Part shown: piece by piece, positions 1-64,000 of the stretch
Position numbering within the stretch: the stretch's first letter is position 1
Layout of the letters: the number at the start of each line of letters is the position of its first letter
DNA from: Chthoniobacteraceae bacterium
GTDB lineage: Bacteria > Verrucomicrobiota > Verrucomicrobiia > Chthoniobacterales > Chthoniobacteraceae
Assembly (NCBI GenBank): GCA_028293625.1
Contig: JAQGOL010000037.1
Span: forward strand, 62,001 to 126,000
Reading direction: 5' to 3'
Length of the DNA stretch: 64,000 nucleotides
Program-made: the position numbers and the translations under genes
The notes under the pieces: model-generated
Database searches by the model: none
The model's input: only the letters and a program-made list of their open reading frames with translations
What the model was told of the DNA's origin: nothing

Positions 1-556
1 CGACCCCTTTTTTCTCGCACTGCGCCATCAGCCGTTTAAGCCCTTCCGCGCAATTCTTAAGTCCTGTTTCATCGTCGAGCCCCTCCCGGTTCCCTGAAAA
101 ACAGATAAGATTTTTAAACCCGGCCTCCGCGACGGCATCAATATGCCCTTCGTAAGCGTTCACAAGGAGGTCGTGGTGTTCCTTGCGATTAAAAGCGTGG
201 GTGATGCCTCCAAGATCTTTTCCATCGGGACCTTTGACCGTCGGCCCGCTCGATATGGCACAAACAAGTCCGTGGTTTTTTAAAATCGGGTAATCGGAAG
301 GCTGCAGGAGCTCAATGGATGTCAGCCCCATCTCCTTTCCCGCCACGCAGAGTTCCTCAAGACTCACTTTCGGATAACACCACTTGCAGACCGAATGATT
401 GATATGCCCTTTAAGGCCCGACGCCGCGTCAGCCGCTTCCAAACGCTGCCGCAAAAAACCCGAACCGGCCGTGAGGGCGGCCGCGCCAATCGCGGTGCCT
501 TGCATAAAAGTGCGGCGCGATAAATTGGAGGAGCCGGGAGAATTGGGGGGATTCAT
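1..556 (-). CDS. Tat-exported sugar phosphate isomerase/epimerase-like protein (hydroxypyruvate isomerase family), 3' truncated
   Basis: This open frame runs from an ATG at 554-556 to the window edge without a stop, so 185 codons of the N-terminal part are visible. Residues 13-20 read SRRTFMQG, a twin-arginine motif, followed by an alanine-rich hydrophobic stretch, so export of a folded protein is predicted. The mature part starts with HINHSVCKWCYP and continues through a helix ending EMGLTSIELLQP, then AISSGP and GFKNLICFSGNREG. This pattern matches the xylose-isomerase-like TIM-barrel (AP endonuclease family 2) proteins annotated as hydroxypyruvate isomerase in Verrucomicrobiota and Planctomycetota. 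The substrate cannot be read from the sequence. The metal-binding C-terminal half lies outside the window. Confidence 0.85.
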   Translation of the reverse strand, partial: MNPPNSPGSSNLSRRTFMQGTAIGAAALTAGSGFLRQRLEAADAASGLKGHINHSVCKWCYPKVSLEELCVAGKEMGLTSIELLQPSDYPILKNHGLVCAISSGPTVKGPDGKDLGGITHAFNRKEHHDLLVNAYEGHIDAVAEAGFKNLICFSGNREGLDDETGLKNCAEGLKRLMAQCEKKGV

Positions 557-705
557 AAGCGCAGCATATAAATCCCGGTCCGCATGTCAGTTTGAAAGTG
601 GGCTCAACTTTACACGCCGGAAAGCGTTGTTGTGCATCCATGCCGCTTGCGTGCGCTGCCTCCGCCGTGATTCTCTCTCTTTTCATCCCCGAGCGCTTAT
701 TCTCA

Positions 706-927
706 ATGCAACACCTTGAATTTGAATTGACCACCGCATTTATCGAGTTGAGCAAGCTCCTTAAAGTCACAGGCGTTTGTGAAAGCGGCGGCGCAGCCAA
801 GGCGCTCATCACCGGCGGCGATGTGACCGTCAACGGAATTACTGAGCTGCGCAAAGGATGCAAAATCCGTCTAAATGACAGCATCGCTATTGGCGATGTG
901 CGAATCGCGGTCCGCGCCGCGGCTTAA
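706..927 (+). CDS. S4-domain RNA-binding protein, YbcJ-like
   Basis: A 73-residue protein consisting almost entirely of one S4 RNA-binding domain: FIELSKLLKVTGVCESGG, then AKALITGGDVTVNG and a basic turn RKGCKIRLND. This layout matches the small YbcJ/YaaA-type S4 proteins that associate with ribosomal RNA. The frame is open back to an ATG at 592, but the extra 38 residues are cysteine-rich and do not resemble the family. The ATG at 706 gives the usual ~70-residue length and is preferred. It lies 63 bp upstream of ispA on the same strand and may be co-transcribed. The RNA partner is unknown. Confidence 0.8.
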   Translation: MQHLEFELTTAFIELSKLLKVTGVCESGGAAKALITGGDVTVNGITELRKGCKIRLNDSIAIGDVRIAVRAAA

Positions 928-990
928 TCGGCAATCCGTCATTCCCGCAAAAATCAGCCTGAATTCGTCCCTTTAAATTCGTCCTGCCAA

Positions 991-1875
991 ATGGCTCTGC
1001 CTCCCACCTACCTCGCCGACCGCGCAAAATGCGTCGATAAAGCACTCGACCAGTTTCTACCGCGTGCCACCGTCAAGCCTGTCACCATTCACAAGGCGAT
1101 GCGCTACAGCCTTTTTGCGGGAGGCAAGCGGCTTCGCCCCATTCTGGCGCTTGCCGCAGCCGAGGCGTGCGGCGGTTCCATCGAAAAAGCGCTTCCGGCG
1201 GCTTGTGCCGTGGAATGCATTCACACCTACTCGCTTGTTCACGATGATCTGCCATGCATGGATGACGACGATCTTCGCCGTGGACGCCCGACAAGCCACA
1301 AGGTTTTCGGGGATGGGATCGCAGTGCTTGCGGGAGACGCGCTTTTAACCATTGCGTTTGAGATTCTTGCCCAAGCCGAGGCCACTCCCCGTTATAAGAC
1401 CGCCGCGCTCATTCGAGAACTGGCGGACGCCTCCGGAAGCCGCTGGCTGATCGCCGGGCAGGTGCTTGACCTTGAGAGCGAAGGCAAACCAATCACACGC
1501 GAGCAACTCAAATTCATTCACCGCGCTAAAACGGCGGCCCTTTTGACCAGCTCAATTCGGCTCGGAGCCATGAGCGCCAATGCCACCGAAGCGCGTTTAA
1601 AAAACCTTACCGATTTCGGGCAGGCGCTCGGCCTTGCCTTCCAGATCATCGACGACATCCTCGATGTGACTCAAACCACGGAAAAACTCGGCAAGACCGC
1701 GGGCAAGGACGTGCAGGCGGTCAAGGCGACTTATCCGGCGATATTCGGGCTTGAACCATCGCGCAAGGAGGCGCACCGGCTCACAAACGCCGCGATGGCG
1801 GCGCTGGCGCCTTTTGGAGAAAAAGGAGCAGCCCTCCATTCCCTGGCCGATCATCTCCTGGCCCGCGAGTATTAA
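991..1875 (+). CDS. ispA: Short-chain (2E,6E)-farnesyl / geranylgeranyl diphosphate synthase
   Basis: A 294-residue trans-prenyltransferase that condenses isopentenyl diphosphate with allylic diphosphates, supplying the C15 or C20 precursor for quinones, undecaprenyl phosphate and terpenoids. The first aspartate-rich motif is HDDLPCMDDDD (residues 84-94), with the two-residue insertion between aspartates (DDxxxxD) typical of bacterial type II FPP synthases. It is followed by LRRGRPTSHKVFG. The second motif is DDILD (221-225). The upstream GGKRLRP (44-50) is the pyrophosphate-binding region. Length and motif spacing fit IspA. Chain length (C15 or C20) cannot be fixed by reading alone. The following sdh operon begins about 140 bp downstream. 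Confidence 0.95.
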   Translation: MALPPTYLADRAKCVDKALDQFLPRATVKPVTIHKAMRYSLFAGGKRLRPILALAAAEACGGSIEKALPAACAVECIHTYSLVHDDLPCMDDDDLRRGRPTSHKVFGDGIAVLAGDALLTIAFEILAQAEATPRYKTAALIRELADASGSRWLIAGQVLDLESEGKPITREQLKFIHRAKTAALLTSSIRLGAMSANATEARLKNLTDFGQALGLAFQIIDDILDVTQTTEKLGKTAGKDVQAVKATYPAIFGLEPSRKEAHRLTNAAMAALAPFGEKGAALHSLADHLLAREY

Positions 1876-2017
1876 CTCGCCTTGACGACGGCCTCCGGCT
1901 CGGAAAATTGTCCTATTATTAGTTTTACTTAACGAGCGCCCCGAATCTACCGTCTCCAACAGCGGCGCCCCTTTTTCTTCCGCTGAGTTTTTGGACCGTC
2001 CGTTTTCAACTCTTCAC

Positions 2018-2698
2018 GTGAACTTCATCACTTCGTTTTACAACTCGTCCATTGGCAAAAAATGGATCGTCGCGCTCACCGGCCTTGTGCTGATCGGATA
2101 TGTGATCGGGCACATGGCCGGCAATCTGCAAATCTTTGCCGGGCCCGAAAAGATCAACGCGTACGCGGCATTCCTCCATAGCCTGCCCGGGCCACTCTGG
2201 GTGATCCGCATTTTTCTCATTGTCTGCCTGGTCCTTCACATTGTGATGACGATCAAGCTCGCGGTTGAAAACCGGAGCGCGAAAGCGCAAAAAAATGAGT
2301 ATCAGGCGACCACTTCGTTCAAGCCTGCCAAAGCAACCATGGTTTTGAGCGGGCTCGTTGTGCTGGCCTTTCTGGTCCTGCATCTGGCGCATTTCACCAT
2401 CCGCAGCATTGACCCGCGGTTTCATGAATTGCCTCGGGGCGAATTCGATGTGCATTCCATGGTGATCCTCGGCTTTCAGAATGTCTGGTATTCAGGCTTC
2501 TATATCATTGCCGTTTTTCTACTTTGCCTGCACCTAAGCCATGGGTTCCAAAGTCTGCTCCAAACCCTCGGGATCAATAGTAAAAAAGTGCGGCTTCCGA
2601 TTACGTACGGGGGGCAGGCGCTCTCCTGGCTGATCTTTGCCGGTTACGTTGCCGTTCCAATCGCCGTCCTTACGCATCACTTGACCCTTGTGCCCTAA
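2018..2698 (+). CDS. sdhC: Succinate dehydrogenase/fumarate reductase cytochrome b subunit
   Basis: Membrane anchor (226 residues) of a B-type (Bacillus/Wolinella-like) succinate:quinone oxidoreductase, in which a single five-helix subunit carries two b hemes and no SdhD is needed. The N-terminus reads NFITSFYNSSIGKKWIVALTG, followed by a hydrophobic helix with the histidine-containing segment IGHMAGNLQIFAGP. Further histidines lie in the other helices (LHIVMTIK, HLAHFTIR, LHLSHGFQS) and can act as heme ligands. The GTG at 2018 gives the conserved family N-terminus; an in-frame TTG at 1991 would add nine residues with no family support. The stop codon directly abuts the sdhA start (0 bp). Confidence 0.92.
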   Translation: MNFITSFYNSSIGKKWIVALTGLVLIGYVIGHMAGNLQIFAGPEKINAYAAFLHSLPGPLWVIRIFLIVCLVLHIVMTIKLAVENRSAKAQKNEYQATTSFKPAKATMVLSGLVVLAFLVLHLAHFTIRSIDPRFHELPRGEFDVHSMVILGFQNVWYSGFYIIAVFLLCLHLSHGFQSLLQTLGINSKKVRLPITYGGQALSWLIFAGYVAVPIAVLTHHLTLVP

Positions 2699-4615
2699 AT
2701 GAGCGTTCTTGATTCCAAAATTCCCGCCGGTTCCCTCGATAAAAAGTGGGAGCAATACAAGTTCAACGCCAAGCTCATCAACCCCGCCAACAAGCGCAAA
2801 TACGAGATCCTGATCGTCGGCTCGGGCCTTGCCGGCGCCGCCGCGGCTGCGACCCTGGGTGAACTTGGATTTAAGGTGAAATGTTTCTGCTACCAGGACT
2901 CCCCTCGCCGCGCGCATTCCATCGCCGCGCAGGGTGGAATCAACGCCGCGAAAAACTACCAGAACGACGGCGATTCGGTTCAGCGCCTTTTCTACGATAC
3001 GATCAAGGGAGGCGATTTCCGCGCACGGGAAGCCAACGTCTACCGGCTTGCGCAAGTCAGCGTTAATATCATCGATCAGTGCGTCGCGCAGGGCGTCCCC
3101 TTTGCCCGCGAATACGGCGGCCTGCTTGCAAACCGCTCCTTTGGCGGAGCTCAGGTATCCCGGACATTTTACGCACGCGGCCAGACCGGACAGCAGCTGC
3201 TACTGGGAGCTTACTCGGCCCTTAACCGGCAGATCGCCGAAGGCAACGTGGAAATGTTCCCGCGCACCGAGATGCTCGACCTGGTGCTCGTTGACGGCCA
3301 CGCAAAAGGGATCGTCGCACGCAACATGGTTACCGGGGAAATTCAATCCTACTCGGCCGATTGTGTGATCCTGGCCACTGGCGGATACGGCAACGTCTTC
3401 TATCTTTCTACCAACGCAAAAGGCTGCAACGTCACCGCAACCTACCGGGCATACAAGAAGGGCGCATACTTCGCCAATCCCTGCTACACCCAGATCCATC
3501 CCACCTGCATCCCTGTCACGGGCGACTACCAGTCCAAGCTGACACTCATGAGCGAGTCGCTGCGCAATGATGGCCGCGTCTGGGCGCCGAAAAAAAAGGG
3601 AGACAATCGCCCGCCGCACGAGATCCCGGAAGACGAACGCGACTACTACCTTGAACGGAAGTATCCAAGTTATGGCAACCTGGCGCCTCGCGATATCTCC
3701 TCGCGAGCGGCAAAACAGGTGTGCGACGAGGGCCGCGGGGTCGGCGAGAGCGGCCTCGGCGTCTATCTTGATTTTTCGGATGCGATTAAACGGCTCGGAG
3801 AAAAAGTCGTGCGCGAACGTTACGACAATCTTTTTGAGATGTACGAACAGATCACCGGGGAAAATGCTTATAAAACCCCGATGCGGATATTTCCCGCAGT
3901 CCATTACACGATGGGGGGACTTTGGGTTGATTACGAACTGATGAGCAACGTGCCCGGCCTCTACGTGCTGGGTGAAGCCAACTTCTCAGATCACGGCGCG
4001 AACCGACTCGGTGCAAGTGCCCTGATGCAAGGCCTGGCGGATGGTTACTTCGTGATTCCGTACACGATTGGCAACTATCTTGTCTCACAACTTGGAAAAC
4101 GCCCGGGCACCGACCATCCGGAATTCAAAAAAGCCGAGGCCGAAGTCCATGCGAGGATTAAAAGGCTTTTAGCTATTAAGGGAAGGCGCTCAGTCGACTC
4201 CTTCCACCGCGAGCTCGGGTTGTTGCTGTGGGACTTGTGCGGGATGGGACGCACGGAAAAAAGTCTTCAACGCGCTCTTAAACGGATTCCGATCCTCAGG
4301 GAGGAATTCTGGACCAATGTGAACGTGACAGGCGAAAACGAGGAGCTCAATCAGGCGCTGGAAAAAGCCGGCCGGGTCGCGGACTTCCTCGAATTCGGCG
4401 AGCTCATGTGCCTTGACGCGCTTCAACGGCGTGAATCGTGCGGAGGTCATTTCCGGGAGGAATTCCAAACCGCCGAGGGAGAAGCACTGCGTGACGACGA
4501 GCAGTTCGCGCATGTTGCAGCCTGGGAATTTACGGGTGAAAAGAAACCACCGATCCGCCACACTGAACAGCTCGAGTTTGAAAACGTGCATCTGGCCACC
4601 CGGAGCTACAAGTAA
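2699..4615 (+). CDS. sdhA: Succinate dehydrogenase/fumarate reductase flavoprotein subunit
   Basis: The 638-residue catalytic subunit that oxidises succinate to fumarate (or the reverse) using covalently bound FAD on the cytoplasmic face of the membrane. The Rossmann motif [18 protein letters not shown] is near residue 40. The FAD-attachment and substrate region [21 protein letters not shown] is close to the N-terminus. The active-site segment HPTCIP, the capping region [11 protein letters not shown] and the C-terminal FAD-binding block [21 protein letters not shown] are all present. Length fits the ~640-residue B-type family (TIGR01811-like) rather than the ~590-residue proteobacterial SdhA. 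It is translated directly after sdhC, and sdhB follows 6 bp downstream. The physiological direction of the reaction cannot be told from sequence. Confidence 0.96.
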
Positions 4616-4621
4616 GTCACC

Positions 4622-5371
4622 ATGAATCTGAAGCTTAAAGTCTGGCGCCAAAAGAACGCGCAATCCGAAGGCAAACTTGTCGATTACGAGGCACGCAACA
4701 TCCCTCCGGCCGCTTCGTTTCTGGAAATGCTCGACATTCTTAACGATGAACTTCAGGCTAAGGGAGAAGAGCCGATCGCTTTTGACCATGACTGCCGGGA
4801 AGGCATCTGTGGCACCTGTTCGCTGACAATTAACGGCATCGCTCACGGCCCTAGCGCCACGACGACCTGCCAGCTTTACATGCGGACCTTCAAAGATGGG
4901 GAAACGATCTATATCGAACCTTTCCGCGCCAGATCCTTCCCCGTAATGCGCGATTTGGTGACTGATCGCGCCGCCCTGGACCGCATTAAGCAAGCTGGCG
5001 GATACATCACGGCGCGCGTCGGTTCGGCTCAGGACGCGAACTCAACTCTCATTCCAAAAACCGCCGCTGATCTTTCCATGGAAGCTGCCGCCTGTATTGG
5101 CTGCGGCGCCTGCGTGGCGGCGTGTCCCAATGCCTCGGCCATGCTGTTTGTTGGAGCGAGCGTAACTCATCTTGCAGCTCTTCCCCAAGGTCAGCCCGAG
5201 CGCCGTGAACGGGCTCTTCGGATGGTGAGAAAGATGGACGAAGAGGGGTTTGGCAATTGTTCCAATCATTATGAATGCGAGGCGGTTTGCCCTGCCGAAA
5301 TTCCGATTACCGTTATCAGCAATCTAAACCGCGAATACGCTGCCGCTTCAGCCAGGGAAGCCGCGATTTAG
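4622..5371 (+). CDS. sdhB: Succinate dehydrogenase/fumarate reductase iron-sulfur subunit
   Basis: The 249-residue electron-transfer subunit linking the FAD of SdhA to the hemes of SdhC. The plant-type [2Fe-2S] ligands are C58, C63, C66 and C83 (CREGICGTC plus TTC). The ferredoxin-like domain contributes C158, C161, C164 and C168 ([12 protein letters not shown]) plus C213, C219 and C223, which together supply the ligands for the [4Fe-4S] and [3Fe-4S] clusters. All expected cysteines are present, so the protein should be functional. It is the last gene of sdhCAB and ends 27 bp before the convergent end of the pseudopilin cassettes; no clear terminator is seen between them. Confidence 0.96.
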
Positions 5372-5398
5372 CAGGAAACAGCGCGCCTGACTGACGCG

Positions 5399-5998
5399 TT
5401 AATTTCCGCCGTGCTCAAGATCGGGAGTCACCTCGTGCCAGCGCCGAATGATGCTTAGTCCGCGCGATGAGACTGTGGTAAAATCCGCCTCGCCGGCGCG
5501 AATCTGAACGATGATTTGGGAGGTGGGATTGAGCTCAAGGAAAATGACGCTCTCCCGCATCTGAGCCCCGGCGAACTCGTAGTCGAAAACAAGCTGTTTA
5601 GAGCGCCATCGGTTGATCGGCAGCACTTCGGAATCCTCGGACACTATGACGGGATGGATCGCGCCGTCGGGCAGCAAACGTTCCGCCGTTTTCCTGTAAA
5701 GAGCCAGATCGACAAGATCAGAGCCGAGTGACGGCTTCAGTGGTGACTGAGTAAGCTTCATGACGGCGCGCCGGAACTTCGTGAAGTTAAAAATCGCAGC
5801 GCCTTCGCCCGGGAGTAATTCAGTTTCCGAATCCAGCGTGACGGCGTATTTCTTGTTGCCGTCCAGAAAACAAGGATGCCTGGACCGAACTCCGTCGCTG
5901 GCTGTTGTCACATAGCGGGGAGTCAGGTCAATGGCACTTGCAGCGGCCTCAAAAGTGCATGCAGCGACAAAAAATCGAAGAAAGCTCGTGCGATACAT
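5399..5998 (-). CDS. Secreted protein of unknown function, last gene of pseudopilin cassette 1
   Basis: A 199-residue protein with an N-terminal hydrophobic signal peptide (FLRFFVAACTFEAAASA, cleavage expected after ASA) and no prepilin motif. I do not recognise a family. It is clearly paralogous to the gene at 9468-10061. Both share IDLT.RYVTT, a PCF.DG.KKYAVTLDS block, an FNFTKF motif, VLP.N.W and a C-terminal IIRRWHEV. A conserved cysteine sits near residue 43. The ATG at 5998 is 6 bp after the stop of the large PilX-like gene; a TTG six bases upstream is also in frame. Its fixed last place in both cassettes suggests it acts together with the pseudopilins, for example as a periplasmic partner. 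That role is inference. Confidence 0.7.
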   Translation of the reverse strand: MYRTSFLRFFVAACTFEAAASAIDLTPRYVTTASDGVRSRHPCFLDGNKKYAVTLDSETELLPGEGAAIFNFTKFRRAVMKLTQSPLKPSLGSDLVDLALYRKTAERLLPDGAIHPVIVSEDSEVLPINRWRSKQLVFDYEFAGAQMRESVIFLELNPTSQIIVQIRAGEADFTTVSSRGLSIIRRWHEVTPDLEHGGN

Positions 5999-6004
5999 AA
6001 GCAA

Positions 6005-7873
6005 TTAAAACTTGATCCAGGAGCCACGGCCAAACGCAACGGTGAAAAGGCTTCCCGGCGGTGGATTATCAATAAAATTGGTATCGAAATTCCAACATCG
6101 GGTTGGCGGCCGATAGACGGCGCCCGTGTCCCATTGCCCCGTAAAGACAGAGCTTTGGAAGAGCTCCACCATCGAGCCGTAATAAGTGCAGGTCTTGTCT
6201 CGCCAATCCTCAAGAAAACGGGGGTAGTTGTTTGCGCCCCCCGAGTAACCATACGCAGGACTGCCATCCGCGGGCTGGTAACCGGATGGCATCACTCCGG
6301 CAAGGAGTGCCATATTATAAGTTGTATTGCTGGCTTCCCTCTCGTTCACCTCATCCGAGGATTTTGAGTCTTTCCATTTATTGGAGAGCAACATCACAGC
6401 ATCGCCAATCACAGCCGCAGGTTTGCGTGTATAACCTGGAACGGTCGGACTATCTGTGCCATCAGGATTTCCATTCTTATTGGACGGCACCTTCAGCGGG
6501 TTGTTAGTCGTGCCTGTGTTGTAGTCGCCCTCGACATAAATCGGGTTCTGGCTCACCACCGTCAGTCCATTATCTGGCAGAACCCCACCGTTTTGAAGGC
6601 GGATAGTCTTGGGCTTTCCGTTTGAGCCGCTCTTTGCGGTCACGTCGTGAATATAAAGAATCCCATTGAACCCACTCACTGAGTTAAGAACAGGAGTTAG
6701 CCCTCCAACATCGAAATTCGCAATTTCGACGCTCTTGTCCTCACGCCGATCGTAGATGGTGCTTTTGCCGGTAAAAGCCTTTGTGAGCTTGGTTATGTCG
6801 CCGGCGCTGAGCAAGGCTCCGTTTTGGCTTTCAACAGTCACCGCACTCCCGTCAACCGTGATTATAATCCCCGCCTGATTATAAAGCCGCCGGCTGACAA
6901 AAGGAACAGGGTCCTGGAATACCTGGCCGGTGGCCGAATCAACGGCTTTGCTGGGCGGTTCAATAAGTTCTCTGAAAGAATCGTCGTTAGGATTTGTGTT
7001 TGTCTTATCAACGGCATTTGCTGCGGGTCTACCGAGAACCTCGCTTCTCTCCACATGAGTAACCTGAGCTGACGCCCCGTCGGGAAACAGCGGCTTGTAC
7101 ATCAACTGCCCTGCCTTCCATTCACTCCATTCGTGAGCGTGCGGTGGAGCGGTATTCGTTCCCGAATTATTGGCGGTGCCGTCGCCAAGGAACTTTTTCC
7201 CCGCATAGGAGACATTGCCTTCAAAAGTGACCGGACTTTGATTTCCATCGCTGTCCACACCGTAGCTTAGATAGAGATCCGAATTTGTATGAACCAAACC
7301 GGATACAATCATTGAGGCAGGTTTATACATCTCAAGATCGTGCTCATAAAAAAACATCGCTTCAAAAAGCGGCACCTGCACGTACTGGAAGCGTCTCCTG
7401 ACACCCGCCTCCACTTTGCGTCCTCGCCCATTGGTTTGCCCGACCCGGGCTGAAGCCACATAGTTGTAAGCGGTGCCATGCCAGCCCGGATAGTCGGAAA
7501 GGCTTTCAAAAACAGGAGCCGGCTTTGAATTTTCGGAAGCGACCGGGGTGCCATATTCGTCAGTCGCCTGTATCTTTAGGGGCCCGTTGGAAACCTGATC
7601 GTCAAATCCCTCAAACGCCGGTGTTGTGACCGCCGCCTTGGCCGTTGAAATAGGCGCATCAAGGTTCTGTATGGTTCTCTTCCACACGCCATAGCCATAC
7701 TCGACAGCGCCTTCGGCCACCAACTGCGCTTCAAGATAATCCCGGCTGCGATCAGTAAGTGTGCCGAGCGATGCGGTTTTGTTGAGGGCAATCGCCGCAG
7801 CCGCCGCCATGACAGCCACAACCACGATTGCGACGATGAGTGTACTGCCTTTGCAATTTAATCTCTTCTTCAT
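6005..7873 (-). CDS. Large PilX/GspK-like pseudopilin, cassette 1
   Basis: A 622-residue protein whose N-terminus, KGSTLIVAIVVVAVMAAAAA, resembles the class III leader and single hydrophobic helix of PilX/GspK-type minor pilins: cleavage would follow the glycine and the usual Glu at +5 is absent, as in GspK. The helix is followed by an amphipathic segment ending QLVAEGAVEYGYGVWKR. The large exported part is rich in Gly, Ser, Thr and Asn and contains the block FYEHDLEMYKP...GLVHTNSDLYL, which is nearly identical in the paralogue at 10068. It ends NPPPGSLF...GSWIKF. The ATG at 7873 is preferred over an adjacent in-frame TTG. The gene follows the PilW-like gene by 7 bp. A tip or capping role is inferred from the PilX/GspK likeness only. 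Confidence 0.75.
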   Translation of the reverse strand: MKKRLNCKGSTLIVAIVVVAVMAAAAAIALNKTASLGTLTDRSRDYLEAQLVAEGAVEYGYGVWKRTIQNLDAPISTAKAAVTTPAFEGFDDQVSNGPLKIQATDEYGTPVASENSKPAPVFESLSDYPGWHGTAYNYVASARVGQTNGRGRKVEAGVRRRFQYVQVPLFEAMFFYEHDLEMYKPASMIVSGLVHTNSDLYLSYGVDSDGNQSPVTFEGNVSYAGKKFLGDGTANNSGTNTAPPHAHEWSEWKAGQLMYKPLFPDGASAQVTHVERSEVLGRPAANAVDKTNTNPNDDSFRELIEPPSKAVDSATGQVFQDPVPFVSRRLYNQAGIIITVDGSAVTVESQNGALLSAGDITKLTKAFTGKSTIYDRREDKSVEIANFDVGGLTPVLNSVSGFNGILYIHDVTAKSGSNGKPKTIRLQNGGVLPDNGLTVVSQNPIYVEGDYNTGTTNNPLKVPSNKNGNPDGTDSPTVPGYTRKPAAVIGDAVMLLSNKWKDSKSSDEVNEREASNTTYNMALLAGVMPSGYQPADGSPAYGYSGGANNYPRFLEDWRDKTCTYYGSMVELFQSSVFTGQWDTGAVYRPPTRCWNFDTNFIDNPPPGSLFTVAFGRGSWIKF

Positions 7874-7880
7874 CAACAGT

Positions 7881-8801
7881 TCATTTAGGGCGACTCCGAA
7901 TTGGAATCACGGTTTGGACCCGCATAAACGCGGAGAACTGGTTTGCTTCCTTTGTGGCGAGCACTCTTTCATAGCCAATCACCCGCACTCGCAAATCGAG
8001 TTTGAAGAGTTTGTTTTCAAAAGCATTCGTGGTCGTCAAATAGAAAGGGGTCTCTTCGGCCCCCTGGCTGCCTATCTCATTGCTGATGACGCTATATTTT
8101 GTAGAATCATTGAGGCTAGGCATCGGCTCAAAAGTCGGGTAGCGGCGCAATTCCCGGCGCGTGCCTGACGGCATCACAAGCAACGCTTCCCTATGGACCA
8201 GACGAGCGACTTTTGGCCTAGAAACGCTCCAGCTTATAGCGCTTCCCAGGGAGCTCGTAAATGTGAGCGCAATAGTCTGTACATTTCCATTTACCGCGCC
8301 CGCATTTACAGTTGCCACACGGGGTCTCATTTCGGCAGGAGCCGATTCAATCAGGAGCACATCACCGGGAGCCGGAATTGGCGGCGATGCATACGGGCTT
8401 ATTGACCGTTTCAGACTAACACTCGAGTCGCTAGCCAGCAGACCTGCGCCCCCTGGATGAATAAGCACGTAAGGATCGCCAATGAGCCTGTCGTAGAACA
8501 CACCGGCTGCCGGCTGCGAATCGCCAACTGTTCCGTTGGCGGGCAGACTCGATACCACGCTCCCGGTGGTATCGATCAAAACGGGCATTGTCAGGGCGCC
8601 GTGGAGGCGGTCTCCCATCGAATCAATCGCGTTGCGGAGCGTGTTGTTTGATCGGTTGGCCGAGATATTTTTGGCCAGTAAAATCGCGCTGGTACGCATG
8701 TAGGAGAGCGCCATTGTACCGGCAATAATCCCCACGGCCATTCCAACGGCTACTTCGGCCAGGGTAAACGCGGAGCGAGATGCCAGGCCGTTGGTTTTCA
8801 T
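7881..8801 (-). CDS. PilW-like prepilin, cassette 1
   Basis: A 306-residue prepilin-type protein. The leader SRSA is followed by FTLAEVAVGMAVGIIAG with Glu at +5, the standard signal for prepilin peptidase cleavage and N-methylation. The exported domain contains LLIESAPAEMRPRV and a basic region HREALLVMPSGTRRELRRYP, both closely repeated in the paralogue at 11901-12863. Length and architecture fit PilW/GspJ-like minor pilins. The ATG at 8801 is preceded by a GAGG that is too close to be a good ribosome site; an alternative TTG at 8807 would overlap the upstream stop (TTGA). Coupled translation with the PilV-like gene is likely. Confidence 0.8.
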   Translation of the reverse strand: MKTNGLASRSAFTLAEVAVGMAVGIIAGTMALSYMRTSAILLAKNISANRSNNTLRNAIDSMGDRLHGALTMPVLIDTTGSVVSSLPANGTVGDSQPAAGVFYDRLIGDPYVLIHPGGAGLLASDSSVSLKRSISPYASPPIPAPGDVLLIESAPAEMRPRVATVNAGAVNGNVQTIALTFTSSLGSAISWSVSRPKVARLVHREALLVMPSGTRRELRRYPTFEPMPSLNDSTKYSVISNEIGSQGAEETPFYLTTTNAFENKLFKLDLRVRVIGYERVLATKEANQFSAFMRVQTVIPIRSRPK

Positions 8802-8803
8802 CC

Positions 8804-9256
8804 TCAATCGTCGATTGCCCGCATCGTGGTCAGCGCATACGTAAAATCGCGGCCGCGATAGCTATAATTGATCTGGAACTTGATTCGACGCACATCCGCG
8901 TTCACTGCATTGGGCACAGCAACGACAGTTCGCGTTAAGACGCCGCGAACCAGATCGACCCCGTCGCTTTGAGTCGCCACCGCAACCTCGTTATCAAGCG
9001 TTACATCGTCTTCGTAAACCGAGCCCGAAGCCGGTGTCAGCGCCAGAATGGCTGGCTGATTAGACGCCGACCAGCTCTCTGAAAGCGTCGTATCGATGTT
9101 GCGAGCCACGATTTCACGGGCGTTAGTCAATAGCCGAATTGAAGCCGCATTCCGATTTAGAATCGACATCGTCTGCAAGGTGCCGGCCGCTGCGATTCCT
9201 ATCAACGTCACCGCGACAAGAATCTCGACCAGCGAAGAGCCTCCCAGTTCCCGCAT
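8804..9256 (-). CDS. PilV-like prepilin, cassette 1
   Basis: First gene of the cassette in the direction of transcription. The leader MRELGG precedes SSLVEILVAVTLIGIAAAG, with Glu at +5 and a six-residue class III leader, so prepilin peptidase processing is expected. The mature part (~145 residues) contains NAREIVARNIDTTLSESW and ends in YRGRDFTYALTTMRAIDD, a C-terminus conserved in the paralogue at 12856-13383. Size and helix match PilV/GspI-type minor pilins. The frame stays open to a GTG at 9340 (178 residues); I prefer the ATG at 9256 because it gives the normal short leader. It ends 2 bp before the ATG of the PilW-like gene. Confidence 0.78.
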   Translation of the reverse strand: MRELGGSSLVEILVAVTLIGIAAAGTLQTMSILNRNAASIRLLTNAREIVARNIDTTLSESWSASNQPAILALTPASGSVYEDDVTLDNEVAVATQSDGVDLVRGVLTRTVVAVPNAVNADVRRIKFQINYSYRGRDFTYALTTMRAIDD

Positions 9257-9467
9257 GCCGGACGGGCTTGAAGCTCTCTTCGCCGCCAATGGGAAGCATT
9301 GGAATTGGTTCACCCCGAGTGTTCGCCCCAAATCGAACACCGGACGTGTTTCTTATTTCAAGTGAGTTCTTTTTCTGAAAATAGCGGCTAAAAAATCAGG
9401 ATGATAACGGGTGCCGTCTGATCTTCCAAAATGTCAAAGGGTGAAGGCACAACCCAAGACGGCGCCG

Positions 9468-10061
9468 TTAATTCGCGGAACGTTCAGCCTCCGGCAGCAC
9501 CTCGTGCCACCGCCGAATGATATCGTCACCGCGGGCCGTAACCGTGGGAAAATCCGGCGCTCCTGCCCGGATCTGGACCACGATCTGAGTTGCAGGGTCA
9601 AGATTGAGAAACAGGACACTCTCACACATCGGGCTGCCGCCGGACTCATAAGAAAACGTTAACCGCTGCGAAATCCACTTATTAACAGGAAGAACATTGG
9701 ATGCTTCCGCAATCAGGACCGGATTTTGCGCACCCTGTGGAAGCAGCTGCAACGCGGCTGCGCGATAGCGAGGCAGATTGAGCGGCTCAAACGTGACATC
9801 GGCCTTCATAGGCGACTGGCGCAACTGCATCAGTGCCCGTGGAAACTTGGTGAAATTAAAGAGAGTTGAGCCTTCGGCCGCCACGAGCTCGGTCTGCGAG
9901 TCCAGTGTCACCGCATATTTCTTGTCGCCATCGATAAAGCACGGACGCCTGACCGGGATGCCGTCGGTATAGGTGGTCACATATCGCAGTGTCAGATCAA
10001 TGGCGGAAGCGGCGCCATGAAGGAGCAGTGAAAAAACAGCGGTTAGAACTAAACGGTCCAT
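9468..10061 (-). CDS. Secreted protein of unknown function, last gene of pseudopilin cassette 2
   Basis: A 197-residue protein with signal peptide LVLTAVFSLLLHGAASA and no pilin motif. It is the paralogue of the protein at 5399-5998 and shares its length, the PCFIDGDKKYAVTLDS block, the FNFTKF motif, the PVNKW segment and the IIRRWHEVLPEAE end. It adds a second cysteine in SPMCESV, where the other copy has an arginine. It starts 6 bp after the stop of the PilX-like gene, the same spacing as in cassette 1. I do not recognise the fold. Conservation of position and sequence between the copies argues that it belongs functionally to the cassette. Confidence 0.72.
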   Translation of the reverse strand: MDRLVLTAVFSLLLHGAASAIDLTLRYVTTYTDGIPVRRPCFIDGDKKYAVTLDSQTELVAAEGSTLFNFTKFPRALMQLRQSPMKADVTFEPLNLPRYRAAALQLLPQGAQNPVLIAEASNVLPVNKWISQRLTFSYESGGSPMCESVLFLNLDPATQIVVQIRAGAPDFPTVTARGDDIIRRWHEVLPEAERSAN

Positions 10062-10067
10062 GATAGG

Positions 10068-11894
10068 TTAGAATTTCATCCAGGCGCCGCGTGTGATAGT
10101 CACCGCATCAAGGCTGCCAGGAGGTGGGTTGTCAGTGTATTTGGGATCGAAGTTCCAGCGCCGGGTCGGAGGGCTGTAGATATTACCGGTATCCCACTTG
10201 CCCGTGTAAGTCTTGCTTCTAAAGAGTTCCACCATTGAACCAAAGTAAGTGCACGTTTTCCCGCTCCATGTTTCAAGGAACCTTGGATAATTATTAGCTC
10301 CCCCTGAGTAACCATACTGTGCCTGGGGATAATGCGGATCACCGGAGGCGGGTGTATAAAGAGAAGGCATAACACCGGCCAGAATCGCCATATTGAAAGT
10401 GGTATTGCTCGCCACGCGGCCGCCAACTGAGGCGGCTGCATTGCCGTCGCTCCATGAATTTGAAAGGAGCATGACTGCATCGCCGATCACGGCGGCCGGC
10501 ACCCGTGTGTATCCCGCCACGGTTGGAGAGTCGGTGTTATTCGGATTGCCCGTGTTGTTGGCAGGCACGGCCGTGGGACTGGTAGTTGTGCCTGTATTGT
10601 AGTCTCCCTGAACATAGACAGGATTTTGACTGACCACCGTCAGGCCGGCCGTAGGGAGGATACCGCCCTTTTGCAATCGGATCGACTTGACTTCCGCGTC
10701 GCTCCCGGTTGCGGGAGTTACATCCTGAAGGTAGATGATGCCGTTAAAACCGGAGGCCGCATTCAGCACCGGAGTAAGCGCGCTAATATTGAAGTTCGCC
10801 ACATCGACACTCTTTCCTTCCCGTTGATCCATCATAGTGCTTTTGCCCGTGAACGACGCGGCAATGCTTGTAATCTGTGTGGCGGTCAAAGTCGTGCCAT
10901 TCTTGACGGCGACCGTCGCACTGGTTCCGTTAATGGTCACGACAATGCCGGCCTGATTGTAGAGACGGCGTTTGGCAAGTTCGCCCGGATCAGAGAATAC
11001 TTTGCCGGTGGCGGGATCAATGGCGCTGCTTGGCGGCTCGATGATCTCATGAAGCGAGTCATCGTTGGGATTGGTATTGGTTGTATTGAGAACCGCTGCG
11101 GGATCTTTTCCAAGCGGCTCGTAACGCGGCACTTGCGTTACCTGGTTCCCTTCGCCGTTCGGATACTGCGGCGGATACATGGTGCCGGGGGGACTCCAAA
11201 GCGATCCCCCGGGAGGCGCTACATTGTCGTAGTAATTTTTGACATAAGAGACATTGTTTTGAAACGTCAGGTCCGTCGAGGCGGTGGCGACGCTCAGATA
11301 GAGGTCAGAATTGGTGTGAACCAGCCCCGTCACCATCATCGGAGCCGGCTTATACATCTCAAGATCGTGTTCATAAAAGAACATCGCCTGAAAGAGCGGC
11401 ACCTCCACATACTGGAAGCGGCGGCGCACTCCTGCTTCCAGTTTCTCGCCGCGCGGGTTGGTTTGACTGACGCGCGCGCTGGCGACGTAGTTATAAGATT
11501 TCCCGCGCCAGCCAGGATAGTTTTCAAGGCTTACAAACACTCCTGTCGGGACAGCGGTGGCCGAGGCGACCGGCGCTCCATACGCATCGCATGCCTGCAC
11601 CTTGAGGGGGCCGTTCACGGTGGAATATCCAAACCCGGCAAAGGTTGGCCCGGTAATATCGATAGTTGGCAGCGCGCCATCTTTGTTCTGGATTCGCTTT
11701 TTCCAGACCCCAAATCCGTATTCGACGGCACCTTCAGCTACAAGGGTTGCTTCCACAAAGTCGCGGTTGCGGTCGGTCAAGCGTCCCGTTGTTCCGGTGG
11801 TGTTCATGGCGACGCCAATTGCGGCTGATACCGCCAACACCGCGAGCAGAGCGATAACAAGCGTGCCGCCCTCGCGGTTGTTCTTTAGCTTCAT
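10068..11894 (-). CDS. Large PilX/GspK-like pseudopilin, cassette 2
   Basis: A 608-residue paralogue of the protein at 6005-7873. The N-terminus REGGTLVIALLAVLAVSAAIG is a prepilin-like helix without Glu at +5. TDRNRDFVEATLVAEGAVEYGFGVWKK follows, nearly the same as in cassette 1. The exported domain keeps the ARVSQTNPRGEKLEAGVRRR segment, the FYEHDLEMYKP and GLVHTNSDLYL block, a DGNAA-type loop and the RWNFDPKYTDNPPPGSL end. The region between the central blocks differs most in length and composition. The ATG at 11894 is chosen; a TTG six bases upstream is also in frame. It follows the PilW-like gene by 6 bp. Function inferred as for cassette 1. Confidence 0.75.
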   Translation of the reverse strand: MKLKNNREGGTLVIALLAVLAVSAAIGVAMNTTGTTGRLTDRNRDFVEATLVAEGAVEYGFGVWKKRIQNKDGALPTIDITGPTFAGFGYSTVNGPLKVQACDAYGAPVASATAVPTGVFVSLENYPGWRGKSYNYVASARVSQTNPRGEKLEAGVRRRFQYVEVPLFQAMFFYEHDLEMYKPAPMMVTGLVHTNSDLYLSVATASTDLTFQNNVSYVKNYYDNVAPPGGSLWSPPGTMYPPQYPNGEGNQVTQVPRYEPLGKDPAAVLNTTNTNPNDDSLHEIIEPPSSAIDPATGKVFSDPGELAKRRLYNQAGIVVTINGTSATVAVKNGTTLTATQITSIAASFTGKSTMMDQREGKSVDVANFNISALTPVLNAASGFNGIIYLQDVTPATGSDAEVKSIRLQKGGILPTAGLTVVSQNPVYVQGDYNTGTTTSPTAVPANNTGNPNNTDSPTVAGYTRVPAAVIGDAVMLLSNSWSDGNAAASVGGRVASNTTFNMAILAGVMPSLYTPASGDPHYPQAQYGYSGGANNYPRFLETWSGKTCTYFGSMVELFRSKTYTGKWDTGNIYSPPTRRWNFDPKYTDNPPPGSLDAVTITRGAWMKF

Positions 11895-11900
11895 AGTCAA

Positions 11901-12863
11901 TTAGTTCTTGGGGCGCAACCGCGACGGGATCACGGTGTTGATTCGGACAAAGTTGGAAAAGTCGTTGACCTCCTTGTTTGACAGCACTTTCTCAAATCCA
12001 GTTGCCCGGATTCGAAAATCGAGGTTAAGAAGTTTGTCGGGCGCAACGGAGGTCGACGTGACAATGGTGCTCAGCGAGAAAGGCGTAAGTTCCCCGCCCG
12101 CGGTGCCTACCTGCCGTGTGAGAACAGTATACTTGGCCGGGTTGGTAAGATCGGCGGCGGCCACGGGCGGCTCAAAGGAAGGATACCGCCGCAGCTCATT
12201 GCGAGTCCCATTCGGCATCACGATGAGAGCTTCGCGCCGAATGAGCTTGGAAGTCTTTGGCCTTGAAACATCCCAAAGGATGCTGCTTCCAAGAGCGGCG
12301 TTGAAGGTAACAGTGATTGATTGCAGACCGGCTGCGTCTGGGGCATCCTTAACCACCGTTTTGACGAGCGGACGCAGCGATGCGGGAGCCCCATCGATAA
12401 TCAGCACGTCTCCAGGCGTCGGCACTGGAGGCGATGCGAAGACGTTGGTGGAAATGGTAATTTTGAGAGTCGTCGTGGAAGAGGCCAGGCCGGTTCCACC
12501 CGGGTGCGTGACAATATAAGGCTCCCCCAAAAGCCGGTCGTAGTAAACGCCGGCCGCCGCCGTTGAACGGTATACGCCGACTCCACTGCCGGAAGCCCCG
12601 AGGCTCACAGGCGCTGCGGAAGTATCAATCAGCACCGGCACATTCACCGTGCTTTGGACGCTGTCCGCAACCCGATCAAGGGAACCGCGCAATTCGTTAT
12701 TTGAGAAATTGGTGCCGATGTTTTTTGCAAAAAGGATGGTCCCGATCCGCATGTAGGAAAGAGTCAATCCGCAGACCACCACGCCGATCGTGGCGGCGAC
12801 AACCATTTCAACCAGGGTAAAAGCAGAGCGGGAATTGCGGGGGGCGCGCATAATATTAATCAT
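11901..12863 (-). CDS. PilW-like prepilin, cassette 2
   Basis: A 320-residue prepilin. Leader PRNSRSA precedes FTLVEMVVAATIGVVVCG with Glu at +5. The exported part repeats features of the cassette 1 copy: VLIIDGAPASLRPLV, RREALIVMPNGTRNELRRYPSFEP and a C-terminus ending VNTVIP-like (INTVIPSRLRPKN). The ATG at 12863 overlaps the end of the PilV-like gene by 8 bp, which suggests coupled translation; in-frame TTG 12866 and ATG 12851 are alternatives, and the latter gives a shorter leader. A PilW/GspJ-like structural role in a pseudopilus is inferred from the family. Confidence 0.8.
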   Translation of the reverse strand: MINIMRAPRNSRSAFTLVEMVVAATIGVVVCGLTLSYMRIGTILFAKNIGTNFSNNELRGSLDRVADSVQSTVNVPVLIDTSAAPVSLGASGSGVGVYRSTAAAGVYYDRLLGEPYIVTHPGGTGLASSTTTLKITISTNVFASPPVPTPGDVLIIDGAPASLRPLVKTVVKDAPDAAGLQSITVTFNAALGSSILWDVSRPKTSKLIRREALIVMPNGTRNELRRYPSFEPPVAAADLTNPAKYTVLTRQVGTAGGELTPFSLSTIVTSTSVAPDKLLNLDFRIRATGFEKVLSNKEVNDFSNFVRINTVIPSRLRPKN

Positions 12864-13383
12864 CAATGGAACGCATAGTGGTTAGCGAGTAGCTAAACGG
12901 CCTTCCGCGGTAAGTATAATCTAACCTAAATGTAATCTTGCGTATTACCGGTTTATCCAGGATGTCGACAGCATCGACAGGCACCACGTCGGTGACAATG
13001 CGAGTCAATACACCTTGAACCAGCTGTGTGCCGGTACTGCCCTGCAAGGCCACATCGACTACATTCACGTTTCCGGCGTCATCATCCCAAACCGAACCAG
13101 CCGTCGAAGTCAAAGCGAGGATTGCAGGGACCGCGCTGGTGGGATCGGAGGTAAAGGTGACGGAAAGTGCAGTATCGATATTGCGCTGCACGATTGCCCG
13201 CGCGTTAGTTAGCATTCGCGTGGCGGCTGCGTCACGATTCAGGAGCGTCATTGATTGGATGGAACCGATCGCTACCATTCCGATCAAAACGGCGGCGATA
13301 AGGACCTCTGTTAGCGCGATGCCTTGAATAAAACGGCGACAAAATTGACCGGGTTTGAGCATACGATAACCCGTTCCAAGCAT
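12856..13383 (-). CDS. PilV-like prepilin, cassette 2
   Basis: First gene of cassette 2. The cleavage region is RRFIQG followed by IALTEVLIAAVLIGMVAIG, with Glu at +5. The mature domain carries NARAIVQRNIDTALSVTF and ends YRGRPFSYSLTTMRSIDD, almost the same end as the cassette 1 protein. The leader is 21 residues from the ATG at 13383 or 14 residues from an in-frame ATG at 13362; a TTG at 13395 is also possible. The upstream 220 bp contains no gene and should hold the promoter of the whole minus-strand series. The family match is to PilV/GspI-like minor pilins. Confidence 0.78.
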   Translation of the reverse strand: MLGTGYRMLKPGQFCRRFIQGIALTEVLIAAVLIGMVAIGSIQSMTLLNRDAAATRMLTNARAIVQRNIDTALSVTFTSDPTSAVPAILALTSTAGSVWDDDAGNVNVVDVALQGSTGTQLVQGVLTRIVTDVVPVDAVDILDKPVIRKITFRLDYTYRGRPFSYSLTTMRSIDD

Positions 13384-13615
13384 TCCACGTTCCAATGGAA
13401 GTTTCGGAAGCTAAATATTTATTAGCCTCGGCATTGAAGCGTGCGCCCGCCGCGCAGCCTGGCCCGTTTGCGCTGGTCAGTTTGCGCGAAAATAAAAACC
13501 GCCGCGCGGCTGAGCGCAACCTGTAGCGGGCGCGTGGACGAGATCCGGGTTTGACAAAACAGCACGGCGATGAGACCTAGGCGCCCGTTAACCGCCCGGC
13601 AGCCAGGCTCGTCAC

Positions 13616-14152
13616 ATGACTCTCAGACAAACCACCCGTTTGATGCTTGCCATCGTCACCTTCCTCGTGACGATGCCCACACTCTTTGGCCTGGAGATTG
13701 ATCCTCCCTTTAAATTGAGCTGGGGCGAGGCGCCGATGCGGCTGGAACGGCTGTTGGCCGGCGCGGGCGCCAAGATTATTTTGAAACATCCTGTCGAAGA
13801 CGGCACCGAGGCGTGGGAGGTGGAAGGCATCGTGCAGGACGGCCTCAAAAGGACCGTTTTCTATTTCCGTGCCGCGGCTCTGGTCGGCGTTGAATTGCAG
13901 TATCGCAATGACGCATGGACCCAGGAAAAATACGACGATTTCATGGGTCGCTGGCGGCGCACGATCGAGCAGCGTTATGGCGCGGGCCAGCTCATCGCGA
14001 GAAAGACCGAGCCGAAGGAGGACGTGACTCAAACCATTGTCGGCTACAAATGGAACCACAACAACACGGCCCTTGAACTCGTTTTCTTTTCGGCGCAAAG
14101 CCCCACAGGCCAGATCTTCCGGACACTGAGCGTCCACTACAAAGGAACCTGA
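13616..14152 (+). CDS. Secreted hypothetical protein
   Basis: A 178-residue protein with a clear signal peptide (LMLAIVTFLVTMPTLFG) followed by LEIDPPFKLSWGEAPMRLERLLAG. The mature part alternates short strands with a basic helix DDFMGRWRRTIEQRYG. I recognise no family or catalytic motif. It stands alone on the + strand between two minus-strand blocks and is followed 24 bp later by a good intrinsic terminator, so it is probably a monocistronic gene. A periplasmic location is inferred from the signal peptide. Confidence 0.65.
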   Translation: MTLRQTTRLMLAIVTFLVTMPTLFGLEIDPPFKLSWGEAPMRLERLLAGAGAKIILKHPVEDGTEAWEVEGIVQDGLKRTVFYFRAAALVGVELQYRNDAWTQEKYDDFMGRWRRTIEQRYGAGQLIARKTEPKEDVTQTIVGYKWNHNNTALELVFFSAQSPTGQIFRTLSVHYKGT

Positions 14153-14175
14153 GCGCCTTGGGCAACGGGAATGGG

Positions 14176-14212
14176 CCTCCTACGTCAGCTGCGGGGTAGG
14201 AGGGGTTTTTTT
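14176..14212 (+). terminator. Rho-independent terminator after the secreted hypothetical gene
   Basis: A perfect 8-bp stem (14176-14183 with 14196-14203) with a 12-base loop is followed by GG and seven T residues. It overlaps the last codons of the convergent DUF697 gene. Confidence 0.75.
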
Positions 14213-15265
14213 ACGAAACAGGCGACGTGCGTCCTTGATTGAAACGCCTTCGATAAAATAGGCCTGCGCACCACGGCCAATGCTGTAAGTCCCCGCCGCG
14301 GCCACCGCGCCGGAGATCGCATTGCCCCAGAGCGGGACCAGTTTGACCACGGCCCGCGCGCCTTCACGCAAAGCGACTCCGGCTCCGAAATTGGCGCCAA
14401 TCGCTGCGATGAATTCCCCCGCAAGCCGCGCGCTCATTTCCCGGCCGCTGATGTGCATGATCCCCGCAACGAGCCCAGCCTGCAGCGAGGTAAGAATCGG
14501 GAAGTCGGCAAGCGGAATTGGTTGCGCGCCGACCGCGCCGGAAATGGCAGTGGCCGATTTGATCACCACCTGCGCAATCTGGCTCTGGAGCACGCGGTTG
14601 CCGGAAAGCCGCGCCATTTCGAGCTGGGCTTCCCCCGGCAATTCAGCCCCGAGCAGTTCCACCAACCGGTTGATCCCAGCCGGCGTTTCATTAAAAGGAA
14701 CGGTCCCGATCATTTTTGCGCCGATTTCTGACCGGGTATGGAGCGCCGCGTGCAGCTGCTCCCTTGCTTTTTCATCATCCCCAAATTGCAGGCCAAGCAC
14801 ACGTGGTTGTGAGTCGGGCAAACGGCCCGCCGCCTCGACGATTCGCGCGGCATGCTCGATGTCAGCCGCCATTTCACCGTCCAGCTCAGTGCCGCGACGC
14901 AGGAAAAGAAACAGATCGGCCGATTGGGTCGTCAATGCCGCTTCGGCAGCCGCCAAAGAAACAGGGCGCCGCGAGTCGAGTACGGCCATCGTGCCGTGGC
15001 CGTGGCGCGAGAAAGTTTGCCAGAAGCCGTCCCTGAGTGATTCCTCCTCTTTGCGGAGCGCTTCGTCGCCAAACAGCGCGTTTAAAAAATCGGCTTTGCT
15101 GGCGCTCCGATCGCCCACGAGCACGAGCCTGGGGGCACGTTGCAGAAGGAAGAGCGTTTTAATTGGGGTAATCTCGCGCAGGATTGGCTGTTGAAGCGCT
15201 TCGGGAAGGCGCTGGACAAGATGCTCAAGTTTGATGAAGAGAGAGAGAAAGGTGCCTTGTTTCAT
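14180..15265 (-). CDS. DUF697 (YcjF-like) membrane protein with a degenerate GTPase domain
   Basis: A 361-residue protein. The N-terminal half resembles an Era/Obg-type G domain, with strand RLVLV and a P-loop position at residues 51-58 reading GDRSASKA. The lysine is kept, but the glycine before it is a serine and the following Ser/Thr is an alanine. No NKxD or DxxG motif is evident. The C-terminal half (from about residue 220) has alternating glycine- and alanine-rich hydrophobic segments (VGAQPIPLADFPILTSLQAGLVAGI, NAISGAVAAAGTYSIGRGAQAYF), the pattern of DUF697, which is often attached to GTPases. It is probably a pseudo-GTPase at the membrane. A role in envelope stress or volume control, as suggested for YcjX/YcjF, is only a guess. 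Confidence 0.72.
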   Translation of the reverse strand: MKQGTFLSLFIKLEHLVQRLPEALQQPILREITPIKTLFLLQRAPRLVLVGDRSASKADFLNALFGDEALRKEEESLRDGFWQTFSRHGHGTMAVLDSRRPVSLAAAEAALTTQSADLFLFLRRGTELDGEMAADIEHAARIVEAAGRLPDSQPRVLGLQFGDDEKAREQLHAALHTRSEIGAKMIGTVPFNETPAGINRLVELLGAELPGEAQLEMARLSGNRVLQSQIAQVVIKSATAISGAVGAQPIPLADFPILTSLQAGLVAGIMHISGREMSARLAGEFIAAIGANFGAGVALREGARAVVKLVPLWGNAISGAVAAAGTYSIGRGAQAYFIEGVSIKDARRLFRKKTPPTPQLT

Positions 15266-15391
15266 AATGGAACACGGTCTGGGTCGCCGTGTATTGGGAT
15301 GTCTTCTTCGAAATCGGATTTCAAAGCGGCTCTGGGTAGCGGGACGCCGCGCACTCTTGCTCGCACAGCCGCTCCGAAGGGATAGCGAAAT

Positions 15392-15868
15392 CTAAAGGAG
15401 AACGAGCAACTCCTCCACATGTCCGGCTGGTTTGACCTTTCGCAGGATCCCTTTCAGCCGCCCATCGGGAGCAATCACAAAGGTGGAGCGCTCCGTCCCC
15501 ATGAATTTGCGGCCATACATGCTCTTCTCAACCCAAACCCCATAGCTGTTGACCAATTCGCGTCCTTCATCAACCAGAAGCGGAAACGGAAGGGAATGTT
15601 TCGCGATGAACTTTCGATGGCTGGCCCCGGAATCCACACTGACTCCAAAGATTTCCGCTTTTCCCTCAAACCGGCTCCAGGCATCCCGCAAACCGCATGC
15701 CTGCAACGTACAGCCGGGCGTATCGTCCTTTGGGTAGAAATACAAAATCACCGTTTTGCCGATGAATTGCTCGAGCGAGACGGACGTTCCATTTCCATAT
15801 CTCCCGCCGATGGCGATAGCGGAAAAAGCAGGCGCCATTTCCCCAACCTGAAGTAGTGCAACATTCAT
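15392..15868 (-). CDS. bcp: Peroxiredoxin, Bcp/PrxQ type (thioredoxin-dependent thiol peroxidase)
   Basis: A 158-residue thioredoxin-fold enzyme that reduces hydrogen peroxide and organic hydroperoxides. The peroxidatic centre is DDTPGCTLQACGLRD with C53; C58, five residues on, matches the resolving cysteine of atypical two-cysteine Bcp proteins. Other family marks are VILYFYPKD, FGVSVDSGASHRKFIAKHSLPFPLL and the arginine in GTERSTFVI. It starts 4 bp downstream of the cyclase stop codon, so it is probably the second gene of a two-gene operon; the functional link to the cyclase is not obvious. A cytoplasmic location is expected because no signal peptide is present. Confidence 0.93.
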   Translation of the reverse strand: MNVALLQVGEMAPAFSAIAIGGRYGNGTSVSLEQFIGKTVILYFYPKDDTPGCTLQACGLRDAWSRFEGKAEIFGVSVDSGASHRKFIAKHSLPFPLLVDEGRELVNSYGVWVEKSMYGRKFMGTERSTFVIAPDGRLKGILRKVKPAGHVEELLVLL

Positions 15869-15872
15869 GAGG

Positions 15873-17981
15873 TTATTTGGTCGTCATGATAAGCACGCCG
15901 TCCCAATCGGCAGGCGGCGGGTTTACCAGAAAATCCTGGGAAGCGCGCAGATACTCTTCATTGAGCCAATCGCCCGGCTTGAGAACAATTGCTTTCTGCA
16001 GGACCGCTGCCGCCGCTTGAAATTCCCGAGCCCGGTAAAGGCGGATTCCCTCCTCATAAAAGGCGAGCCATTCCGGTAATGCCTCGCCCGCTGCGCGCTC
16101 TGTTAAAACGGTAAAAACCTCGGTCGGGCGCGTCTTTCCCTTTAAACGAAGAAGCCCGGCAGTTCGCACGATGAACGCGTTCCTTACCAGAGGCTCCATT
16201 TCTTCGCCGATGAGGAGCTCCACATGGAATTGTTTGGTCGCTCCCTCCAGCCGGGAGGCGACGTTTACGGGATCGCCAATCGCGGTGAACTCCAGTTTTT
16301 CCGTCGAACCGAGATTGCCGACAATTGCCTCGCCAAAATTGATCCCGATGCCGAAGTGGATTTCCGTCATTCCGCGCCGTTTCCAGTCTTCATTCAGTTT
16401 AACCAGGGCGCGAGACATGTGCAGGGCGGTGGAAACGGAGCGTTGGGCATCGATATCGGGCCCTTTGGTTGCAATGCTCCCCCAGTGCGCCATGACGGCA
16501 TCCCCGATGAATTTGTCCAGGGTGCCGTGATGCTCGAATACAATGCGCACCATCTCGGTGAAGTATTCGTTCAATTGAGTCACGAGCGCGGAAGCGTCGG
16601 CGCTTTCGGTGAGGGTGGTAAATCCGCGCACGTCGGAGAACAAAATCGCGATGCTTTTGCGGACGCCGACAAACGAATCGAGAACCGTGTTGGGATTATC
16701 GACAAGTTCTTTCACCACATCGCGGGAAACATATCGCTCGAAAGTCTTCCGCAATTTGGCCCGCTCCTGCCGCTCAAGGAGATGCTCGGCGAGCGAAAAG
16801 ACGCCGCCGCTGGTCGCCAGTGCCATGACCGGAAAAAAGACCGAGACAACGTAACCGGCGTTAAAGATGAGCACCGCGGCGCCAAACAGCGCGGCGCCCG
16901 TGAGAACGAGCAGGATCATTCTTGGCACCAGCTCAATAAACCACCCCAGAAGCGCAGCCATCACGCCTCCGAAGGCAATGCAGAGCAGATTGATGTTCAG
17001 GGGCGCCTCAGTAATAAAATCGTTCTTAAGGATCGCGTTCATCACGTTGAGATGCAAAAGCGCCCCTGCGATCATTCCAAAGGTGGTTGGAATCATGTCC
17101 TTGTTGGAATTGCCTTCCGGACCAACCATCACGATTTTTCCCTTAAAAAACTCACCCGAGTGAAAAGTGTTTTCCCAACTGCTGCGGAGAAAAATCTCAT
17201 AAACCGATTTCGGCTCAAGAGTGCGTGTCGTGCCATCGTCGGCATACCGGAACATCCGGGGCTGTGACCCTTCAGGAATGAGATTTGCCAGGCCAGCTTT
17301 GCGAATGCCTCGCACCGGCAGCGATTCGTAGCTGGTTTCACCGGGAAGCGGAGGGAGGTTCATGCTCGCTTCCATGAGAGTGCGCTGAAAACAGACGCGC
17401 CGCACTTTGCCATCAATATCGGGCCATACGGTGACGTAGCCAGTGCGCGGGTCTTCGGGATCGCCCGCCGGAAGCAGGGTCGTGGTCGGCATGACCATGC
17501 TCGTTGCCACCCCGGTGATCCGATCACTTTCCGGGAAATTGCACCCGACGACCACTTTGCTACCATATCGCTCGAGAGCCTCGGCAAATTGCTCATCGCC
17601 CTCACGAGCCTCCTCAAACGTGATATCAAACACCACCGCAAGGGCTCCCGCGCCAAGCAGCCGCTCTATTATCAAAGAGTAAACGTCCCGGTTCCATGGA
17701 AACACTTTTTTCATCCGCTGGAGCGCCGGCGATTCCGCGATCTCTTCTTTGCTCACCCCATTGAGCGTGCTCGCGGAACCATCAATCGCCAAAAAGTAAA
17801 GCCGGCTGTCGGTTTCGGCGCGGCGTCCCAGCTGCATGACCATGTCCTGCATGCTCGAGTCCGGCTTGCGGATGATCGGTAAAACGACCGAGCTCATCGT
17901 GTAAAGGAGCATCATGACGCCGGTGCAAACCAGGCAGGAGATCGCAAGGCTGCGGCGATGATGACGTCTTACGGGGCGCAT
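15873..17981 (-). CDS. CHASE2-domain class III adenylate/guanylate cyclase
   Basis: A 702-residue transmembrane sensor cyclase. After one N-terminal helix (LAISCLVCTGVMMLLYTM) comes an extracytoplasmic CHASE2 domain (about residues 35-330) with YFLAIDGSAS, ALAVVFDITFEE and GKIVMVGPEGNSNKDMIPT. Three further membrane helices follow (NLLCIAFGGVMAALLGW, MILLVLTGAALFGAAVLIF, VVSVFFPVMALATSGG), then the catalytic domain: ILFSDVRGFTTLTE with metal-binding D450, DKFIGDAVMAHWG with the second metal aspartate, and AIGDPVNVASRLEGA with the catalytic Asn/Arg. All catalytic residues look intact. The lysine in DKFIGD favours ATP over GTP as substrate. A short TPR-like tail follows. It is divergent from the FecR-domain gene 102 bp away. 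Confidence 0.9.
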   Translation of the reverse strand: MRPVRRHHRRSLAISCLVCTGVMMLLYTMSSVVLPIIRKPDSSMQDMVMQLGRRAETDSRLYFLAIDGSASTLNGVSKEEIAESPALQRMKKVFPWNRDVYSLIIERLLGAGALAVVFDITFEEAREGDEQFAEALERYGSKVVVGCNFPESDRITGVATSMVMPTTTLLPAGDPEDPRTGYVTVWPDIDGKVRRVCFQRTLMEASMNLPPLPGETSYESLPVRGIRKAGLANLIPEGSQPRMFRYADDGTTRTLEPKSVYEIFLRSSWENTFHSGEFFKGKIVMVGPEGNSNKDMIPTTFGMIAGALLHLNVMNAILKNDFITEAPLNINLLCIAFGGVMAALLGWFIELVPRMILLVLTGAALFGAAVLIFNAGYVVSVFFPVMALATSGGVFSLAEHLLERQERAKLRKTFERYVSRDVVKELVDNPNTVLDSFVGVRKSIAILFSDVRGFTTLTESADASALVTQLNEYFTEMVRIVFEHHGTLDKFIGDAVMAHWGSIATKGPDIDAQRSVSTALHMSRALVKLNEDWKRRGMTEIHFGIGINFGEAIVGNLGSTEKLEFTAIGDPVNVASRLEGATKQFHVELLIGEEMEPLVRNAFIVRTAGLLRLKGKTRPTEVFTVLTERAAGEALPEWLAFYEEGIRLYRAREFQAAAAVLQKAIVLKPGDWLNEEYLRASQDFLVNPPPADWDGVLIMTTK

Positions 17982-18083
17982 GCGCTTTTGTGTAGCGCTG
18001 CATGCCGCGCGCGCCAACTGCCAAAATAGGGCCTGGCATCAAAGACGCTTGACTCAATCGGAGCGGCGAAAAACACTGCGCCC

Positions 18084-18911
18084 GTGTTTTGTAAAGGTTC
18101 TTACCACCCCATCACGGCCATCCTGGCAATATGTTTCGTTGCGGGTACGTTCTTCCTATCAAACGGCACAGCCCATGCCGTTGTGCCCTTTACTCAAGCA
18201 AAGATTACAAAAATTGAAAACATCGTTAACTACGGTGACATCAAAGCTGGCGCCGGCTCGAGGCGCCGCGCTGTCGTGGCGGATGTGGTTCGCGCAAGTA
18301 ACTTTCTGCTGACTGAAACAGAATCGCGCGCGGAACTCGAATACGAGGACGGCTCCGTGGTCCGGGTTGGACAGAACACCGTCTTTTCCTTCGATGCCAG
18401 CAGTCGGACGCTTTCTCTGGATAAAGGATCGCTCATTTTTTACATCCCAAAGGGTTCCGGTGGCGGCACGATCAAAACACGCAGCTTAACAGCCGCCATT
18501 ACCGGGACGGTGGGCAAGGTTTCCGAGAATATGATTGCGATCCTTGAAGGGGTCGTGACGCTTCAGCCGTCAGGACGCCAGATCAAGGAAGGTTATTTTG
18601 GCCGTAAAAATCCAAACGGCACAATCACCATCGCGCCATTTGATCCTGCGACAGCGGGCGACGGCAAGCTCATGAATTTCCAGGGGCCAATGCCGGGTGC
18701 CAAACAGCAGTTTGCCAATCGGGCGCGGTTTGCACTTCCGAAGATTACGCAATCCGACACCCTTGAGCGCACCCAAAACCTCCCGGGCGCCATTGAGCAT
18801 TTTTATCCGCCCGCGCCGGCCGCTGATCGCAACCGCAATCGGATTGTCGCTCCACCCCCATCCAACGAACCGCCGGTCACGCCTGTTGGCGGCCGTCCCG
18901 TCCTTTACTAA
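18084..18911 (+). CDS. Secreted FecR-domain protein
   Basis: A 275-residue exported protein with a GTG start and signal peptide ITAILAICFVAGTFFLSNGTAHA. A FecR-type beta-rich domain covers about residues 50-160: AVVADVVRASNFLLTET, AELEYEDGSVVRVGQNTVFSF, LDKGSLIFYIPKGS and IKTRSLTAAITGTVGKV. The C-terminal third is proline-rich (PPAPAADRN, PPPSNEPPVTPVGG) and probably unstructured. Unlike classical FecR it has no cytoplasmic or membrane part, so it is not a sigma-factor regulator of the FecI/FecR type. Free FecR domains are commonly found beside CHASE2 cyclases, as here. The outer-membrane barrel gene follows after 6 bp and is probably co-transcribed. Confidence 0.85.
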   Translation: MFCKGSYHPITAILAICFVAGTFFLSNGTAHAVVPFTQAKITKIENIVNYGDIKAGAGSRRRAVVADVVRASNFLLTETESRAELEYEDGSVVRVGQNTVFSFDASSRTLSLDKGSLIFYIPKGSGGGTIKTRSLTAAITGTVGKVSENMIAILEGVVTLQPSGRQIKEGYFGRKNPNGTITIAPFDPATAGDGKLMNFQGPMPGAKQQFANRARFALPKITQSDTLERTQNLPGAIEHFYPPAPAADRNRNRIVAPPPSNEPPVTPVGGRPVLY

Positions 18912-18917
18912 GCCCAA

Positions 18918-19784
18918 ATGAAAGCGTGTTACTTTGCATTCGCACTTCCTGCGCTCTTAACGGGTCCGTCGTTGATGGCCCAGCAGATGGGCATGGCGCA
19001 GCAGGCAGCCCAGCCTGTTTCGTATCAAAGCAAGGAAGTCATTGAGGATCTTGGCGAAATCAAGGAGGGAGCCGAAGATGAGATTAAGTATCGTGCCAAC
19101 CTCACAACCACCGGCACGTTTACCAGCAACGCCAAATTAACGGGCAACCATGGCAGCGGCGATTTTCTTTTCTTCCCGACGCTGACCGGCGGCTTGAACA
19201 AGCAGCTCACTAAGCAGATCAGCTTCGACTTTGAGGCTAAACTCGAGAGCGCGCTTTATTCGCGATTCTCCGAGCGTTCTTTTGCCGGTTACAGCGCGCT
19301 TGCCACGCTCGATTACCGGTATAAAGCGAACCTGCCGCGCATCTATATCAGTGCCGAACCTTATCGCTATGACAGCTACGACATAGGCGATCTGATTACC
19401 GAGGCTATTGGACTCGGCGTGGGCACCGATTGGGGTTACGCGTTTAATCGGGGTAATTCGCTGGCGCTGATAAGCTACAGCTTTACCGACTATATTTCCG
19501 ATCCGAGCATCGATACCCGGCATACTCATCGGATCGTTGCCGGCGTGGCGCATCAGCTTAAACCGCAGCTCTTTGGCCAGCTGCTTTACACGTTTATGGA
19601 AACGGGTTTTGAAGACATTGATCGCCGCGATCTGCGCCACGTTGTTTCCGCCAACCTTATCTATCAGTTCAATCATCACCTCTTCGGGACGGTGAGCGCC
19701 AGTTTCGTGGACAACGATTCGACCCAGCTTCGCGGCTCCTATCAATCGACCGGGACTTCGGTCGGACTAAGCTGGCAGTTTTAA
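18918..19784 (+). CDS. Outer membrane beta-barrel protein
   Basis: A 288-residue protein with signal peptide KACYFAFALPALLTGPSLMA. The mature sequence alternates polar and aromatic residues in strand-length blocks with short turns (QISFDFEAKLESALYSRF, YSALATLDYRYKANLPR, HLFGTVSASFVDNDS) and ends in GLSWQF, with the C-terminal aromatic residue expected for Bam-dependent insertion. No porin family was recognised. The position 6 bp after the FecR-domain gene suggests that the two proteins form one surface system. Substrate or ligand unknown. Confidence 0.8.
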   Translation: MKACYFAFALPALLTGPSLMAQQMGMAQQAAQPVSYQSKEVIEDLGEIKEGAEDEIKYRANLTTTGTFTSNAKLTGNHGSGDFLFFPTLTGGLNKQLTKQISFDFEAKLESALYSRFSERSFAGYSALATLDYRYKANLPRIYISAEPYRYDSYDIGDLITEAIGLGVGTDWGYAFNRGNSLALISYSFTDYISDPSIDTRHTHRIVAGVAHQLKPQLFGQLLYTFMETGFEDIDRRDLRHVVSANLIYQFNHHLFGTVSASFVDNDSTQLRGSYQSTGTSVGLSWQF

Positions 19785-19813
19785 AAGGCCGCGGCTTCGG
19801 GAAAACGGCGAGC

Positions 19814-21664
19814 TCAGAAGTAGCGCTCGCGTTGTTGCAGAGAACGCGCGGCTTTGACCATCGCCGGCCACTCTTCAAGCAGCTGGCCAAAGCGTCCGAT
19901 CAGCTCCCGCATCAGGCGGCGATTGGCAGCTGGCGGATGCGCTTTTTTTAGATCAAAAGGAATGTCGTAATCTTCGTGCTGTACCGCGTCGCGCACATGA
20001 GCCAGGTAAGCTTCGACATCGCGGCGCCAGAAATCCGGAGTATCAAGATCAGCGTTTAGTTCATTCTCAAGAAAGAAAACTTTCGCGCTCTCATGCTCAA
20101 GGACGTGGCGTCCCAATGCGTCCTCGAAGTCGCGCACCGGCAGGCTTGAAAAATCGCGCAGATAACGGCCCAACGCCGGAAGCCGAACCTCAGCTTCCTC
20201 CTCAGCGCCTGGATTGAAGCTAAGAATCAAGCGGCGCAGGATGTGTGCGAATTCAAAAACAACGGCACGCCGCTGGCCGTTAAGATCCGATGGAAGCAGG
20301 ATCGATTTGCCGGCGGCGGGCTCGTGCAAGATGGCCAGTGGCAGGTGGCCCAGCAGCGCGCCGCGGCAACCCTGCCAGAGCGTGGCACCGTAAATAAAGT
20401 CTTCGGCATGCAGCACCGGGAAAAAAGGCGGCAACAACTCGCGATGATCGAGCCCCATCGCCATTCCGGGGCTGACACTCGCATCGCCAAGCGCATGATC
20501 CGGCATGACGGAGAGAACACTGCGGCTTGAGAATACCGACCGATAATGCGCTTCGGTTTCAGTCAGACGGCGCCGGTTTTCTCCATCGAAAAAGAGATAG
20601 TAGACCGAGGTCGGAATTCCCGGATCACCAATATGCCCGGTGAATGTCGCCCTCACCCGCGATCCGCCACCTTCAATCCGGCGCAGAATTTCATCATTCG
20701 CCTGCCTGAGGTTCAGCGCCTCCAATGAAAACGCGCCGGGCCCCCGCCCCAGCAGCTTTTCGTGCGCCGCAAGAAAATCCGCATCCATCCAGTCCGCGAA
20801 TTGGCAGGCGCTTTCCCGGGAATCAAAAAGCCAGCGCGAATACGGGTCGCAGCTTGAAAAAAGTGACAGTCCTGCCTTGAGGGATTTGGGAGGAGCCGCC
20901 ATCCGGCAGATCACGTCATCGTCGACGCTGCAAAAAGCGCGTCCGGCTTCATGTAAAAGAAGAGCATTCCGGTTGGCGCCGCAGGCAAATCCGGTTTGAA
21001 GCGGATCAAAGAGCGCAAACTCCACCGCGTCGGGCGGGCAGCCGCTCTCTTTGATCAACGCTTTTGCAAAGCGCCGCTTTTCCTCGTCACCGGCATAAAA
21101 GATCGCGCCTTTATGGCCGGCTCGCAGTGCTGCGATGCTGGCGCGAAATGCATCGCGTTGCGCGGGATCGCCTGAACTATCGGCCACCAAAAAATCGACC
21201 TCGCGTCCATAAGCCTCCGCGTTTGCTGAGAAGCTCTTAAGCGCCCTTTCCACAAAAGCCACCCGATTACCGCCTGTTGGGAAGCCGATCAACCCGATCC
21301 TTGCGGCATCTCCTGGCGATCCGGCGGCACATTGTTTTCGCACATTTTGCTCCGAGACCAGCGCGCCGGCCTCGATTAATGCGGGCAAAGCAGCCTGCAA
21401 CGTATCGACCTGTGAGCGGTTCAGACTAAAATGGTCGGCATGCGCGTCGAGATGCGTGGCAAGTGTTTCAAACCGCACGCAGCCCAACGCAAAATCGACT
21501 GCGAAACTTGGAAATACCTTCGGCGCTCCATGCCGGCGGTGAATCACGTGCGAATGATCGCCCATTGGAAAGGCAACCAGATCGCTTCGCCGCCAGAGTC
21601 CTTTAAAAATCCCGGGTTCCTCCCCATGCGGACTTTTTGATTTAAACAACGAAAGCAAACTCAT
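19814..21664 (-). CDS. Glycosyltransferase-like (GT-A type) protein with unusual N-terminal domain
   Basis: A 616-residue cytoplasmic protein that I cannot assign to a named family. Residues ~25-100 (HVIHRRHGAPKVFPSF through LNRSQVDTLQAALPALIEAGAL) look like a small PqqD-like winged-helix domain. Next comes a Rossmann-like start, RIGLIGFPTGGNRVAFVERALKSF, then VDFLVADSSGD and a triple aspartate FCSVDDDVICR (D248-D250), which resembles the DxD metal/nucleotide-sugar motif of GT-A glycosyltransferases. Later segments (AMGLDHRELLPPFFP, LHAEDFIYGATLWQG) fit a GT2-like acceptor region. The C-terminal ~130 residues are helical. ATG 21664 is preferred over TTG 21679. It is convergent with the barrel gene and divergent from pgsA. 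A glycosyltransferase function is inference. Confidence 0.6.
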   Translation of the reverse strand: MSLLSLFKSKSPHGEEPGIFKGLWRRSDLVAFPMGDHSHVIHRRHGAPKVFPSFAVDFALGCVRFETLATHLDAHADHFSLNRSQVDTLQAALPALIEAGALVSEQNVRKQCAAGSPGDAARIGLIGFPTGGNRVAFVERALKSFSANAEAYGREVDFLVADSSGDPAQRDAFRASIAALRAGHKGAIFYAGDEEKRRFAKALIKESGCPPDAVEFALFDPLQTGFACGANRNALLLHEAGRAFCSVDDDVICRMAAPPKSLKAGLSLFSSCDPYSRWLFDSRESACQFADWMDADFLAAHEKLLGRGPGAFSLEALNLRQANDEILRRIEGGGSRVRATFTGHIGDPGIPTSVYYLFFDGENRRRLTETEAHYRSVFSSRSVLSVMPDHALGDASVSPGMAMGLDHRELLPPFFPVLHAEDFIYGATLWQGCRGALLGHLPLAILHEPAAGKSILLPSDLNGQRRAVVFEFAHILRRLILSFNPGAEEEAEVRLPALGRYLRDFSSLPVRDFEDALGRHVLEHESAKVFFLENELNADLDTPDFWRRDVEAYLAHVRDAVQHEDYDIPFDLKKAHPPAANRRLMRELIGRFGQLLEEWPAMVKAARSLQQRERYF

Positions 21665-21722
21665 GGGGGCGCGGATCAAAAACCATGGGGCGGTTGCATT
21701 CCAGTTGAAATTCCCATTTGAT

Positions 21723-21728
21723 GGAGGG
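21723..21728 (+). promoter_or_regulatory. Ribosome binding site deciding the pgsA start
   Basis: The sequence GGAGGG lies 4 bases before the ATG at 21733. It supports that start over the upstream in-frame TTG 21718 and ATG 21721. It is one of the few clear Shine-Dalgarno motifs in the window. Confidence 0.6.
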
Positions 21729-21732
21729 TTCC

Positions 21733-22368
21733 ATGACGACAGCCAATAAAATCACCATAGCGAGGATCCTGATGATCCCCTGCTTTGTGATGATGGCGAT
21801 CTATTACGGGCATGGCGTCAGGAGCGGCCATCCGCAGGATTGGCAACGCTGGTGCGCGATCTCCATCTTCGTGGTGGCGGCCGCCAGTGACGGGATCGAC
21901 GGTTATATCGCGCGGCGTTACAACCAGAAAAGCCGGCTCGGCATGATCCTTGATCCGGTGGCCGATAAAGGATTGCTGCTGGCCGGCATTCTTACTCTAA
22001 GCTTTAGCAACTGGAGCTACGAATTCCCGATCTGGTTTCCTGTGCTCGTCATCGCCCGCGATCTGATCGTCATGGCCGGGGCTCTCACCCTTCATTTTCT
22101 TAACGGCAACGTGCAGTTAAGGCCGAGCTGGACGGGCAAAACTTCCACCGCACTGCAAATGATCGCCCTCGCAATGGCGATGTTGCAGCTTACCTTTCAC
22201 AAAACGGTCGCCATTGGGTCCTGGCGCACCGCATTTGATTTCATCGACATTCCTGTCGGTCTTGCCGGATTATTCACGGCAATCTCCGGCTTCGGATATG
22301 TCGTCAATGGAATCGGCCAGCTTCATGCCAAAGGCCATGGCGACCCCAAACCTTGGTCGGAAATCTAA
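21733..22368 (+). CDS. pgsA: CDP-diacylglycerol-glycerol-3-phosphate 3-phosphatidyltransferase
   Basis: A 211-residue integral membrane enzyme making phosphatidylglycerol phosphate from CDP-diacylglycerol and glycerol 3-phosphate, the committed step to phosphatidylglycerol and cardiolipin. The CDP-alcohol phosphotransferase motif is complete: D53, D56-G57, A60-R61, G70, D74 and D78, read as DGIDGYIARRYNQKSRLGMILDPVAD. The N-terminus TTANKITIARILMIP is typical of PgsA. Membrane helices follow (FSNWSYEFPIWFPVLVIARDLIVMAGAL, TALQMIALAMAMLQL). The closely related PgsA/Pcs split cannot be settled by eye, but the N-terminus favours PgsA. der follows after 6 bp, so the two are likely co-transcribed. 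Confidence 0.9.
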   Translation: MTTANKITIARILMIPCFVMMAIYYGHGVRSGHPQDWQRWCAISIFVVAAASDGIDGYIARRYNQKSRLGMILDPVADKGLLLAGILTLSFSNWSYEFPIWFPVLVIARDLIVMAGALTLHFLNGNVQLRPSWTGKTSTALQMIALAMAMLQLTFHKTVAIGSWRTAFDFIDIPVGLAGLFTAISGFGYVVNGIGQLHAKGHGDPKPWSEI

Positions 22369-22374
22369 ATCAAA

Positions 22375-23874
22375 ATGTCTGAACGCACTGTCGCAATCGT
22401 AGGCCGGCCTAATGTCGGAAAATCCGCTCTGTTTAACCGGCTCGCCGGCCGCAAAATTTCAATTGTCCACGATCAGCCCGGAGTAACCCGGGACCGGATT
22501 GCCACCAAATGCAAATTGGGCAACGCGCCATTCACCATCTTCGACACGGGCGGAATCGGGAGCACGGTGGACGCGAGTTTTACCGACCAGGTGCATGCGG
22601 AGGTCGACATCGCCATCGCCACCTCCGACGTGCTCCTTTTTGTCGTCGACGGCCAGGCGGGACTTAATCCGCTGGATCGGGAACTGGCGCGTCAGCTGCG
22701 CAAGGTTGGCAAGCCGGTGATCCTTGTCGTGAACAAAATCGACGTCGACCAGCACGCCCCCAATGCGGTTGAATTCAGCCAGCTTGGATTTGAGAATCAG
22801 ATCGCAATCAGCGCTGAGCATAACCGGGCCATTGAACCATTGGTGGCATGGGCGGAACGACTCCTCCCCCGCGCTGAATTCGAGCCTGAGCTCAGCAGTC
22901 AGCCTGTCAAAATTGCAATCGTTGGCCGCCCAAACGTCGGCAAATCATCACTCACCAATGCGATCCTCAAGGACAAGCGCACCATGGTGAGTGAGATCTC
23001 CGGCACGACCCGCGACGCCATCGACATTCCATACGAGCGCCAGGGCAACCCGTATATTCTCATCGATACCGCCGGCATTCGGCCCCGTGGCAAAGTCTCC
23101 ACTTCGGTTGAAGTCTTTAGCGTCATGCGTTCGGAATCGAGCATCCGCCGCGCCGATCTCGTCCTGCTTGTCATCGACGCTTCGGTAGGCGTCACCGCCC
23201 AGGACAAAAAGATCGCGGGTCTCATCCAGGAAGCCCGCAAACCGTGCGTTGTGGCCGTCAACAAATGGGATTTGGTGAAAGAACAAACCGACGACAAAGA
23301 ATCGCTCGTCGCGTTCATGGACGAAGTTCGCGCCCAGCTTTTCTTCCTCGATTACGCCCCAGTCCTGATGGCGTCGGCGAAAACAGGCGCGGAAATGACG
23401 CGTATTTTCAAAACGATTGAGCGGATCCGCATCGAGTCGCACGACCATATCGGCACCGGCCCGCTCAACCGCCTCCTGGCAACCGCGATGACCGCCCACC
23501 CCTCTCCTCTTCAAAGCGGACGCCGGTTTAAAGTCCTCTACGCCACGCAAGCCGACGCCCGCACGCGCTCGCCGATTCCGATCCCTGAAATCATCTTCTT
23601 TTGCAACGACGAGAAGCTGCTGGTTGAAACCTACCGCCGGTTCCTGGAATCGCGGATTCGCGAGAAAACTCCGTATACCGGGCTGCCGCTCCTTTTCCAT
23701 CTGCGCGCCCGCGAGGTCAAAGGCGCTGAGAAAAAGCGGCCGGTTCGCACAAAGGCCGCGCCGGAAGGCGAACCCAAGCCGGTCCGTGTGAAGAAGATCA
23801 CCCACAAGCCGCCAACCGCCCGCCGCAAAGCGCTGCCCGCTCGCGGCATGACCGGCGGCCGCAAAGGCGGTTAA
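22375..23874 (+). CDS. der: Ribosome biogenesis GTPase Der (EngA)
   Basis: A 499-residue protein with two tandem G domains, the signature of Der, needed for 50S subunit maturation. G domain 1 has GRPNVGKS (10-17), DTGG and NKID. G domain 2 has GRPNVGKS (about 184-191), DTAGIRPRG and NKWD. A KH-like domain follows (residues ~360-440, FKVLYATQADARTRSPIPIPEIIFF). The tail from about residue 445 is an extra ~55-residue extension rich in Lys, Arg and Pro (EKKRPVRTKAAPEGEPKPVRVKK), longer than in E. coli Der and probably RNA-binding and disordered. Transcription probably ends at the hairpin at 23897-23921. Confidence 0.96.
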   Translation: MSERTVAIVGRPNVGKSALFNRLAGRKISIVHDQPGVTRDRIATKCKLGNAPFTIFDTGGIGSTVDASFTDQVHAEVDIAIATSDVLLFVVDGQAGLNPLDRELARQLRKVGKPVILVVNKIDVDQHAPNAVEFSQLGFENQIAISAEHNRAIEPLVAWAERLLPRAEFEPELSSQPVKIAIVGRPNVGKSSLTNAILKDKRTMVSEISGTTRDAIDIPYERQGNPYILIDTAGIRPRGKVSTSVEVFSVMRSESSIRRADLVLLVIDASVGVTAQDKKIAGLIQEARKPCVVAVNKWDLVKEQTDDKESLVAFMDEVRAQLFFLDYAPVLMASAKTGAEMTRIFKTIERIRIESHDHIGTGPLNRLLATAMTAHPSPLQSGRRFKVLYATQADARTRSPIPIPEIIFFCNDEKLLVETYRRFLESRIREKTPYTGLPLLFHLRAREVKGAEKKRPVRTKAAPEGEPKPVRVKKITHKPPTARRKALPARGMTGGRKGG

Positions 23875-23896
23875 GGCATCCGGGCCTTTTGCTCTC

Positions 23897-23930
23897 AGCC
23901 GGCCTCTTCCCGAGGCCGGCTTTCCGTTTC
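23897..23930 (+). terminator. Intrinsic terminator after der, probably bidirectional
   Basis: A perfect 10-bp stem (23897-23906 with 23912-23921) with a 5-base loop is followed by TTTCCGTTTC. It lies between the convergent der and TIM-barrel genes and can serve both. Confidence 0.8.
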
Positions 23931-23935
23931 CGCGC

Positions 23936-24805
23936 TTACTTGCGCGCTTTAACCGGGATCTTTTTAAAGCGCTGCGTGATGTCGATGAGCGACTGCTCCA
24001 CCCCCAGGCGCTCCAGGCTCGATGCGCCGACGAATCCGACACAATCGGTGTTTTCATTCACAAACGCTGCGTCTTCCGGGGTCGCGATCGGTCCGCCGTG
24101 CGAAAGGAAGTAGATGTCGTTGCGGACCGTGTTGGCCGCCGCGATGATCGCCCGGGTGCGCTGGATGGCGTCATCCATTGAAACCACGGCGCCTGTCACT
24201 CCGATGGAACCGCCCACCGTGGTGCCCACGTGCGCGATGATCGCGTCCGCACCCGCCTCGGCCATCGCCTTGGCTTCATCCGGAGTGGCCACATAAACAA
24301 CGGTGAAAAGGTCCATCTTGTGGGCAAGCGCCACCATCTCGAACTCCTTTTTGACACTCATGCCGGTTTCCTCCAGCACGCCGCGAAAATGTCCGTCGAT
24401 AATAGTGTGCGTGGGAAAATTGTTCACGCCCGAGAATCCCATCTCTTTGACACGGCCCAGCCAATGCCACATCCGCCGGCGTGGATCGGTGGCATGCACG
24501 CCGCAAATGACGGGGACTTCCTCGACAATGGGAAGCACTTCGTATTCGCCGATGTCCATGGCGACCTGGTTGGCGTCTCCATACGCCATCAGACCGGCGG
24601 TCGAGCCGTGGCCAGCCATGCGGAACCGGCCGGAGTTATAAATAATAATGAGGTCAGCGCCGCCCTTCTCGATAAACTTCGCGCTAATGCCGGTTCCGGC
24701 GCCCGCAGCAATAATCGGCTCGCCACGGTCCAGGACGGCTTGAAGTCGGTCGCGGACTTCTTGTCTAGTGTAGGGATTTCCTTTTCCGGTCCAGGGGTTG
24801 GGCAT
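23936..24805 (-). CDS. Phosphoenolpyruvate hydrolase-family TIM-barrel protein
   Basis: A 289-residue protein that matches the PEP-hydrolase-like / TIM-barrel signal-transduction family (PF09370), which is also the C-terminal domain of the plant Tm-1 resistance protein. Diagnostic segments are IIAAGAGTGISAKFIEKGGADLI, YNSGRFRMAGHGS, MAYGDANQVAMD, PVICGVHATDP, GVNNFPTHTIIDG, HVGTTVGGSIG and FLSHGGPIATPEDA. No signal peptide is present, so it is cytoplasmic. In many bacteria the gene sits beside a UPF0261 partner corresponding to the N-terminal half of Tm-1; none is visible here. The biochemical activity of this family is poorly defined and the name should not be taken as proof of PEP hydrolysis. 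Confidence 0.9.
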   Translation of the reverse strand: MPNPWTGKGNPYTRQEVRDRLQAVLDRGEPIIAAGAGTGISAKFIEKGGADLIIIYNSGRFRMAGHGSTAGLMAYGDANQVAMDIGEYEVLPIVEEVPVICGVHATDPRRRMWHWLGRVKEMGFSGVNNFPTHTIIDGHFRGVLEETGMSVKKEFEMVALAHKMDLFTVVYVATPDEAKAMAEAGADAIIAHVGTTVGGSIGVTGAVVSMDDAIQRTRAIIAAANTVRNDIYFLSHGGPIATPEDAAFVNENTDCVGFVGASSLERLGVEQSLIDITQRFKKIPVKARK

Positions 24806-25102
24806 GATCGTAAGTAATTCTTAAATGGGTTGAGTGGTGATCCAATCAAGCCGGACGCCCGGAGAAAAGCTTTTGTGCGTCTGCGATAGGAGATAGTGGA
24901 CGCGATCGGCCGCGCAACCAGAGCGCCGGAAACGTCCAAAGCGGACCGGGAAAAAGGGCGGGTGTTCTACTACTAGGCGATTTGGTGAATCCTGCTCGAA
25001 TCGCACGCCACGGGCCGGACGAAGGCCGATGCGCCCCATTCGTCAATAAGAACTTTGTCTCTCACAAAGTCGCGGCCTTAAACCCAGCCACTGAAACCGG
25101 AT
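24806..25102. other. Divergent intergenic region, 297 bp
   Basis: No gene, tRNA or repeat is seen. It should carry the promoters of the minus-strand TIM-barrel gene and the plus-strand pseudopilin. A 7-bp perfect inverted repeat (25052-25058 with 25064-25070) lies about 30 bp before the pseudopilin start; an operator or leader hairpin is possible but unproven. Confidence 0.5.
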
Positions 25103-25513
25103 ATGTTAAATAGCAAAAAATCAAAGGCCTTTACCCTCGTGGAAATCATGTTTGTAGTCGCCATTATAGCCTTGCTGGTCGTAATCGCGCTTCCCAATTT
25201 TCTCCGCTCGCGCAAACGCTCGCAGGCCTCCAAAATACTCGAAGATTTGCGCATACTCGATTCCGCCATCGAACAGTATGCCCTCGATAATAGCAAAGGC
25301 TCGGACACGCTTGTTGAGTTCGCGGATCTGCAGAAATACCTGAAGGCAGACTCCAATATCTATCACTCAAACGGCAAGGATCTCTTCGGCAATAGCTTTG
25401 GTCCCAATAGCGACGGCACGTTCGCCGTCGATACTATCCCGCAGGTCTCCACCGCTACTTTTAACAACCTCTCCGACGTCGCTCCCGCCGAATTCTGGTC
25501 GCCCTACCACTGA
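25103..25513 (+). CDS. Orphan GspG-like type II pseudopilin
   Basis: A 136-residue prepilin with leader MLNSKKSKA followed by FTLVEIMFVVAIIALLVVIALP, Glu at +5, and the amphipathic continuation FLRSRKRSQASKILEDLRILDSAIEQYALDN typical of GspG-like pseudopilins in Verrucomicrobiota and Planctomycetota. The C-terminal region DLFGNSFGPNSDGTFAVDT corresponds to the glycine/aspartate loop of GspG. It stands alone, 165 bp before the next gene, and is closed by a strong terminator. It could be a major subunit for the pseudopilus whose minor pilins are encoded at 5.4-13.4 kb, but nothing in the sequence proves that. Confidence 0.88.
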   Translation: MLNSKKSKAFTLVEIMFVVAIIALLVVIALPNFLRSRKRSQASKILEDLRILDSAIEQYALDNSKGSDTLVEFADLQKYLKADSNIYHSNGKDLFGNSFGPNSDGTFAVDTIPQVSTATFNNLSDVAPAEFWSPYH

Positions 25514-25578
25514 AACAGCGAACAATTCCCGCGGCCGGCATTGTTTCGATCCATCTCGCCATTGGCACGTAAATTGCA

Positions 25579-25612
25579 AAAACGCCATCCTTCTTCGGAT
25601 GGCGTTTTCGTT
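25579..25612 (+). terminator. Strong Rho-independent terminator after the orphan pseudopilin
   Basis: A perfect 12-bp stem (25579-25590 with 25597-25608) with a 6-base loop is followed by CGTTTTCC. The A-tract before the stem makes it symmetrical. Confidence 0.88.
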
Positions 25613-25678
25613 TTCCGCCGGTGCCCGGGATTGAAGGGTTGAATCGGCACCACGATTGCAGCACGTTGATGCCTCCCC

Positions 25679-28600
25679 ATGACATCTGTCCGAACCGCTG
25701 CCTTCATCATGTTGTGCCTGACCGCAAGGTTATGGGCCGCCGATGAAAAGGTTGATTTTAACTACGACATTCAACCGATCATTTCCTCCAAATGCTTTCA
25801 TTGTCACGGACCGGACGAAAAAGCACGCAAAGCCAAACTGCGTCTCGACGTCCGTGAGGAAGCGGTCAGGGAGCGCGATGGGGTTTGCGCCATTGCTCCT
25901 GGCAATGTCGACGCCAGTGAACTGATCACCCGCATCCTATCAACGGATAAAGATGAGGTGATGCCACCGCCCGAGGAGCAGCACGCCTTGAGCGTCCCGG
26001 AAATCGAACTCTTTAAACGCTGGATCAAGGAAGGCGCCGAATACAAAGCGCATTGGTCGTTTGTTAAACCGGTTCTCCCTCCGATTCCCCCTGTTCCTCC
26101 CGCTGAGGCCGGTTTGTCGAACCGCAATCCGATCGACGCATTCATCGCCTTCCGCCGGGATCGGGCCGGTCTTGCCGTCAATCCCGAAGCGGACCGCCAC
26201 GCGCTTATTCGCAGGGTAACCCTCGATCTGACCGGGCTTCCCCCGACCCCGGCCGAGACCGATTCTTTTACGAAGGATTCCTCGCCGGGCGCCTACGAAA
26301 GACTCGTTGACCGATTGCTGGCCGCGCCTGCCTATGGCGAGCGCTGGGCAAAAATGTGGCTCGATCTGGCCCGATATGCGGACTCCACCGGGTTCGGCTC
26401 GGACAAATTCCGGCTCACCATCTGGCCTTACCGCGACTGGGTCATCGATGCATTCAACAGGAACGAGCCGTATGACCAGTTCACGGTTGAACAACTCGCC
26501 GGCGATCTTTTACCAAACCCGGCCATCGCCCAGATCGCCGCCACGGCTTTTCATCGCAACACAATGACGAATGTGGAAGGCGGCACCGATGACGAAGAAT
26601 ATCGGGTCGCGGCGATCAAAGATCGCGTTGCGACCACCAGCCAGGTCTGGATGGGGCTGACCTTCGGCTGCGCTCAATGTCACACACATAAATTCGATCC
26701 GATATCACATCGCGATTACTACTCGATGTTTGCGATCTTTAATCAAACCGAAGACGCCGACCGCGAGGACGAAGAACCCAAAATGGCGGTGCCAACGCGG
26801 GACGAACAACAAAAACGGGAAAAGCTTCAGGGCGAAATTGCGGCGCTCGAAACGCAATTAAGTGCCAACTCAGCCGCGCTTGAAGCCGAGCAGCACGAGT
26901 GGGAAGCGCAGATGTCGCGTCCGATCTCCTGGACTATTCTCAAGCCGCACGAACTAAGCGCCGTTCATGCCACGTTGGCGGCGCCGCAAGCCGACGGCTT
27001 GATCAACGCCATCGGAAGCCAGGAAAGCGGCAAAGATATCTACACCGTCAAGGCGCCCACGAGCCTTCAAGGAATCACGGCGATTCGGCTTGAAGCGCTT
27101 TCCGATGTCTCGCTTCCAGGCAATGGCCCCGGACGCTCAACCACCGGGAACGCCGTCGTGAGCGAATTGCGCGTGGCTCTCGAACCAAAGCAGCCGTCCC
27201 GCGCACGCTTTCTACGGATCGAACTTCCAGGAAACGAACAGATGCTCTCACTGGCGGAAGTGCAGGCGATAAGCAAAGGCGCGAACATTGCAATCCGGGG
27301 CAAGGCGAGCCAATCGAGCACCGACTTTGGCGGCAACCCGGAGCGCGCCATCGACGGCAACACCGATGGCGACTACTTCAAGGCCAATTCGGTCACCCAT
27401 ACCCGCAAGGAGCAAAACCCGTGGTGGGAAGTCGATTTGAAGGAAGATGCTGAAATTGAAGAGATTGTCGTCTGGAACCGGACTGACGGAGGAAGCGGAC
27501 CGCGGCTGGCCAATTTTAAAGTCACCTTGCTCGATGCAGCCCGGCAGCTGATCTGGGATCAGAGCGTTGCGGCATCGCCAAATCCGAGCGCGAGCATCGC
27601 CCCCACCGGAGGCCGTTCCATCGTGCTTCAAAACCCAAGCGCCGATTTTAATCAGGCCGGCTTTGAAGTTTCCAAGGCGATTGACGGGGATCCAAAAAGC
27701 GGCTGGGCATTCTTACAGGAAACCGGAAAACCGCATGCCGCTGTATTTGAAACCGCTTCTCCGATCGCTGCGGCTCCGGAAGGAACTTCTCTTATTTTTA
27801 CAATCCGCCAGGATCACGGCGCCAATCATACATTGGGCCGGTTCCGGCTTTCAGCCACGAACGCGCCGCTTCCCATTCGCGAGTTGCCGAACTCGATTCG
27901 TGCGATTCTGGCGATTGAACCAAGCGAACGCGCTCCCGGGCAACGCTCGGAAATCGCCGCGTATTTTCTTCCATTCTCAAAACAGTTTGCCGCGGTGAAA
28001 ACGCAGATTGACGCGAAAAAAACAGCGCTCGCAAAGATTGCTCCCGTCGCTTTGCCGATCATGAAAGAGCGCGCCGCCGATCAGCGCCGCAAGTCGTTCA
28101 TTTTGAACAAAGGCAACTTTCTTCTCCATGGGGAAGAAGTCACGGCGGCGCTTCCTGTGGCATTCACAAGCGCGCCGAAAGGCGAGGTCAACCGGCTGAC
28201 CCTGGCACAATGGCTGGTCAGCCGCGAAAACCCGCTGACGGCACGAGTGGCTGTGAACCGCTTCTGGGCGCAGCTTTTCGGCACCGGTATTGTGGAAAGC
28301 GAAGAAGATTTCGGCACCCAGGGCCAGCTTCCGAGCCATCCCGAGCTACTTGACTGGCTTGCCGTGACCTTCATGGAGAGCGGCTGGGATATCAAAGCGC
28401 TCCTGAAAACCATCGTCACCTCGGCCACCTATCGCCAATCGTCAAAGGCCCCGTCTGAACATCTTCAAATCGACGCGCGCAATCGATTGCTGGCCCATTT
28501 TCCCCGGCGCCGGCTCGATGCGGAGGGAGTGCGTGACCAGGCGCTCATGCTCTCCGGTCTGCTCAGCAGCAGGATCGGCGGTCCCAGCGTTTATCCGCCG

Positions 28601-29134
28601 CAACCGGCCGGCCTCTGGCAGGTCGCTTTTAACGGCGGCCAAAACGGCTATCCCACCAGCACGGGCGAGGATCGTTACAGACGCGGTCTTTATACCTTTT
28701 TGCGGCGCACGATGCCCAACCCGACAATGACCACGTTCGATGCGCCCAGCCGCGAGATCTGCGTCATCCGCCGAGTGCCAACCAACACACCGCTTCAGGC
28801 ATTTGTGGCGTTGAACGATCCCGTTTTTGTCGAGTGCGCGCAGGCGCTCGGGCGCCGGCTGCTGCATGAAGGCGGGCTGGACGACGTTGCACGCCTTCGT
28901 TTTGGGCTGCAACTTTGCCTTGGCCGCCCGGCTGACGAAAAACAAGTCGCCGCCCTGCAACTGCTTCTCAATGACGCCCTGGTCACTTACCGCGCCGATC
29001 CCGATTCCGCGCTCAAGCTGGCCACCATGCCGCTCGGTCCTTTGCCCGCGGATATTAATGCGGTGAATGCCGCCGCATGGACCGTGGTGGCCAACGTCCT
29101 GCTAAACCTTGACGCTGTTCTGACAAAAAACTGA
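25679..29134 (+). CDS. PSCyt1/DUF1549/DUF1553 cytochrome-type surface protein with discoidin-like insertion
   Basis: A 1151-residue exported protein (signal LCLTARLWA). Domain order: a planctomycete-type cytochrome C1 domain with CFHCH (C39, C42, H43); DUF1549 with RVTLDLTGLPPTP and RWAKMWLDLARYADS; a second heme motif CAQCHTHKFDP (C331, C334, H335); a coiled coil (EKLQGEIAALETQLSANSAALEAE shape, ~380-410); discoidin/F5-8C-like beta domains at about 525-625 (ASQSSTDFGGNPERAIDGN, WWEVDL) and again near 650-720; then DUF1553 with EVNRLTLAQWLVSRENPLTARVAVNRFW. Such proteins occur in large numbers in Planctomycetota and Verrucomicrobiota next to DUF1501 proteins, as here, and are linked to polysaccharide use. 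The reaction is unknown. Confidence 0.92.
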   Translation: MTSVRTAAFIMLCLTARLWAADEKVDFNYDIQPIISSKCFHCHGPDEKARKAKLRLDVREEAVRERDGVCAIAPGNVDASELITRILSTDKDEVMPPPEEQHALSVPEIELFKRWIKEGAEYKAHWSFVKPVLPPIPPVPPAEAGLSNRNPIDAFIAFRRDRAGLAVNPEADRHALIRRVTLDLTGLPPTPAETDSFTKDSSPGAYERLVDRLLAAPAYGERWAKMWLDLARYADSTGFGSDKFRLTIWPYRDWVIDAFNRNEPYDQFTVEQLAGDLLPNPAIAQIAATAFHRNTMTNVEGGTDDEEYRVAAIKDRVATTSQVWMGLTFGCAQCHTHKFDPISHRDYYSMFAIFNQTEDADREDEEPKMAVPTRDEQQKREKLQGEIAALETQLSANSAALEAEQHEWEAQMSRPISWTILKPHELSAVHATLAAPQADGLINAIGSQESGKDIYTVKAPTSLQGITAIRLEALSDVSLPGNGPGRSTTGNAVVSELRVALEPKQPSRARFLRIELPGNEQMLSLAEVQAISKGANIAIRGKASQSSTDFGGNPERAIDGNTDGDYFKANSVTHTRKEQNPWWEVDLKEDAEIEEIVVWNRTDGGSGPRLANFKVTLLDAARQLIWDQSVAASPNPSASIAPTGGRSIVLQNPSADFNQAGFEVSKAIDGDPKSGWAFLQETGKPHAAVFETASPIAAAPEGTSLIFTIRQDHGANHTLGRFRLSATNAPLPIRELPNSIRAILAIEPSERAPGQRSEIAAYFLPFSKQFAAVKTQIDAKKTALAKIAPVALPIMKERAADQRRKSFILNKGNFLLHGEEVTAALPVAFTSAPKGEVNRLTLAQWLVSRENPLTARVAVNRFWAQLFGTGIVESEEDFGTQGQLPSHPELLDWLAVTFMESGWDIKALLKTIVTSATYRQSSKAPSEHLQIDARNRLLAHFPRRRLDAEGVRDQALMLSGLLSSRIGGPSVYPPQPAGLWQVAFNGGQNGYPTSTGEDRYRRGLYTFLRRTMPNPTMTTFDAPSREICVIRRVPTNTPLQAFVALNDPVFVECAQALGRRLLHEGGLDDVARLRFGLQLCLGRPADEKQVAALQLLLNDALVTYRADPDSALKLATMPLGPLPADINAVNAAAWTVVANVLLNLDAVLTKN

Positions 29135-29156
29135 CCTCAGTTCTCCCCTTCGTCCT

Positions 29157-30608
29157 ATGAACCCGTATCTTTCCCGCATCCAGGCAGTCACGCGCCGGCA
29201 GTTCCTCGCCGATTCGGGCCGCTTCAGCCTTGGTGCAATCGCGCTGCAGAGCCTTTCAGCACACGGATTGCCTGTCCTCGACGCATCGAACCCGCTTGCG
29301 CCCAAAACGCCGCCCCTTCCAACCAAAGCCAAAGCGGTCATCTACCTTTCGATGTCGGGAGCGCCGCCCCAGCACGATCTTTTCGATTGGAAACCGGAGC
29401 TGGTCGCGCACCATTTGCAGGATTGCCCCGATCAATTTCTTAAGGGCGAGAAGTTCGCGTTTATCAAAGGCAAGCCGAAGCTCCTCGGGTCTCCCTACAA
29501 ATTCAGCCAGCACGGCCAGGCCGGCGTTTGGATGAGCGAATTGCTGGTCAATCTCCCGTCCGTGGTCGATGAACTCACCCTCATTCGCTCGATGAACACC
29601 GACCAGTTCAATCACGCGCCCGCTGAGCTCTTTATGTACACCGGGTCGCCACGAAACGGCGGCGCTTCCCTTGGTTCATGGGCCACTTACGGCCTTGGCA
29701 GTGAGAATCAGGATCTGCCTGGCTTTGTCGCCCTGCTCAGCGGCGGCTCCGATCCGACCGGGGGCAAGGCGTGCTGGGGGTCGGGGTTTCTGCCCGGCGT
29801 GCTTCAGGGCGTGCAATGCCGCGCGGCCGGCGACCCGATTTTGCACGTCAGCAATCCACCGGGAATGAGCCGCGAAACCCGCAGGCAAACTCTCGATGCC
29901 TTAAAAACCATCAACGAAGCCGAGGCGCAAACCTTTGGCGATCCCGAGACGCTCACGCGCATCCAGCAATACGAGCTCGCTTACCGCATGCAGCTTTCGG
30001 TGCCCGAAGTATTCGATATTTCAAAAGAACCCGAGAAAGTCCGCGAGGCCTACGGCGCAAAACCCGGTGAAGCCTCCTTTTCCAACAATTGCCTCCTTGC
30101 AAGACGGCTGGTGGAAAAAGGCGTCCGTTTTGTGCAACTCTTTGACTGGGGCTGGGACATGCACGGCACCGGCGGCGGCGACGACCTGATGGCAGCGCTT
30201 CCCCGCAAATGCCGGGACGTCGACAAGGCATGCGCCGCCTTGGTCAATGATCTCAAAGAACGCGGCCTGCTTGATTCGACTCTTGTAGTCTGGGGTGGCG
30301 AATTTGGACGGACCCCGATGAACGAAGCGCGCGGCGGCTCTACTTTTCTGGGACGCGATCATCATCCGCACGCCTTTTCAATGTGGATGGCCGGCGCGGG
30401 AGTGAAAAAAGGAAGCGTCCTCGGAGAGACCGATGAGCTCGGCTACCATATTGTTCAGGATAAAGTCACAGTGCGCGACCTGCAGGCGACCATCCTTCAT
30501 TTGCTCGGATTCGATCCCTATCAGCTCTCCTATCGCTACCAAGGTCTCAACAACCGCCTGATTGGTCCAACCAATGAAGGCAAAGTAGTCAAAGCGCTTC
30601 TGGGTTAG
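29157..30608 (+). CDS. Tat-exported DUF1501 protein
   Basis: A 483-residue protein of the DUF1501 family, an alkaline-phosphatase/sulfatase-like superfamily. The N-terminus carries a twin-arginine motif TRRQFL (residues 12-17) and a hydrophobic stretch GAIALQSLSAHGLP. Family marks are YLSMSGAPPQHDLFDWKPE, LIRSMNTDQFNHAPAE, FDWGWDMHG, VVWGGEFGRTPMNEA and GRDHHPHAFSMWMAGAGV; the Asp/His clusters resemble metal-binding sites of that superfamily. It begins 22 bp after the DUF1549/1553 gene, so the pair is one operon. The stop codon overlaps that of the convergent ABC permease gene by 3 bp. Enzymatic activity has not been established for the family to my knowledge. Confidence 0.92.
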   Translation: MNPYLSRIQAVTRRQFLADSGRFSLGAIALQSLSAHGLPVLDASNPLAPKTPPLPTKAKAVIYLSMSGAPPQHDLFDWKPELVAHHLQDCPDQFLKGEKFAFIKGKPKLLGSPYKFSQHGQAGVWMSELLVNLPSVVDELTLIRSMNTDQFNHAPAELFMYTGSPRNGGASLGSWATYGLGSENQDLPGFVALLSGGSDPTGGKACWGSGFLPGVLQGVQCRAAGDPILHVSNPPGMSRETRRQTLDALKTINEAEAQTFGDPETLTRIQQYELAYRMQLSVPEVFDISKEPEKVREAYGAKPGEASFSNNCLLARRLVEKGVRFVQLFDWGWDMHGTGGGDDLMAALPRKCRDVDKACAALVNDLKERGLLDSTLVVWGGEFGRTPMNEARGGSTFLGRDHHPHAFSMWMAGAGVKKGSVLGETDELGYHIVQDKVTVRDLQATILHLLGFDPYQLSYRYQGLNNRLIGPTNEGKVVKALLG

Positions 30609-31420
30609 GCGTCGCCGAAGACACGCTTTCGCAGCAAACGCAGATCAATTGGAAGCAGGATAAGCAGGATGAGAGCACTAAGCCCGGCGGCGGCGGCGAG
30701 ATGCGAGGTAGGCTGGCCTGCCAGCAGCAGGTAACGCAGACCTTCGGTAAGTTGATGCAACGGATTAAATTGCACGATCGCTTTTAACCAAGGGACTTCC
30801 GGCAACGGAAAATAGGTGCTGCTGGAGAAGCCGACTGGCAGGATCACAAGGAAAAACGGGAGGCCCATATGATCGATGCTCGGCAGCAGCGCGGTGAATA
30901 GGAGTCCGACGGCAGAAAACGCCAGCGCGGCGAGAAAGAGGAGTGGAATCGCGATTGGCAGCCAGGCCCAGTGAAGAGTCAGCGCGTCGGCGATTCCAAA
31001 CCCCATAAGCACCAGGCAGACAATCAGGGCGTAAAACGTAGCCAGCGTGGCGGCCCACAAGAGTTCGCCCCAAATGACGTGCTCCAGCCGGATCTGCGTC
31101 GTCAGCTGCCCTTCCCAGGATTTCTGAAAATGCATCCGCATGTAGGCCGAAAAGAGCGATTGGAAAAAAGCCGTCATGAAGGCGGTGTAACCAAGTATTC
31201 CGGGGGCCAGGTAGGAGAGGTAATCGACCGATGCGCCTGCCCATTTCAGGTCGTTAATCTGCCTGCCAAGGCCGACGCCAAAAGCCAGCAGCAGGACCAG
31301 CGGTTCAAAGACAGGCGGCAGTGCGGCAGTGTGCCAGTTCCTCAGGTGGACGCGCAGATGACGCCCCAGCACTGCGCGGCTTTGCCAGTCAAGGGCGGGA
31401 CGGAATACGGTAAAATTCAT
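30605..31420 (-). CDS. ABC-2 type transporter permease (NodJ/DrrB-like)
   Basis: A 271-residue integral membrane protein with six predicted helices (PVFEPLVLLLAFGVGLG, YLSYLAPGILGYTAFMTAFFQ, LLFLAALAFSAVGLLFTALLP, HLAAAAGLSALILLILLPIDL among them). The ABC-2 signature region FFLVILPVGFSSSTYFPLPEVPWLKAIVQFNPLHQLTEGLR is present. It starts inside the ATPase stop codon (ATGA overlap), so the two are translationally coupled parts of one exporter. Substrate cannot be inferred; the NodIJ/DrrAB class exports lipids, drugs or polysaccharides. The C-terminus overlaps the convergent DUF1501 stop. Confidence 0.9.
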   Translation of the reverse strand: MNFTVFRPALDWQSRAVLGRHLRVHLRNWHTAALPPVFEPLVLLLAFGVGLGRQINDLKWAGASVDYLSYLAPGILGYTAFMTAFFQSLFSAYMRMHFQKSWEGQLTTQIRLEHVIWGELLWAATLATFYALIVCLVLMGFGIADALTLHWAWLPIAIPLLFLAALAFSAVGLLFTALLPSIDHMGLPFFLVILPVGFSSSTYFPLPEVPWLKAIVQFNPLHQLTEGLRYLLLAGQPTSHLAAAAGLSALILLILLPIDLRLLRKRVFGDA

Positions 31421-32373
31421 GATGGCTCCTCGTGGCTCAGGGCAAGGAAAAGATCATCAAGGGTTGGCGGCCGCACCTCATATCGCAGCTCCGGGAAAGC
31501 GCTGACGAATAACGCCAGGCCCGCCGCATCAAGCGCGAAGTGCCAATCGGCCAGGACCGTGGCAGGCGGTATGCCACGAACGCGCAGCCACGCTTCCACC
31601 CTGGCGGCTCCGGGCGAGGCGGAAGGGAGAACGACCACATGCTCTCCGACCACATCGCCGAGCAACTCACGCGTGGTGCCGGAAGCCCTGACTTTTCCGG
31701 CCTGGAGCAGGATCAATCGATCCGAAAGGCGCTCAGCTTCGTCCATGTAATGCGTTGTCAACACCACCGCCATACCGTCGGTCCTTAATTGCGATACGAG
31801 TTCCCAGACACCCATCCGCGCGTGCGGATCAAGACCGGTGGTCGGCTCATCGAGAAAAACCACCTTCGGCCTGTGCACCACCGCCCGCGCGATCATCAAC
31901 CGCCGCTTGTAACCGCCCGAGAGCGTGCCGGGCTTTTGATTGGCGAATTCGCTGAGACCAAACTGCTTTAACAACGCATCGATCCTGGCGGAAAGCCCCT
32001 CGATTGCGGGCCGGTAATAACGCGCGGTTTGCTCGAGATTTCCCCGCACGGTGAAATCGCTGTCAAACGTGTCGTCTTGCGTGCAAACGCCCAGCGCGCG
32101 CCGCGCCTTGTCTCCATCGGTGACCAGATCATGTCCGGCAATGCGGATGCTGCCGGCATCCGGGCGAAGAAATCCGTAGCACATACGGAGCGAAGTCGTC
32201 TTTCCGGCGCCGTTGGGTCCAAGCAATCCGATCACTTCACCGGCATGGCAGGAAAGGTCGATGCCATCGACAACCTGTTTATTGCCGAGCGATTTCTTCA
32301 GGCCTCGAACCTCCAGCAAGGGCGGTGCTTCTACGGCGGTTAAAACTGAGGGCTCTGGTTGGACTCCAGTCAT
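31417..32373 (-). CDS. ABC transporter ATP-binding protein (NodI/DrrA-like)
   Basis: A 318-residue ATPase that powers the adjacent permease. Walker A is GPNGAGKTT, the signature is LSGGYKRRL, Walker B is VVFLDEPTTGLDP and the H-loop is TTHYMDEAERL. The SLRMCYGFLRPDAGSI segment after Walker A is close to NodI/DrrA-type exporters. A C-terminal ~90-residue regulatory extension ends in RPPTLDDLFLALS, also typical. It lies 98 bp downstream of the end of the sensor-kinase genes on the same strand; read-through from them is possible but no link is shown. Confidence 0.93.
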   Translation of the reverse strand: MTGVQPEPSVLTAVEAPPLLEVRGLKKSLGNKQVVDGIDLSCHAGEVIGLLGPNGAGKTTSLRMCYGFLRPDAGSIRIAGHDLVTDGDKARRALGVCTQDDTFDSDFTVRGNLEQTARYYRPAIEGLSARIDALLKQFGLSEFANQKPGTLSGGYKRRLMIARAVVHRPKVVFLDEPTTGLDPHARMGVWELVSQLRTDGMAVVLTTHYMDEAERLSDRLILLQAGKVRASGTTRELLGDVVGEHVVVLPSASPGAARVEAWLRVRGIPPATVLADWHFALDAAGLALFVSAFPELRYEVRPPTLDDLFLALSHEEPS

Positions 32374-32471
32374 ACGGGCAAAAGCGGGAGAGATTTGGAC
32401 AAGCGCGGCGGGCCGGCGAGATCAAAAGCAACCCGGCGCGTGAATAAGCGTGCCGTTAAAGCAAAAGGCCA

Positions 32472-35400
32472 TCAGTCGGTTTCGGCCAAGGTCTGCTGCA
32501 ACACCTTGAGCAAGGCATCCGCTGTATAAGGCTTGGCAATAAAATGTTTTATATCAGAGCCGCAAGCGCGGGCCACATCGCCACTGCTGGAGAGCCCGCT
32601 TGCGGCGATGATGCGCAGTGTCGAATTCAACTTTCTCAATACCTGGATGGTTGCCAGGCCGTCCATTACGGGCATCGTCATATCCGTGAGCACGGCGGCA
32701 ATTTCCGCGCGGCGCGTGGCATAAATGGCCACCGCCTCGGCTCCATCGCACGCAAGCAGAACCTGGTAGCCGAACGCCTCAAGCGTCGCCTGGGTGATCT
32801 GGCGAACCGCCGCCTCGTCATCGACAACGAGGATCAATTCCCCGTTCCCGAGCGGCAATTCGGCGGCGACTTTTGCGGCCGTTTCAGCAGTCGCCTCGGT
32901 TTTGGCCGGAATATAGAGTTTGAACCGCGTCCCTTTCAAAGGCTCGCTTGAGACTCGAAAAAAGCCGCCGTGGCTCTTGACGATGGCCAGCGAGGTGGAA
33001 AGCCCAAGGCCAGTCCCTTTGCCCACTTCCTTGGTGGTAAAAAACGGATCGAAAATTTTCTCGATGATTTCCGGAGGCATGCCGATGCCGGTGTCTTCAA
33101 CCTGAAGAGAGACGTAAGGCCCGGCCTTGGCTTCAAGATTCAACGCAGCATAGTGCGTGTCGAGGAAGCGGTTTTCGGCCGAGATGGTAAGCGTGCCGCC
33201 GTCAGGCATGGCGTCGCGCGCATTCACGCAGAGGTTCAGCAGCACCTGGTGCATCTGAGTCGGGTCGCCCACGACCGTCCAGAGATCATACGGGATGATC
33301 GTGCGAACCTGAATGTGCTTGAGGAAGGTGTCGTTAGCGATTTTTTCAATTTCCTGGATGATGTGCCGGATCTGCAACTCCATGCGCCGGCCTTCGACAC
33401 CCCGTGCAAAAGAAAGAACCTGCCGAACCATGTCCGCGCCCCGCTGGGCGCTCGAATCGAGGATGGAGATCAGTTTCGCGCTGGCCGGATCCGGGAAACG
33501 CATCTTCAGCACCTCCAGAGAGATCATGATCGGCCCAAGGACGTTGTTCAGATCGTGGGCGATGCCGCCCGCCAGCGTGCCGATGCTTTCCATGCGCTGT
33601 GCCCGCAAAAACTGCTGTTCGATTTTTTTCCGCTCCGTGATGTCGGTGTCGATGGAAAGGATCGACTGGGGCTCACCGTGAGCATTGCGCATCAGCGTCC
33701 ACCGGCTGTTGAGGGTCATTATCGATGCATCCCTCGCGTGCTTGTGGATTTCCCCGTTCCACTCCCCGGTTTCCCGCACGGCACGGTCCGCTTCGGCAAA
33801 GATGGCGGCCTCCACCTCCAGCAGTTCCTCCAGCCGGCAGCCACGCGCCTCGGGCGCCGTCCAGCCATAAAGTCGCTCGGCCCCTTTGCTCCAGAAAGTG
33901 ACGCGGTGCTCCAGATCGCGCACCACGATCGCATCGCGGGCTTCGTCGATGAGGGCGGCTTGCTCGCGCACCTGGGCATCGGTTTGTTGGCGCTCCAATT
34001 CCGAGGCGGCGCGGGCGGCGAAAATCTGCAACGTGGAGGTGACAAATTCCACGTCTTTCAGCGGCTCGCGGAAGATGACAAACAGGTGCCCCAACGGCTG
34101 CCCGTTGGAACCGTCGAGCCGGCGCCCCACATATGCCTGGGCGCCGAGAGCCGCCAACCGCAACGCACCAGGGAATTCTTCGACAACCTGCTGCGCGACC
34201 ACGCACGTCTCGGATGCGGAAAGCTTCGCGCAGGGAGTGCCCTCGATGAAGTAATCAAAATTTTCGACGACCGCGCCGTCGACGACCGCGGCGAGAGTGG
34301 TTGCGGAAAGCGCCTCACCTGAACGGAGCTGCGACACAAAACCTGCCTGCCCTCCGAGCGCGGCGGCCATGTAGCCGGCCAGATTCTCGTAAAACTCAGT
34401 GCCGGTCGCCGCAGAGACACCGGCGGCGACGCTCATTACGGCTGTCTGGAGGCGCTGCCGATCGAGGCGGGCCCGCGCATTGACGATTCCGAAAGCCAGG
34501 TTATCGGCCAGTTCCTGAAGGAGCTTAAGTTCGTCGGCACTCGTCCGGCTGATCTCGGCGGAATAGAGCCCCAGGAAGCCAAATGCCTGCTTCCCATCGC
34601 GTAAAGGCAGGAAAATGACGCCCCGATAACCGCGTTGTTCAGCGAGGGCGCGCCAATGCGCCATCGTGGGATCGCGACTGAAATCCTCACATACCACCGC
34701 TTGGCCGCTACGGATCACCTGACCGGCCAATCCATGCCCCTGGGGATCGTTCTCATTCCACGAGACCTTGATTGCGGAAAGATAACCGTCCTCGGTGCCC
34801 GCGTGGGCCATCGGCTTTATCGAGCGGTTCGCATCGCCCTGCGCATAACCGACCCAGGCCATGCGGTAGCCGCCGGTCTCCACGGCGATCTGGCAAACTC
34901 GTTCCAGCAATTCGTGTTCAACCTCCGCCCGGATCAGCGCTTCATTGCAGGTGCTTAACATTTGCAGGGCCCGGTTGACGCGGGTCACTTCCAGTTCCGC
35001 CTGCTTGCGTGCGGTGATGTCAGTCACGATCCCGGCGAAGCGGCACGGCTTGCCCATCTGGTCAAAGTAAAAGCGCCCTCTCGTCCACAACCAATGCACC
35101 GAGCCGTCCGACCAGAGCGTCCGGAACTCATCGTTGTAGTCTCCCCTGCCCGCCATCGCCTTTTGAAAAGCAGCATCGACGTGCTCGCGATCCTCCGGCT
35201 GGATGTGTGCAAGGAAAGTGTCGTACCCCCATTGAGGCACCGCTTCGCTATAACCAAAACATTGGTCGTGGCGCAGCGAACGATGAGCCCTGTTCGTGAG
35301 CAAATCGAGGCTCCAGTCGCCGACTTCCGCCGATTCGAGCGCAAAATCGAGACGCTCCTTGCTCTCGCGCGCGGTCCCTTCAGCGAGCTTGAGGGCGAGT

Positions 35401-36329
35401 TCATGCCGCATCCGCTCGGTGATGTTGATGTGCATGACCACCGCACCGGCCAGACGCTCCGCATGCAGCGGTGTCACCATCAGCCGATACCAGCACTGTT
35501 GAGCCGGCAAATGACAGGAATATTCAATGACAAATTCCTTCGCCTGGCCGTGCAGCACCCGGCGTATCCCGGCAGCGGCCTCCCGCGCTTCCTTAAAGCA
35601 GGCGCCGGCCGCGCTCCCGCACATCGCCAGGTAATCCTGACCCACGAAGAACTCCGGGCCGTGCAGCATGTTGGCAGTGTCAAAACGCCGCCACGATTCA
35701 TTCACGGAAACAATGATTCCATGCGCATCAATCAGCGCGATATGCGCAGGCAGGGCGTTTAAAATCGCCATCTGCGTTTCGCCCATCTGCCGCTGCGCCG
35801 TCTCGGCTGTCTTGCGCTCGGCGATGTCGTGTTGCAATGCGCGGTTGGTTTCCTCCAATTGCAGCGTCTTTTGCTCCAGTTTGCGGATAAGTGTCTCGCT
35901 GTAGAGTTTGAGCAACTCCTTTTCATCGTCGCAGGGTTCTCCCGGCAACATGGGCGCCGCCCCTTTGGCCTGCACCTCACGAATGCGGGCGAGGAAATCC
36001 TCCGGTTCGGCCGGTTTAAGGATAAAGGCATCCGCGCCGAGACTCAGCGCCAGCCGCCGGTCCTGCTCTTCGGTGTAGGTCGCGGTATAGACGATAAACG
36101 AAATCTTTTTAAGATGCTCGTCGGCCTTCCAATGACGCAGCAGCGTATAGCCATCCATCACCGGCATGAGCAGGTCGGAGACGATAAGGTCGGGCGGATT
36201 GAGCCGCGCTTTGACCAGCGCCTCGATCCCGTCGCTGGCGGATTCGACCGCCGAGCCTTCCCCGGTTAGCAGGGTGCGCAGGTAATAGAGGTTATCCTCC
36301 TTGTCATCGACGATGAGGATGCGGGTCAT
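32472..36329 (-). CDS. Hybrid sensor histidine kinase with N- and C-terminal receiver domains, PAS and GAF domains
   Basis: A 1285-residue soluble kinase. Order: receiver (1-120, phospho-acceptor D52 in SDLLMPVMDG); coiled coil (~140-190); PAS (~190-320); PAS with PAC (~330-450, DITARKQAELEV); GAF (~460-620, GGYRMAWVGYAQGDANRSI); a second GAF-like region (~630-790); PAS (~800-920); HisKA with H925 in GIAHDLNNVLG; HATPase (N box CVNARDAMPDGG, G boxes DTGIGMPPEI and GTGLGLSTS); and a C-terminal receiver with D1216 in TDMTMPVMDG. The HDLNN type of HisKA is the PAS-rich NtrB-like class. It starts within the stop codon of the receiver gene (ATGA). No membrane helix is seen, so signals must come from inside the cell or from the partner kinase. 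Confidence 0.92.
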   Translation of the reverse strand: MTRILIVDDKEDNLYYLRTLLTGEGSAVESASDGIEALVKARLNPPDLIVSDLLMPVMDGYTLLRHWKADEHLKKISFIVYTATYTEEQDRRLALSLGADAFILKPAEPEDFLARIREVQAKGAAPMLPGEPCDDEKELLKLYSETLIRKLEQKTLQLEETNRALQHDIAERKTAETAQRQMGETQMAILNALPAHIALIDAHGIIVSVNESWRRFDTANMLHGPEFFVGQDYLAMCGSAAGACFKEAREAAAGIRRVLHGQAKEFVIEYSCHLPAQQCWYRLMVTPLHAERLAGAVVMHINITERMRHELALKLAEGTARESKERLDFALESAEVGDWSLDLLTNRAHRSLRHDQCFGYSEAVPQWGYDTFLAHIQPEDREHVDAAFQKAMAGRGDYNDEFRTLWSDGSVHWLWTRGRFYFDQMGKPCRFAGIVTDITARKQAELEVTRVNRALQMLSTCNEALIRAEVEHELLERVCQIAVETGGYRMAWVGYAQGDANRSIKPMAHAGTEDGYLSAIKVSWNENDPQGHGLAGQVIRSGQAVVCEDFSRDPTMAHWRALAEQRGYRGVIFLPLRDGKQAFGFLGLYSAEISRTSADELKLLQELADNLAFGIVNARARLDRQRLQTAVMSVAAGVSAATGTEFYENLAGYMAAALGGQAGFVSQLRSGEALSATTLAAVVDGAVVENFDYFIEGTPCAKLSASETCVVAQQVVEEFPGALRLAALGAQAYVGRRLDGSNGQPLGHLFVIFREPLKDVEFVTSTLQIFAARAASELERQQTDAQVREQAALIDEARDAIVVRDLEHRVTFWSKGAERLYGWTAPEARGCRLEELLEVEAAIFAEADRAVRETGEWNGEIHKHARDASIMTLNSRWTLMRNAHGEPQSILSIDTDITERKKIEQQFLRAQRMESIGTLAGGIAHDLNNVLGPIMISLEVLKMRFPDPASAKLISILDSSAQRGADMVRQVLSFARGVEGRRMELQIRHIIQEIEKIANDTFLKHIQVRTIIPYDLWTVVGDPTQMHQVLLNLCVNARDAMPDGGTLTISAENRFLDTHYAALNLEAKAGPYVSLQVEDTGIGMPPEIIEKIFDPFFTTKEVGKGTGLGLSTSLAIVKSHGGFFRVSSEPLKGTRFKLYIPAKTEATAETAAKVAAELPLGNGELILVVDDEAAVRQITQATLEAFGYQVLLACDGAEAVAIYATRRAEIAAVLTDMTMPVMDGLATIQVLRKLNSTLRIIAASGLSSSGDVARACGSDIKHFIAKPYTADALLKVLQQTLAETD

Positions 36330-36718
36330 GAATTCCCCTTGGATAAGCGTGGATGGGAGCCAAAGCTGGTCACTTCGGTCGCAAAGGTGTCCGGATCAAT
36401 CGGTTTTTCGATATAGCCGTTGCAGCCGGCGGCCAGGGCCTTTTCCCGGTCGCCCATCATCGCATACGAGGTAACGGCGACAATCGGAGTCTCGCGCAGC
36501 GACTCAATGCGGCGCAAGGCGCGCGCCACGTCATGGCCATCCATCGTCGGGAGCTGGATGTCGAGGACCACCAGATCGGGCGTGAAGGTCTGCGCCAGCG
36601 CGATGCCATGGAGGCCGTCCGTGGCCGGCACAACTTTGTAGCCGTGTTCCTCCAGCAGATAGGTGGCGAGGTAACGATTGTTCTCGTTATCTTCGATAAG
36701 CAGGATGGTGCGATTCAT
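36326..36718 (-). CDS. Single-domain response regulator (DivK/CheY-like)
   Basis: A 130-residue receiver with no output domain. It begins NRTILLIEDNENNRY, has the acidic pair E9-D10, the phospho-acceptor D53 in VVLDIQLPTMDG, the switch threonine/serine region IVAVTSYAM and the lysine of YIEKPIDP. The sequence is closest to DivK-like receivers that shuttle phosphate or bind kinases. The ATG at 36718 overlaps the upstream kinase stop (ATGA), and its own stop overlaps the next kinase start the same way. A frame extension to 36775 lies inside the kinase gene and is rejected. It most likely passes phosphate between the two flanking kinases. Confidence 0.92.
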   Translation of the reverse strand: MNRTILLIEDNENNRYLATYLLEEHGYKVVPATDGLHGIALAQTFTPDLVVLDIQLPTMDGHDVARALRRIESLRETPIVAVTSYAMMGDREKALAAGCNGYIEKPIDPDTFATEVTSFGSHPRLSKGNS

Positions 36719-39270
36719 GGGGGTGAAGGTTTCTGCAGGGGGAGAGTTACGGTAAAGACGCTGCCCTTGGACCACTCGCTCGCAACAGAAATTTCCCCTC
36801 CAAGCAATGCCGCCAGGCGGCGCGAGATTGCCAAACCAAGTCCCGTCCCCTCGGCATGTCGGGCGAGGCCCGTGTCGACCTGCCGAAAAGGCTGGAACAG
36901 CGTCGCCAGGTTTTCAGAATCGATCCCGATCCCGGTGTCCGCCACGCAAATGCGCACGGCCGGGCACGGTGCCGCATCCCGGGAGGATTGGAAATTGGCG
37001 ATCCTCTCGGCCGTGAGCGTCACGCTGCCGCGGTCAGTAAACTTGATGGCATTGTTCAGGAGGTTAAGAAGAATCTGATCCACGCGCCGCCGGTCGCTCA
37101 CCATCTCGCCCAATTCCGGGGCCAGGACGTGGGTCAGTGTCAGGCTTTTTTTATCCGCCAGCGGCTGGACCGTGGCAACGGCGTGTTCAAGCGAAACCCG
37201 CGGGTCGAAAGGCTCTGCGCAAACCGTAAATTGGCCCGCCTCAATCTTCGAGATGTCGAGCACGTCGTTGATCAGGGCAAGCAAATGCCTCGCGCTGTTT
37301 CGCACCATCCCTAGCTGCTTGGTCTGCTCTGCGTTGAGCGGCCCAGGCCGGCCCATCAGCAGGATGCCGGTAAAGCCGATGATGGAATTAAGCGGCGTGC
37401 GCAGCTCGTGCGACATCGTCGCCAGGAACGCCGATTTTATCCGATCCGCAGCCTCGGCGCGCACAAGAGCGCTCTGCAACTCCGCCGTGCGTTTGGTCAC
37501 CTCATTCTCAAGATTCGTGTTGAGCTCATGCAACGCCGTCTCCGCCCGCTTGCGCTGCGTCATGTCCAGAAAAACGCAGTGGATAACTTTCCGCCCAGCC
37601 AGTTCGAGCATCCGCCCCGACACCAACACATCGCGAGTTTCCCCGGCTTTGGTGCGGTGCTGGGTTTCAAATTCGATCTCGCCTTCAACCTGCAGGGTCT
37701 CGATGCGTCTGCGCGTCTCTTCCTGCACCGCTTCAATATTCGAGATATCCAGCCCGGAAAACTCCTGCACCGTATAACCGAGTTGCCGCGCCGCCTGCTT
37801 GTTGCATTCAACAATCAGAGCGGTCGCCTCATCGATGACCACCACCCCGACCGGGGTTTGATCAAAAAGCGTATGGAAACGCAGTTCCGCCTCCCGCAGA
37901 GCTGACTCCACGCGTTTCTGTTCTGAAATGTCGATTCCCACGCCAACCAGGCATGCCTTCCCCTGGAAAACGACTTGCCGGCCTGTAAAAAAATAAGGCG
38001 TGGCACGACCGTCTTTGGACAAAAACGGCGCTTCGATTGCGGAGCCTCCCAACGTAAACACCTTTGCGATGCGTTCCTGCACCGTAAGCTGGTCCGTGCC
38101 GGCAAAGAAATCCAACGGGTGCATCCGCGCGATCTCCTCCAGGGAATAGCCGGAGACGACGTGGAAATTTCGATTCCAGCGCAGGAATCGCCCCTGATCG
38201 TCGTAGAAATAGACGATGCCCGGCATGCTCTCAATCATTGCGTCGGAGAAAAGCTTCTCGCCCTGCGCAATCGCTTCCGCCTGCCGCCGTGCCTCCTCCC
38301 GCTCCAGATTGTCCAGGGCGAATGAAATATCACCGGCGGCCTCCCTGAGCAGCGCGATTTCCTTGTCTTGAAAAAATCCTTTTTCGCTCGAGTAAACGCT
38401 GAGAGTGCCGCATACCGCACCTTTCAGCCGGATGGGAAAAACCGCGGAGGCGCAAAAACCGCAGCGTCCGGCATGTCCGCGCCAGGGCAGCGTCGCGGCG
38501 TCTTTGAGCATATCATTGCAAACATATGGATTCCCTGTGCGGAATGCCGTCCCGGTCGGGCCGCGGCCTTCCGGACGCTCGTCGCCGTATACTCTGATTT
38601 TTCGCAGGTAGCCCGTATCGTCTCCGCAATCGGCCACGGGCTCGATCACTTGTGCCACCGGGTCGTGCCACCCGACCCAAGCCATGCAAAAACCACCATG
38701 TTCAACAAGGACGTGACAGACTCGCCGGAATAGCTCGTCGCGGTTCGGCATCCGCACGATAGCTTGATTGACCCCGCTCAGTGCTGCATAGAGCCGATTG
38801 AGACGCTCTATTTCAGCTTCATGGCTCCTCCGGCCGGTGATCCTGACCAGGCGGGCAGTCTGGTTAATGAGGCAGATTGCCACGCCCGTCAGTGCGAAAT
38901 AAAATAGCTGCCAGCGCTCAACTTCAGATGCGATGGCGAAGCTATAAATCGGCGTTAATAGACAATAGCTTGCGCCCAAACAGGAGAGTCCCGTCGCCAG
39001 CAAACCGGCTCGCAACCCACCCATGCAGGCGCTAAGCATGATCGGCACGATAAAAATCACCAAGGTTGGTTGACCGTCCAACCAACCATCCATTGCGATC
39101 CGCAAAGCCAATGTGGCGCCCGTTACTGCCGTTGCCAACAGACAGGCCCGCCATAACCGCAGCCGTTCCGAGCGGGCGAATCCCACTTGCATCGCGTCGA
39201 TACAAGCCGCCCACGGCTTCGACCAGCCACTGGCGATCTTTTCGAAACTATCCGCGGCTTCGTCGTTCAT
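36715..39270 (-). CDS. Membrane-bound sensor histidine kinase with GAF and PAS domains
   Basis: An 851-residue kinase, first of the three-gene signalling operon. The N-terminus has four membrane helices in the KdpD/DUF4118 style (LLATAVTGATLALRIAM, LVIFIVPIMLSACMGG, LLATGLSCLGASYCLL, LFYFALTGVAICLIN). A GAF domain follows (~145-310, GGFCMAWVGWHDPVAQVIE), then PAS (~330-450), PAS (~460-580), HisKA with H621 in ATMSHELRTPLNSIIGF, and HATPase (NLLNNAIKF, DTGIGID, GTGLGLAISRRLAALLGG). It has no receiver of its own, so the adjacent single-domain receiver is the obvious first phospho-acceptor. The ATG at 39270 has an AAGGA six bases upstream and is preferred to the far 5' ATG at 39429. Confidence 0.9.
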   Translation of the reverse strand: MNDEAADSFEKIASGWSKPWAACIDAMQVGFARSERLRLWRACLLATAVTGATLALRIAMDGWLDGQPTLVIFIVPIMLSACMGGLRAGLLATGLSCLGASYCLLTPIYSFAIASEVERWQLFYFALTGVAICLINQTARLVRITGRRSHEAEIERLNRLYAALSGVNQAIVRMPNRDELFRRVCHVLVEHGGFCMAWVGWHDPVAQVIEPVADCGDDTGYLRKIRVYGDERPEGRGPTGTAFRTGNPYVCNDMLKDAATLPWRGHAGRCGFCASAVFPIRLKGAVCGTLSVYSSEKGFFQDKEIALLREAAGDISFALDNLEREEARRQAEAIAQGEKLFSDAMIESMPGIVYFYDDQGRFLRWNRNFHVVSGYSLEEIARMHPLDFFAGTDQLTVQERIAKVFTLGGSAIEAPFLSKDGRATPYFFTGRQVVFQGKACLVGVGIDISEQKRVESALREAELRFHTLFDQTPVGVVVIDEATALIVECNKQAARQLGYTVQEFSGLDISNIEAVQEETRRRIETLQVEGEIEFETQHRTKAGETRDVLVSGRMLELAGRKVIHCVFLDMTQRKRAETALHELNTNLENEVTKRTAELQSALVRAEAADRIKSAFLATMSHELRTPLNSIIGFTGILLMGRPGPLNAEQTKQLGMVRNSARHLLALINDVLDISKIEAGQFTVCAEPFDPRVSLEHAVATVQPLADKKSLTLTHVLAPELGEMVSDRRRVDQILLNLLNNAIKFTDRGSVTLTAERIANFQSSRDAAPCPAVRICVADTGIGIDSENLATLFQPFRQVDTGLARHAEGTGLGLAISRRLAALLGGEISVASEWSKGSVFTVTLPLQKPSPP

Positions 39271-39566
39271 TGAACGTCCTTGCTGTCGTTCAATGCCTGG
39301 GTACCGAAGCAATGCGGTTTGTTTTCGGCGTTCGTAAACAGTCCTTTCGATTTTTGAGGACCCGCCACTTTTTCCAGGAGAAAATCCTGGGCGGAAACTA
39401 GGCAGAAATAAAGAGAAAGCGAAGCGCAATCAGCCCGTTCGTCCGCCTTCCTAATTACAAGTGAGGAACGCGATGCGATTCCGGTTTCTATCAAAAGCAG
39501 CCTCACCCTTGCTCCGGCGGGAATTGCGGCGGTTAATATCCGAAAATTCATCGGCGGCAAACGACT
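39271..39566. other. Intergenic region upstream of the kinase operon, 296 bp
   Basis: Contains the kinase ribosome site (AAGGA on the minus strand, 39277-39281). Otherwise no gene, tRNA, repeat or clear terminator is seen. Minus-strand reading frames here are open for up to ~95 codons but show no family likeness. Confidence 0.45.
39277..39281 (-). promoter_or_regulatory. Ribosome binding site deciding the membrane kinase start
   Basis: AAGGA on the minus strand lies 6 bases before the ATG at 39270, supporting this start over an in-frame ATG at 39429. Confidence 0.6.
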
Positions 39567-40889
39567 TCAGAGCTGATCTTCGAATGGCGCCTGGAGCCAG
39601 CGCAGCGGCAGCTCAATGATACGACTGGCGGTAAACGAATTTAAGTTCACGGGCCTTGAACGCTGCAGATCGCGTTGGAAGACGCGCGACTGTTCCCTGG
39701 CAAACTCCAGGTCGAGCACATTGAGGTTGGCTTCATCATTGATCGCCAGAGACCGTGGATCGAAATTCGCGGAACCGACCGAGACAAACAGCCCGTCCGC
39801 GACAAGGAGCTTGGAGTGCAGCATGGTTCCTCGAAATTCATAGAGTTCAACACCCGCCGCGCGAAGCTGCGGCCAGCGTTTGCGGGACGCCAGGCGCACC
39901 GCGGGAAAATCGATGTGACGGCCTGCCATAATCACCTGCACTTTCACCCCTCGCCGCGCGGCAGCGCAAAGCGCCGTGGCAAGGGCGTCGTCCGGAACAA
40001 AATAGGCATTCTCAATCAGGAGCGACTTTCGCGCGCCGGCGATGGCGAGGTGATACATCAGGCCGACCGCATAACGCCCGTGCTGTGGCGCGCTGTAAAA
40101 AACCCCGGCTTGCGCCCTGCCAACAGCGGGCAGAGCCGGAAAATATCCGGCCCCAAGAATGACGTCGTGATGCAACTTGAACCAATTGGAATTAAAAGCC
40201 GCCTGCATTTGCGCCACCACGGGTCCCTCGACCCGGTAATGCAATTCCCTCCATTGAACGGCCCCGCCAGGGCGGCCGCGCCATTCATCACCGATACCGA
40301 CACCGCCGATGAATCCGATTCGTCCATCGACAATCAGCAGCTTGCGGTGCGTTCGAGAGTTGATACGCCAGAAATCGGGCGCCCAAATCGGGTGATAAAT
40401 TTCAAGTTGCACGCCGGCGGCGCGAAGCGGCGCATGATACTGGCCCGAGCTTAAAGCGCCCAGGCCGTCCAGGATCACTTTGACTTCCACGCCGGCACGA
40501 GCGCGCGCGGCCAGGGCGTCGACGAACTCCTGGGCGACTTTGCCTTGGTGAAAAACAAATGTTTCAAAGGTAATCGTCCGTTGTGCCCGGTAGATCGACC
40601 GAAGCATCGCGGAAAATATCTCTTCTCCATCGTTTAACGTCGTCACGCGATTTCCGGGAAGGAAGCTTGCCCCGAGCAGCGAGCCGGTTGCCTGGGCAAA
40701 ATCAGCACTGCCAACCGCACTGACCACGGGCAGCGGCTTTTGCAATCGTCTCGCCGATGCGCATCCGCAAATCACGAGTGGCAGGCACGCGAATAAAAGC
40801 CTGATTCCATGTTGACGATAAACGAGGCATTTCACCGTCCACCTCACATATCGCAAAATCGCAAAGTAACCGGAAAACTGGAAACGCAT
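39567..40889 (-). CDS. Phospholipase D-family protein, cardiolipin synthase-like, probable lipoprotein
   Basis: A 440-residue protein with both HKD motifs of the phospholipase D superfamily: HRKLLIVDGRIGFIGG and HSKLLVADGLFVSVGSANFDPRS. This arrangement, with IYRAQRTITFETFVFHQGKVAQEFVDAL before the first motif, fits ClsB/ClsC-type cardiolipin synthases, which join two phosphatidylglycerols or use other phospholipid donors. The N-terminus has a basic stretch, a hydrophobic core LLFACLPLVI and a likely lipobox ICGC, so a lipoprotein is expected. Membrane helices of the ClsA type are absent. It precedes the kinase operon on the same strand but 296 bp away. The exact substrate (lipid or nucleic acid) is not proven by motifs alone. 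Confidence 0.85.
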   Translation of the reverse strand: MRFQFSGYFAILRYVRWTVKCLVYRQHGIRLLFACLPLVICGCASARRLQKPLPVVSAVGSADFAQATGSLLGASFLPGNRVTTLNDGEEIFSAMLRSIYRAQRTITFETFVFHQGKVAQEFVDALAARARAGVEVKVILDGLGALSSGQYHAPLRAAGVQLEIYHPIWAPDFWRINSRTHRKLLIVDGRIGFIGGVGIGDEWRGRPGGAVQWRELHYRVEGPVVAQMQAAFNSNWFKLHHDVILGAGYFPALPAVGRAQAGVFYSAPQHGRYAVGLMYHLAIAGARKSLLIENAYFVPDDALATALCAAARRGVKVQVIMAGRHIDFPAVRLASRKRWPQLRAAGVELYEFRGTMLHSKLLVADGLFVSVGSANFDPRSLAINDEANLNVLDLEFAREQSRVFQRDLQRSRPVNLNSFTASRIIELPLRWLQAPFEDQL

Positions 40890-41152
40890 AGGGGCGGAGA
40901 AATCGTAAAAAGCATAAAGGCTGAACGGGAGAACTCGGCTCCGTGATGTTCAGGCGATAGCGCGGAAGATAGCCACTTTCGTGCGCATCAACCTAATCAA
41001 TATGCTCGCCGCTGGCGGTTCGTGCCCGCTGGTAACCATTTTTCTGCTCTGTTTCTATAGGAGTGCGAATCGCTGTTTTCGATCATTCCAATGGAATTCG
41101 TCTTGCCGCCATTCCGCCTGGCTTCCTACCCTCCTTATCTACTCTCCCCATT

Positions 41153-42211
41153 ATGCCAAACATGCGTTTTCGCTCTTCCCGGGTGCTATCCATTCTCCTC
41201 GTTGGACTGCACATGGCCACTGCACAGGCTGCCGACACCTACGCGGAAAATCCCGGCGCGGAAGGCGACGGCACCTACTCCGTTGGTCCGGAGTACAAAA
41301 TCGATCCCGATCTCACGGATCGAGGAAATCCCAAAGGCAAATCCTTTGAATTCTCGATGCCGCTGGCCAACAGCAAAATCTTTCAGGGTGACGATAAGAC
41401 GCTTGAGCCTGCCAAAAAACCGGTGCGGGTGGAGCGCAAGATTTCCGTCTATGTGCCGGCCGCTTATAAAGACGGCACAAAGGCTCCGCTTCTCGTCATC
41501 CATGACGGCCCGGGCCAGCTCAATCTGGTGCGCAACGCGCTCGATAACCTGACAATTTCCAAGGATCCAAACCGCAGCCTGCCCGCCTTCATTGCGATCG
41601 CCGTTGAGAACGGCGGCAACGATGGCAAAAACAGCGAGCGCGGCCTCGAATACGACACCATGTCCGACCGGCTTGCCCGGTTCATTCAGGATGAAGTTCT
41701 GCCGGCGGTGCTGAATAATGCGGCCATCAAAGAGGCTTACCCTCACATCGCTTTCACGGAGAACCCATGGGGCCGCGGCGTGATTGGCTGCAGCTCGGGC
41801 GGTGCGGCGGCATTGACGATGGCTTGGTTCCGGCCCGATTTGTTCCGGCGCGTGATAGCCTATTCGGGCACGTTTGTGGATCAGCAGGATGATGACGCGC
41901 CCGAGGAAGCCGCATACCCGCTCGGCGCATGGGAATACCACTCCGGCATGAAGTTGATTGAAACCAGCGAACAAAAACCGCTGCGTATCTTCACGCATGT
42001 CTCCGAGAAGGATCTGAGGCCAAATGATGCGGAGGAAACCCATCATAACTGGGTGATGGCCGGCCAGCGCACGGCGGCTGCCCTCAAGGCCAAAGGCTAC
42101 CATCAACGCTTTGTATTCAGCCAGGCCACCGGACATTGCGACGGACGCGTTTTCCAGCAAACCCTGGCCGACACCTTGGTGTGGGTATGGCGTGGTTACC
42201 ACGCTGACTGA
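41153..42211 (+). CDS. Secreted esterase of the enterochelin esterase (Fes/YieL-like) family
   Basis: A 352-residue alpha/beta hydrolase with signal peptide RVLSILLVGLHMATAQA. It has the family features RKISVYVPAAYKDGTKAPLLVIHDG (beta-3/oxyanion region), IQDEVLPAV, the nucleophile elbow GCSSGG (S214), a catalytic acid candidate in ITHVSEKDLR-like FTHVSEKDLRPND and a histidine in QATGHCDGR. Length and layout match the putative esterase/enterochelin esterase family, members of which include feruloyl and acetyl-xylan esterases. The natural substrate is unknown; other hydrolases nearby suggest a role in carbohydrate breakdown. The ATG at 41153 is chosen because the signal peptide follows; ATG 41162 is nearly equal, while ATG-like starts further upstream are not supported. 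Confidence 0.85.
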   Translation: MPNMRFRSSRVLSILLVGLHMATAQAADTYAENPGAEGDGTYSVGPEYKIDPDLTDRGNPKGKSFEFSMPLANSKIFQGDDKTLEPAKKPVRVERKISVYVPAAYKDGTKAPLLVIHDGPGQLNLVRNALDNLTISKDPNRSLPAFIAIAVENGGNDGKNSERGLEYDTMSDRLARFIQDEVLPAVLNNAAIKEAYPHIAFTENPWGRGVIGCSSGGAAALTMAWFRPDLFRRVIAYSGTFVDQQDDDAPEEAAYPLGAWEYHSGMKLIETSEQKPLRIFTHVSEKDLRPNDAEETHHNWVMAGQRTAAALKAKGYHQRFVFSQATGHCDGRVFQQTLADTLVWVWRGYHAD

Positions 42212-42228
42212 GCCGCCAATAACGCGTT

Positions 42229-42406
42229 GTGATTTTTACTCTCAAGCTCGACCCTGCGACCGGTCTGTTTGTGGAACTGTGAGGCCAGGCGCGCCTCTTT
42301 CGCGGTTGCGCTCCGGCAGTTCGAAGGCGGACTCGGTTTCTATTTGACGGAAAGAGGCGCCGGCACCGCCGATATCGGAGCCGAGACTTTTCTCCGGATC
42401 CATTAA
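42229..42406 (+). pseudogene. Possible decayed gene fragment between the esterase and a small minus-strand gene
   Basis: Two short coding-like stretches lie in different frames: a run ending LKLDPATGLFVEL with a stop at 42280-42282, and from 42281 a run containing FEGGLGFYLTERGAGTADIG with a stop at 42404-42406. A frameshift between them would explain the pattern. There is no start codon or recognisable family, so this may be chance. Confidence 0.22.
42291..42360. repeat. 11-bp perfect inverted repeat
   Basis: GCGCCTCTTTC at 42291-42301 is the exact reverse complement of 42350-42360, with 48 bases between. The arms are too far apart for a normal terminator; the role is unknown. Confidence 0.5.
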
Positions 42407-42411
42407 AAGGC

Positions 42412-42729
42412 TTACGTCTTCACGCAGTGCGTGTCGAACAGCGTCTCTCCGGTTTCTGATTTTCGCACAAAAATCACAATGGCTTCCGCTCGTGGATTGT
42501 AGCCTGAGACCATCCGCGCCGCCTTGGTTCCATACCAGCGTGCGAGCAGTTTTGAGACGCCGATTTCCGGCAGGAAATCGTAGGTGGCCTGTTCGGCATT
42601 CTCATTGTCCTGATTACAAAGAACACGGACCAGGCCGCGCCCGCTCGTTCGGTATCCTTCGCGAGCACAGGCGGTGACGGCTGGCGCGTTCCTCCTGATA
42701 AACTCGACTTGTTCGAGATGTGAAATCAT
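42412..42729 (-). CDS. Small hypothetical protein
   Basis: A 105-residue, slightly basic protein that I do not recognise. Visible features are an N-terminal helix SHLEQVEFIRRNAPAVTACAREG, a central DFLPEIGVSKLLARWYGTKAARMVSGYN and a strand pair AIVIFVRKSET. No signal peptide or membrane segment is seen, so it is probably cytoplasmic. It is flanked by intergenic spaces of about 200 bp on both sides and is read opposite to its neighbours. The frame has no overlap with a better gene, which is the main reason to accept it. Confidence 0.5.
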   Translation of the reverse strand: MISHLEQVEFIRRNAPAVTACAREGYRTSGRGLVRVLCNQDNENAEQATYDFLPEIGVSKLLARWYGTKAARMVSGYNPRAEAIVIFVRKSETGETLFDTHCVKT

Positions 42730-42931
42730 TGGATTGAAGCTTTGAGATTCTATCGAAGCGAAGGTTTAAATTGCGGTGGTCGAAAGCTGCGTGACAGCCG
42801 CTAAGATCAATAGCTTAAAACCGGATGAGGAGATCAGTGTTGTTTGGTGGGTGATCTTTGGACCCGCTGAACTGGCATCTCTCATAACCAGGCTTGAACA
42901 GGCTTCTATAACAGAGAAGCTCGCGGCCCTT

Positions 42932-43930
42932 ATGAAACGTCTCCTCCCGTTCCTGCTCGCCCCGATTGCCGCCATGTCGGCCAATTCCGCCGACCTGAAG
43001 ATCGAGCGGCTCGACCCAGCCCTCGATCGCCTGATTCCCGCGGACGCCAAAATTGAAAAACTTGCCGAAGGGTTCACCTGGTCGGAAGGGCCAACCTGGT
43101 ACAATGGCAGCCTAGTTTTTTCCGATGTACCCGAGAACGTCATTTACCGGTGGACATCGGGCGCAACCAAAGCGGTGCCTTTTCTTAAACCGAGCGGCAT
43201 GCTCACGCCTCGGGAAGGCTTTCATGAGCAAGGTTCAAATGGTCTTTCAATCGATGCCGAAGGCCGGCTGCTGATCTGCCAGCATGGAGAACGCCGGGTT
43301 GCGCGATTGGAAAAAGACGGCAAACAAACCGCCCTGACAGACAAATTTGAAGGCAAACATTTCAACAGCCCCAACGATCTGGTCGTCACAAAAAACGGGG
43401 AAATTTATTTTACCGACCCTCCGTACGGCCTGGAGAAAGGAAACGAGTCGCCCCTTAAGGAAATTTCCTTTAACGGCGTCTATCGGCTCACAAAGAACGG
43501 CGAACTGAGCGCGGTCATCAAGGATCTTACATTCCCGAACGGAATCGCCCTGAGTCCGGATGAGAAAACGCTCTACATTGCCGTCTCCGATCCCAAAGCC
43601 CCGAGGCTCATGGCATACAGCATCGAGCCGGATGGATCGCTCTCAAACGGGCGCGTTTTTTTCGACGCTGCCCCGCTGGTCACTCTCGAGCGCAAAGGAT
43701 TGCCCGATGGGTTGAAGGTCGATCGCGCCGGCAACGTGTTCACCACCGGTCCGGGCGGCGTGCTTGTTATCTCTCCGAACGGCAAGCATCTCGGCTCGAT
43801 TCTCACCGGTCAGCCAACCGGAAACTGCGCGTGGGGTGACGACGGTTCAACCCTTTACATCACTGCCAACATGTTCCTTTGCCGTGTAAAAACCACCACC
43901 AAAGGCTTCGGCACCGCGGTCCCGAAATAG
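42932..43930 (+). CDS. Secreted SMP-30/gluconolactonase-family protein
   Basis: A 332-residue six-bladed beta-propeller lactonase. Signal peptide KRLLPFLLAPIAAMSANS is followed by AKIEKLAEGFTWSEGPTWYNGSLVFSDVPENVIYRW, with the metal-binding glutamate in SEGP. The other metal ligands fit FNSPNDLVVTKNGEIYFTDPPYG (Asn/Asp) and LTFPNGIALSPDEKTLYI (Asn), and a later aspartate in KGLPDGLKVD. The family hydrolyses sugar lactones such as gluconolactone; the precise lactone is not known. ATG 42932 starts the signal peptide and is preferred over the longer open frame from 42776. It ends 6 bp before the convergent sialate esterase stop. Confidence 0.9.
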   Translation: MKRLLPFLLAPIAAMSANSADLKIERLDPALDRLIPADAKIEKLAEGFTWSEGPTWYNGSLVFSDVPENVIYRWTSGATKAVPFLKPSGMLTPREGFHEQGSNGLSIDAEGRLLICQHGERRVARLEKDGKQTALTDKFEGKHFNSPNDLVVTKNGEIYFTDPPYGLEKGNESPLKEISFNGVYRLTKNGELSAVIKDLTFPNGIALSPDEKTLYIAVSDPKAPRLMAYSIEPDGSLSNGRVFFDAAPLVTLERKGLPDGLKVDRAGNVFTTGPGGVLVISPNGKHLGSILTGQPTGNCAWGDDGSTLYITANMFLCRVKTTTKGFGTAVPK

Positions 43931-43936
43931 ATTTGA

Positions 43937-45829
43937 TTAGCGCGGCGTGTGGCGCAGGATAAAGCGAACAATCGGTTCGGGATCCTTCAGGCTGTGCGGA
44001 TGATGATCAACACCAGGCTTGCTGATCACTTCGATTTCACCCCCGAGCTTGCCGTAACGCTCCTTGATCAGAAGCGTGTTTTCCTCGATGGGCACCGTTT
44101 TATCAGCCTCTCCGACGACGTGCAGCAAAGGGATATGCGCGCTGGCAAGCGGTGCAAGATTGTCGATCGGGTTAAACCGATACGCGAGCGCCTCGTCCTC
44201 ACTCCCAAATCGATAAACGCTTTTTAAGCGCTCCCAATCGCCCGGCGACCCCTGCCCCGCCCCCTTCCCACCGGGCCAGCTCTTAAAATCGCACACAGGC
44301 GCGTCCGCATAGATCGCTCCAACCTGATCCGGATGGCGCGCCGCCCAGTTGTAAGCAAAAAGACCGCCACGGCTGAATCCCTCAAGAACCGGCTTGGGAG
44401 AAAGCCCGCGCCGGCCCGTCAGTTCGGCGTAAAATTGGTCCATCAAATCGAGGGAAACCGGCGCGCCATACATGTTTTGCAAGTCGATATAAGCGACATG
44501 AAACCCGTGGCCCAGAAGCGCGATATCGGCCTGGGGTTCATGGCCAAAGAATTCAGTGCGCCAGATCCACGGTTTGCCCGGGGCGGCTGACATTGGGGCC
44601 ACCAGCAGCGCCTTGCGTCCTTCCACGACAAAATCGGCGCGCTTGTATCCGTTCCAATCGGAATGCTGATCCGAAGCGGCGGCGAGCTCCTGATCGAGCC
44701 ACGACCCCACTTTTTGCGCCCAGAGAGCGCCATGCGCCTTCAACCCCTCTCCGTTAAAATGAACCCCATCGCGCAACCCGTCAGTCAGCGAGTCAGTGTC
44801 AGGACCTTCCAACGCAACGCTTCCCCAAAGCGCTTTTTGCGCGGCCCGAAACTCTTCATCCGCGGGATCCGATACGCTGTGAAAAGTGGTCTGCGCCACA
44901 AACCACGGTATTTCCCTGCCAATCTGCCGGGAGGCGGCACGGATCAATTTTTCCATAAACTCGCGATACTGCTCCCGTGTGATCTGCCGATCGGCCGGAT
45001 AACCGGCCCGCGCCTGGCCCGCGTCGGACTCGCCCTGATGCCAGAGAACCGCGCGAAATCCATGTGCCCCGAGTTGAGTCATCGGTTTAATGAGCTGATC
45101 GAAAAGTTCACCGGTCGATTCCCAGATGCCAGGCTCAACCAGCCTGACGTTTGATTCAACCGTGGGCAGGTTGGTCATTCGCGAGCCTCCGGGCAGCCAT
45201 TGGCGCACGCTGCTGGAGCCGACACCGACCGCCGCCACTCCGATTGGGACGCCGAAACGGACTGCCATCGCATCGCCAAATGCGGGGATGAAGCTGCCTC
45301 CGCTCCCGCTTGCCCCGCGCTGCGGATCGTTCGCGAGCGTCCATTCCGAACCGTGAAATGAACTGACCAATCCGCTTTCGACCCTCTGCTGTTCAGAGCC
45401 GTGATTGGCCGAGTTGGATTGGCCGGCCACGATAAAGACCTCACCGACGCCGATGTGCTCAATGGTTGCGTCTGTGTCGCGTTCTTCTTCCTTGGCCGCG
45501 CGCACCTCGAGCTTATACCAGCCTCCCGCCGGGACCGGGATGCGCGCTTTGAAGCGGTGCGTTGTCGCGTCGGCCTTGAGCAATTGCCAGCTGGCGGGCA
45601 ATCGGCTGTCGCTCAAGCGATATTCAATTTCATCGCCGGCTGCCAAACCTTGGAGCTCGATCGTCCCGCTCTTGAGTGTTTCGCGCTGGAAAACCTGATA
45701 TTCCAAAGGCGATTCAATCCGGATTGAAGCCGCCATTCCGGAAGCCGCTCCGATCAGCAAGCAGCAGAACGGGAGAAGGAGGATCGGGCGCCTGGGAGAA
45801 GCGGATCGTGGAAACAAAGAGCGTTGCAT
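43937..45829 (-). CDS. Sialate O-acetylesterase-like (SASA) domain fused to an alpha/beta hydrolase
   Basis: A 630-residue secreted fusion. Signal peptide ILLLPFCCLLIGAASGMA is followed by a beta-rich module (about 35-125), then a SASA/SGNH-type domain with EVFIVAGQSNSANHG (S138), a GVGSSSVRQWLPGG block and the family motif RAVLWHQGESDAG. From about residue 395 a separate alpha/beta-hydrolase domain begins (WNGYKRADFVVEGRKALLVAP) with nucleophile elbow GFSRGG (S486), acid region HVVGEADKTVP and histidines GVDHHPHS. Both catalytic centres look intact. The SASA family removes acetyl groups from sugars such as sialic acid or xylan; the C-terminal half may remove another ester. Such a two-esterase chain would suit a heavily acylated polysaccharide (inference). 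Confidence 0.87.
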   Translation of the reverse strand: MQRSLFPRSASPRRPILLLPFCCLLIGAASGMAASIRIESPLEYQVFQRETLKSGTIELQGLAAGDEIEYRLSDSRLPASWQLLKADATTHRFKARIPVPAGGWYKLEVRAAKEEERDTDATIEHIGVGEVFIVAGQSNSANHGSEQQRVESGLVSSFHGSEWTLANDPQRGASGSGGSFIPAFGDAMAVRFGVPIGVAAVGVGSSSVRQWLPGGSRMTNLPTVESNVRLVEPGIWESTGELFDQLIKPMTQLGAHGFRAVLWHQGESDAGQARAGYPADRQITREQYREFMEKLIRAASRQIGREIPWFVAQTTFHSVSDPADEEFRAAQKALWGSVALEGPDTDSLTDGLRDGVHFNGEGLKAHGALWAQKVGSWLDQELAAASDQHSDWNGYKRADFVVEGRKALLVAPMSAAPGKPWIWRTEFFGHEPQADIALLGHGFHVAYIDLQNMYGAPVSLDLMDQFYAELTGRRGLSPKPVLEGFSRGGLFAYNWAARHPDQVGAIYADAPVCDFKSWPGGKGAGQGSPGDWERLKSVYRFGSEDEALAYRFNPIDNLAPLASAHIPLLHVVGEADKTVPIEENTLLIKERYGKLGGEIEVISKPGVDHHPHSLKDPEPIVRFILRHTPR

Positions 45830-45841
45830 GGGGGGGAAGAA

Positions 45842-46759
45842 TTATGCAGCCCGGTTCGGCTGGGCTTGGTTTTCAATATGCATTTCGATCTCGTAACGGG
45901 CAGCGCAAAGACAGCCCCCAAGGATGATGATTGAACCTGAGAGATAAATCCACATCAGCAGCACAAGCACGCTACCAAACGTGCCGTACAACACGTTAAA
46001 ATTAGCAACGTTCTTTGTATAAAAAGTAAAAAGCCATTGCAACGCGTTAAGGGACGCCGTTGTAAAAAGCGCAGCTGACCAAACTTCCTTTAACAGCGTC
46101 TTTCTCTGTGGCGCATACTTGTAAAACATACTGAATCCGTAAAAAAGGACCAGCGGCGCCACGAGCCATCGCAAAAAGCGGAAGACGGCCCCCATGAACT
46201 TAAAATCGAGACCGACTTCCCAGGAATGATCCCAATAAAGATCTCGAATCCCGTCAACGACCACGGGCAGCACCGTCCCAAAAAGAAGTGCGCTAGCCAG
46301 GATGATCGCCATCAACAGATTTTTGATCGGCAACCGCCACCACGAATATTCTTTGGTGCCCCAGGCCCGATTGACTCCGTGGACGAGGCTTTGGAAAAAA
46401 CGGAGCGCGCTCCACGCGATCACCATAAAAGCAATACTGAGCGCCCGCTTACGCGATTCTAAAACACCGTGGAGTGTGCTTGCCACCAGCGTTGTCAGGC
46501 TTGGATCAGTCGGCAGATAAATTTTAACCTGTTTTAAAATAGTCTCCTCGGTGTGCTCGGGGGATCCCAAAAACCCCGTCCCAATCGTCACCAGCACGAC
46601 AATCAACGGAAAAAGCGCGAAAAAAGCATAATAAGCGAAGGAGGCCGCGCGCTGTTCGCCATCGGTCTCGTCATACTTGACCAAGGCGCGCCAAAAAATG
46701 GCAGCGACCTTCTTCATCCATTGCCAAAGGCGGTTTCCAAGTCGGTTCAGGACGTTCAT
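45842..46759 (-). CDS. YihY/virulence factor BrkB family membrane protein
   Basis: A 305-residue integral membrane protein with about six helices. Family marks are DGEQRAASFAYYAFFALFPLIVVLVTIGTGFLG, RFFQSLVHGVNRAWGTKEYSWWR, LLMAIILASALLFGTVLPVVV, a FYKYAPQRKTLLKEVWSAALF block and NFNVLYGTFGSVLVLLMWIYLSGSIIILGG. The family was once called ribonuclease BN by mistake; its function is unclear, with roles in lipid transport between membranes suggested. ATG 46759 is preferred over TTG 46795. It is divergent from tamB 76 bp away, which fits an envelope-lipid role alongside TamAB, but this is inference. Confidence 0.92.
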   Translation of the reverse strand: MNVLNRLGNRLWQWMKKVAAIFWRALVKYDETDGEQRAASFAYYAFFALFPLIVVLVTIGTGFLGSPEHTEETILKQVKIYLPTDPSLTTLVASTLHGVLESRKRALSIAFMVIAWSALRFFQSLVHGVNRAWGTKEYSWWRLPIKNLLMAIILASALLFGTVLPVVVDGIRDLYWDHSWEVGLDFKFMGAVFRFLRWLVAPLVLFYGFSMFYKYAPQRKTLLKEVWSAALFTTASLNALQWLFTFYTKNVANFNVLYGTFGSVLVLLMWIYLSGSIIILGGCLCAARYEIEMHIENQAQPNRAA

Positions 46760-46835
46760 CGACGGGAACCTACGGGAATGATAAGTGCATGCCAATCTCT
46801 GTGCGTCTTGCAGACGCCGCGTGGCTCGCTAGCGT

Positions 46836-49800
46836 ATGCCCCCGATGACGGACCTAGCGAAATCACCCGAGCCTTCCTTGCCTGCCCCCGGCGCGGCTGC
46901 CAAACCAAAGCGGCGGCGTCGCTGGCTACGCTGGCTGCTGCTTGTTCTTGCGTTACTCATCGTGTTCCACCGGCCGCTGTTTCACACGGTTGCAAGGGTG
47001 GTGCTGATTCAATTGGCAGCAAGGCAGCACCTCGCCGTCGACGTCCATTTCTCCGGAAATATTTTCACAAATCTCACGGTCCGGGGTGTGCGCGCCCAGC
47101 CTTTGGATCAGACCCCCACGCCGGTACAGCGCATCATGATCGAAGAACTTCGCTTTGATTATAATCTTCTCATGCTGGCAAAGCATGGTCCCGGCGAGTT
47201 CTTGCGCAGTTACGAAATCAAAAATGCCGATCTGAGTTTCCTCGCGCTGCCAAGCAAGAATCCCAACGAGCAAAAAGAGAAAAAAACCATCGCGGAGATT
47301 CTCAACAATATTCTCGCCCAGCCGGCCGCTTATTCCGACCGCGTCCGCGTCGAAAACTTCAATATCGAAGTGCACACACTCACCGGCGTCGTGGCACTCA
47401 AGGGGCTCGATGCACTGCTCGATCCCGAAAAAATCGGTTACCTGCGCGCGGCGAATATTCAGATCCCCAATATTCCGCCCATGGAAAACCTGGCGGCGGA
47501 AACCAGCTACGCAAACCGCAACTTTTACCTGCGCGAATTGAAGCTCGCGCCCGAGGTGGTGATCAAGGAGGCCAATTTTGATGCCTCCCAGAGAGCCCAA
47601 AACAAAGGAAGCGTGACGATCAAAGGAGAATTCTTTGGCGGCACCACGCTCCTTTCGCTCGCCGGGACGCAACTTAAGAAAAAGGGGGAAAACCTGGCCT
47701 ACGGCTACGACACCACCTTGCGTATTGAAGCCTCGAGCATTTCGCTCGAACGGCTCGCGCTCTATTTAAATAAGCCGAAGCCACCCGTCGCCACGCTCGC
47801 CTCCCTGGCGATCCTCTTTAAAGGTGAACCCGAGAAACCGCAGACCTGGGATGGAAACGCTTCGGTGCGAGCCGAGACGATCGCCACGGGCAAAATCGCC
47901 ATCGACGCGGTGGAAGCGCACTCCACGTTTAAGGGCGGGCACGCTGAGATTACCGAGGCGAACGCTTTTGCCGGGAAAAACTCGGCGATCCTGACGGGAA
48001 CCGCCGAGCTGCCTGCCTCGGTCAATGAACTCCAGCGAAGCAAAGTAAAAGCGGCAATCACATTTGAGCTGCCGGAAATTGCCTCGTTCACCTCGGCAAT
48101 GCCAGAGCCGCTCCAAGGCAACGGCGTCGGCAATGCCGCGATTGCGATGGAGGACGGAAATCTGGCCGGCGACCTGACCTTCAACCTCAAAGGCGCTGGA
48201 AATTCGCAGATGGGAGCCGAATCAGCCACGCTCCATTTCACAGGCAAGACCGTGCTCGATTTCAAAGCGAATCCCGCATCGGCAAACCCGCCGCCCGCGC
48301 CGGCGATTCTCACCAACCTCGTTGCCCATCTGAACGTTGACGCGAATGCATTGCGTTTTAAAACCATTCAGGCCGATACCGCCAAAATCGATCTCGATAC
48401 CAAGGGCGACCTTGTCACGCTCCGCTCATTCGAGCTTGAACGCACCGGCAACACGATTTCAGCCAATGGCACCTACCGGATTCCGCGCGATGCAAAGAGC
48501 GCGCCGGACTCTCCGGTGGAAGGCGAATTTCACATCAATGCGCCGCAACTCGATGCATTCGGATTCGCGCTGAAAGAGCAGATGCTCTCGGGCGCGCTGA
48601 CCGGCGAAGGGAGCCTTAAGCTGGTGAACAACCTGCTGAATGGCAGCGCGCGGCTCGAAGGGAGCAAGCTTCAGATTGGTGAGTTCAAAGCCGGCACGCT
48701 CTCGCTCAATGCCAAGGTTGTCGACAACCAGGCCGAGATCGACCCGCTGCTTCTACAACTCAATGCGACCGATCAGATTGCATTGGGTGGGAAGGTCAGC
48801 ATGAAGGCGCCATTCCTATACGAGGGAGGCGCGATCGTGAGCATCAAAAACCTTGCCATTTTCAATCCTCTTCTTGAAGCCTTTGGTGCGCATGATCCTC
48901 TCAAAGGCTCGCTTCAAGTCGATTTAAACGCGAAAAGCGAGCCGAGTGACGAGAAGGCCGGCACCCTCGCACACACAGGCGACGTGAAGGTGGCGCTTGC
49001 AAAAGCCGGTTACGGCAAGATCGATCTGAGCGAGTTTAAACTGGCCGGCATTTACGGACCCGCCTTTGCCCAATCAACCGAATTTCGGGTCGTCAGCAAT
49101 GCGACCTCCCTGACCGGCACCCTGGCACTGGGCGAAGGCAAACTCAAATTCCGCGACATCGCGTTGATGCAAGGCAAACTGACCGTGCTCAGCGGGTTCA
49201 TCTTCGTCCCGGTCGATCTTTCCAATTTAAAAGCGCCCATCCCGCTCGATCAACGAATCGCCGCAAATATCAGTGCCAAGGAACTCGACCTTGAACAACT
49301 CCTTGTCAGCTTCGGGAAAACATCCCCGGTCAGCGGGGTTTTTTCGGCCAACCTCCTGGCCAGCGGCACGCCATTGGAACCGTCGGGTCATTTGAAAGTG
49401 CTCGGCACCAAGCTCAAGTCCAAAGCCGCCCCAACGCTCGACCCAGCCCAATTTGATCTGGCTCTCCATTATTCAAAAAAAGAGCTTACCCTCGATGCCA
49501 CCCTGCGCCAGGCATTGCTTCAACCCCTCACCATCAAAGGCCACGTGCCGTTCGACGTCGCGGCCACCGTGCAGCAGAAAAAAATCGATCCCGAACTGCC
49601 TGTCGATCTGACCGTGAAACTGCCCCCCTCCTCGCTTGCCGGTGCCAGCAAACTCGCGCCCGCTGTCAGGAGAGTCGATGGGACCGCCGCCATCGACGCG
49701 CACCTCGGCGGGACTGTCGGCAAACCAATCATGAGCGGTTCGGCCAATGTCAAAATTGCGTCCGCCAGACTTGCCAATGAAGGCGCTCCGGCCATCGGCC

Positions 49801-50837
49801 CGTTCCAGGCCAACCTCGCGTTTGCCGGCGACACGTTAAGTTTCAAAACATTCAAGGGCGAGGTGGGCGGTGGCACGTTCAACCTCGGCGGCGTTGTCCA
49901 TTTAACAAAACTGACCGAACCGGTCTTTGAGCTGAAACTTCAAGCCAAGGATATTTTGGTTAAACGCGATGACTCGGTCACAGTCCGCGTCGATAGCGAT
50001 TTGAAGCTTGATGGACCGCTCAACGCCGCCCTCGCCAGCGGCACTCTCTTTATCACCAACAGCCGGTTTTTCCGCGACATCGACATTTTACCGATCGGAT
50101 TGCCAGGCCGCCCGAAACCCAAACCGAAAGCGGCGCCATCGCAGAAAACCCTTTCCTTTGACAAGCCACCACTGCGCGATTGGAAGTTTGACATCGCGAT
50201 TAAAACACGCCGGGACGACCCGTTTCGAATCCGTGGCAACCTGGCAAATGGAAGTGCATCAGCTGATTTAAAATTCGCCGGCACCGGCCTTCAGCCGTAT
50301 TTGGAGGGAACCGTAAGTGTGGAGAACTTTGTTGCGTCGCTTCCTTTCAGTAAATTAAGCGTAACGCGCGGATTCATCTATTTCACACCAGAATCGCCAT
50401 TTGAACCTTTACTCGACCTTCAGGCCGAATCGCGACTGCGCGACTATCGAATCGACGCGTATGTCTCCGGCAGCGCGCGCGACCCGCAGGTTACGCTCAC
50501 GAGCGAGCCTCCGCTTCAGCAGACCGATATCGTTTCCCTTCTGGCGACCGGGGCAACGGCCAGCGAGCTTACTGACAATCCCGATGTCCTCGCCGGACGC
50601 GCTGCGGTCCTCGTCTTTCAGCAGCTCTACCGGAAAGTTTTCAAGAAACGTGAGCCAACCGAGCAGCAGCTGCTCACCGACCGCTTTGATCTCGACGTGG
50701 GCGCCGTTGACAACCGCACCGGGCGGCAGGAAATCGCCGCCCGGTTTAAACTCAACGAACAACTCTACCTTATTGGAGACATCGACGTGACGGGCAACTT
50801 TACCGGACGCCTCCGATACCTGCTCCGTTTCCGATAA
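46836..50837 (+). CDS. tamB: Translocation/assembly module protein TamB
   Basis: A 1333-residue AsmA/TamB-superfamily protein. A basic segment KPKRRRRWLR precedes a single membrane helix WLLLVLALLIVF, anchoring it in the inner membrane, and the rest forms a long repetitive beta-sheet groove. The C-terminal ~330 residues are the TamB-specific domain: FVASLPFSKLSVTRGFIYFTPE, YRIDAYVSGSARDPQVTLTSEPPLQQTDIVSLLATG, AAVLVFQQLYRKVF and LTDRFDLDVG. TamB-type proteins form a periplasm-spanning bridge that works with a TamA/BamA-like barrel and moves lipids or assists protein insertion. The stop codon overlaps the start of tamA by one base (TAATG), so translation is coupled. Confidence 0.93.
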   Translation: MPPMTDLAKSPEPSLPAPGAAAKPKRRRRWLRWLLLVLALLIVFHRPLFHTVARVVLIQLAARQHLAVDVHFSGNIFTNLTVRGVRAQPLDQTPTPVQRIMIEELRFDYNLLMLAKHGPGEFLRSYEIKNADLSFLALPSKNPNEQKEKKTIAEILNNILAQPAAYSDRVRVENFNIEVHTLTGVVALKGLDALLDPEKIGYLRAANIQIPNIPPMENLAAETSYANRNFYLRELKLAPEVVIKEANFDASQRAQNKGSVTIKGEFFGGTTLLSLAGTQLKKKGENLAYGYDTTLRIEASSISLERLALYLNKPKPPVATLASLAILFKGEPEKPQTWDGNASVRAETIATGKIAIDAVEAHSTFKGGHAEITEANAFAGKNSAILTGTAELPASVNELQRSKVKAAITFELPEIASFTSAMPEPLQGNGVGNAAIAMEDGNLAGDLTFNLKGAGNSQMGAESATLHFTGKTVLDFKANPASANPPPAPAILTNLVAHLNVDANALRFKTIQADTAKIDLDTKGDLVTLRSFELERTGNTISANGTYRIPRDAKSAPDSPVEGEFHINAPQLDAFGFALKEQMLSGALTGEGSLKLVNNLLNGSARLEGSKLQIGEFKAGTLSLNAKVVDNQAEIDPLLLQLNATDQIALGGKVSMKAPFLYEGGAIVSIKNLAIFNPLLEAFGAHDPLKGSLQVDLNAKSEPSDEKAGTLAHTGDVKVALAKAGYGKIDLSEFKLAGIYGPAFAQSTEFRVVSNATSLTGTLALGEGKLKFRDIALMQGKLTVLSGFIFVPVDLSNLKAPIPLDQRIAANISAKELDLEQLLVSFGKTSPVSGVFSANLLASGTPLEPSGHLKVLGTKLKSKAAPTLDPAQFDLALHYSKKELTLDATLRQALLQPLTIKGHVPFDVAATVQQKKIDPELPVDLTVKLPPSSLAGASKLAPAVRRVDGTAAIDAHLGGTVGKPIMSGSANVKIASARLANEGAPAIGPFQANLAFAGDTLSFKTFKGEVGGGTFNLGGVVHLTKLTEPVFELKLQAKDILVKRDDSVTVRVDSDLKLDGPLNAALASGTLFITNSRFFRDIDILPIGLPGRPKPKPKAAPSQKTLSFDKPPLRDWKFDIAIKTRRDDPFRIRGNLANGSASADLKFAGTGLQPYLEGTVSVENFVASLPFSKLSVTRGFIYFTPESPFEPLLDLQAESRLRDYRIDAYVSGSARDPQVTLTSEPPLQQTDIVSLLATGATASELTDNPDVLAGRAAVLVFQQLYRKVFKKREPTEQQLLTDRFDLDVGAVDNRTGRQEIAARFKLNEQLYLIGDIDVTGNFTGRLRYLLRFR

Positions 50838-52939
50838 TGCGCGCTTCTTCCCCCCTGAACTTCACGTGGCGGATACTTGCAGTTCTGAGCTTGGTGACGC
50901 CTCCGGACACGGTAATTGGTGCGCCGGTCGCGCAGAAGACGAACCGTCTGCTCGAGAAGGTTCATGCGTTAAAGCCCTCCACGCCGGCCGACTCCGGCAA
51001 TATCCAGTTCAGCGGCGCCCGAAGCTATACGCCCGAACAGCTGCGTGTTCCGCTCGCTGAACAAATCCGCGAGATTAATGAACGCGGCCTGACCAAGCCG
51101 CGTGCCGACGACACCGCCTACTACCTGGCAATCTACTATAGAAAACAGGGTTTCCCCGACGTGGAAGTTACCTTCGAGATCCATGGCCGCACCCTTTTAC
51201 TGCGAGTTGCGGAAGGTCCACGCACATACCTTCGGACAATTACATTTCACGGCAATCGAAGCATTCCCGAGAGCACGCTTTATGAATATATGCTTGGAGC
51301 CACCAGGGAGCGGCTGCAGATGGAAACAACCAGTTTTCCTTTTGTCCTGGCCGATGTTCAAACCGGCGTGGCGCGAGTGCGCGGCTTGTATGAGTCGCAA
51401 GGTTACCTGAACGCGGTGGTGGAAGATCCCAAGGTAGCCATTTCCGCGGATCGCTCCCGGGCGGATATCACCGTGAACATCGCTGAAGGCCAGGCATACA
51501 GCTTTGGCGAGTTCATTTTTGTCGGAGAGACTCTCTTTAAAAAACCTGAACTGATCGCCGGTCTTGGGCTGCCTGCAAAGGCTCCTTACACGCCGCAGCA
51601 GGTCAACACGGCTCAGCGCAACCTACAATTTTTCTATAAATCACACGGCTACTACCAGGCGCAGGTCGAAGCAGCCAGTGATCCCACCAAGGCGGCCAAT
51701 GGACGGGTCTCCGTGACGTTCACGGTCAAACCCGGCCCTTTGTTCCGGTTCGATGGGGTAAAGGTGACACGCAGTGGAGATCTCGATTTTACCCCGCGCC
51801 TAAATCCCGACTTTCTTCCCCGGCGTTTTGCACCGCTTACAGGCCAGGTTTACGACCCTGCAAAGTTGGATGAAAAATACAGGGAACTGCTGCGCACCGG
51901 CCTGTTTAAAAATCTGCGCCTCAACTCGGTTCCCCTGCCCGACCAGACGATCCGCATCGATCTGACCGCCGAGGAAGCCAAAGCCAAAGAAGTCGGTTTT
52001 TCCCTCGGTGCAAGTTCCTACGAAGGAATCGAAGTAGGTCTTCGTTTGGGCGACCGCGATATCTTTGGCTCGGGCCGGCCCCTGACATTTTCAGTCGACA
52101 TGTCGCAACGCGCCCTGCGGGGCGAATTGCTCTATGTTGATCCATGGCTGTTTGAGAGCAAGTTCAGTCTTCGTGCGCGGCTCTATGAGCAAAGCCGAGA
52201 GGAAAAGGGCTACTCAAAACTCGATACCGGCATCAGAACCGACCTCGGGCGAAAGCTAACCAAAACGACCGAGATCGGCCTATTTGTTCTGTTAAAGAAC
52301 GTCGAGATCACTGAGACGACTATCGACCTGGAGTTTCTGGGACCAACCAGTTACCAGCTCGCGAGCCTCGGATTTACGCACACAAGCGATTTTCGTGATA
52401 ATGCAATCAATCCAAGCCACGGTTTTCTTGTTTCCGACACGATTGATATCAACGCGGTCGCCGGAGAAGTGGCGTTCGCCCGCGCCACCGTGCGGTTAAG
52501 TTATTACCATCCGATTGGTAAAAAACTGGCTTTGGCGTTGGGCGCGCGCGGCGGGTTCATTTCGCCATTTACCGACGTGCCGATCGACGAGCGCTTTTTC
52601 AGCGGAGGCGCCACCACCGTGCGCAGCTTTACCGAACGGTCGCTTGGTCCCAAGGATAACCACCGAAATCCGATCGGGGGCGAGCTTTTCACGGTGTTCA
52701 ACGCCGAGGTTACTTTCCCGATCGTCAAAGCACTTCAAGGCGCCGTCTTCGTGGACGCAGGCAATGTGATTGGCAAATCCGCCGATGCCGGTCTTCAGGA
52801 AATGCGTTATGCCATCGGACTCGGCCTTCGATATAAACTCCCCATTGGACCGCTCCGGCTCGATTATGGAGTCAATCCGAATCCGAAAAATGGCGAGAGC
52901 TTCGGCGCATTCCATTTCACGTTCGGATTCGCATTCTGA
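50837..52939 (+). CDS. tamA: TamA/BamA-family outer membrane insertase
   Basis: A 700-residue Omp85 protein. Signal peptide RILAVLSLVTPPDTVIG is followed by several POTRA modules (about residues 50-375), such as TYLRTITFHGNRSIPESTLYEYM, AYSFGEFIFVGETLFKKPELIAG and LFRFDGVKVTRSG. The surface-antigen barrel (about 390-700) begins VGFSLGASSYEGIEVGLRLGDRDIFGSG and has an insertion-loop motif region FFSGGATTVRSFTERSLGP, where VRSF replaces the usual VRGF/Y, and ends in FTFGFAF with a terminal aromatic. It works with TamB in outer-membrane assembly or lipid transport. It is the downstream, coupled gene of the pair. A true BamA would normally sit elsewhere with essential partners, so TamA is preferred. 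Confidence 0.9.
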   Translation: MRASSPLNFTWRILAVLSLVTPPDTVIGAPVAQKTNRLLEKVHALKPSTPADSGNIQFSGARSYTPEQLRVPLAEQIREINERGLTKPRADDTAYYLAIYYRKQGFPDVEVTFEIHGRTLLLRVAEGPRTYLRTITFHGNRSIPESTLYEYMLGATRERLQMETTSFPFVLADVQTGVARVRGLYESQGYLNAVVEDPKVAISADRSRADITVNIAEGQAYSFGEFIFVGETLFKKPELIAGLGLPAKAPYTPQQVNTAQRNLQFFYKSHGYYQAQVEAASDPTKAANGRVSVTFTVKPGPLFRFDGVKVTRSGDLDFTPRLNPDFLPRRFAPLTGQVYDPAKLDEKYRELLRTGLFKNLRLNSVPLPDQTIRIDLTAEEAKAKEVGFSLGASSYEGIEVGLRLGDRDIFGSGRPLTFSVDMSQRALRGELLYVDPWLFESKFSLRARLYEQSREEKGYSKLDTGIRTDLGRKLTKTTEIGLFVLLKNVEITETTIDLEFLGPTSYQLASLGFTHTSDFRDNAINPSHGFLVSDTIDINAVAGEVAFARATVRLSYYHPIGKKLALALGARGGFISPFTDVPIDERFFSGGATTVRSFTERSLGPKDNHRNPIGGELFTVFNAEVTFPIVKALQGAVFVDAGNVIGKSADAGLQEMRYAIGLGLRYKLPIGPLRLDYGVNPNPKNGESFGAFHFTFGFAF

Positions 52940-52950
52940 CAGTGCAGGCG

Positions 52951-55335
52951 TCAGTCCAAAACCACCGAGCAGCTGCTTGAACGGCCGTGGTCATCGAGCA
53001 CGCTGATTGTTTGTTCACCAGGTCCGCCGGTTGGGCGCCAATGCAGCGCTTCCCGCGATGACACGGCGCCGAGAAACGTCTTGCCGACAAACCAGTAAAG
53101 CCTGGCAACGTCGCTTTCAGCCTGAGCCGAAAGGGTGATCGCTTCTGTGGTTCCAAGGCGCACGGAGTAACTGTGATGATTCAGGGGCGAAAGTATTGAG
53201 GGCGCTTTCCCCGAGCGCCCCGCTGTTTCGATCTGGCCGGGAAGAAAAGGCGGTGGCGTCCGCCGGGGCAGCCCGGCGCGCTCGAAGAGTGAAAGCAAAT
53301 TGGAGGGCCAGAATTCGTAAACTTCGCGGTGCAATGCCCGTGAACCGTCATCAACAGAGAGGCGCAACCCGCTTTGATCATCCACGAACACTTCCCTATG
53401 CACTTCGCACGCCGTGATTGGCGAGATTCCCGGAATGAACCATCCCGCCACCCGATGCGGGCAGGCCACTGTTGGCAACTGCCCGGACACCGCGCAAAAC
53501 TCCACTTCCTGAAGGTTCGACCCAGCCGGCGGCATGACTCTCTCCACGCGGGTCGAGCCACCGTGCCGCACGCCGTCAATCATTTGGAATAATAACGGCC
53601 CGGCACAGGTGCGCCCGATAAAAGCCGGATTGCGTTTTCCATCGAAATTGCCCACCCACACCGCCATCACGTAATGATCAAAAACCGCCACGGCCCATGC
53701 GTCGCGGAATCCGTGCGAAGTGCCGGTCTTCCAAAACACCGCGTCATTTCCCGCCGGTTCGCCGAGCCCGGGACGCGGCACCTGGCCCAGCATTTGAAGG
53801 GTCAGGAATGCGCTCTCCGGGCTAAAGAGGCGGGTGCCTGGAATCTCCTGATGCGGCACGGTGCGGGAAAGCGGACGCAACCGGCCACCATTGGCAATCG
53901 CACTGTAAAGCCGGACTAATTCCTCCATCGTGACCTCTCCACCGCCAAGCGGCAGTGCCAGTCCGTAAAATGCCGCGCTCCGAGGCAACGCGACTCCGCC
54001 GCGTTTAAGAAATTCGTAAAGGGTCGGATGCGCAAGCCGCGCATCGAGGCCGACAGCGGGAATGTTGCGACTCCGAGCCAACGCATCAGCGGCCTTGATC
54101 GGGCCGACAAATTCACCATCAAAGTTCTCCGGATTATAGCCGCCGAAACTGCTGGGCGCGTCCTTGAGCATGGTCAGCGGGTGAATGAGCCCCTGCTCCA
54201 TCGCAAGCGCATAAATGAAAGGCTTGAGCGTCGACCCGGGTGAACGCCGGCTCCGGGTGCCGTCGACCTGCCCATGGATCGTTGAATTGAAAAAGCCCGC
54301 CGACCCGACCTGCGCGATTACTTCCATGCGGCTGGAATCAACCAGCATCGCCGCTGCGTTCACGATCCCCAAACGCCGATTGGATTCCACATAAGCGGCA
54401 ATCCGCCGTTCAAGCAGTCGCTGCATGTCGAGATCAAGCGTGGAGCTGATCGCATTTCTCGTGGGATATTCCCGAAGCAAGCGGGTCGTAAAATGCGGAG
54501 CCAGAAACGCCGGCATCGGCCGTGATCGCGCCTGAAAATCTGAATCGGAGCGGCCCAGGCGCGCATAAAGGCGATCCGTTGCGCGTTTTACCGCCGGATT
54601 TTCCTCGTTAACCCGGAGCGTGCGCCGTGTCGGATTTTGCGGGATAACGCTTAAGGCCACAGCCTCGTGCAGGCTGAGATGGCGCGCACTTTTGTCGAAA
54701 TAAATCAGGCTCGCCGCCCCGACTCCCTCAATGTTTTTTCCATACGGCGCGAGATTAAAATACGCGGTAAGAATCTCCTTTTTGCTGTAGTGCCGAGTCA
54801 ACTGCAACGCGCGGTAGATCTGCATCAGTTTCCCTGATGGCGTGCGCGAGCGGATCCCATATCGCATCCGGGCAAGCTGCATCGTGATCGTGGAAGCGCC
54901 ACCGCGCTTGGCGCCACCAGAGCACCACCGGATCGCCGCGCGCCCAAGCGCCAGCGGATTGACTCCCGGGTACTCCCAATAATGCTGGTCTTCGTAGAGC
55001 AAGGCCGCTTTCACCAAATCCGGCGAAATCTTTTCAAACGGCGTTTCAATCCGATACTTCTCGTCGCTGGTTAAGCTGATCCGCAAAAGCCGTCCGTTCC
55101 GATCGTAAACACGCTGCGAAAAACTGATCCCATCGAGAGGCGGCGGTCTTGGCAGAATCATCCAGAGTGCGCCTGCGAACATCAGAATGCACACCAGCGC
55201 AATCAGCGCTTTTTGGGGCGATGGCAAACGCGACCGGAGGCCGGCAAAAAAGCCTGCTGCTTTTCGCCGTCCCTTATTTCCCGTCAACCACCGTGATTTT
55301 TCCGGGCAAACCACGCGCTTTGATCGTTCGGTCAT
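52951..55335 (-). CDS. pbpC: Penicillin-binding protein 1C (bifunctional peptidoglycan glycosyltransferase/transpeptidase)
   Basis: A class A PBP of about 794 residues. N-terminal anchor KALIALVCILMFAGALWMIL; GT51 glycosyltransferase with LYEDQHYWEYPGVNPLALGRA and GGASTITMQLARM; transpeptidase with S368-T-L-K371 in SPGSTLKPF, SRN and K536-T-G-T-S; and a C-terminal BiPBP_C domain. The family adds disaccharide units to glycan and cross-links peptides, though E. coli PBP1C contributes little to normal growth. The 5' end overlaps the alpha-2-macroglobulin gene: ATG 55335 gives a 62-bp overlap and TTG 55287 a shorter one. The ORF is open to 55521 but the first part lies in the other gene and is not family-like. 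Pairing with alpha-2-macroglobulin is seen in many Gram-negatives. Confidence 0.92.
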   Translation of the reverse strand: MTERSKRVVCPEKSRWLTGNKGRRKAAGFFAGLRSRLPSPQKALIALVCILMFAGALWMILPRPPPLDGISFSQRVYDRNGRLLRISLTSDEKYRIETPFEKISPDLVKAALLYEDQHYWEYPGVNPLALGRAAIRWCSGGAKRGGASTITMQLARMRYGIRSRTPSGKLMQIYRALQLTRHYSKKEILTAYFNLAPYGKNIEGVGAASLIYFDKSARHLSLHEAVALSVIPQNPTRRTLRVNEENPAVKRATDRLYARLGRSDSDFQARSRPMPAFLAPHFTTRLLREYPTRNAISSTLDLDMQRLLERRIAAYVESNRRLGIVNAAAMLVDSSRMEVIAQVGSAGFFNSTIHGQVDGTRSRRSPGSTLKPFIYALAMEQGLIHPLTMLKDAPSSFGGYNPENFDGEFVGPIKAADALARSRNIPAVGLDARLAHPTLYEFLKRGGVALPRSAAFYGLALPLGGGEVTMEELVRLYSAIANGGRLRPLSRTVPHQEIPGTRLFSPESAFLTLQMLGQVPRPGLGEPAGNDAVFWKTGTSHGFRDAWAVAVFDHYVMAVWVGNFDGKRNPAFIGRTCAGPLLFQMIDGVRHGGSTRVERVMPPAGSNLQEVEFCAVSGQLPTVACPHRVAGWFIPGISPITACEVHREVFVDDQSGLRLSVDDGSRALHREVYEFWPSNLLSLFERAGLPRRTPPPFLPGQIETAGRSGKAPSILSPLNHHSYSVRLGTTEAITLSAQAESDVARLYWFVGKTFLGAVSSREALHWRPTGGPGEQTISVLDDHGRSSSCSVVLD

Positions 55336-58300
55336 ACATCGCTTCGGCAAAAACGGGCGGCACCACATACACACCGCGATTGGTCGGTTTGATCTTGTAA
55401 CGAATCTCCCGAACCGCGGCGCCGATTGTCGCGAAGAAGACCGTTCGATCCTCACGCACGTCAACGTAATCGCACCCGGCTGATCCAACCCCGGGCTGCA
55501 GTGAGCCGGCAGCCATTTCAAAGCCTCCCGGCAGCAGATCGAGGATCGCCACGTTGCTTACATCGCCGCGTTTTAAAGTCCGGATCCGGAGTCGCACAGT
55601 GATCGGTTCACCCAAATGAGCCGTCTGCGTCACCTCGCCGTGTTCATCGAGAAATTCGCGGAAAATCTCCAACCCATCGGTTACCGGTTTTACGGGCAGA
55701 ACCTGATCGTAGCCCGCTTCTACCACCTGATAAAACGCCCCCATTCCGCCTTTTGCCTGGTTCCGCGCACTGAAGCGGAGCGCGACCGCGTCGGCGGAGA
55801 ATCCGGCGCGTTTAATCAGCGCCGCCCCTTCAAGTCGCAGGGGCGTCTCTTTTTTCTGCGAGGAAATTTCCGTGATCCCGAGTTCCGGCGCATTCCTGGC
55901 CATCTGTTGCGAATAATTCTTAAGCGCAAGCACCGCATAAGCCGCGGAAAGCGTAGAGAATTCGCCCTTGCCGACCGGCCGCACGATCGCGTCAAACTCG
56001 CCGGCCGTGATCCGTTTGAGATTGTCGGGGAAATGCCGGGCCAATACGGCGATAAACTGCGAGTCGGCACCAAGCGAAGAATAAAAATCCCACCATTCGG
56101 CAGGATCATGGGTGCCGAGCTTGTAACCTTTCAGCATCGCCTGCGCTTCTTCGTTCTTCTTAAGCATCGAATAAGTGCCGGCCAGATAAACCGCAGTAAG
56201 ATCGGACTGCCATTTTTTCGGATAACGCTTATCCAGGAAATCGCGCAGATTAAGGAGGTAATTGGTTGTGATCACTCCCTCGCGTGTCAGCAGATAGATC
56301 GCGTAAGCCTGGGTGCGGGCTTCGCGCAGATCGCGAGGATCCAATACCGCCATGGCTTGCAGGTGACGCAACCCGCCCTGGAACAGATTGAGCGGCGGCG
56401 CAAAACCGGCGGCCTTGGCTTCAATTAAGAAGTGCATTACATACGCCGAGACAAAATCGAGCCCGGCATTATTGTCCGGCGCCCAATAACCAAAACTTCC
56501 CTGATCGTTCTGACGTCTTCTTAAAACCCCGAAAGTCTGTTCAAGCTGCTTGCTCACTTCCGCGCGGCTTAATCCGAAATCGGTTTCATCCGCGAGAATC
56601 AACCGGCAGAACGCGCCGCTGACGAGCTGCTCGGAACAACCATTTGGATAATTCTTCAGGTAGGCGTCGAGCCCATGCGCGAGCCCAAGCGGCACCGCCG
56701 ACACCACCGTGCGCAGTTTGCGATAATCAGGGTGAATCGTCCGGTCAATCTTCACGTCGACGCTTTCCCTGGTGAAATTGCCGCTGAGCACCGAGGTCAT
56801 GAACGCCACGGCCGGGCGCACGCTGAGAGTGGAGCGCAGCTTCGTTTCCTGGCCCCGCGTCGAGGCGTGGAAAAGCAGCGTAGCCGAGCCGAACTTCTCT
56901 TTGGCCCTCACCGTGAACGTGGCGCTGACCTCACTTCCTTCACTGATATGCAAAGGCTGCTCCGGGCCTTTGACGATTTCCAAATGCTCCGAAGGCTCAA
57001 TATCTAGGCGCACTTCCGCGTTGTCGCCCGAACCAGCCACCCCGTTTGCCACGGTCGCACTTACATCAAACACGTCTCCGGGTGCGGCAACGGTCGGTAC
57101 ATTCGGCGTGATAACAAACGGGCCCCGGATCAGCGCGTTTTTTTCCGCCGATCCCACTCCATCGGGCGCCATGGCGACCGCCATGACCGTGAGCGTGCCG
57201 CTGAAATAATCGGGTACATTATAGATCACCTCGCGTTCACGCGCATCAGAGTCGATAACACCCGACCAATAGACCACCGGCTTCTCCGTGACCCGCCGGA
57301 ACGGATTCAAACGCTTTTCCTCGCCATCGCCGCCGAAGGCAGCCGCTTTGCGCAAAATGGAAAACTCAGGCAGAATCAGGTCGACAATCTGCGAAGTGCT
57401 GACCATCAACGCTTCCTTGCGGAAAAAGTAGGCGAGCGGGTCGGGCAGCTTGTAATCGCTGACTTGAAGGATCCCCTGATCTACCGCGTAAACGACAATC
57501 CTGGCCGGGCGATCCGTCTTGTACCCGATCCGGAATGGCTCGCCCGGAACTGCCTTTTCGGTTACGCGCAATATCACCGGCAGCCGGCGCTTTTCTATGT
57601 TGGCCTTGAACGGCGCCACCGCATGGCTGAGTGGACTCATGAAAACCTCTTTGGCATCGAGCCCACGTACAAAACAAACACTGACATAGCCGGTCCCCTC
57701 AAACCCTTCCGGCACGCGAATCCGCTGCACGCTGCTTGTTTTGTCGGCCTTAAACCAGGTATGCGCGTAAACCTTGTCGCGCTCGATAGTGATCAAGCCG
57801 CTGCCTGTATACGGCGCAACGATGCTCACCTCGATCTCGTCCCCGGTATTAAACTGATCCCGCGAAAGCTTCAGCTCCAGTTCCACATTCTGATCGGGCG
57901 CCTTCGATGCCGAGCCGCGACCAACCACGCGAAAATTAACCTGGCTGAGTCGTGTCCCGGTTTCTTTGTCCCGCAAATCGAGTTCATAACGTCCCGGCAC
58001 ATCGGTTGGCACCGAATACTTAAGCCCGTCCGCGCTGATCTTCAGCGGCTCCGTCCGCACCAGGTTTTCTTTTGCCACCGATTCATAAACCCAGTTTCCA
58101 TCTTCCGACTTGGTAAGCACCGAAACAAAACTGTGCTCAACCAGGCGGCATTCCAGATTTTCGAGCGCTATTTTTTTGAGTGCCGGATCGATCGCAATCC
58201 AATCGACGGCTCGCGGATTGCCCATCGGAATATAGTTCAGATCGCCGTCCCCCTTGTAACCGACCACATACGGCAGCGACGATACAAGGACCGAGCTGCC

Positions 58301-61099
58301 TGTTGAAACACTCCGGCCGCCATCGGCCTCAAAGCCTTCCACATAAAAACGCATCGCATAGGTGGCATCGGCAAACCGTTCCAACTTCAGCTCAATCTCA
58401 CCGGCTCCCTGCTCATCGGTTCTCTTTTCACCAAGATCGATACTCTGGGACTGCACTTCAGGCTTCGCGTCGCGGAGCCGGTCGTAAAACGTAAAATCGT
58501 TATACTGTGGAAACGAAAATCCGACGGGTGAAAGAAGTGCATTGGCTTTAAGCCGGCGGTTCGTGGCGGCAGTCCCATAAAGGTTCCGTAAAGTAACAAG
58601 CGCGCGCAACCCCTCGGGTGTCACCCAGCCGCCGGTTGCTTCTTTTGAGAGCCGCGACTCGATCTTCATCCGGTCAGGCAGAAACTCTTTTACGTTGACC
58701 TGAGCCGATCCAAGCTGCAAATCGCGCGCTCCGTTTTTTAGCAAATAAACGCTGATGCTGTAATAACCGGTAGGCGATTCGTAGCCGGTCGAGTAAGCCG
58801 TTTCGGCAAATCCCATGGCGGGCAACGCAAGCTTGCGCACCAGCACGCTCGTGCCGCGCGCGTCGATGATCTCAAGCTCCACCGGCAGCCCTTCAAGTTT
58901 CCCCGCCCAATTGCGCTGTTTTACAATCAGCCCAACCCGGATCTCGTCACCGGGCCGGTAGATGCCGCGCTCGGTAAACACAAACGCATCGAGTTCCGCG
59001 CCGGAGACACTTTCCACACCGCCTATGTCGAATTTAGAAAAGTCGAGCTTCCGATCCTCACGCCCGTAAGGCATAAACGCCACGTCGTTTCCGTTGCGGG
59101 CCACGAACGCCACCGGCGTCTTTTCATGCGCGGCATTGCTTAAAGCAGCGAAGTTAGCACGTCCATCACTGCCGGTTTTTGCGGCAAGGAGCGCTACTCC
59201 GTTTTTGCCCAATACCTCAATTGCCACCCCTTCCATCGGCTCGCCGGTTTTGATCGACGCAATAAAGACGTCCCGGCTTTTGTCGGTGTTTTCTTTCACC
59301 ACCATCCCGAGGTCGGTCACGAGAATAAACCGGCGATCACTGGCATCCCCTTCTTTTTCAGTTTCCTCCGTGTCGTCTGTGTCGGACGACGCCGCTTCTT
59401 CCTGCGTTTCGTTTTCCGCGGGCGCGTCCTTTTTAGGCTTCGGCGGATGCCATTCGCGCGCCTTGAGGAAAAAGAGCCCTTGCATCGCGCTGCCGCCATC
59501 GGCCGCCGGCTGAAGGTGTTTGGAAAAATCAAATGCCGAGTAGTTTGCCTTGAACTTGCTCGTCACATGGATCTCCTGCTTTTCCGTTGCGATTCGCGCG
59601 ATGTTTTCCTCGTCAAAATAGTCGCTCCGAAAACTCGGATTCTGAAACTCTCCGCGCGTCTGGCTTACCAGATGGTTGATCTGATCGGCCGGGACACGCG
59701 CGATGCTAAATTCAATGGACTTCACCGCGCGCGATTTGATGGAAAGCTTGCGCTCGCCGCTGAGCGCCAGAACACCGCCTTCCCCTTGAATGAGAATTTC
59801 CCGCGGCAAGACCGGCACGGGCAGCACATTGATATAGTCGTCACCAAGAATAAAGCCGCCTTCCGCCTGGATTCCTTTTGCAACCGTCACACAGAGCTGC
59901 CCTTCGGCTTCAAGACTGATCTTGAAGGTATGCACCAGCGAGTTCTCCTTTCCGGCCAGCACCATTTTGAGCGGCAACTGGATCGCGCGTTGCAGGATTG
60001 GCTCCTCTACTTCTTTTGGCGTCCAAAGCTCGGCGTCCTCCCCTTCCTTTCTCCCAGCGGTATTGGTCACTTCCTCTTCCGATTTTTTAGGAAGAAGATA
60101 AACCCGCAGCGCTTTTCTAATCTCTTCCGGCTTTGCCGCGGCTGTCGTCTCAACCACGATCACCTGCTCGGGATCACCCTCATTGGTACGCGCGATGATT
60201 CCCTGCACCGACTTGATCTTAAATAAACTATAGATGTCCGGCACGCGCACCTTCTGCTCAATCTCAGCCTCCGTAACCGCGCCGCCTTGCGTCGTGGAAA
60301 GCCCCTTGTTCACTGTCACCCGCATGAAATCTTCGTGTTCCGGCAAGGTAAGGCTGCTGCTTCGAATATAGGCAATCCGCCGATGCAGCCCTTGGGTGAC
60401 GGCAAAGCGCCGTACTCCGCTTTTAAACACCTCCGATTCCCCGATCATCGTGAGCATGACCGCTTTCTCAAGAGCTGTCGCATCAACCGGATGTGTGAAC
60501 TCGAGAGTCGCGACAACTTGTTTTACCGCCGGATCAACCGGGTCCGTGTAAAACTCAGTTTTTTTAATGGTGGCGACAAACTTCGGCGTCATTGCCTCCA
60601 GCTCATAGCGAGCCAGCAATACGTGCGCCGGCGGAAGCGTGCGTTCGAGTATCACCCGATATTTTTTGTCCGCGGGCCAATCTGATTTGGGAGTAAATTC
60701 GAGCCGCGAATCAGTGGCCCAGGTCCAACGTCCTTCTGTTGCTGGCTCAAGGCGTACTCCGGTGGACACCGGCTTTCCAATATCGCCCAGCTGCGCCACC
60801 GAACCGCCAAACTGCACGGCCAGGGGATGGGGATGCAGCTCTTTTTCGAGCGCGGTGACTCCCGGTCCCGTTGCCTCGACACTGATTGTATACGGCTTGG
60901 GCCGGTTTTTTTCCCACTCGCGCAACCACCAGCCGCCGCCCGCCAGAACCAGCAGTCCCAAAAACAGGAGAAGGCTCCGCAGCCGATGCGTTCGCACCCA
61001 GCCGTGGGTGGCTTGGGAGGATTGCCGCAACCAGCGAGGTGGTCTCCACGAAAAGTCTCCAAATAAAAGACAAAAGAGCTGCCGCAACTTGGTAAACAT
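55274..61099 (-). CDS. Bacterial alpha-2-macroglobulin family protein (YfhM type)
   Basis: A 1941-residue periplasmic, membrane-anchored protein. One helix (SLLLFLGLLVLAGGGWWL) near residue 50 anchors it. Macroglobulin domains fill most of the chain, including DAFVFTERGIYRPGDEIRVGLIVK and YYSISVYLL. A thioester motif is intact: C1488-S-E-Q1491 in NYPNGCSEQLVSG. The thioester domain follows as FGVLRRRQNDQGSFGYWAPDNNAGLDFVSAYVMHFLIEA. A low-complexity acidic stretch (ETQEEAASSDTDDTEETEKE, about 510-550) lies between modules. The family is thought to trap attacking proteases and to act with PBP1C in repair of damaged envelope; pbpC overlaps its 3' end here. It lacks the usual lipobox. Confidence 0.93.
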   Translation of the reverse strand: MFTKLRQLFCLLFGDFSWRPPRWLRQSSQATHGWVRTHRLRSLLLFLGLLVLAGGGWWLREWEKNRPKPYTISVEATGPGVTALEKELHPHPLAVQFGGSVAQLGDIGKPVSTGVRLEPATEGRWTWATDSRLEFTPKSDWPADKKYRVILERTLPPAHVLLARYELEAMTPKFVATIKKTEFYTDPVDPAVKQVVATLEFTHPVDATALEKAVMLTMIGESEVFKSGVRRFAVTQGLHRRIAYIRSSSLTLPEHEDFMRVTVNKGLSTTQGGAVTEAEIEQKVRVPDIYSLFKIKSVQGIIARTNEGDPEQVIVVETTAAAKPEEIRKALRVYLLPKKSEEEVTNTAGRKEGEDAELWTPKEVEEPILQRAIQLPLKMVLAGKENSLVHTFKISLEAEGQLCVTVAKGIQAEGGFILGDDYINVLPVPVLPREILIQGEGGVLALSGERKLSIKSRAVKSIEFSIARVPADQINHLVSQTRGEFQNPSFRSDYFDEENIARIATEKQEIHVTSKFKANYSAFDFSKHLQPAADGGSAMQGLFFLKAREWHPPKPKKDAPAENETQEEAASSDTDDTEETEKEGDASDRRFILVTDLGMVVKENTDKSRDVFIASIKTGEPMEGVAIEVLGKNGVALLAAKTGSDGRANFAALSNAAHEKTPVAFVARNGNDVAFMPYGREDRKLDFSKFDIGGVESVSGAELDAFVFTERGIYRPGDEIRVGLIVKQRNWAGKLEGLPVELEIIDARGTSVLVRKLALPAMGFAETAYSTGYESPTGYYSISVYLLKNGARDLQLGSAQVNVKEFLPDRMKIESRLSKEATGGWVTPEGLRALVTLRNLYGTAATNRRLKANALLSPVGFSFPQYNDFTFYDRLRDAKPEVQSQSIDLGEKRTDEQGAGEIELKLERFADATYAMRFYVEGFEADGGRSVSTGSSVLVSSLPYVVGYKGDGDLNYIPMGNPRAVDWIAIDPALKKIALENLECRLVEHSFVSVLTKSEDGNWVYESVAKENLVRTEPLKISADGLKYSVPTDVPGRYELDLRDKETGTRLSQVNFRVVGRGSASKAPDQNVELELKLSRDQFNTGDEIEVSIVAPYTGSGLITIERDKVYAHTWFKADKTSSVQRIRVPEGFEGTGYVSVCFVRGLDAKEVFMSPLSHAVAPFKANIEKRRLPVILRVTEKAVPGEPFRIGYKTDRPARIVVYAVDQGILQVSDYKLPDPLAYFFRKEALMVSTSQIVDLILPEFSILRKAAAFGGDGEEKRLNPFRRVTEKPVVYWSGVIDSDAREREVIYNVPDYFSGTLTVMAVAMAPDGVGSAEKNALIRGPFVITPNVPTVAAPGDVFDVSATVANGVAGSGDNAEVRLDIEPSEHLEIVKGPEQPLHISEGSEVSATFTVRAKEKFGSATLLFHASTRGQETKLRSTLSVRPAVAFMTSVLSGNFTRESVDVKIDRTIHPDYRKLRTVVSAVPLGLAHGLDAYLKNYPNGCSEQLVSGAFCRLILADETDFGLSRAEVSKQLEQTFGVLRRRQNDQGSFGYWAPDNNAGLDFVSAYVMHFLIEAKAAGFAPPLNLFQGGLRHLQAMAVLDPRDLREARTQAYAIYLLTREGVITTNYLLNLRDFLDKRYPKKWQSDLTAVYLAGTYSMLKKNEEAQAMLKGYKLGTHDPAEWWDFYSSLGADSQFIAVLARHFPDNLKRITAGEFDAIVRPVGKGEFSTLSAAYAVLALKNYSQQMARNAPELGITEISSQKKETPLRLEGAALIKRAGFSADAVALRFSARNQAKGGMGAFYQVVEAGYDQVLPVKPVTDGLEIFREFLDEHGEVTQTAHLGEPITVRLRIRTLKRGDVSNVAILDLLPGGFEMAAGSLQPGVGSAGCDYVDVREDRTVFFATIGAAVREIRYKIKPTNRGVYVVPPVFAEAMYDRTIKARGLPGKITVVDGK

Positions 61100-61453
61100 T
61101 GGAATATATCAATCCGAACAATAAGAACGACGACAAACGCAAAGAAGATGCTGATGAAGCGATCGCATCACTTTTTTTATCCGTCTTCCAAATGACTCCC
61201 AACACAAGACGGGCCGTGCCGAACATTTCACTCCCCGCCTTCTAACGCCAACCACACTGCCGCGCAAGATCGACCCCGATTGAAGTTTTAGCTCTTCGGA
61301 CGTTGACGCATCCTCATCGCAAAGCGGGTTTTCAAATCGGCTCTCCGCGCAGCCTTTACTCCAAAAGCCAAAACCCCGGATGGCGATGAGCCATCCGGGG
61401 TTAAAGCTGAACGCAGTTTCTGACCCGCGTCGGTTGCTTTTTAGAAAACAACC
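61100..61453. other. Intergenic region, 354 bp, upstream of the alpha-2-macroglobulin gene
   Basis: No gene or tRNA is seen. It holds the terminator of the PEP-CTERM gene near its right end and should hold the promoter of the alpha-2-macroglobulin gene. Minus-strand frames here are open but are extensions or shadows. Confidence 0.5.
61360..61402 (-). terminator. Rho-independent terminator of the LamG/PEP-CTERM gene
   Basis: A perfect 13-bp stem (61372-61384 with 61390-61402) with a 5-base loop. Read on the minus strand it is followed by TTTTGGCTTTTGG, so it ends the gene whose stop is at 61454. Confidence 0.85.
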
Positions 61454-63085
61454 TTAGGCGCGTCTGCGGCGCAGGCCGAGGAACCCGATCCCGGTCAGCA
61501 AGGTGGCGATCGTGCCAGGTTCGGGCACATTAACGACGTCAGGGCCGGCGGCGAAATTGCCCGCGGCTTGTTCCTGCGTCAGTGCGTAATCGTAAATGCG
61601 GAATTCATTGTACACGCCATCCACATTGGCATCCCCGTTCCATTGCGAACGTCCCAGCCAATTATTTACATCATTCAGAGTGTCCGGGCTGCCGGTACTG
61701 CTGAAACCCTCAACCAGCGAGCCGTTCTGATACCATTTCCATTCCTGAAGGCTGGCATCGTATGTCATCAACAGATGCATTTCGCTGCCAATGCGATTGT
61801 TATTTTCCGTGTCCCGCACTCCGGCGCTGGCTCCCGACCGCTCAAGCCGCACAGTCGGATCTCCGCCGGTATTGGCGCTCAAAAAGACATAGTCCGTTCC
61901 ATTCTGAGTTCCACCGGGATCGAGCTTTTCTCCTTCGGTTCCGGTCCCAAAATCGATAATGCGCGACCAGTTCTGATTACTTTGAATCGTCACCCAGGTT
62001 TCATAGCTGGCGCTGGCATAGCCGAGGCCGCCGTTGAACTTGCCGGAAGCAACCCCATTTGGCAGATCGATATACGCTTGAGTTACCGGCGAACCGCCGG
62101 GCAGATCAATTCCCTTGCCATTGGCAGTCAGTGCCGCGCCCGCGCCGCGGATCGTCGCATTGGCGTTTGCAGCCGATCCGATATCGGGCACCACGGCGCC
62201 GTCTCCGGCTCCGCTCAGGCTGTTGAAAGTATAACGATGCACCGGGCCGCGGGTCAAAGTCTTGACCACGGGGGTGAACTGAGTCTTCTCAAGATTGTAG
62301 TTTGAGGTCACCTGTGTCGCGCTCAATGCGCCCGAATGGATGCGCACCTTGGAGATCTCGCCGGTCAGCCGGTTGGCGCCGTCAATGGTCCCTTCCGGTG
62401 TACGTTGAGTGCCGATATTGATGGAGAAATTGTCCTTTGCGTCGAGAAAAACGCCGCTCTCGGTATTGGTATTAACACCGTCAACGAACACTTTTTGAGT
62501 TCCAGCTCCATCATACGTATAAACAAGATGATGCCAGCTTCCGGAGCTCGGCGTCAGGGAACCATTCACTCCGTCGGTCGGCCCAAAACCCATGTCGGTG
62601 CCGCCCCAATGACCCATGGCGCCGAAAGCATTGTTATTCCCAAAGTTCTGGGAGACGTTGGTGCCGTCATTGCCGCGGGCGGACCAGGAAACCAAGGTTT
62701 CTTCACCATGGAGATGCCCGTTATTGACCCAGGTTTCAATGGTGTAAGGCTTGTTGGCATCATGCAGAAGCGCGTTCGTTGCCGGTCCAACAAAATAGTC
62801 ATTGCCGTCCAAAAAGATCGACGCCGCCCCAGTCGAGGTTTCCCTTATCGGTGTGCCATTGGAGCTGAATGAACCGCCCAAGGTTCCCGAATTGAGCCAG
62901 TCGCTTGCACCATTGCTAAACGTCGAGGCATCCAGACTGATCAGAAGCTCGCCGGCCACCTGGACCTGGCCAAACAGATGAGAAATCGGCAGGCCGGCCA
63001 GAAGGACGGCAGCCGTGACGCCAATGGCGCGGCGGAAAGAGCGGACGGGGGGAGAGATAATCATAGAGAGCGGGAGAAGCGTCAT
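61454..63085 (-). CDS. LamG-domain PEP-CTERM surface protein
   Basis: A 543-residue exported protein. Signal peptide IGVTAAVLLAGLPISHLFG is followed by two concanavalin-like LamG modules: one at about 55-265 (YTIETWVNNGHLHGEETLVSW, GSWHHLVYTYDG) and one at about 290-510 (SYETWVTIQSNQNW, EMHLLMTYDASLQEWKWYQNGSLVEG). It ends NVPEPGTIATLLTGIGFLGLRRRRA-like: a VPEPG motif, a membrane helix and an arginine cluster, the PEP-CTERM sorting signal handled by exosortase. A carbohydrate- or matrix-binding role is inferred from the LamG domains. No exosortase gene is in the window. ATG 63085 is used; ATG 63064 is possible. Confidence 0.88.
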   Translation of the reverse strand: MTLLPLSMIISPPVRSFRRAIGVTAAVLLAGLPISHLFGQVQVAGELLISLDASTFSNGASDWLNSGTLGGSFSSNGTPIRETSTGAASIFLDGNDYFVGPATNALLHDANKPYTIETWVNNGHLHGEETLVSWSARGNDGTNVSQNFGNNNAFGAMGHWGGTDMGFGPTDGVNGSLTPSSGSWHHLVYTYDGAGTQKVFVDGVNTNTESGVFLDAKDNFSINIGTQRTPEGTIDGANRLTGEISKVRIHSGALSATQVTSNYNLEKTQFTPVVKTLTRGPVHRYTFNSLSGAGDGAVVPDIGSAANANATIRGAGAALTANGKGIDLPGGSPVTQAYIDLPNGVASGKFNGGLGYASASYETWVTIQSNQNWSRIIDFGTGTEGEKLDPGGTQNGTDYVFLSANTGGDPTVRLERSGASAGVRDTENNNRIGSEMHLLMTYDASLQEWKWYQNGSLVEGFSSTGSPDTLNDVNNWLGRSQWNGDANVDGVYNEFRIYDYALTQEQAAGNFAAGPDVVNVPEPGTIATLLTGIGFLGLRRRRA

Positions 63086-63274
63086 AATACCGCCATGGAA
63101 TTGTCATCGCAGATTGACGTTTCGGGCGGGTTTGGAAACGAAGCGTCGATAAGATCGCACGCGTCTCGGTTTCTGTAAATCCTTTGGATGCCCTTAAACC
63201 TATTTCAAATCCACACGACTCACGATCGGCTCGACCATCGAAAGTTTAAACAATCCGTTATTAAATAGGGAAAT

Positions 63275-64000
63275 TCAGGTGGCTTTTATCCAGCCAACTT
63301 TTCTAAGAGATTGCAGGCATTCTTTTACACTCATTGCCTGCTGTGCGTTAACGTTGTATATCGCACACCGATCCTTCCACGCCTGCGCTTCGGCGATTGA
63401 TGGGTGATACCGTTTTGCATACGGCACATTTTGCCCCACTAACAACGCGAGATACCCTTCAAGACCAAATGAATTTGTCGGATGCAATATGATCCCCGAC
63501 AACAATGCGCTCGGCCCGTTCTCTTGATAAAAATCAACGACCTGCTGAGCCTCTCCAAGCGCGATGTCGCGCCGGCAGGTCTGCCAAAAGGGCGTGTCGA
63601 GCCGCGTATTAAAGGCGTAATGAACCGCCAGGAAATCGCGAATATCATTCCATTGCGTGGAATGATAACGGTTAAAACAGTCAATCATCGTGGGCGTCGG
63701 TTCCTGCAAGGCGTCCACTAATGCGTCAGCAAGTGTTGAGGTCTGCACGCTTATTACCTGCAATGAGGTCGCCTCCAGCGGCTCGACAAAGCCGCTCGCA
63801 TTGCCAATCCCGACCACGTTGCCAACCCAAATGCGCTTGGAATGAAAAGAGCGGAACTTTACCACTCGCGGTTCGTTTGAAATCTTCGGGTTTTTTGCCA
63901 GCAACTCAACACGTGCCGCATCGTCATCAATAAAACGCGACGAATAAACGTACCCGCGATTAATCCAATGCTCGTGTTCAATTTGCCAGCACCAGCCCGA
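63275..64000 (-). CDS. Flavin-dependent tryptophan halogenase-like protein, C-terminal part only
   Basis: The frame is open to the window edge (241 codons) and no start belongs to it here, so the gene is cut at its 5' end. The edge segment reads GWCWQIEHEHWINRGYVYSS, followed by RIWVGNVVGIGNASGFVEPLEATSLQV, both typical of tryptophan 7-halogenase-family proteins (the latter after the second flavin-binding half). The C-terminal LHPTNSFGLEGYLALLVGQNVPY and the DRCAIYNVNAQQAMSVKECL tail continue the family layout. The N-terminal FAD motif GxGxxG and the halogenase WxWxIP motif lie outside. In bacteria such genes often belong to natural-product or TonB-linked loci, so the substrate is not necessarily free tryptophan. 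Confidence 0.87.
   Translation of the reverse strand, partial: SGWCWQIEHEHWINRGYVYSSRFIDDDAARVELLAKNPKISNEPRVVKFRSFHSKRIWVGNVVGIGNASGFVEPLEATSLQVISVQTSTLADALVDALQEPTPTMIDCFNRYHSTQWNDIRDFLAVHYAFNTRLDTPFWQTCRRDIALGEAQQVVDFYQENGPSALLSGIILHPTNSFGLEGYLALLVGQNVPYAKRYHPSIAEAQAWKDRCAIYNVNAQQAMSVKECLQSLRKVGWIKAT

Follow-up and report, generated by a model that had tools for sequence, protein, structure and literature searches.

The 64,000-nucleotide stretch of Chthoniobacteraceae DNA analyzed here (the window) carries two neighbouring sets of four genes on the minus strand, each in the order V-W-X-S, which raises the question of what these sets build and what a fourth, non-pilin gene contributes to them. 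Set B spans 13395-9468 and set A 9340-5399. Their genes, in the direction of reading, are as follows.

V_b, 12856-13395, minus strand: PilV/GspI-type minor pseudopilin; the ATG start is probably at 13383; mature N-terminus IALTE, with Glu5.
W_b, 11901-12866, minus strand: PilW/GspJ-type minor pseudopilin; FTLVE, with Glu5; N_methyl (PF07963) match above the cut-off.
X_b, 10068-11900, minus strand: HpsA-related, putative GspK/PilX-type tip pseudopilin of 610 residues, without Glu5; NF038301 match with E 2.5e-11.
S_b, 9468-10061, minus strand: secreted protein of 197 residues with a predicted Mog1/PsbP/DcrB-like fold; 6 nt past X_b.
V_a, 8804-9340, minus strand: PilV/GspI-type minor pseudopilin, with Glu5.
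W_a, 7881-8807, minus strand: PilW/GspJ-type minor pseudopilin; FTLAE, with Glu5.
X_a, 6005-7876, minus strand: HpsA-related, putative GspK/PilX-type tip pseudopilin of 623 residues, without Glu5; NF038301 match with E 4.3e-11.
S_a, 5399-6004, minus strand: secreted S-family protein; ATG start at 5998; 6 nt past X_a.

The reading of these genes bears out the original prediction that two adjacent sets share one gene order, and the equal spacing that it described before the last gene is the 6-nt gap between the X stop codon and the S start in both sets, taking ATG starts. Pfam and NCBIfam searches leave most cassette proteins without a name. Members of the V_b family match the PilV (TIGR02523) and GspI (TIGR01707) models, and the N terminus of X_a matches GspK (NF037980) with an E value of 0.042. 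Downstream, the cassettes converge on sdhCAB (window 1991-5371). In the relative G403, a V-W-X-S cassette (L161:8301-12001) begins just past sdhA-sdhB and runs the same way, which may mean that the cassettes and the sdh genes are long-standing neighbours. On the other side, a gene for a 178-residue secreted protein (13616-14152, plus strand) diverges from the cassette pair; a search of Pfam and NCBIfam with this protein returned 0 matches.

The proteins of sets A and B are 54% (V), 50% (W), 62% (X), and 54% (S) identical, in keeping with the close likeness predicted for each position, and the nucleotide identity is 55-61%. Synonymous sites are near saturation (pS 0.70-0.80), with pN of 0.26-0.34 and pN/pS of 0.32-0.49. 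The pair is thus an old duplication in which purifying selection has long acted on both copies, and is neither a chance resemblance nor an assembly artefact. The window copies pair as sisters in the X tree (support 96/93), and a third copy of the same genome, on contig C39, branches next to them (support 97/89). The duplication is specific to this lineage. Evolution has been roughly twofold faster in set A than in set B (0.46 versus 0.20), and S has the longest branches among the four cassette proteins. The relative G404 also contains two V-W-X-S cassettes (L146:3416-12139), which are convergent; their copies fall in separate branches of the X tree, so that pair is not a recent duplication.

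Further copies are present beyond the window. The genome contains five X genes: the window pair, one on C39, and two on C31. C31 carries two V-W-X-S sets and C39 a V-W-X set without S. The C39 set (L021:7139-10432) is close to the window pair, its S having been lost or never present, and has sulfatase-like genes upstream. X is found in 66 of the 388 genomes of the phylum, with some of those matches spanning the N-terminal helix only, and in 20 of the 40 genomes of the family. Of the family genomes, 19 contain S, all of them among the 20 with X, and none of the 20 without X does. Nearly all S matches in the family (31 of 33) adjoin X; the remaining two lie behind an exosortase gene and beside a gene reading as leuB. 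At the exosortase locus (L164:3925-6167, G403:C44), the S-family gene overlaps the end of the XrtA/XrtD-like exosortase gene, which stands in place of X, and a GspK-like gene lies just beyond the two on the opposite strand.

Across the order, S is directly downstream of X at 28 of 32 X loci and V is present at 29. Linkage of the fourth gene, as a non-pilin partner, therefore holds well outside the locus where it was first proposed. S is missing from the C39 paralogue and three further X loci of the order, so a V-W-X set has no strict need of S, unless these loci receive it in trans. The distance matrices of V, W, X, and S correlate with r of 0.83-0.91 (V-W 0.88, W-X 0.91, X-S 0.85, W-S 0.89), and none of 1000 permutations reached values as high. 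Shared ancestry of the loci must account for part of this correlation. V-W-X-S is a real, conserved cassette whose four proteins diverge in step. No description of it was found in literature searches.

The first three proteins display a familiar prepilin pattern. V and W have a prepilin motif with Glu at position +5 in nearly all cassettes that could be read, and X has a prepilin motif without Glu5 in every cassette read; the reading covered the window pair and 21 further cassettes. The same pattern is seen in GspI/J/K and PilV/W/X, where the members without Glu5, GspK and PilX, are assigned to the tip (PMC7541494). Relatives of W show weak matches to GspJ-, ComGE-, and HpsC-type models. With three linked class III prepilin proteins, the putative tip one without Glu5, the V-W-X trio belongs to an established type of minor pseudopilin set. 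The combination of an HpsA-type X with a predicted PsbP-fold S is what is new here. The locus had been proposed as an undescribed system, which is upheld for that combination and not for the trio.

Machinery that could assemble such a set is encoded elsewhere in the genome, which contains pilB/pilT-type ATPases on contig C6, further GspE/PilB-type ATPases, secretins, and a prepilin peptidase (one A24 peptidase match). This inventory and the GspI/J/K-like composition fit the original prediction of a tip or secretion complex served by a machine encoded at a distance, with both type IV pilus (T4P) and type II secretion system (T2SS) genes available. The T2SS operon on C13 carries its own GspI, J, and K, so the window sets are not the only GspIJK of that system, and V-W-X as their supplier was dropped. 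At L073, in one other Verrucomicrobiota genome, the neighbours of the trio include pilM, a T2SSM-type gene, and a secretin gene.

The sets had also been likened to the verrucomicrobial Verru_Chthon prepilin cassettes. Were V-W-X-S an ordinary member of that group, its similar triad of PilV-, PilW-, and GspK-type proteins would be explained, as would the profile alignment of the N-terminal helices and the weak TIGR02599 matches of three of ten W relatives. The family models speak against it. The window X proteins have no match to TIGR02600 at E values up to 1, and none of 22 X members matches at 0.1. The GspH-like D gene (TIGR02596) is absent from the window cassettes and those of relatives, the matches in this genome lying elsewhere. 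Aligned with four Verru_Chthon-A-type proteins that this genome encodes, the X profile matches over the first 70 residues and no further. In addition, the genome possesses several Verru_Chthon-type sets of its own (L060, L087, L089, L090), mostly in the order D-B-C-A, with an A protein of 1150-1470 residues and without S. Membership was therefore dropped; as far as sequence can tell, this reading is refuted, and we consider it extremely improbable.

X instead resembles HpsA. All 22 diverse X members tested match the HpsA model NF038301, with a best E value of 2.4e-25. The match of the window X proteins spans two stretches and scores 41-42 bits against a cut-off of 400 bits, below HpsA membership, and X is 600-800 residues long compared with 1503 positions in the model. 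By these comparisons, X is a relative of HpsA and not HpsA itself. The structure of X predicted from three sequences has a pLDDT of 35. The hpsA-D genes encode a membrane protein and pseudopilins for which a role beside T4P in exporting polysaccharide has been proposed (PMC6495340), and the cassette might accordingly serve exopolysaccharide export or handling, as is thought for HpsA-HpsBCD in cyanobacterial hormogonia. A glycosyltransferase-like gene directly follows X in three relatives of the class (G361, G060, G293), which would suit this role, as would the S gene behind an exosortase gene. However, the window X proteins score far below the HpsA cut-off, and glycosyltransferase and polysaccharide genes, looked for beside the window cassettes, are absent there, where sdhCAB and unrelated genes lie instead. 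Even in Nostoc, how the polysaccharide is exported is under dispute (PMC12288463). We regard a role in exopolysaccharide export as unlikely.

Relatives of X extend beyond the phylum. Searches of plasmids by tblastn, with a relative of X as query, located them in Thermus, Deinococcus, and Picosynechococcus. The prepilin-prepilin-X order is kept in these genera, and in most cases three prepilin genes directly precede X; the first of the three in Picosynechococcus matches GspH. The arrangement is similar to the pilA1-4/comZ locus of Thermus, whose solenoid-bearing tip pilin, ComZ, is GspK-like and has gained a large domain (PMC6561018). X could by analogy be a ComZ-like DNA receptor, the cassettes making competence-pilus tips, and the Thermus and Deinococcus relatives behind two or three prepilin genes would agree with this. 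Yet X profiles searched against PDB chains at E values up to 10 matched neither ComZ nor any other solved structure, and the Thermus X itself gave no ComZ match among PDB chains. X and ComZ can thus be no closer than distant paralogues, and the Thermus locus as described lacks an S partner. A competence role of this kind seems quite improbable.

The fourth protein, S, begins with a plain hydrophobic signal sequence, judged by eye, and has no prepilin motif, in agreement with its first description as a non-pilin. No enzyme family was found for S in Pfam or NCBIfam, which is against its being an unrelated enzyme beside the trio. Structure prediction from three input sequences gave five models with mean pLDDT of 41-78, the best having a pLDDT of 78 and a pTM of 0.75. 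A Foldseek search with this model retrieved EagT6, PA94, DcrB, PsbP, LpqN, and Mog1 (E values of 2e-5 to 5e-4), and VIA-align gave Z scores of 11.5 for EagT6, 11.4 for PsbP, and 10.0 for DcrB. Residues ~25-189 are aligned, and the best rows have Z of 10-11.5 and an rmsd of 3.0-4.7 over 113-148 residues. S therefore models as a Mog1/PsbP/DcrB/EagT6-like fold. At the sequence level, S has no match to Pfam PsbP (best E value 0.22, for one relative), and its profile found no Mog1/PsbP member among PDB chains; the matches obtained, a PE-like toxin at E 0.028 and another at E 1.8, are taken as chance. The Mog1/PsbP fold is found in assembly factors, T6SS transmembrane-helix chaperones, and surface proteins, among others, and sharing it proves no function for S.

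Several relatives of the class outside the order have, right after X, a gene for a secreted protein of 200-266 residues; others (e.g., L063, L064, L065) have no such gene. These post-X proteins are too distant from S for a HMMER match and resemble one another in part (hhalign 80-97% in four of six group pairs). A profile pooled from them covers almost the full length of S in an alignment scoring 35; the reversed control scored 13, and no score among 60 column shuffles exceeded 26. Alignments of S by hhalign with a single post-X protein from another order were too weak, and the pooled profile alone exceeded the controls. Searches with post-X profiles found further members, one of which (G229) likewise lies next to X, and with one profile a member of the other group was recovered. 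We treat S and the post-X secreted proteins, with moderate confidence, as one deep family.

The position of S next to X invites a reading as cargo, in which V-W-X would be a dedicated T2SS-like pseudopilus tip, X would recognize S, and each cassette would export its own S. The Sec-type signal peptide of S speaks for this, as does the place of its gene immediately behind that of X, with starts overlapping or abutting. Its branches are the longest of the set, and GspK is thought to contact T2SS substrates, to which PilY1 has been called analogous (PMC7541494). On the other hand, S belongs to no known enzyme family, its predicted fold is known mainly from binding and assembly proteins, and T2SS substrates are rarely tied one-to-one to a pseudopilin set. 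The distances of S also agree with those of W and X to about the same degree as those of the pilins agree among themselves. Export of S as a substrate is in our judgement a minor possibility.

The four proteins of V-W-X-S probably form an alternative complex that primes, or sits at the tip of, a filament like the type IV pilus or the type II pseudopilus, with S as the dedicated partner. The composition and gene order match those of pilV-pilW-pilX-pilY1 clusters, ComZ offers a precedent, and HpsA-D are proposed to act with T4P, which together argue for this reading. We infer the tip location, the V-W-X and S-X contacts, and the use of alternative tips. The Glu5-bearing V and W would stack beneath X, and X, large and without Glu5, would cap the filament with its big HpsA-related extracellular part. 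S would cross the inner membrane by means of its own signal peptide and, with its predicted Mog1/PsbP fold, be a working partner of X at the tip or in the periplasm. It would thereby take the role that PilY1 has in those clusters, whether as the subunit that ends the tip or as a partner dedicated to the folding or loading of X. The filament itself would be polymerized by the T4P or T2SS machinery encoded elsewhere, and the extra cassettes, the tandem pair included, would be alternative tips on one machine. A comparable arrangement is suggested for Myxococcus xanthus, where three minor pilin/PilY1 clusters may give different tips on one machine (PMC7541494).

A broader proposal, which we advance tentatively and rate at somewhat less than even, is that the cassettes represent a distinct, Verrucomicrobiota-wide tip class, in which a small PsbP-fold protein takes the place of PilY1 and caps or loads an HpsA-type GspK protein, and which has diversified by duplication of the four-gene unit. 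If true, HpsA, until now labelled a hypothetical membrane protein, would count as a tip pilin in view of the cyanobacterial and Deinococcota relatives. The four-gene unit is now defined, and its members are mostly outside curated family models. It may connect what HpsA does when cyanobacteria secrete slime, the outsized competence tip pilins of the Thermus type, and the many orphan prepilin cassettes of Verrucomicrobiota. The near-constant X-S link provides a simple pair for biochemistry, and the tandem copy may be a natural case of tip diversification.

Several known systems share features with the cassette. The Verru_Chthon A-D sets (TIGR02600/02598/02599/02596) are also multi-copy verrucomicrobial prepilin cassettes with PilV-, PilW-, and GspK-type members, but differ in gene order, in the length of A, and in the lack of S, and X lies outside the A family. 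In the HpsA-HpsBCD set of filamentous cyanobacteria (NF038301, NF038303, NF038304), to which X is recognizably related, small pseudopilins accompany HpsA as V and W accompany X, and a T4P partnership has been proposed. However, S is missing from the described hps set, and no glycosyltransferases flank the window cassettes. ComZ/PilA1-4 of Thermus thermophilus likewise combine GspI-, GspJ-, and GspK-like minor pilins with an outsized tip protein (PMC6561018), but the X-ComZ pair has no detectable sequence match, the solenoid is described for ComZ, and S is an extra gene here. The Mog1/PsbP-fold proteins (PsbP, DcrB, the EagT6/SciW chaperones, LpqN, and Apa) share the predicted fold of S, with sequence identities of just 3-13%. 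The PilV-PilW-PilX-PilY1 clusters of M. xanthus, Pseudomonas, and others contain minor pilins with a PilX type lacking Glu5 and a non-pilin protein with a signal peptide, and several clusters in a genome serve one machine. S resembles PilY1 in that it has a Sec signal peptide, is not a pilin, and is encoded with the PilX-type gene. In contrast to those clusters, X is large and HpsA-like and the cassette has no FimU/GspH gene. The C-terminal β-propeller of PilY1 was not found in S, which at 197 residues has no Pfam match and a different predicted fold; where PilY1 carries a propeller, S is a protein of ~200 residues with a predicted PsbP-type fold.
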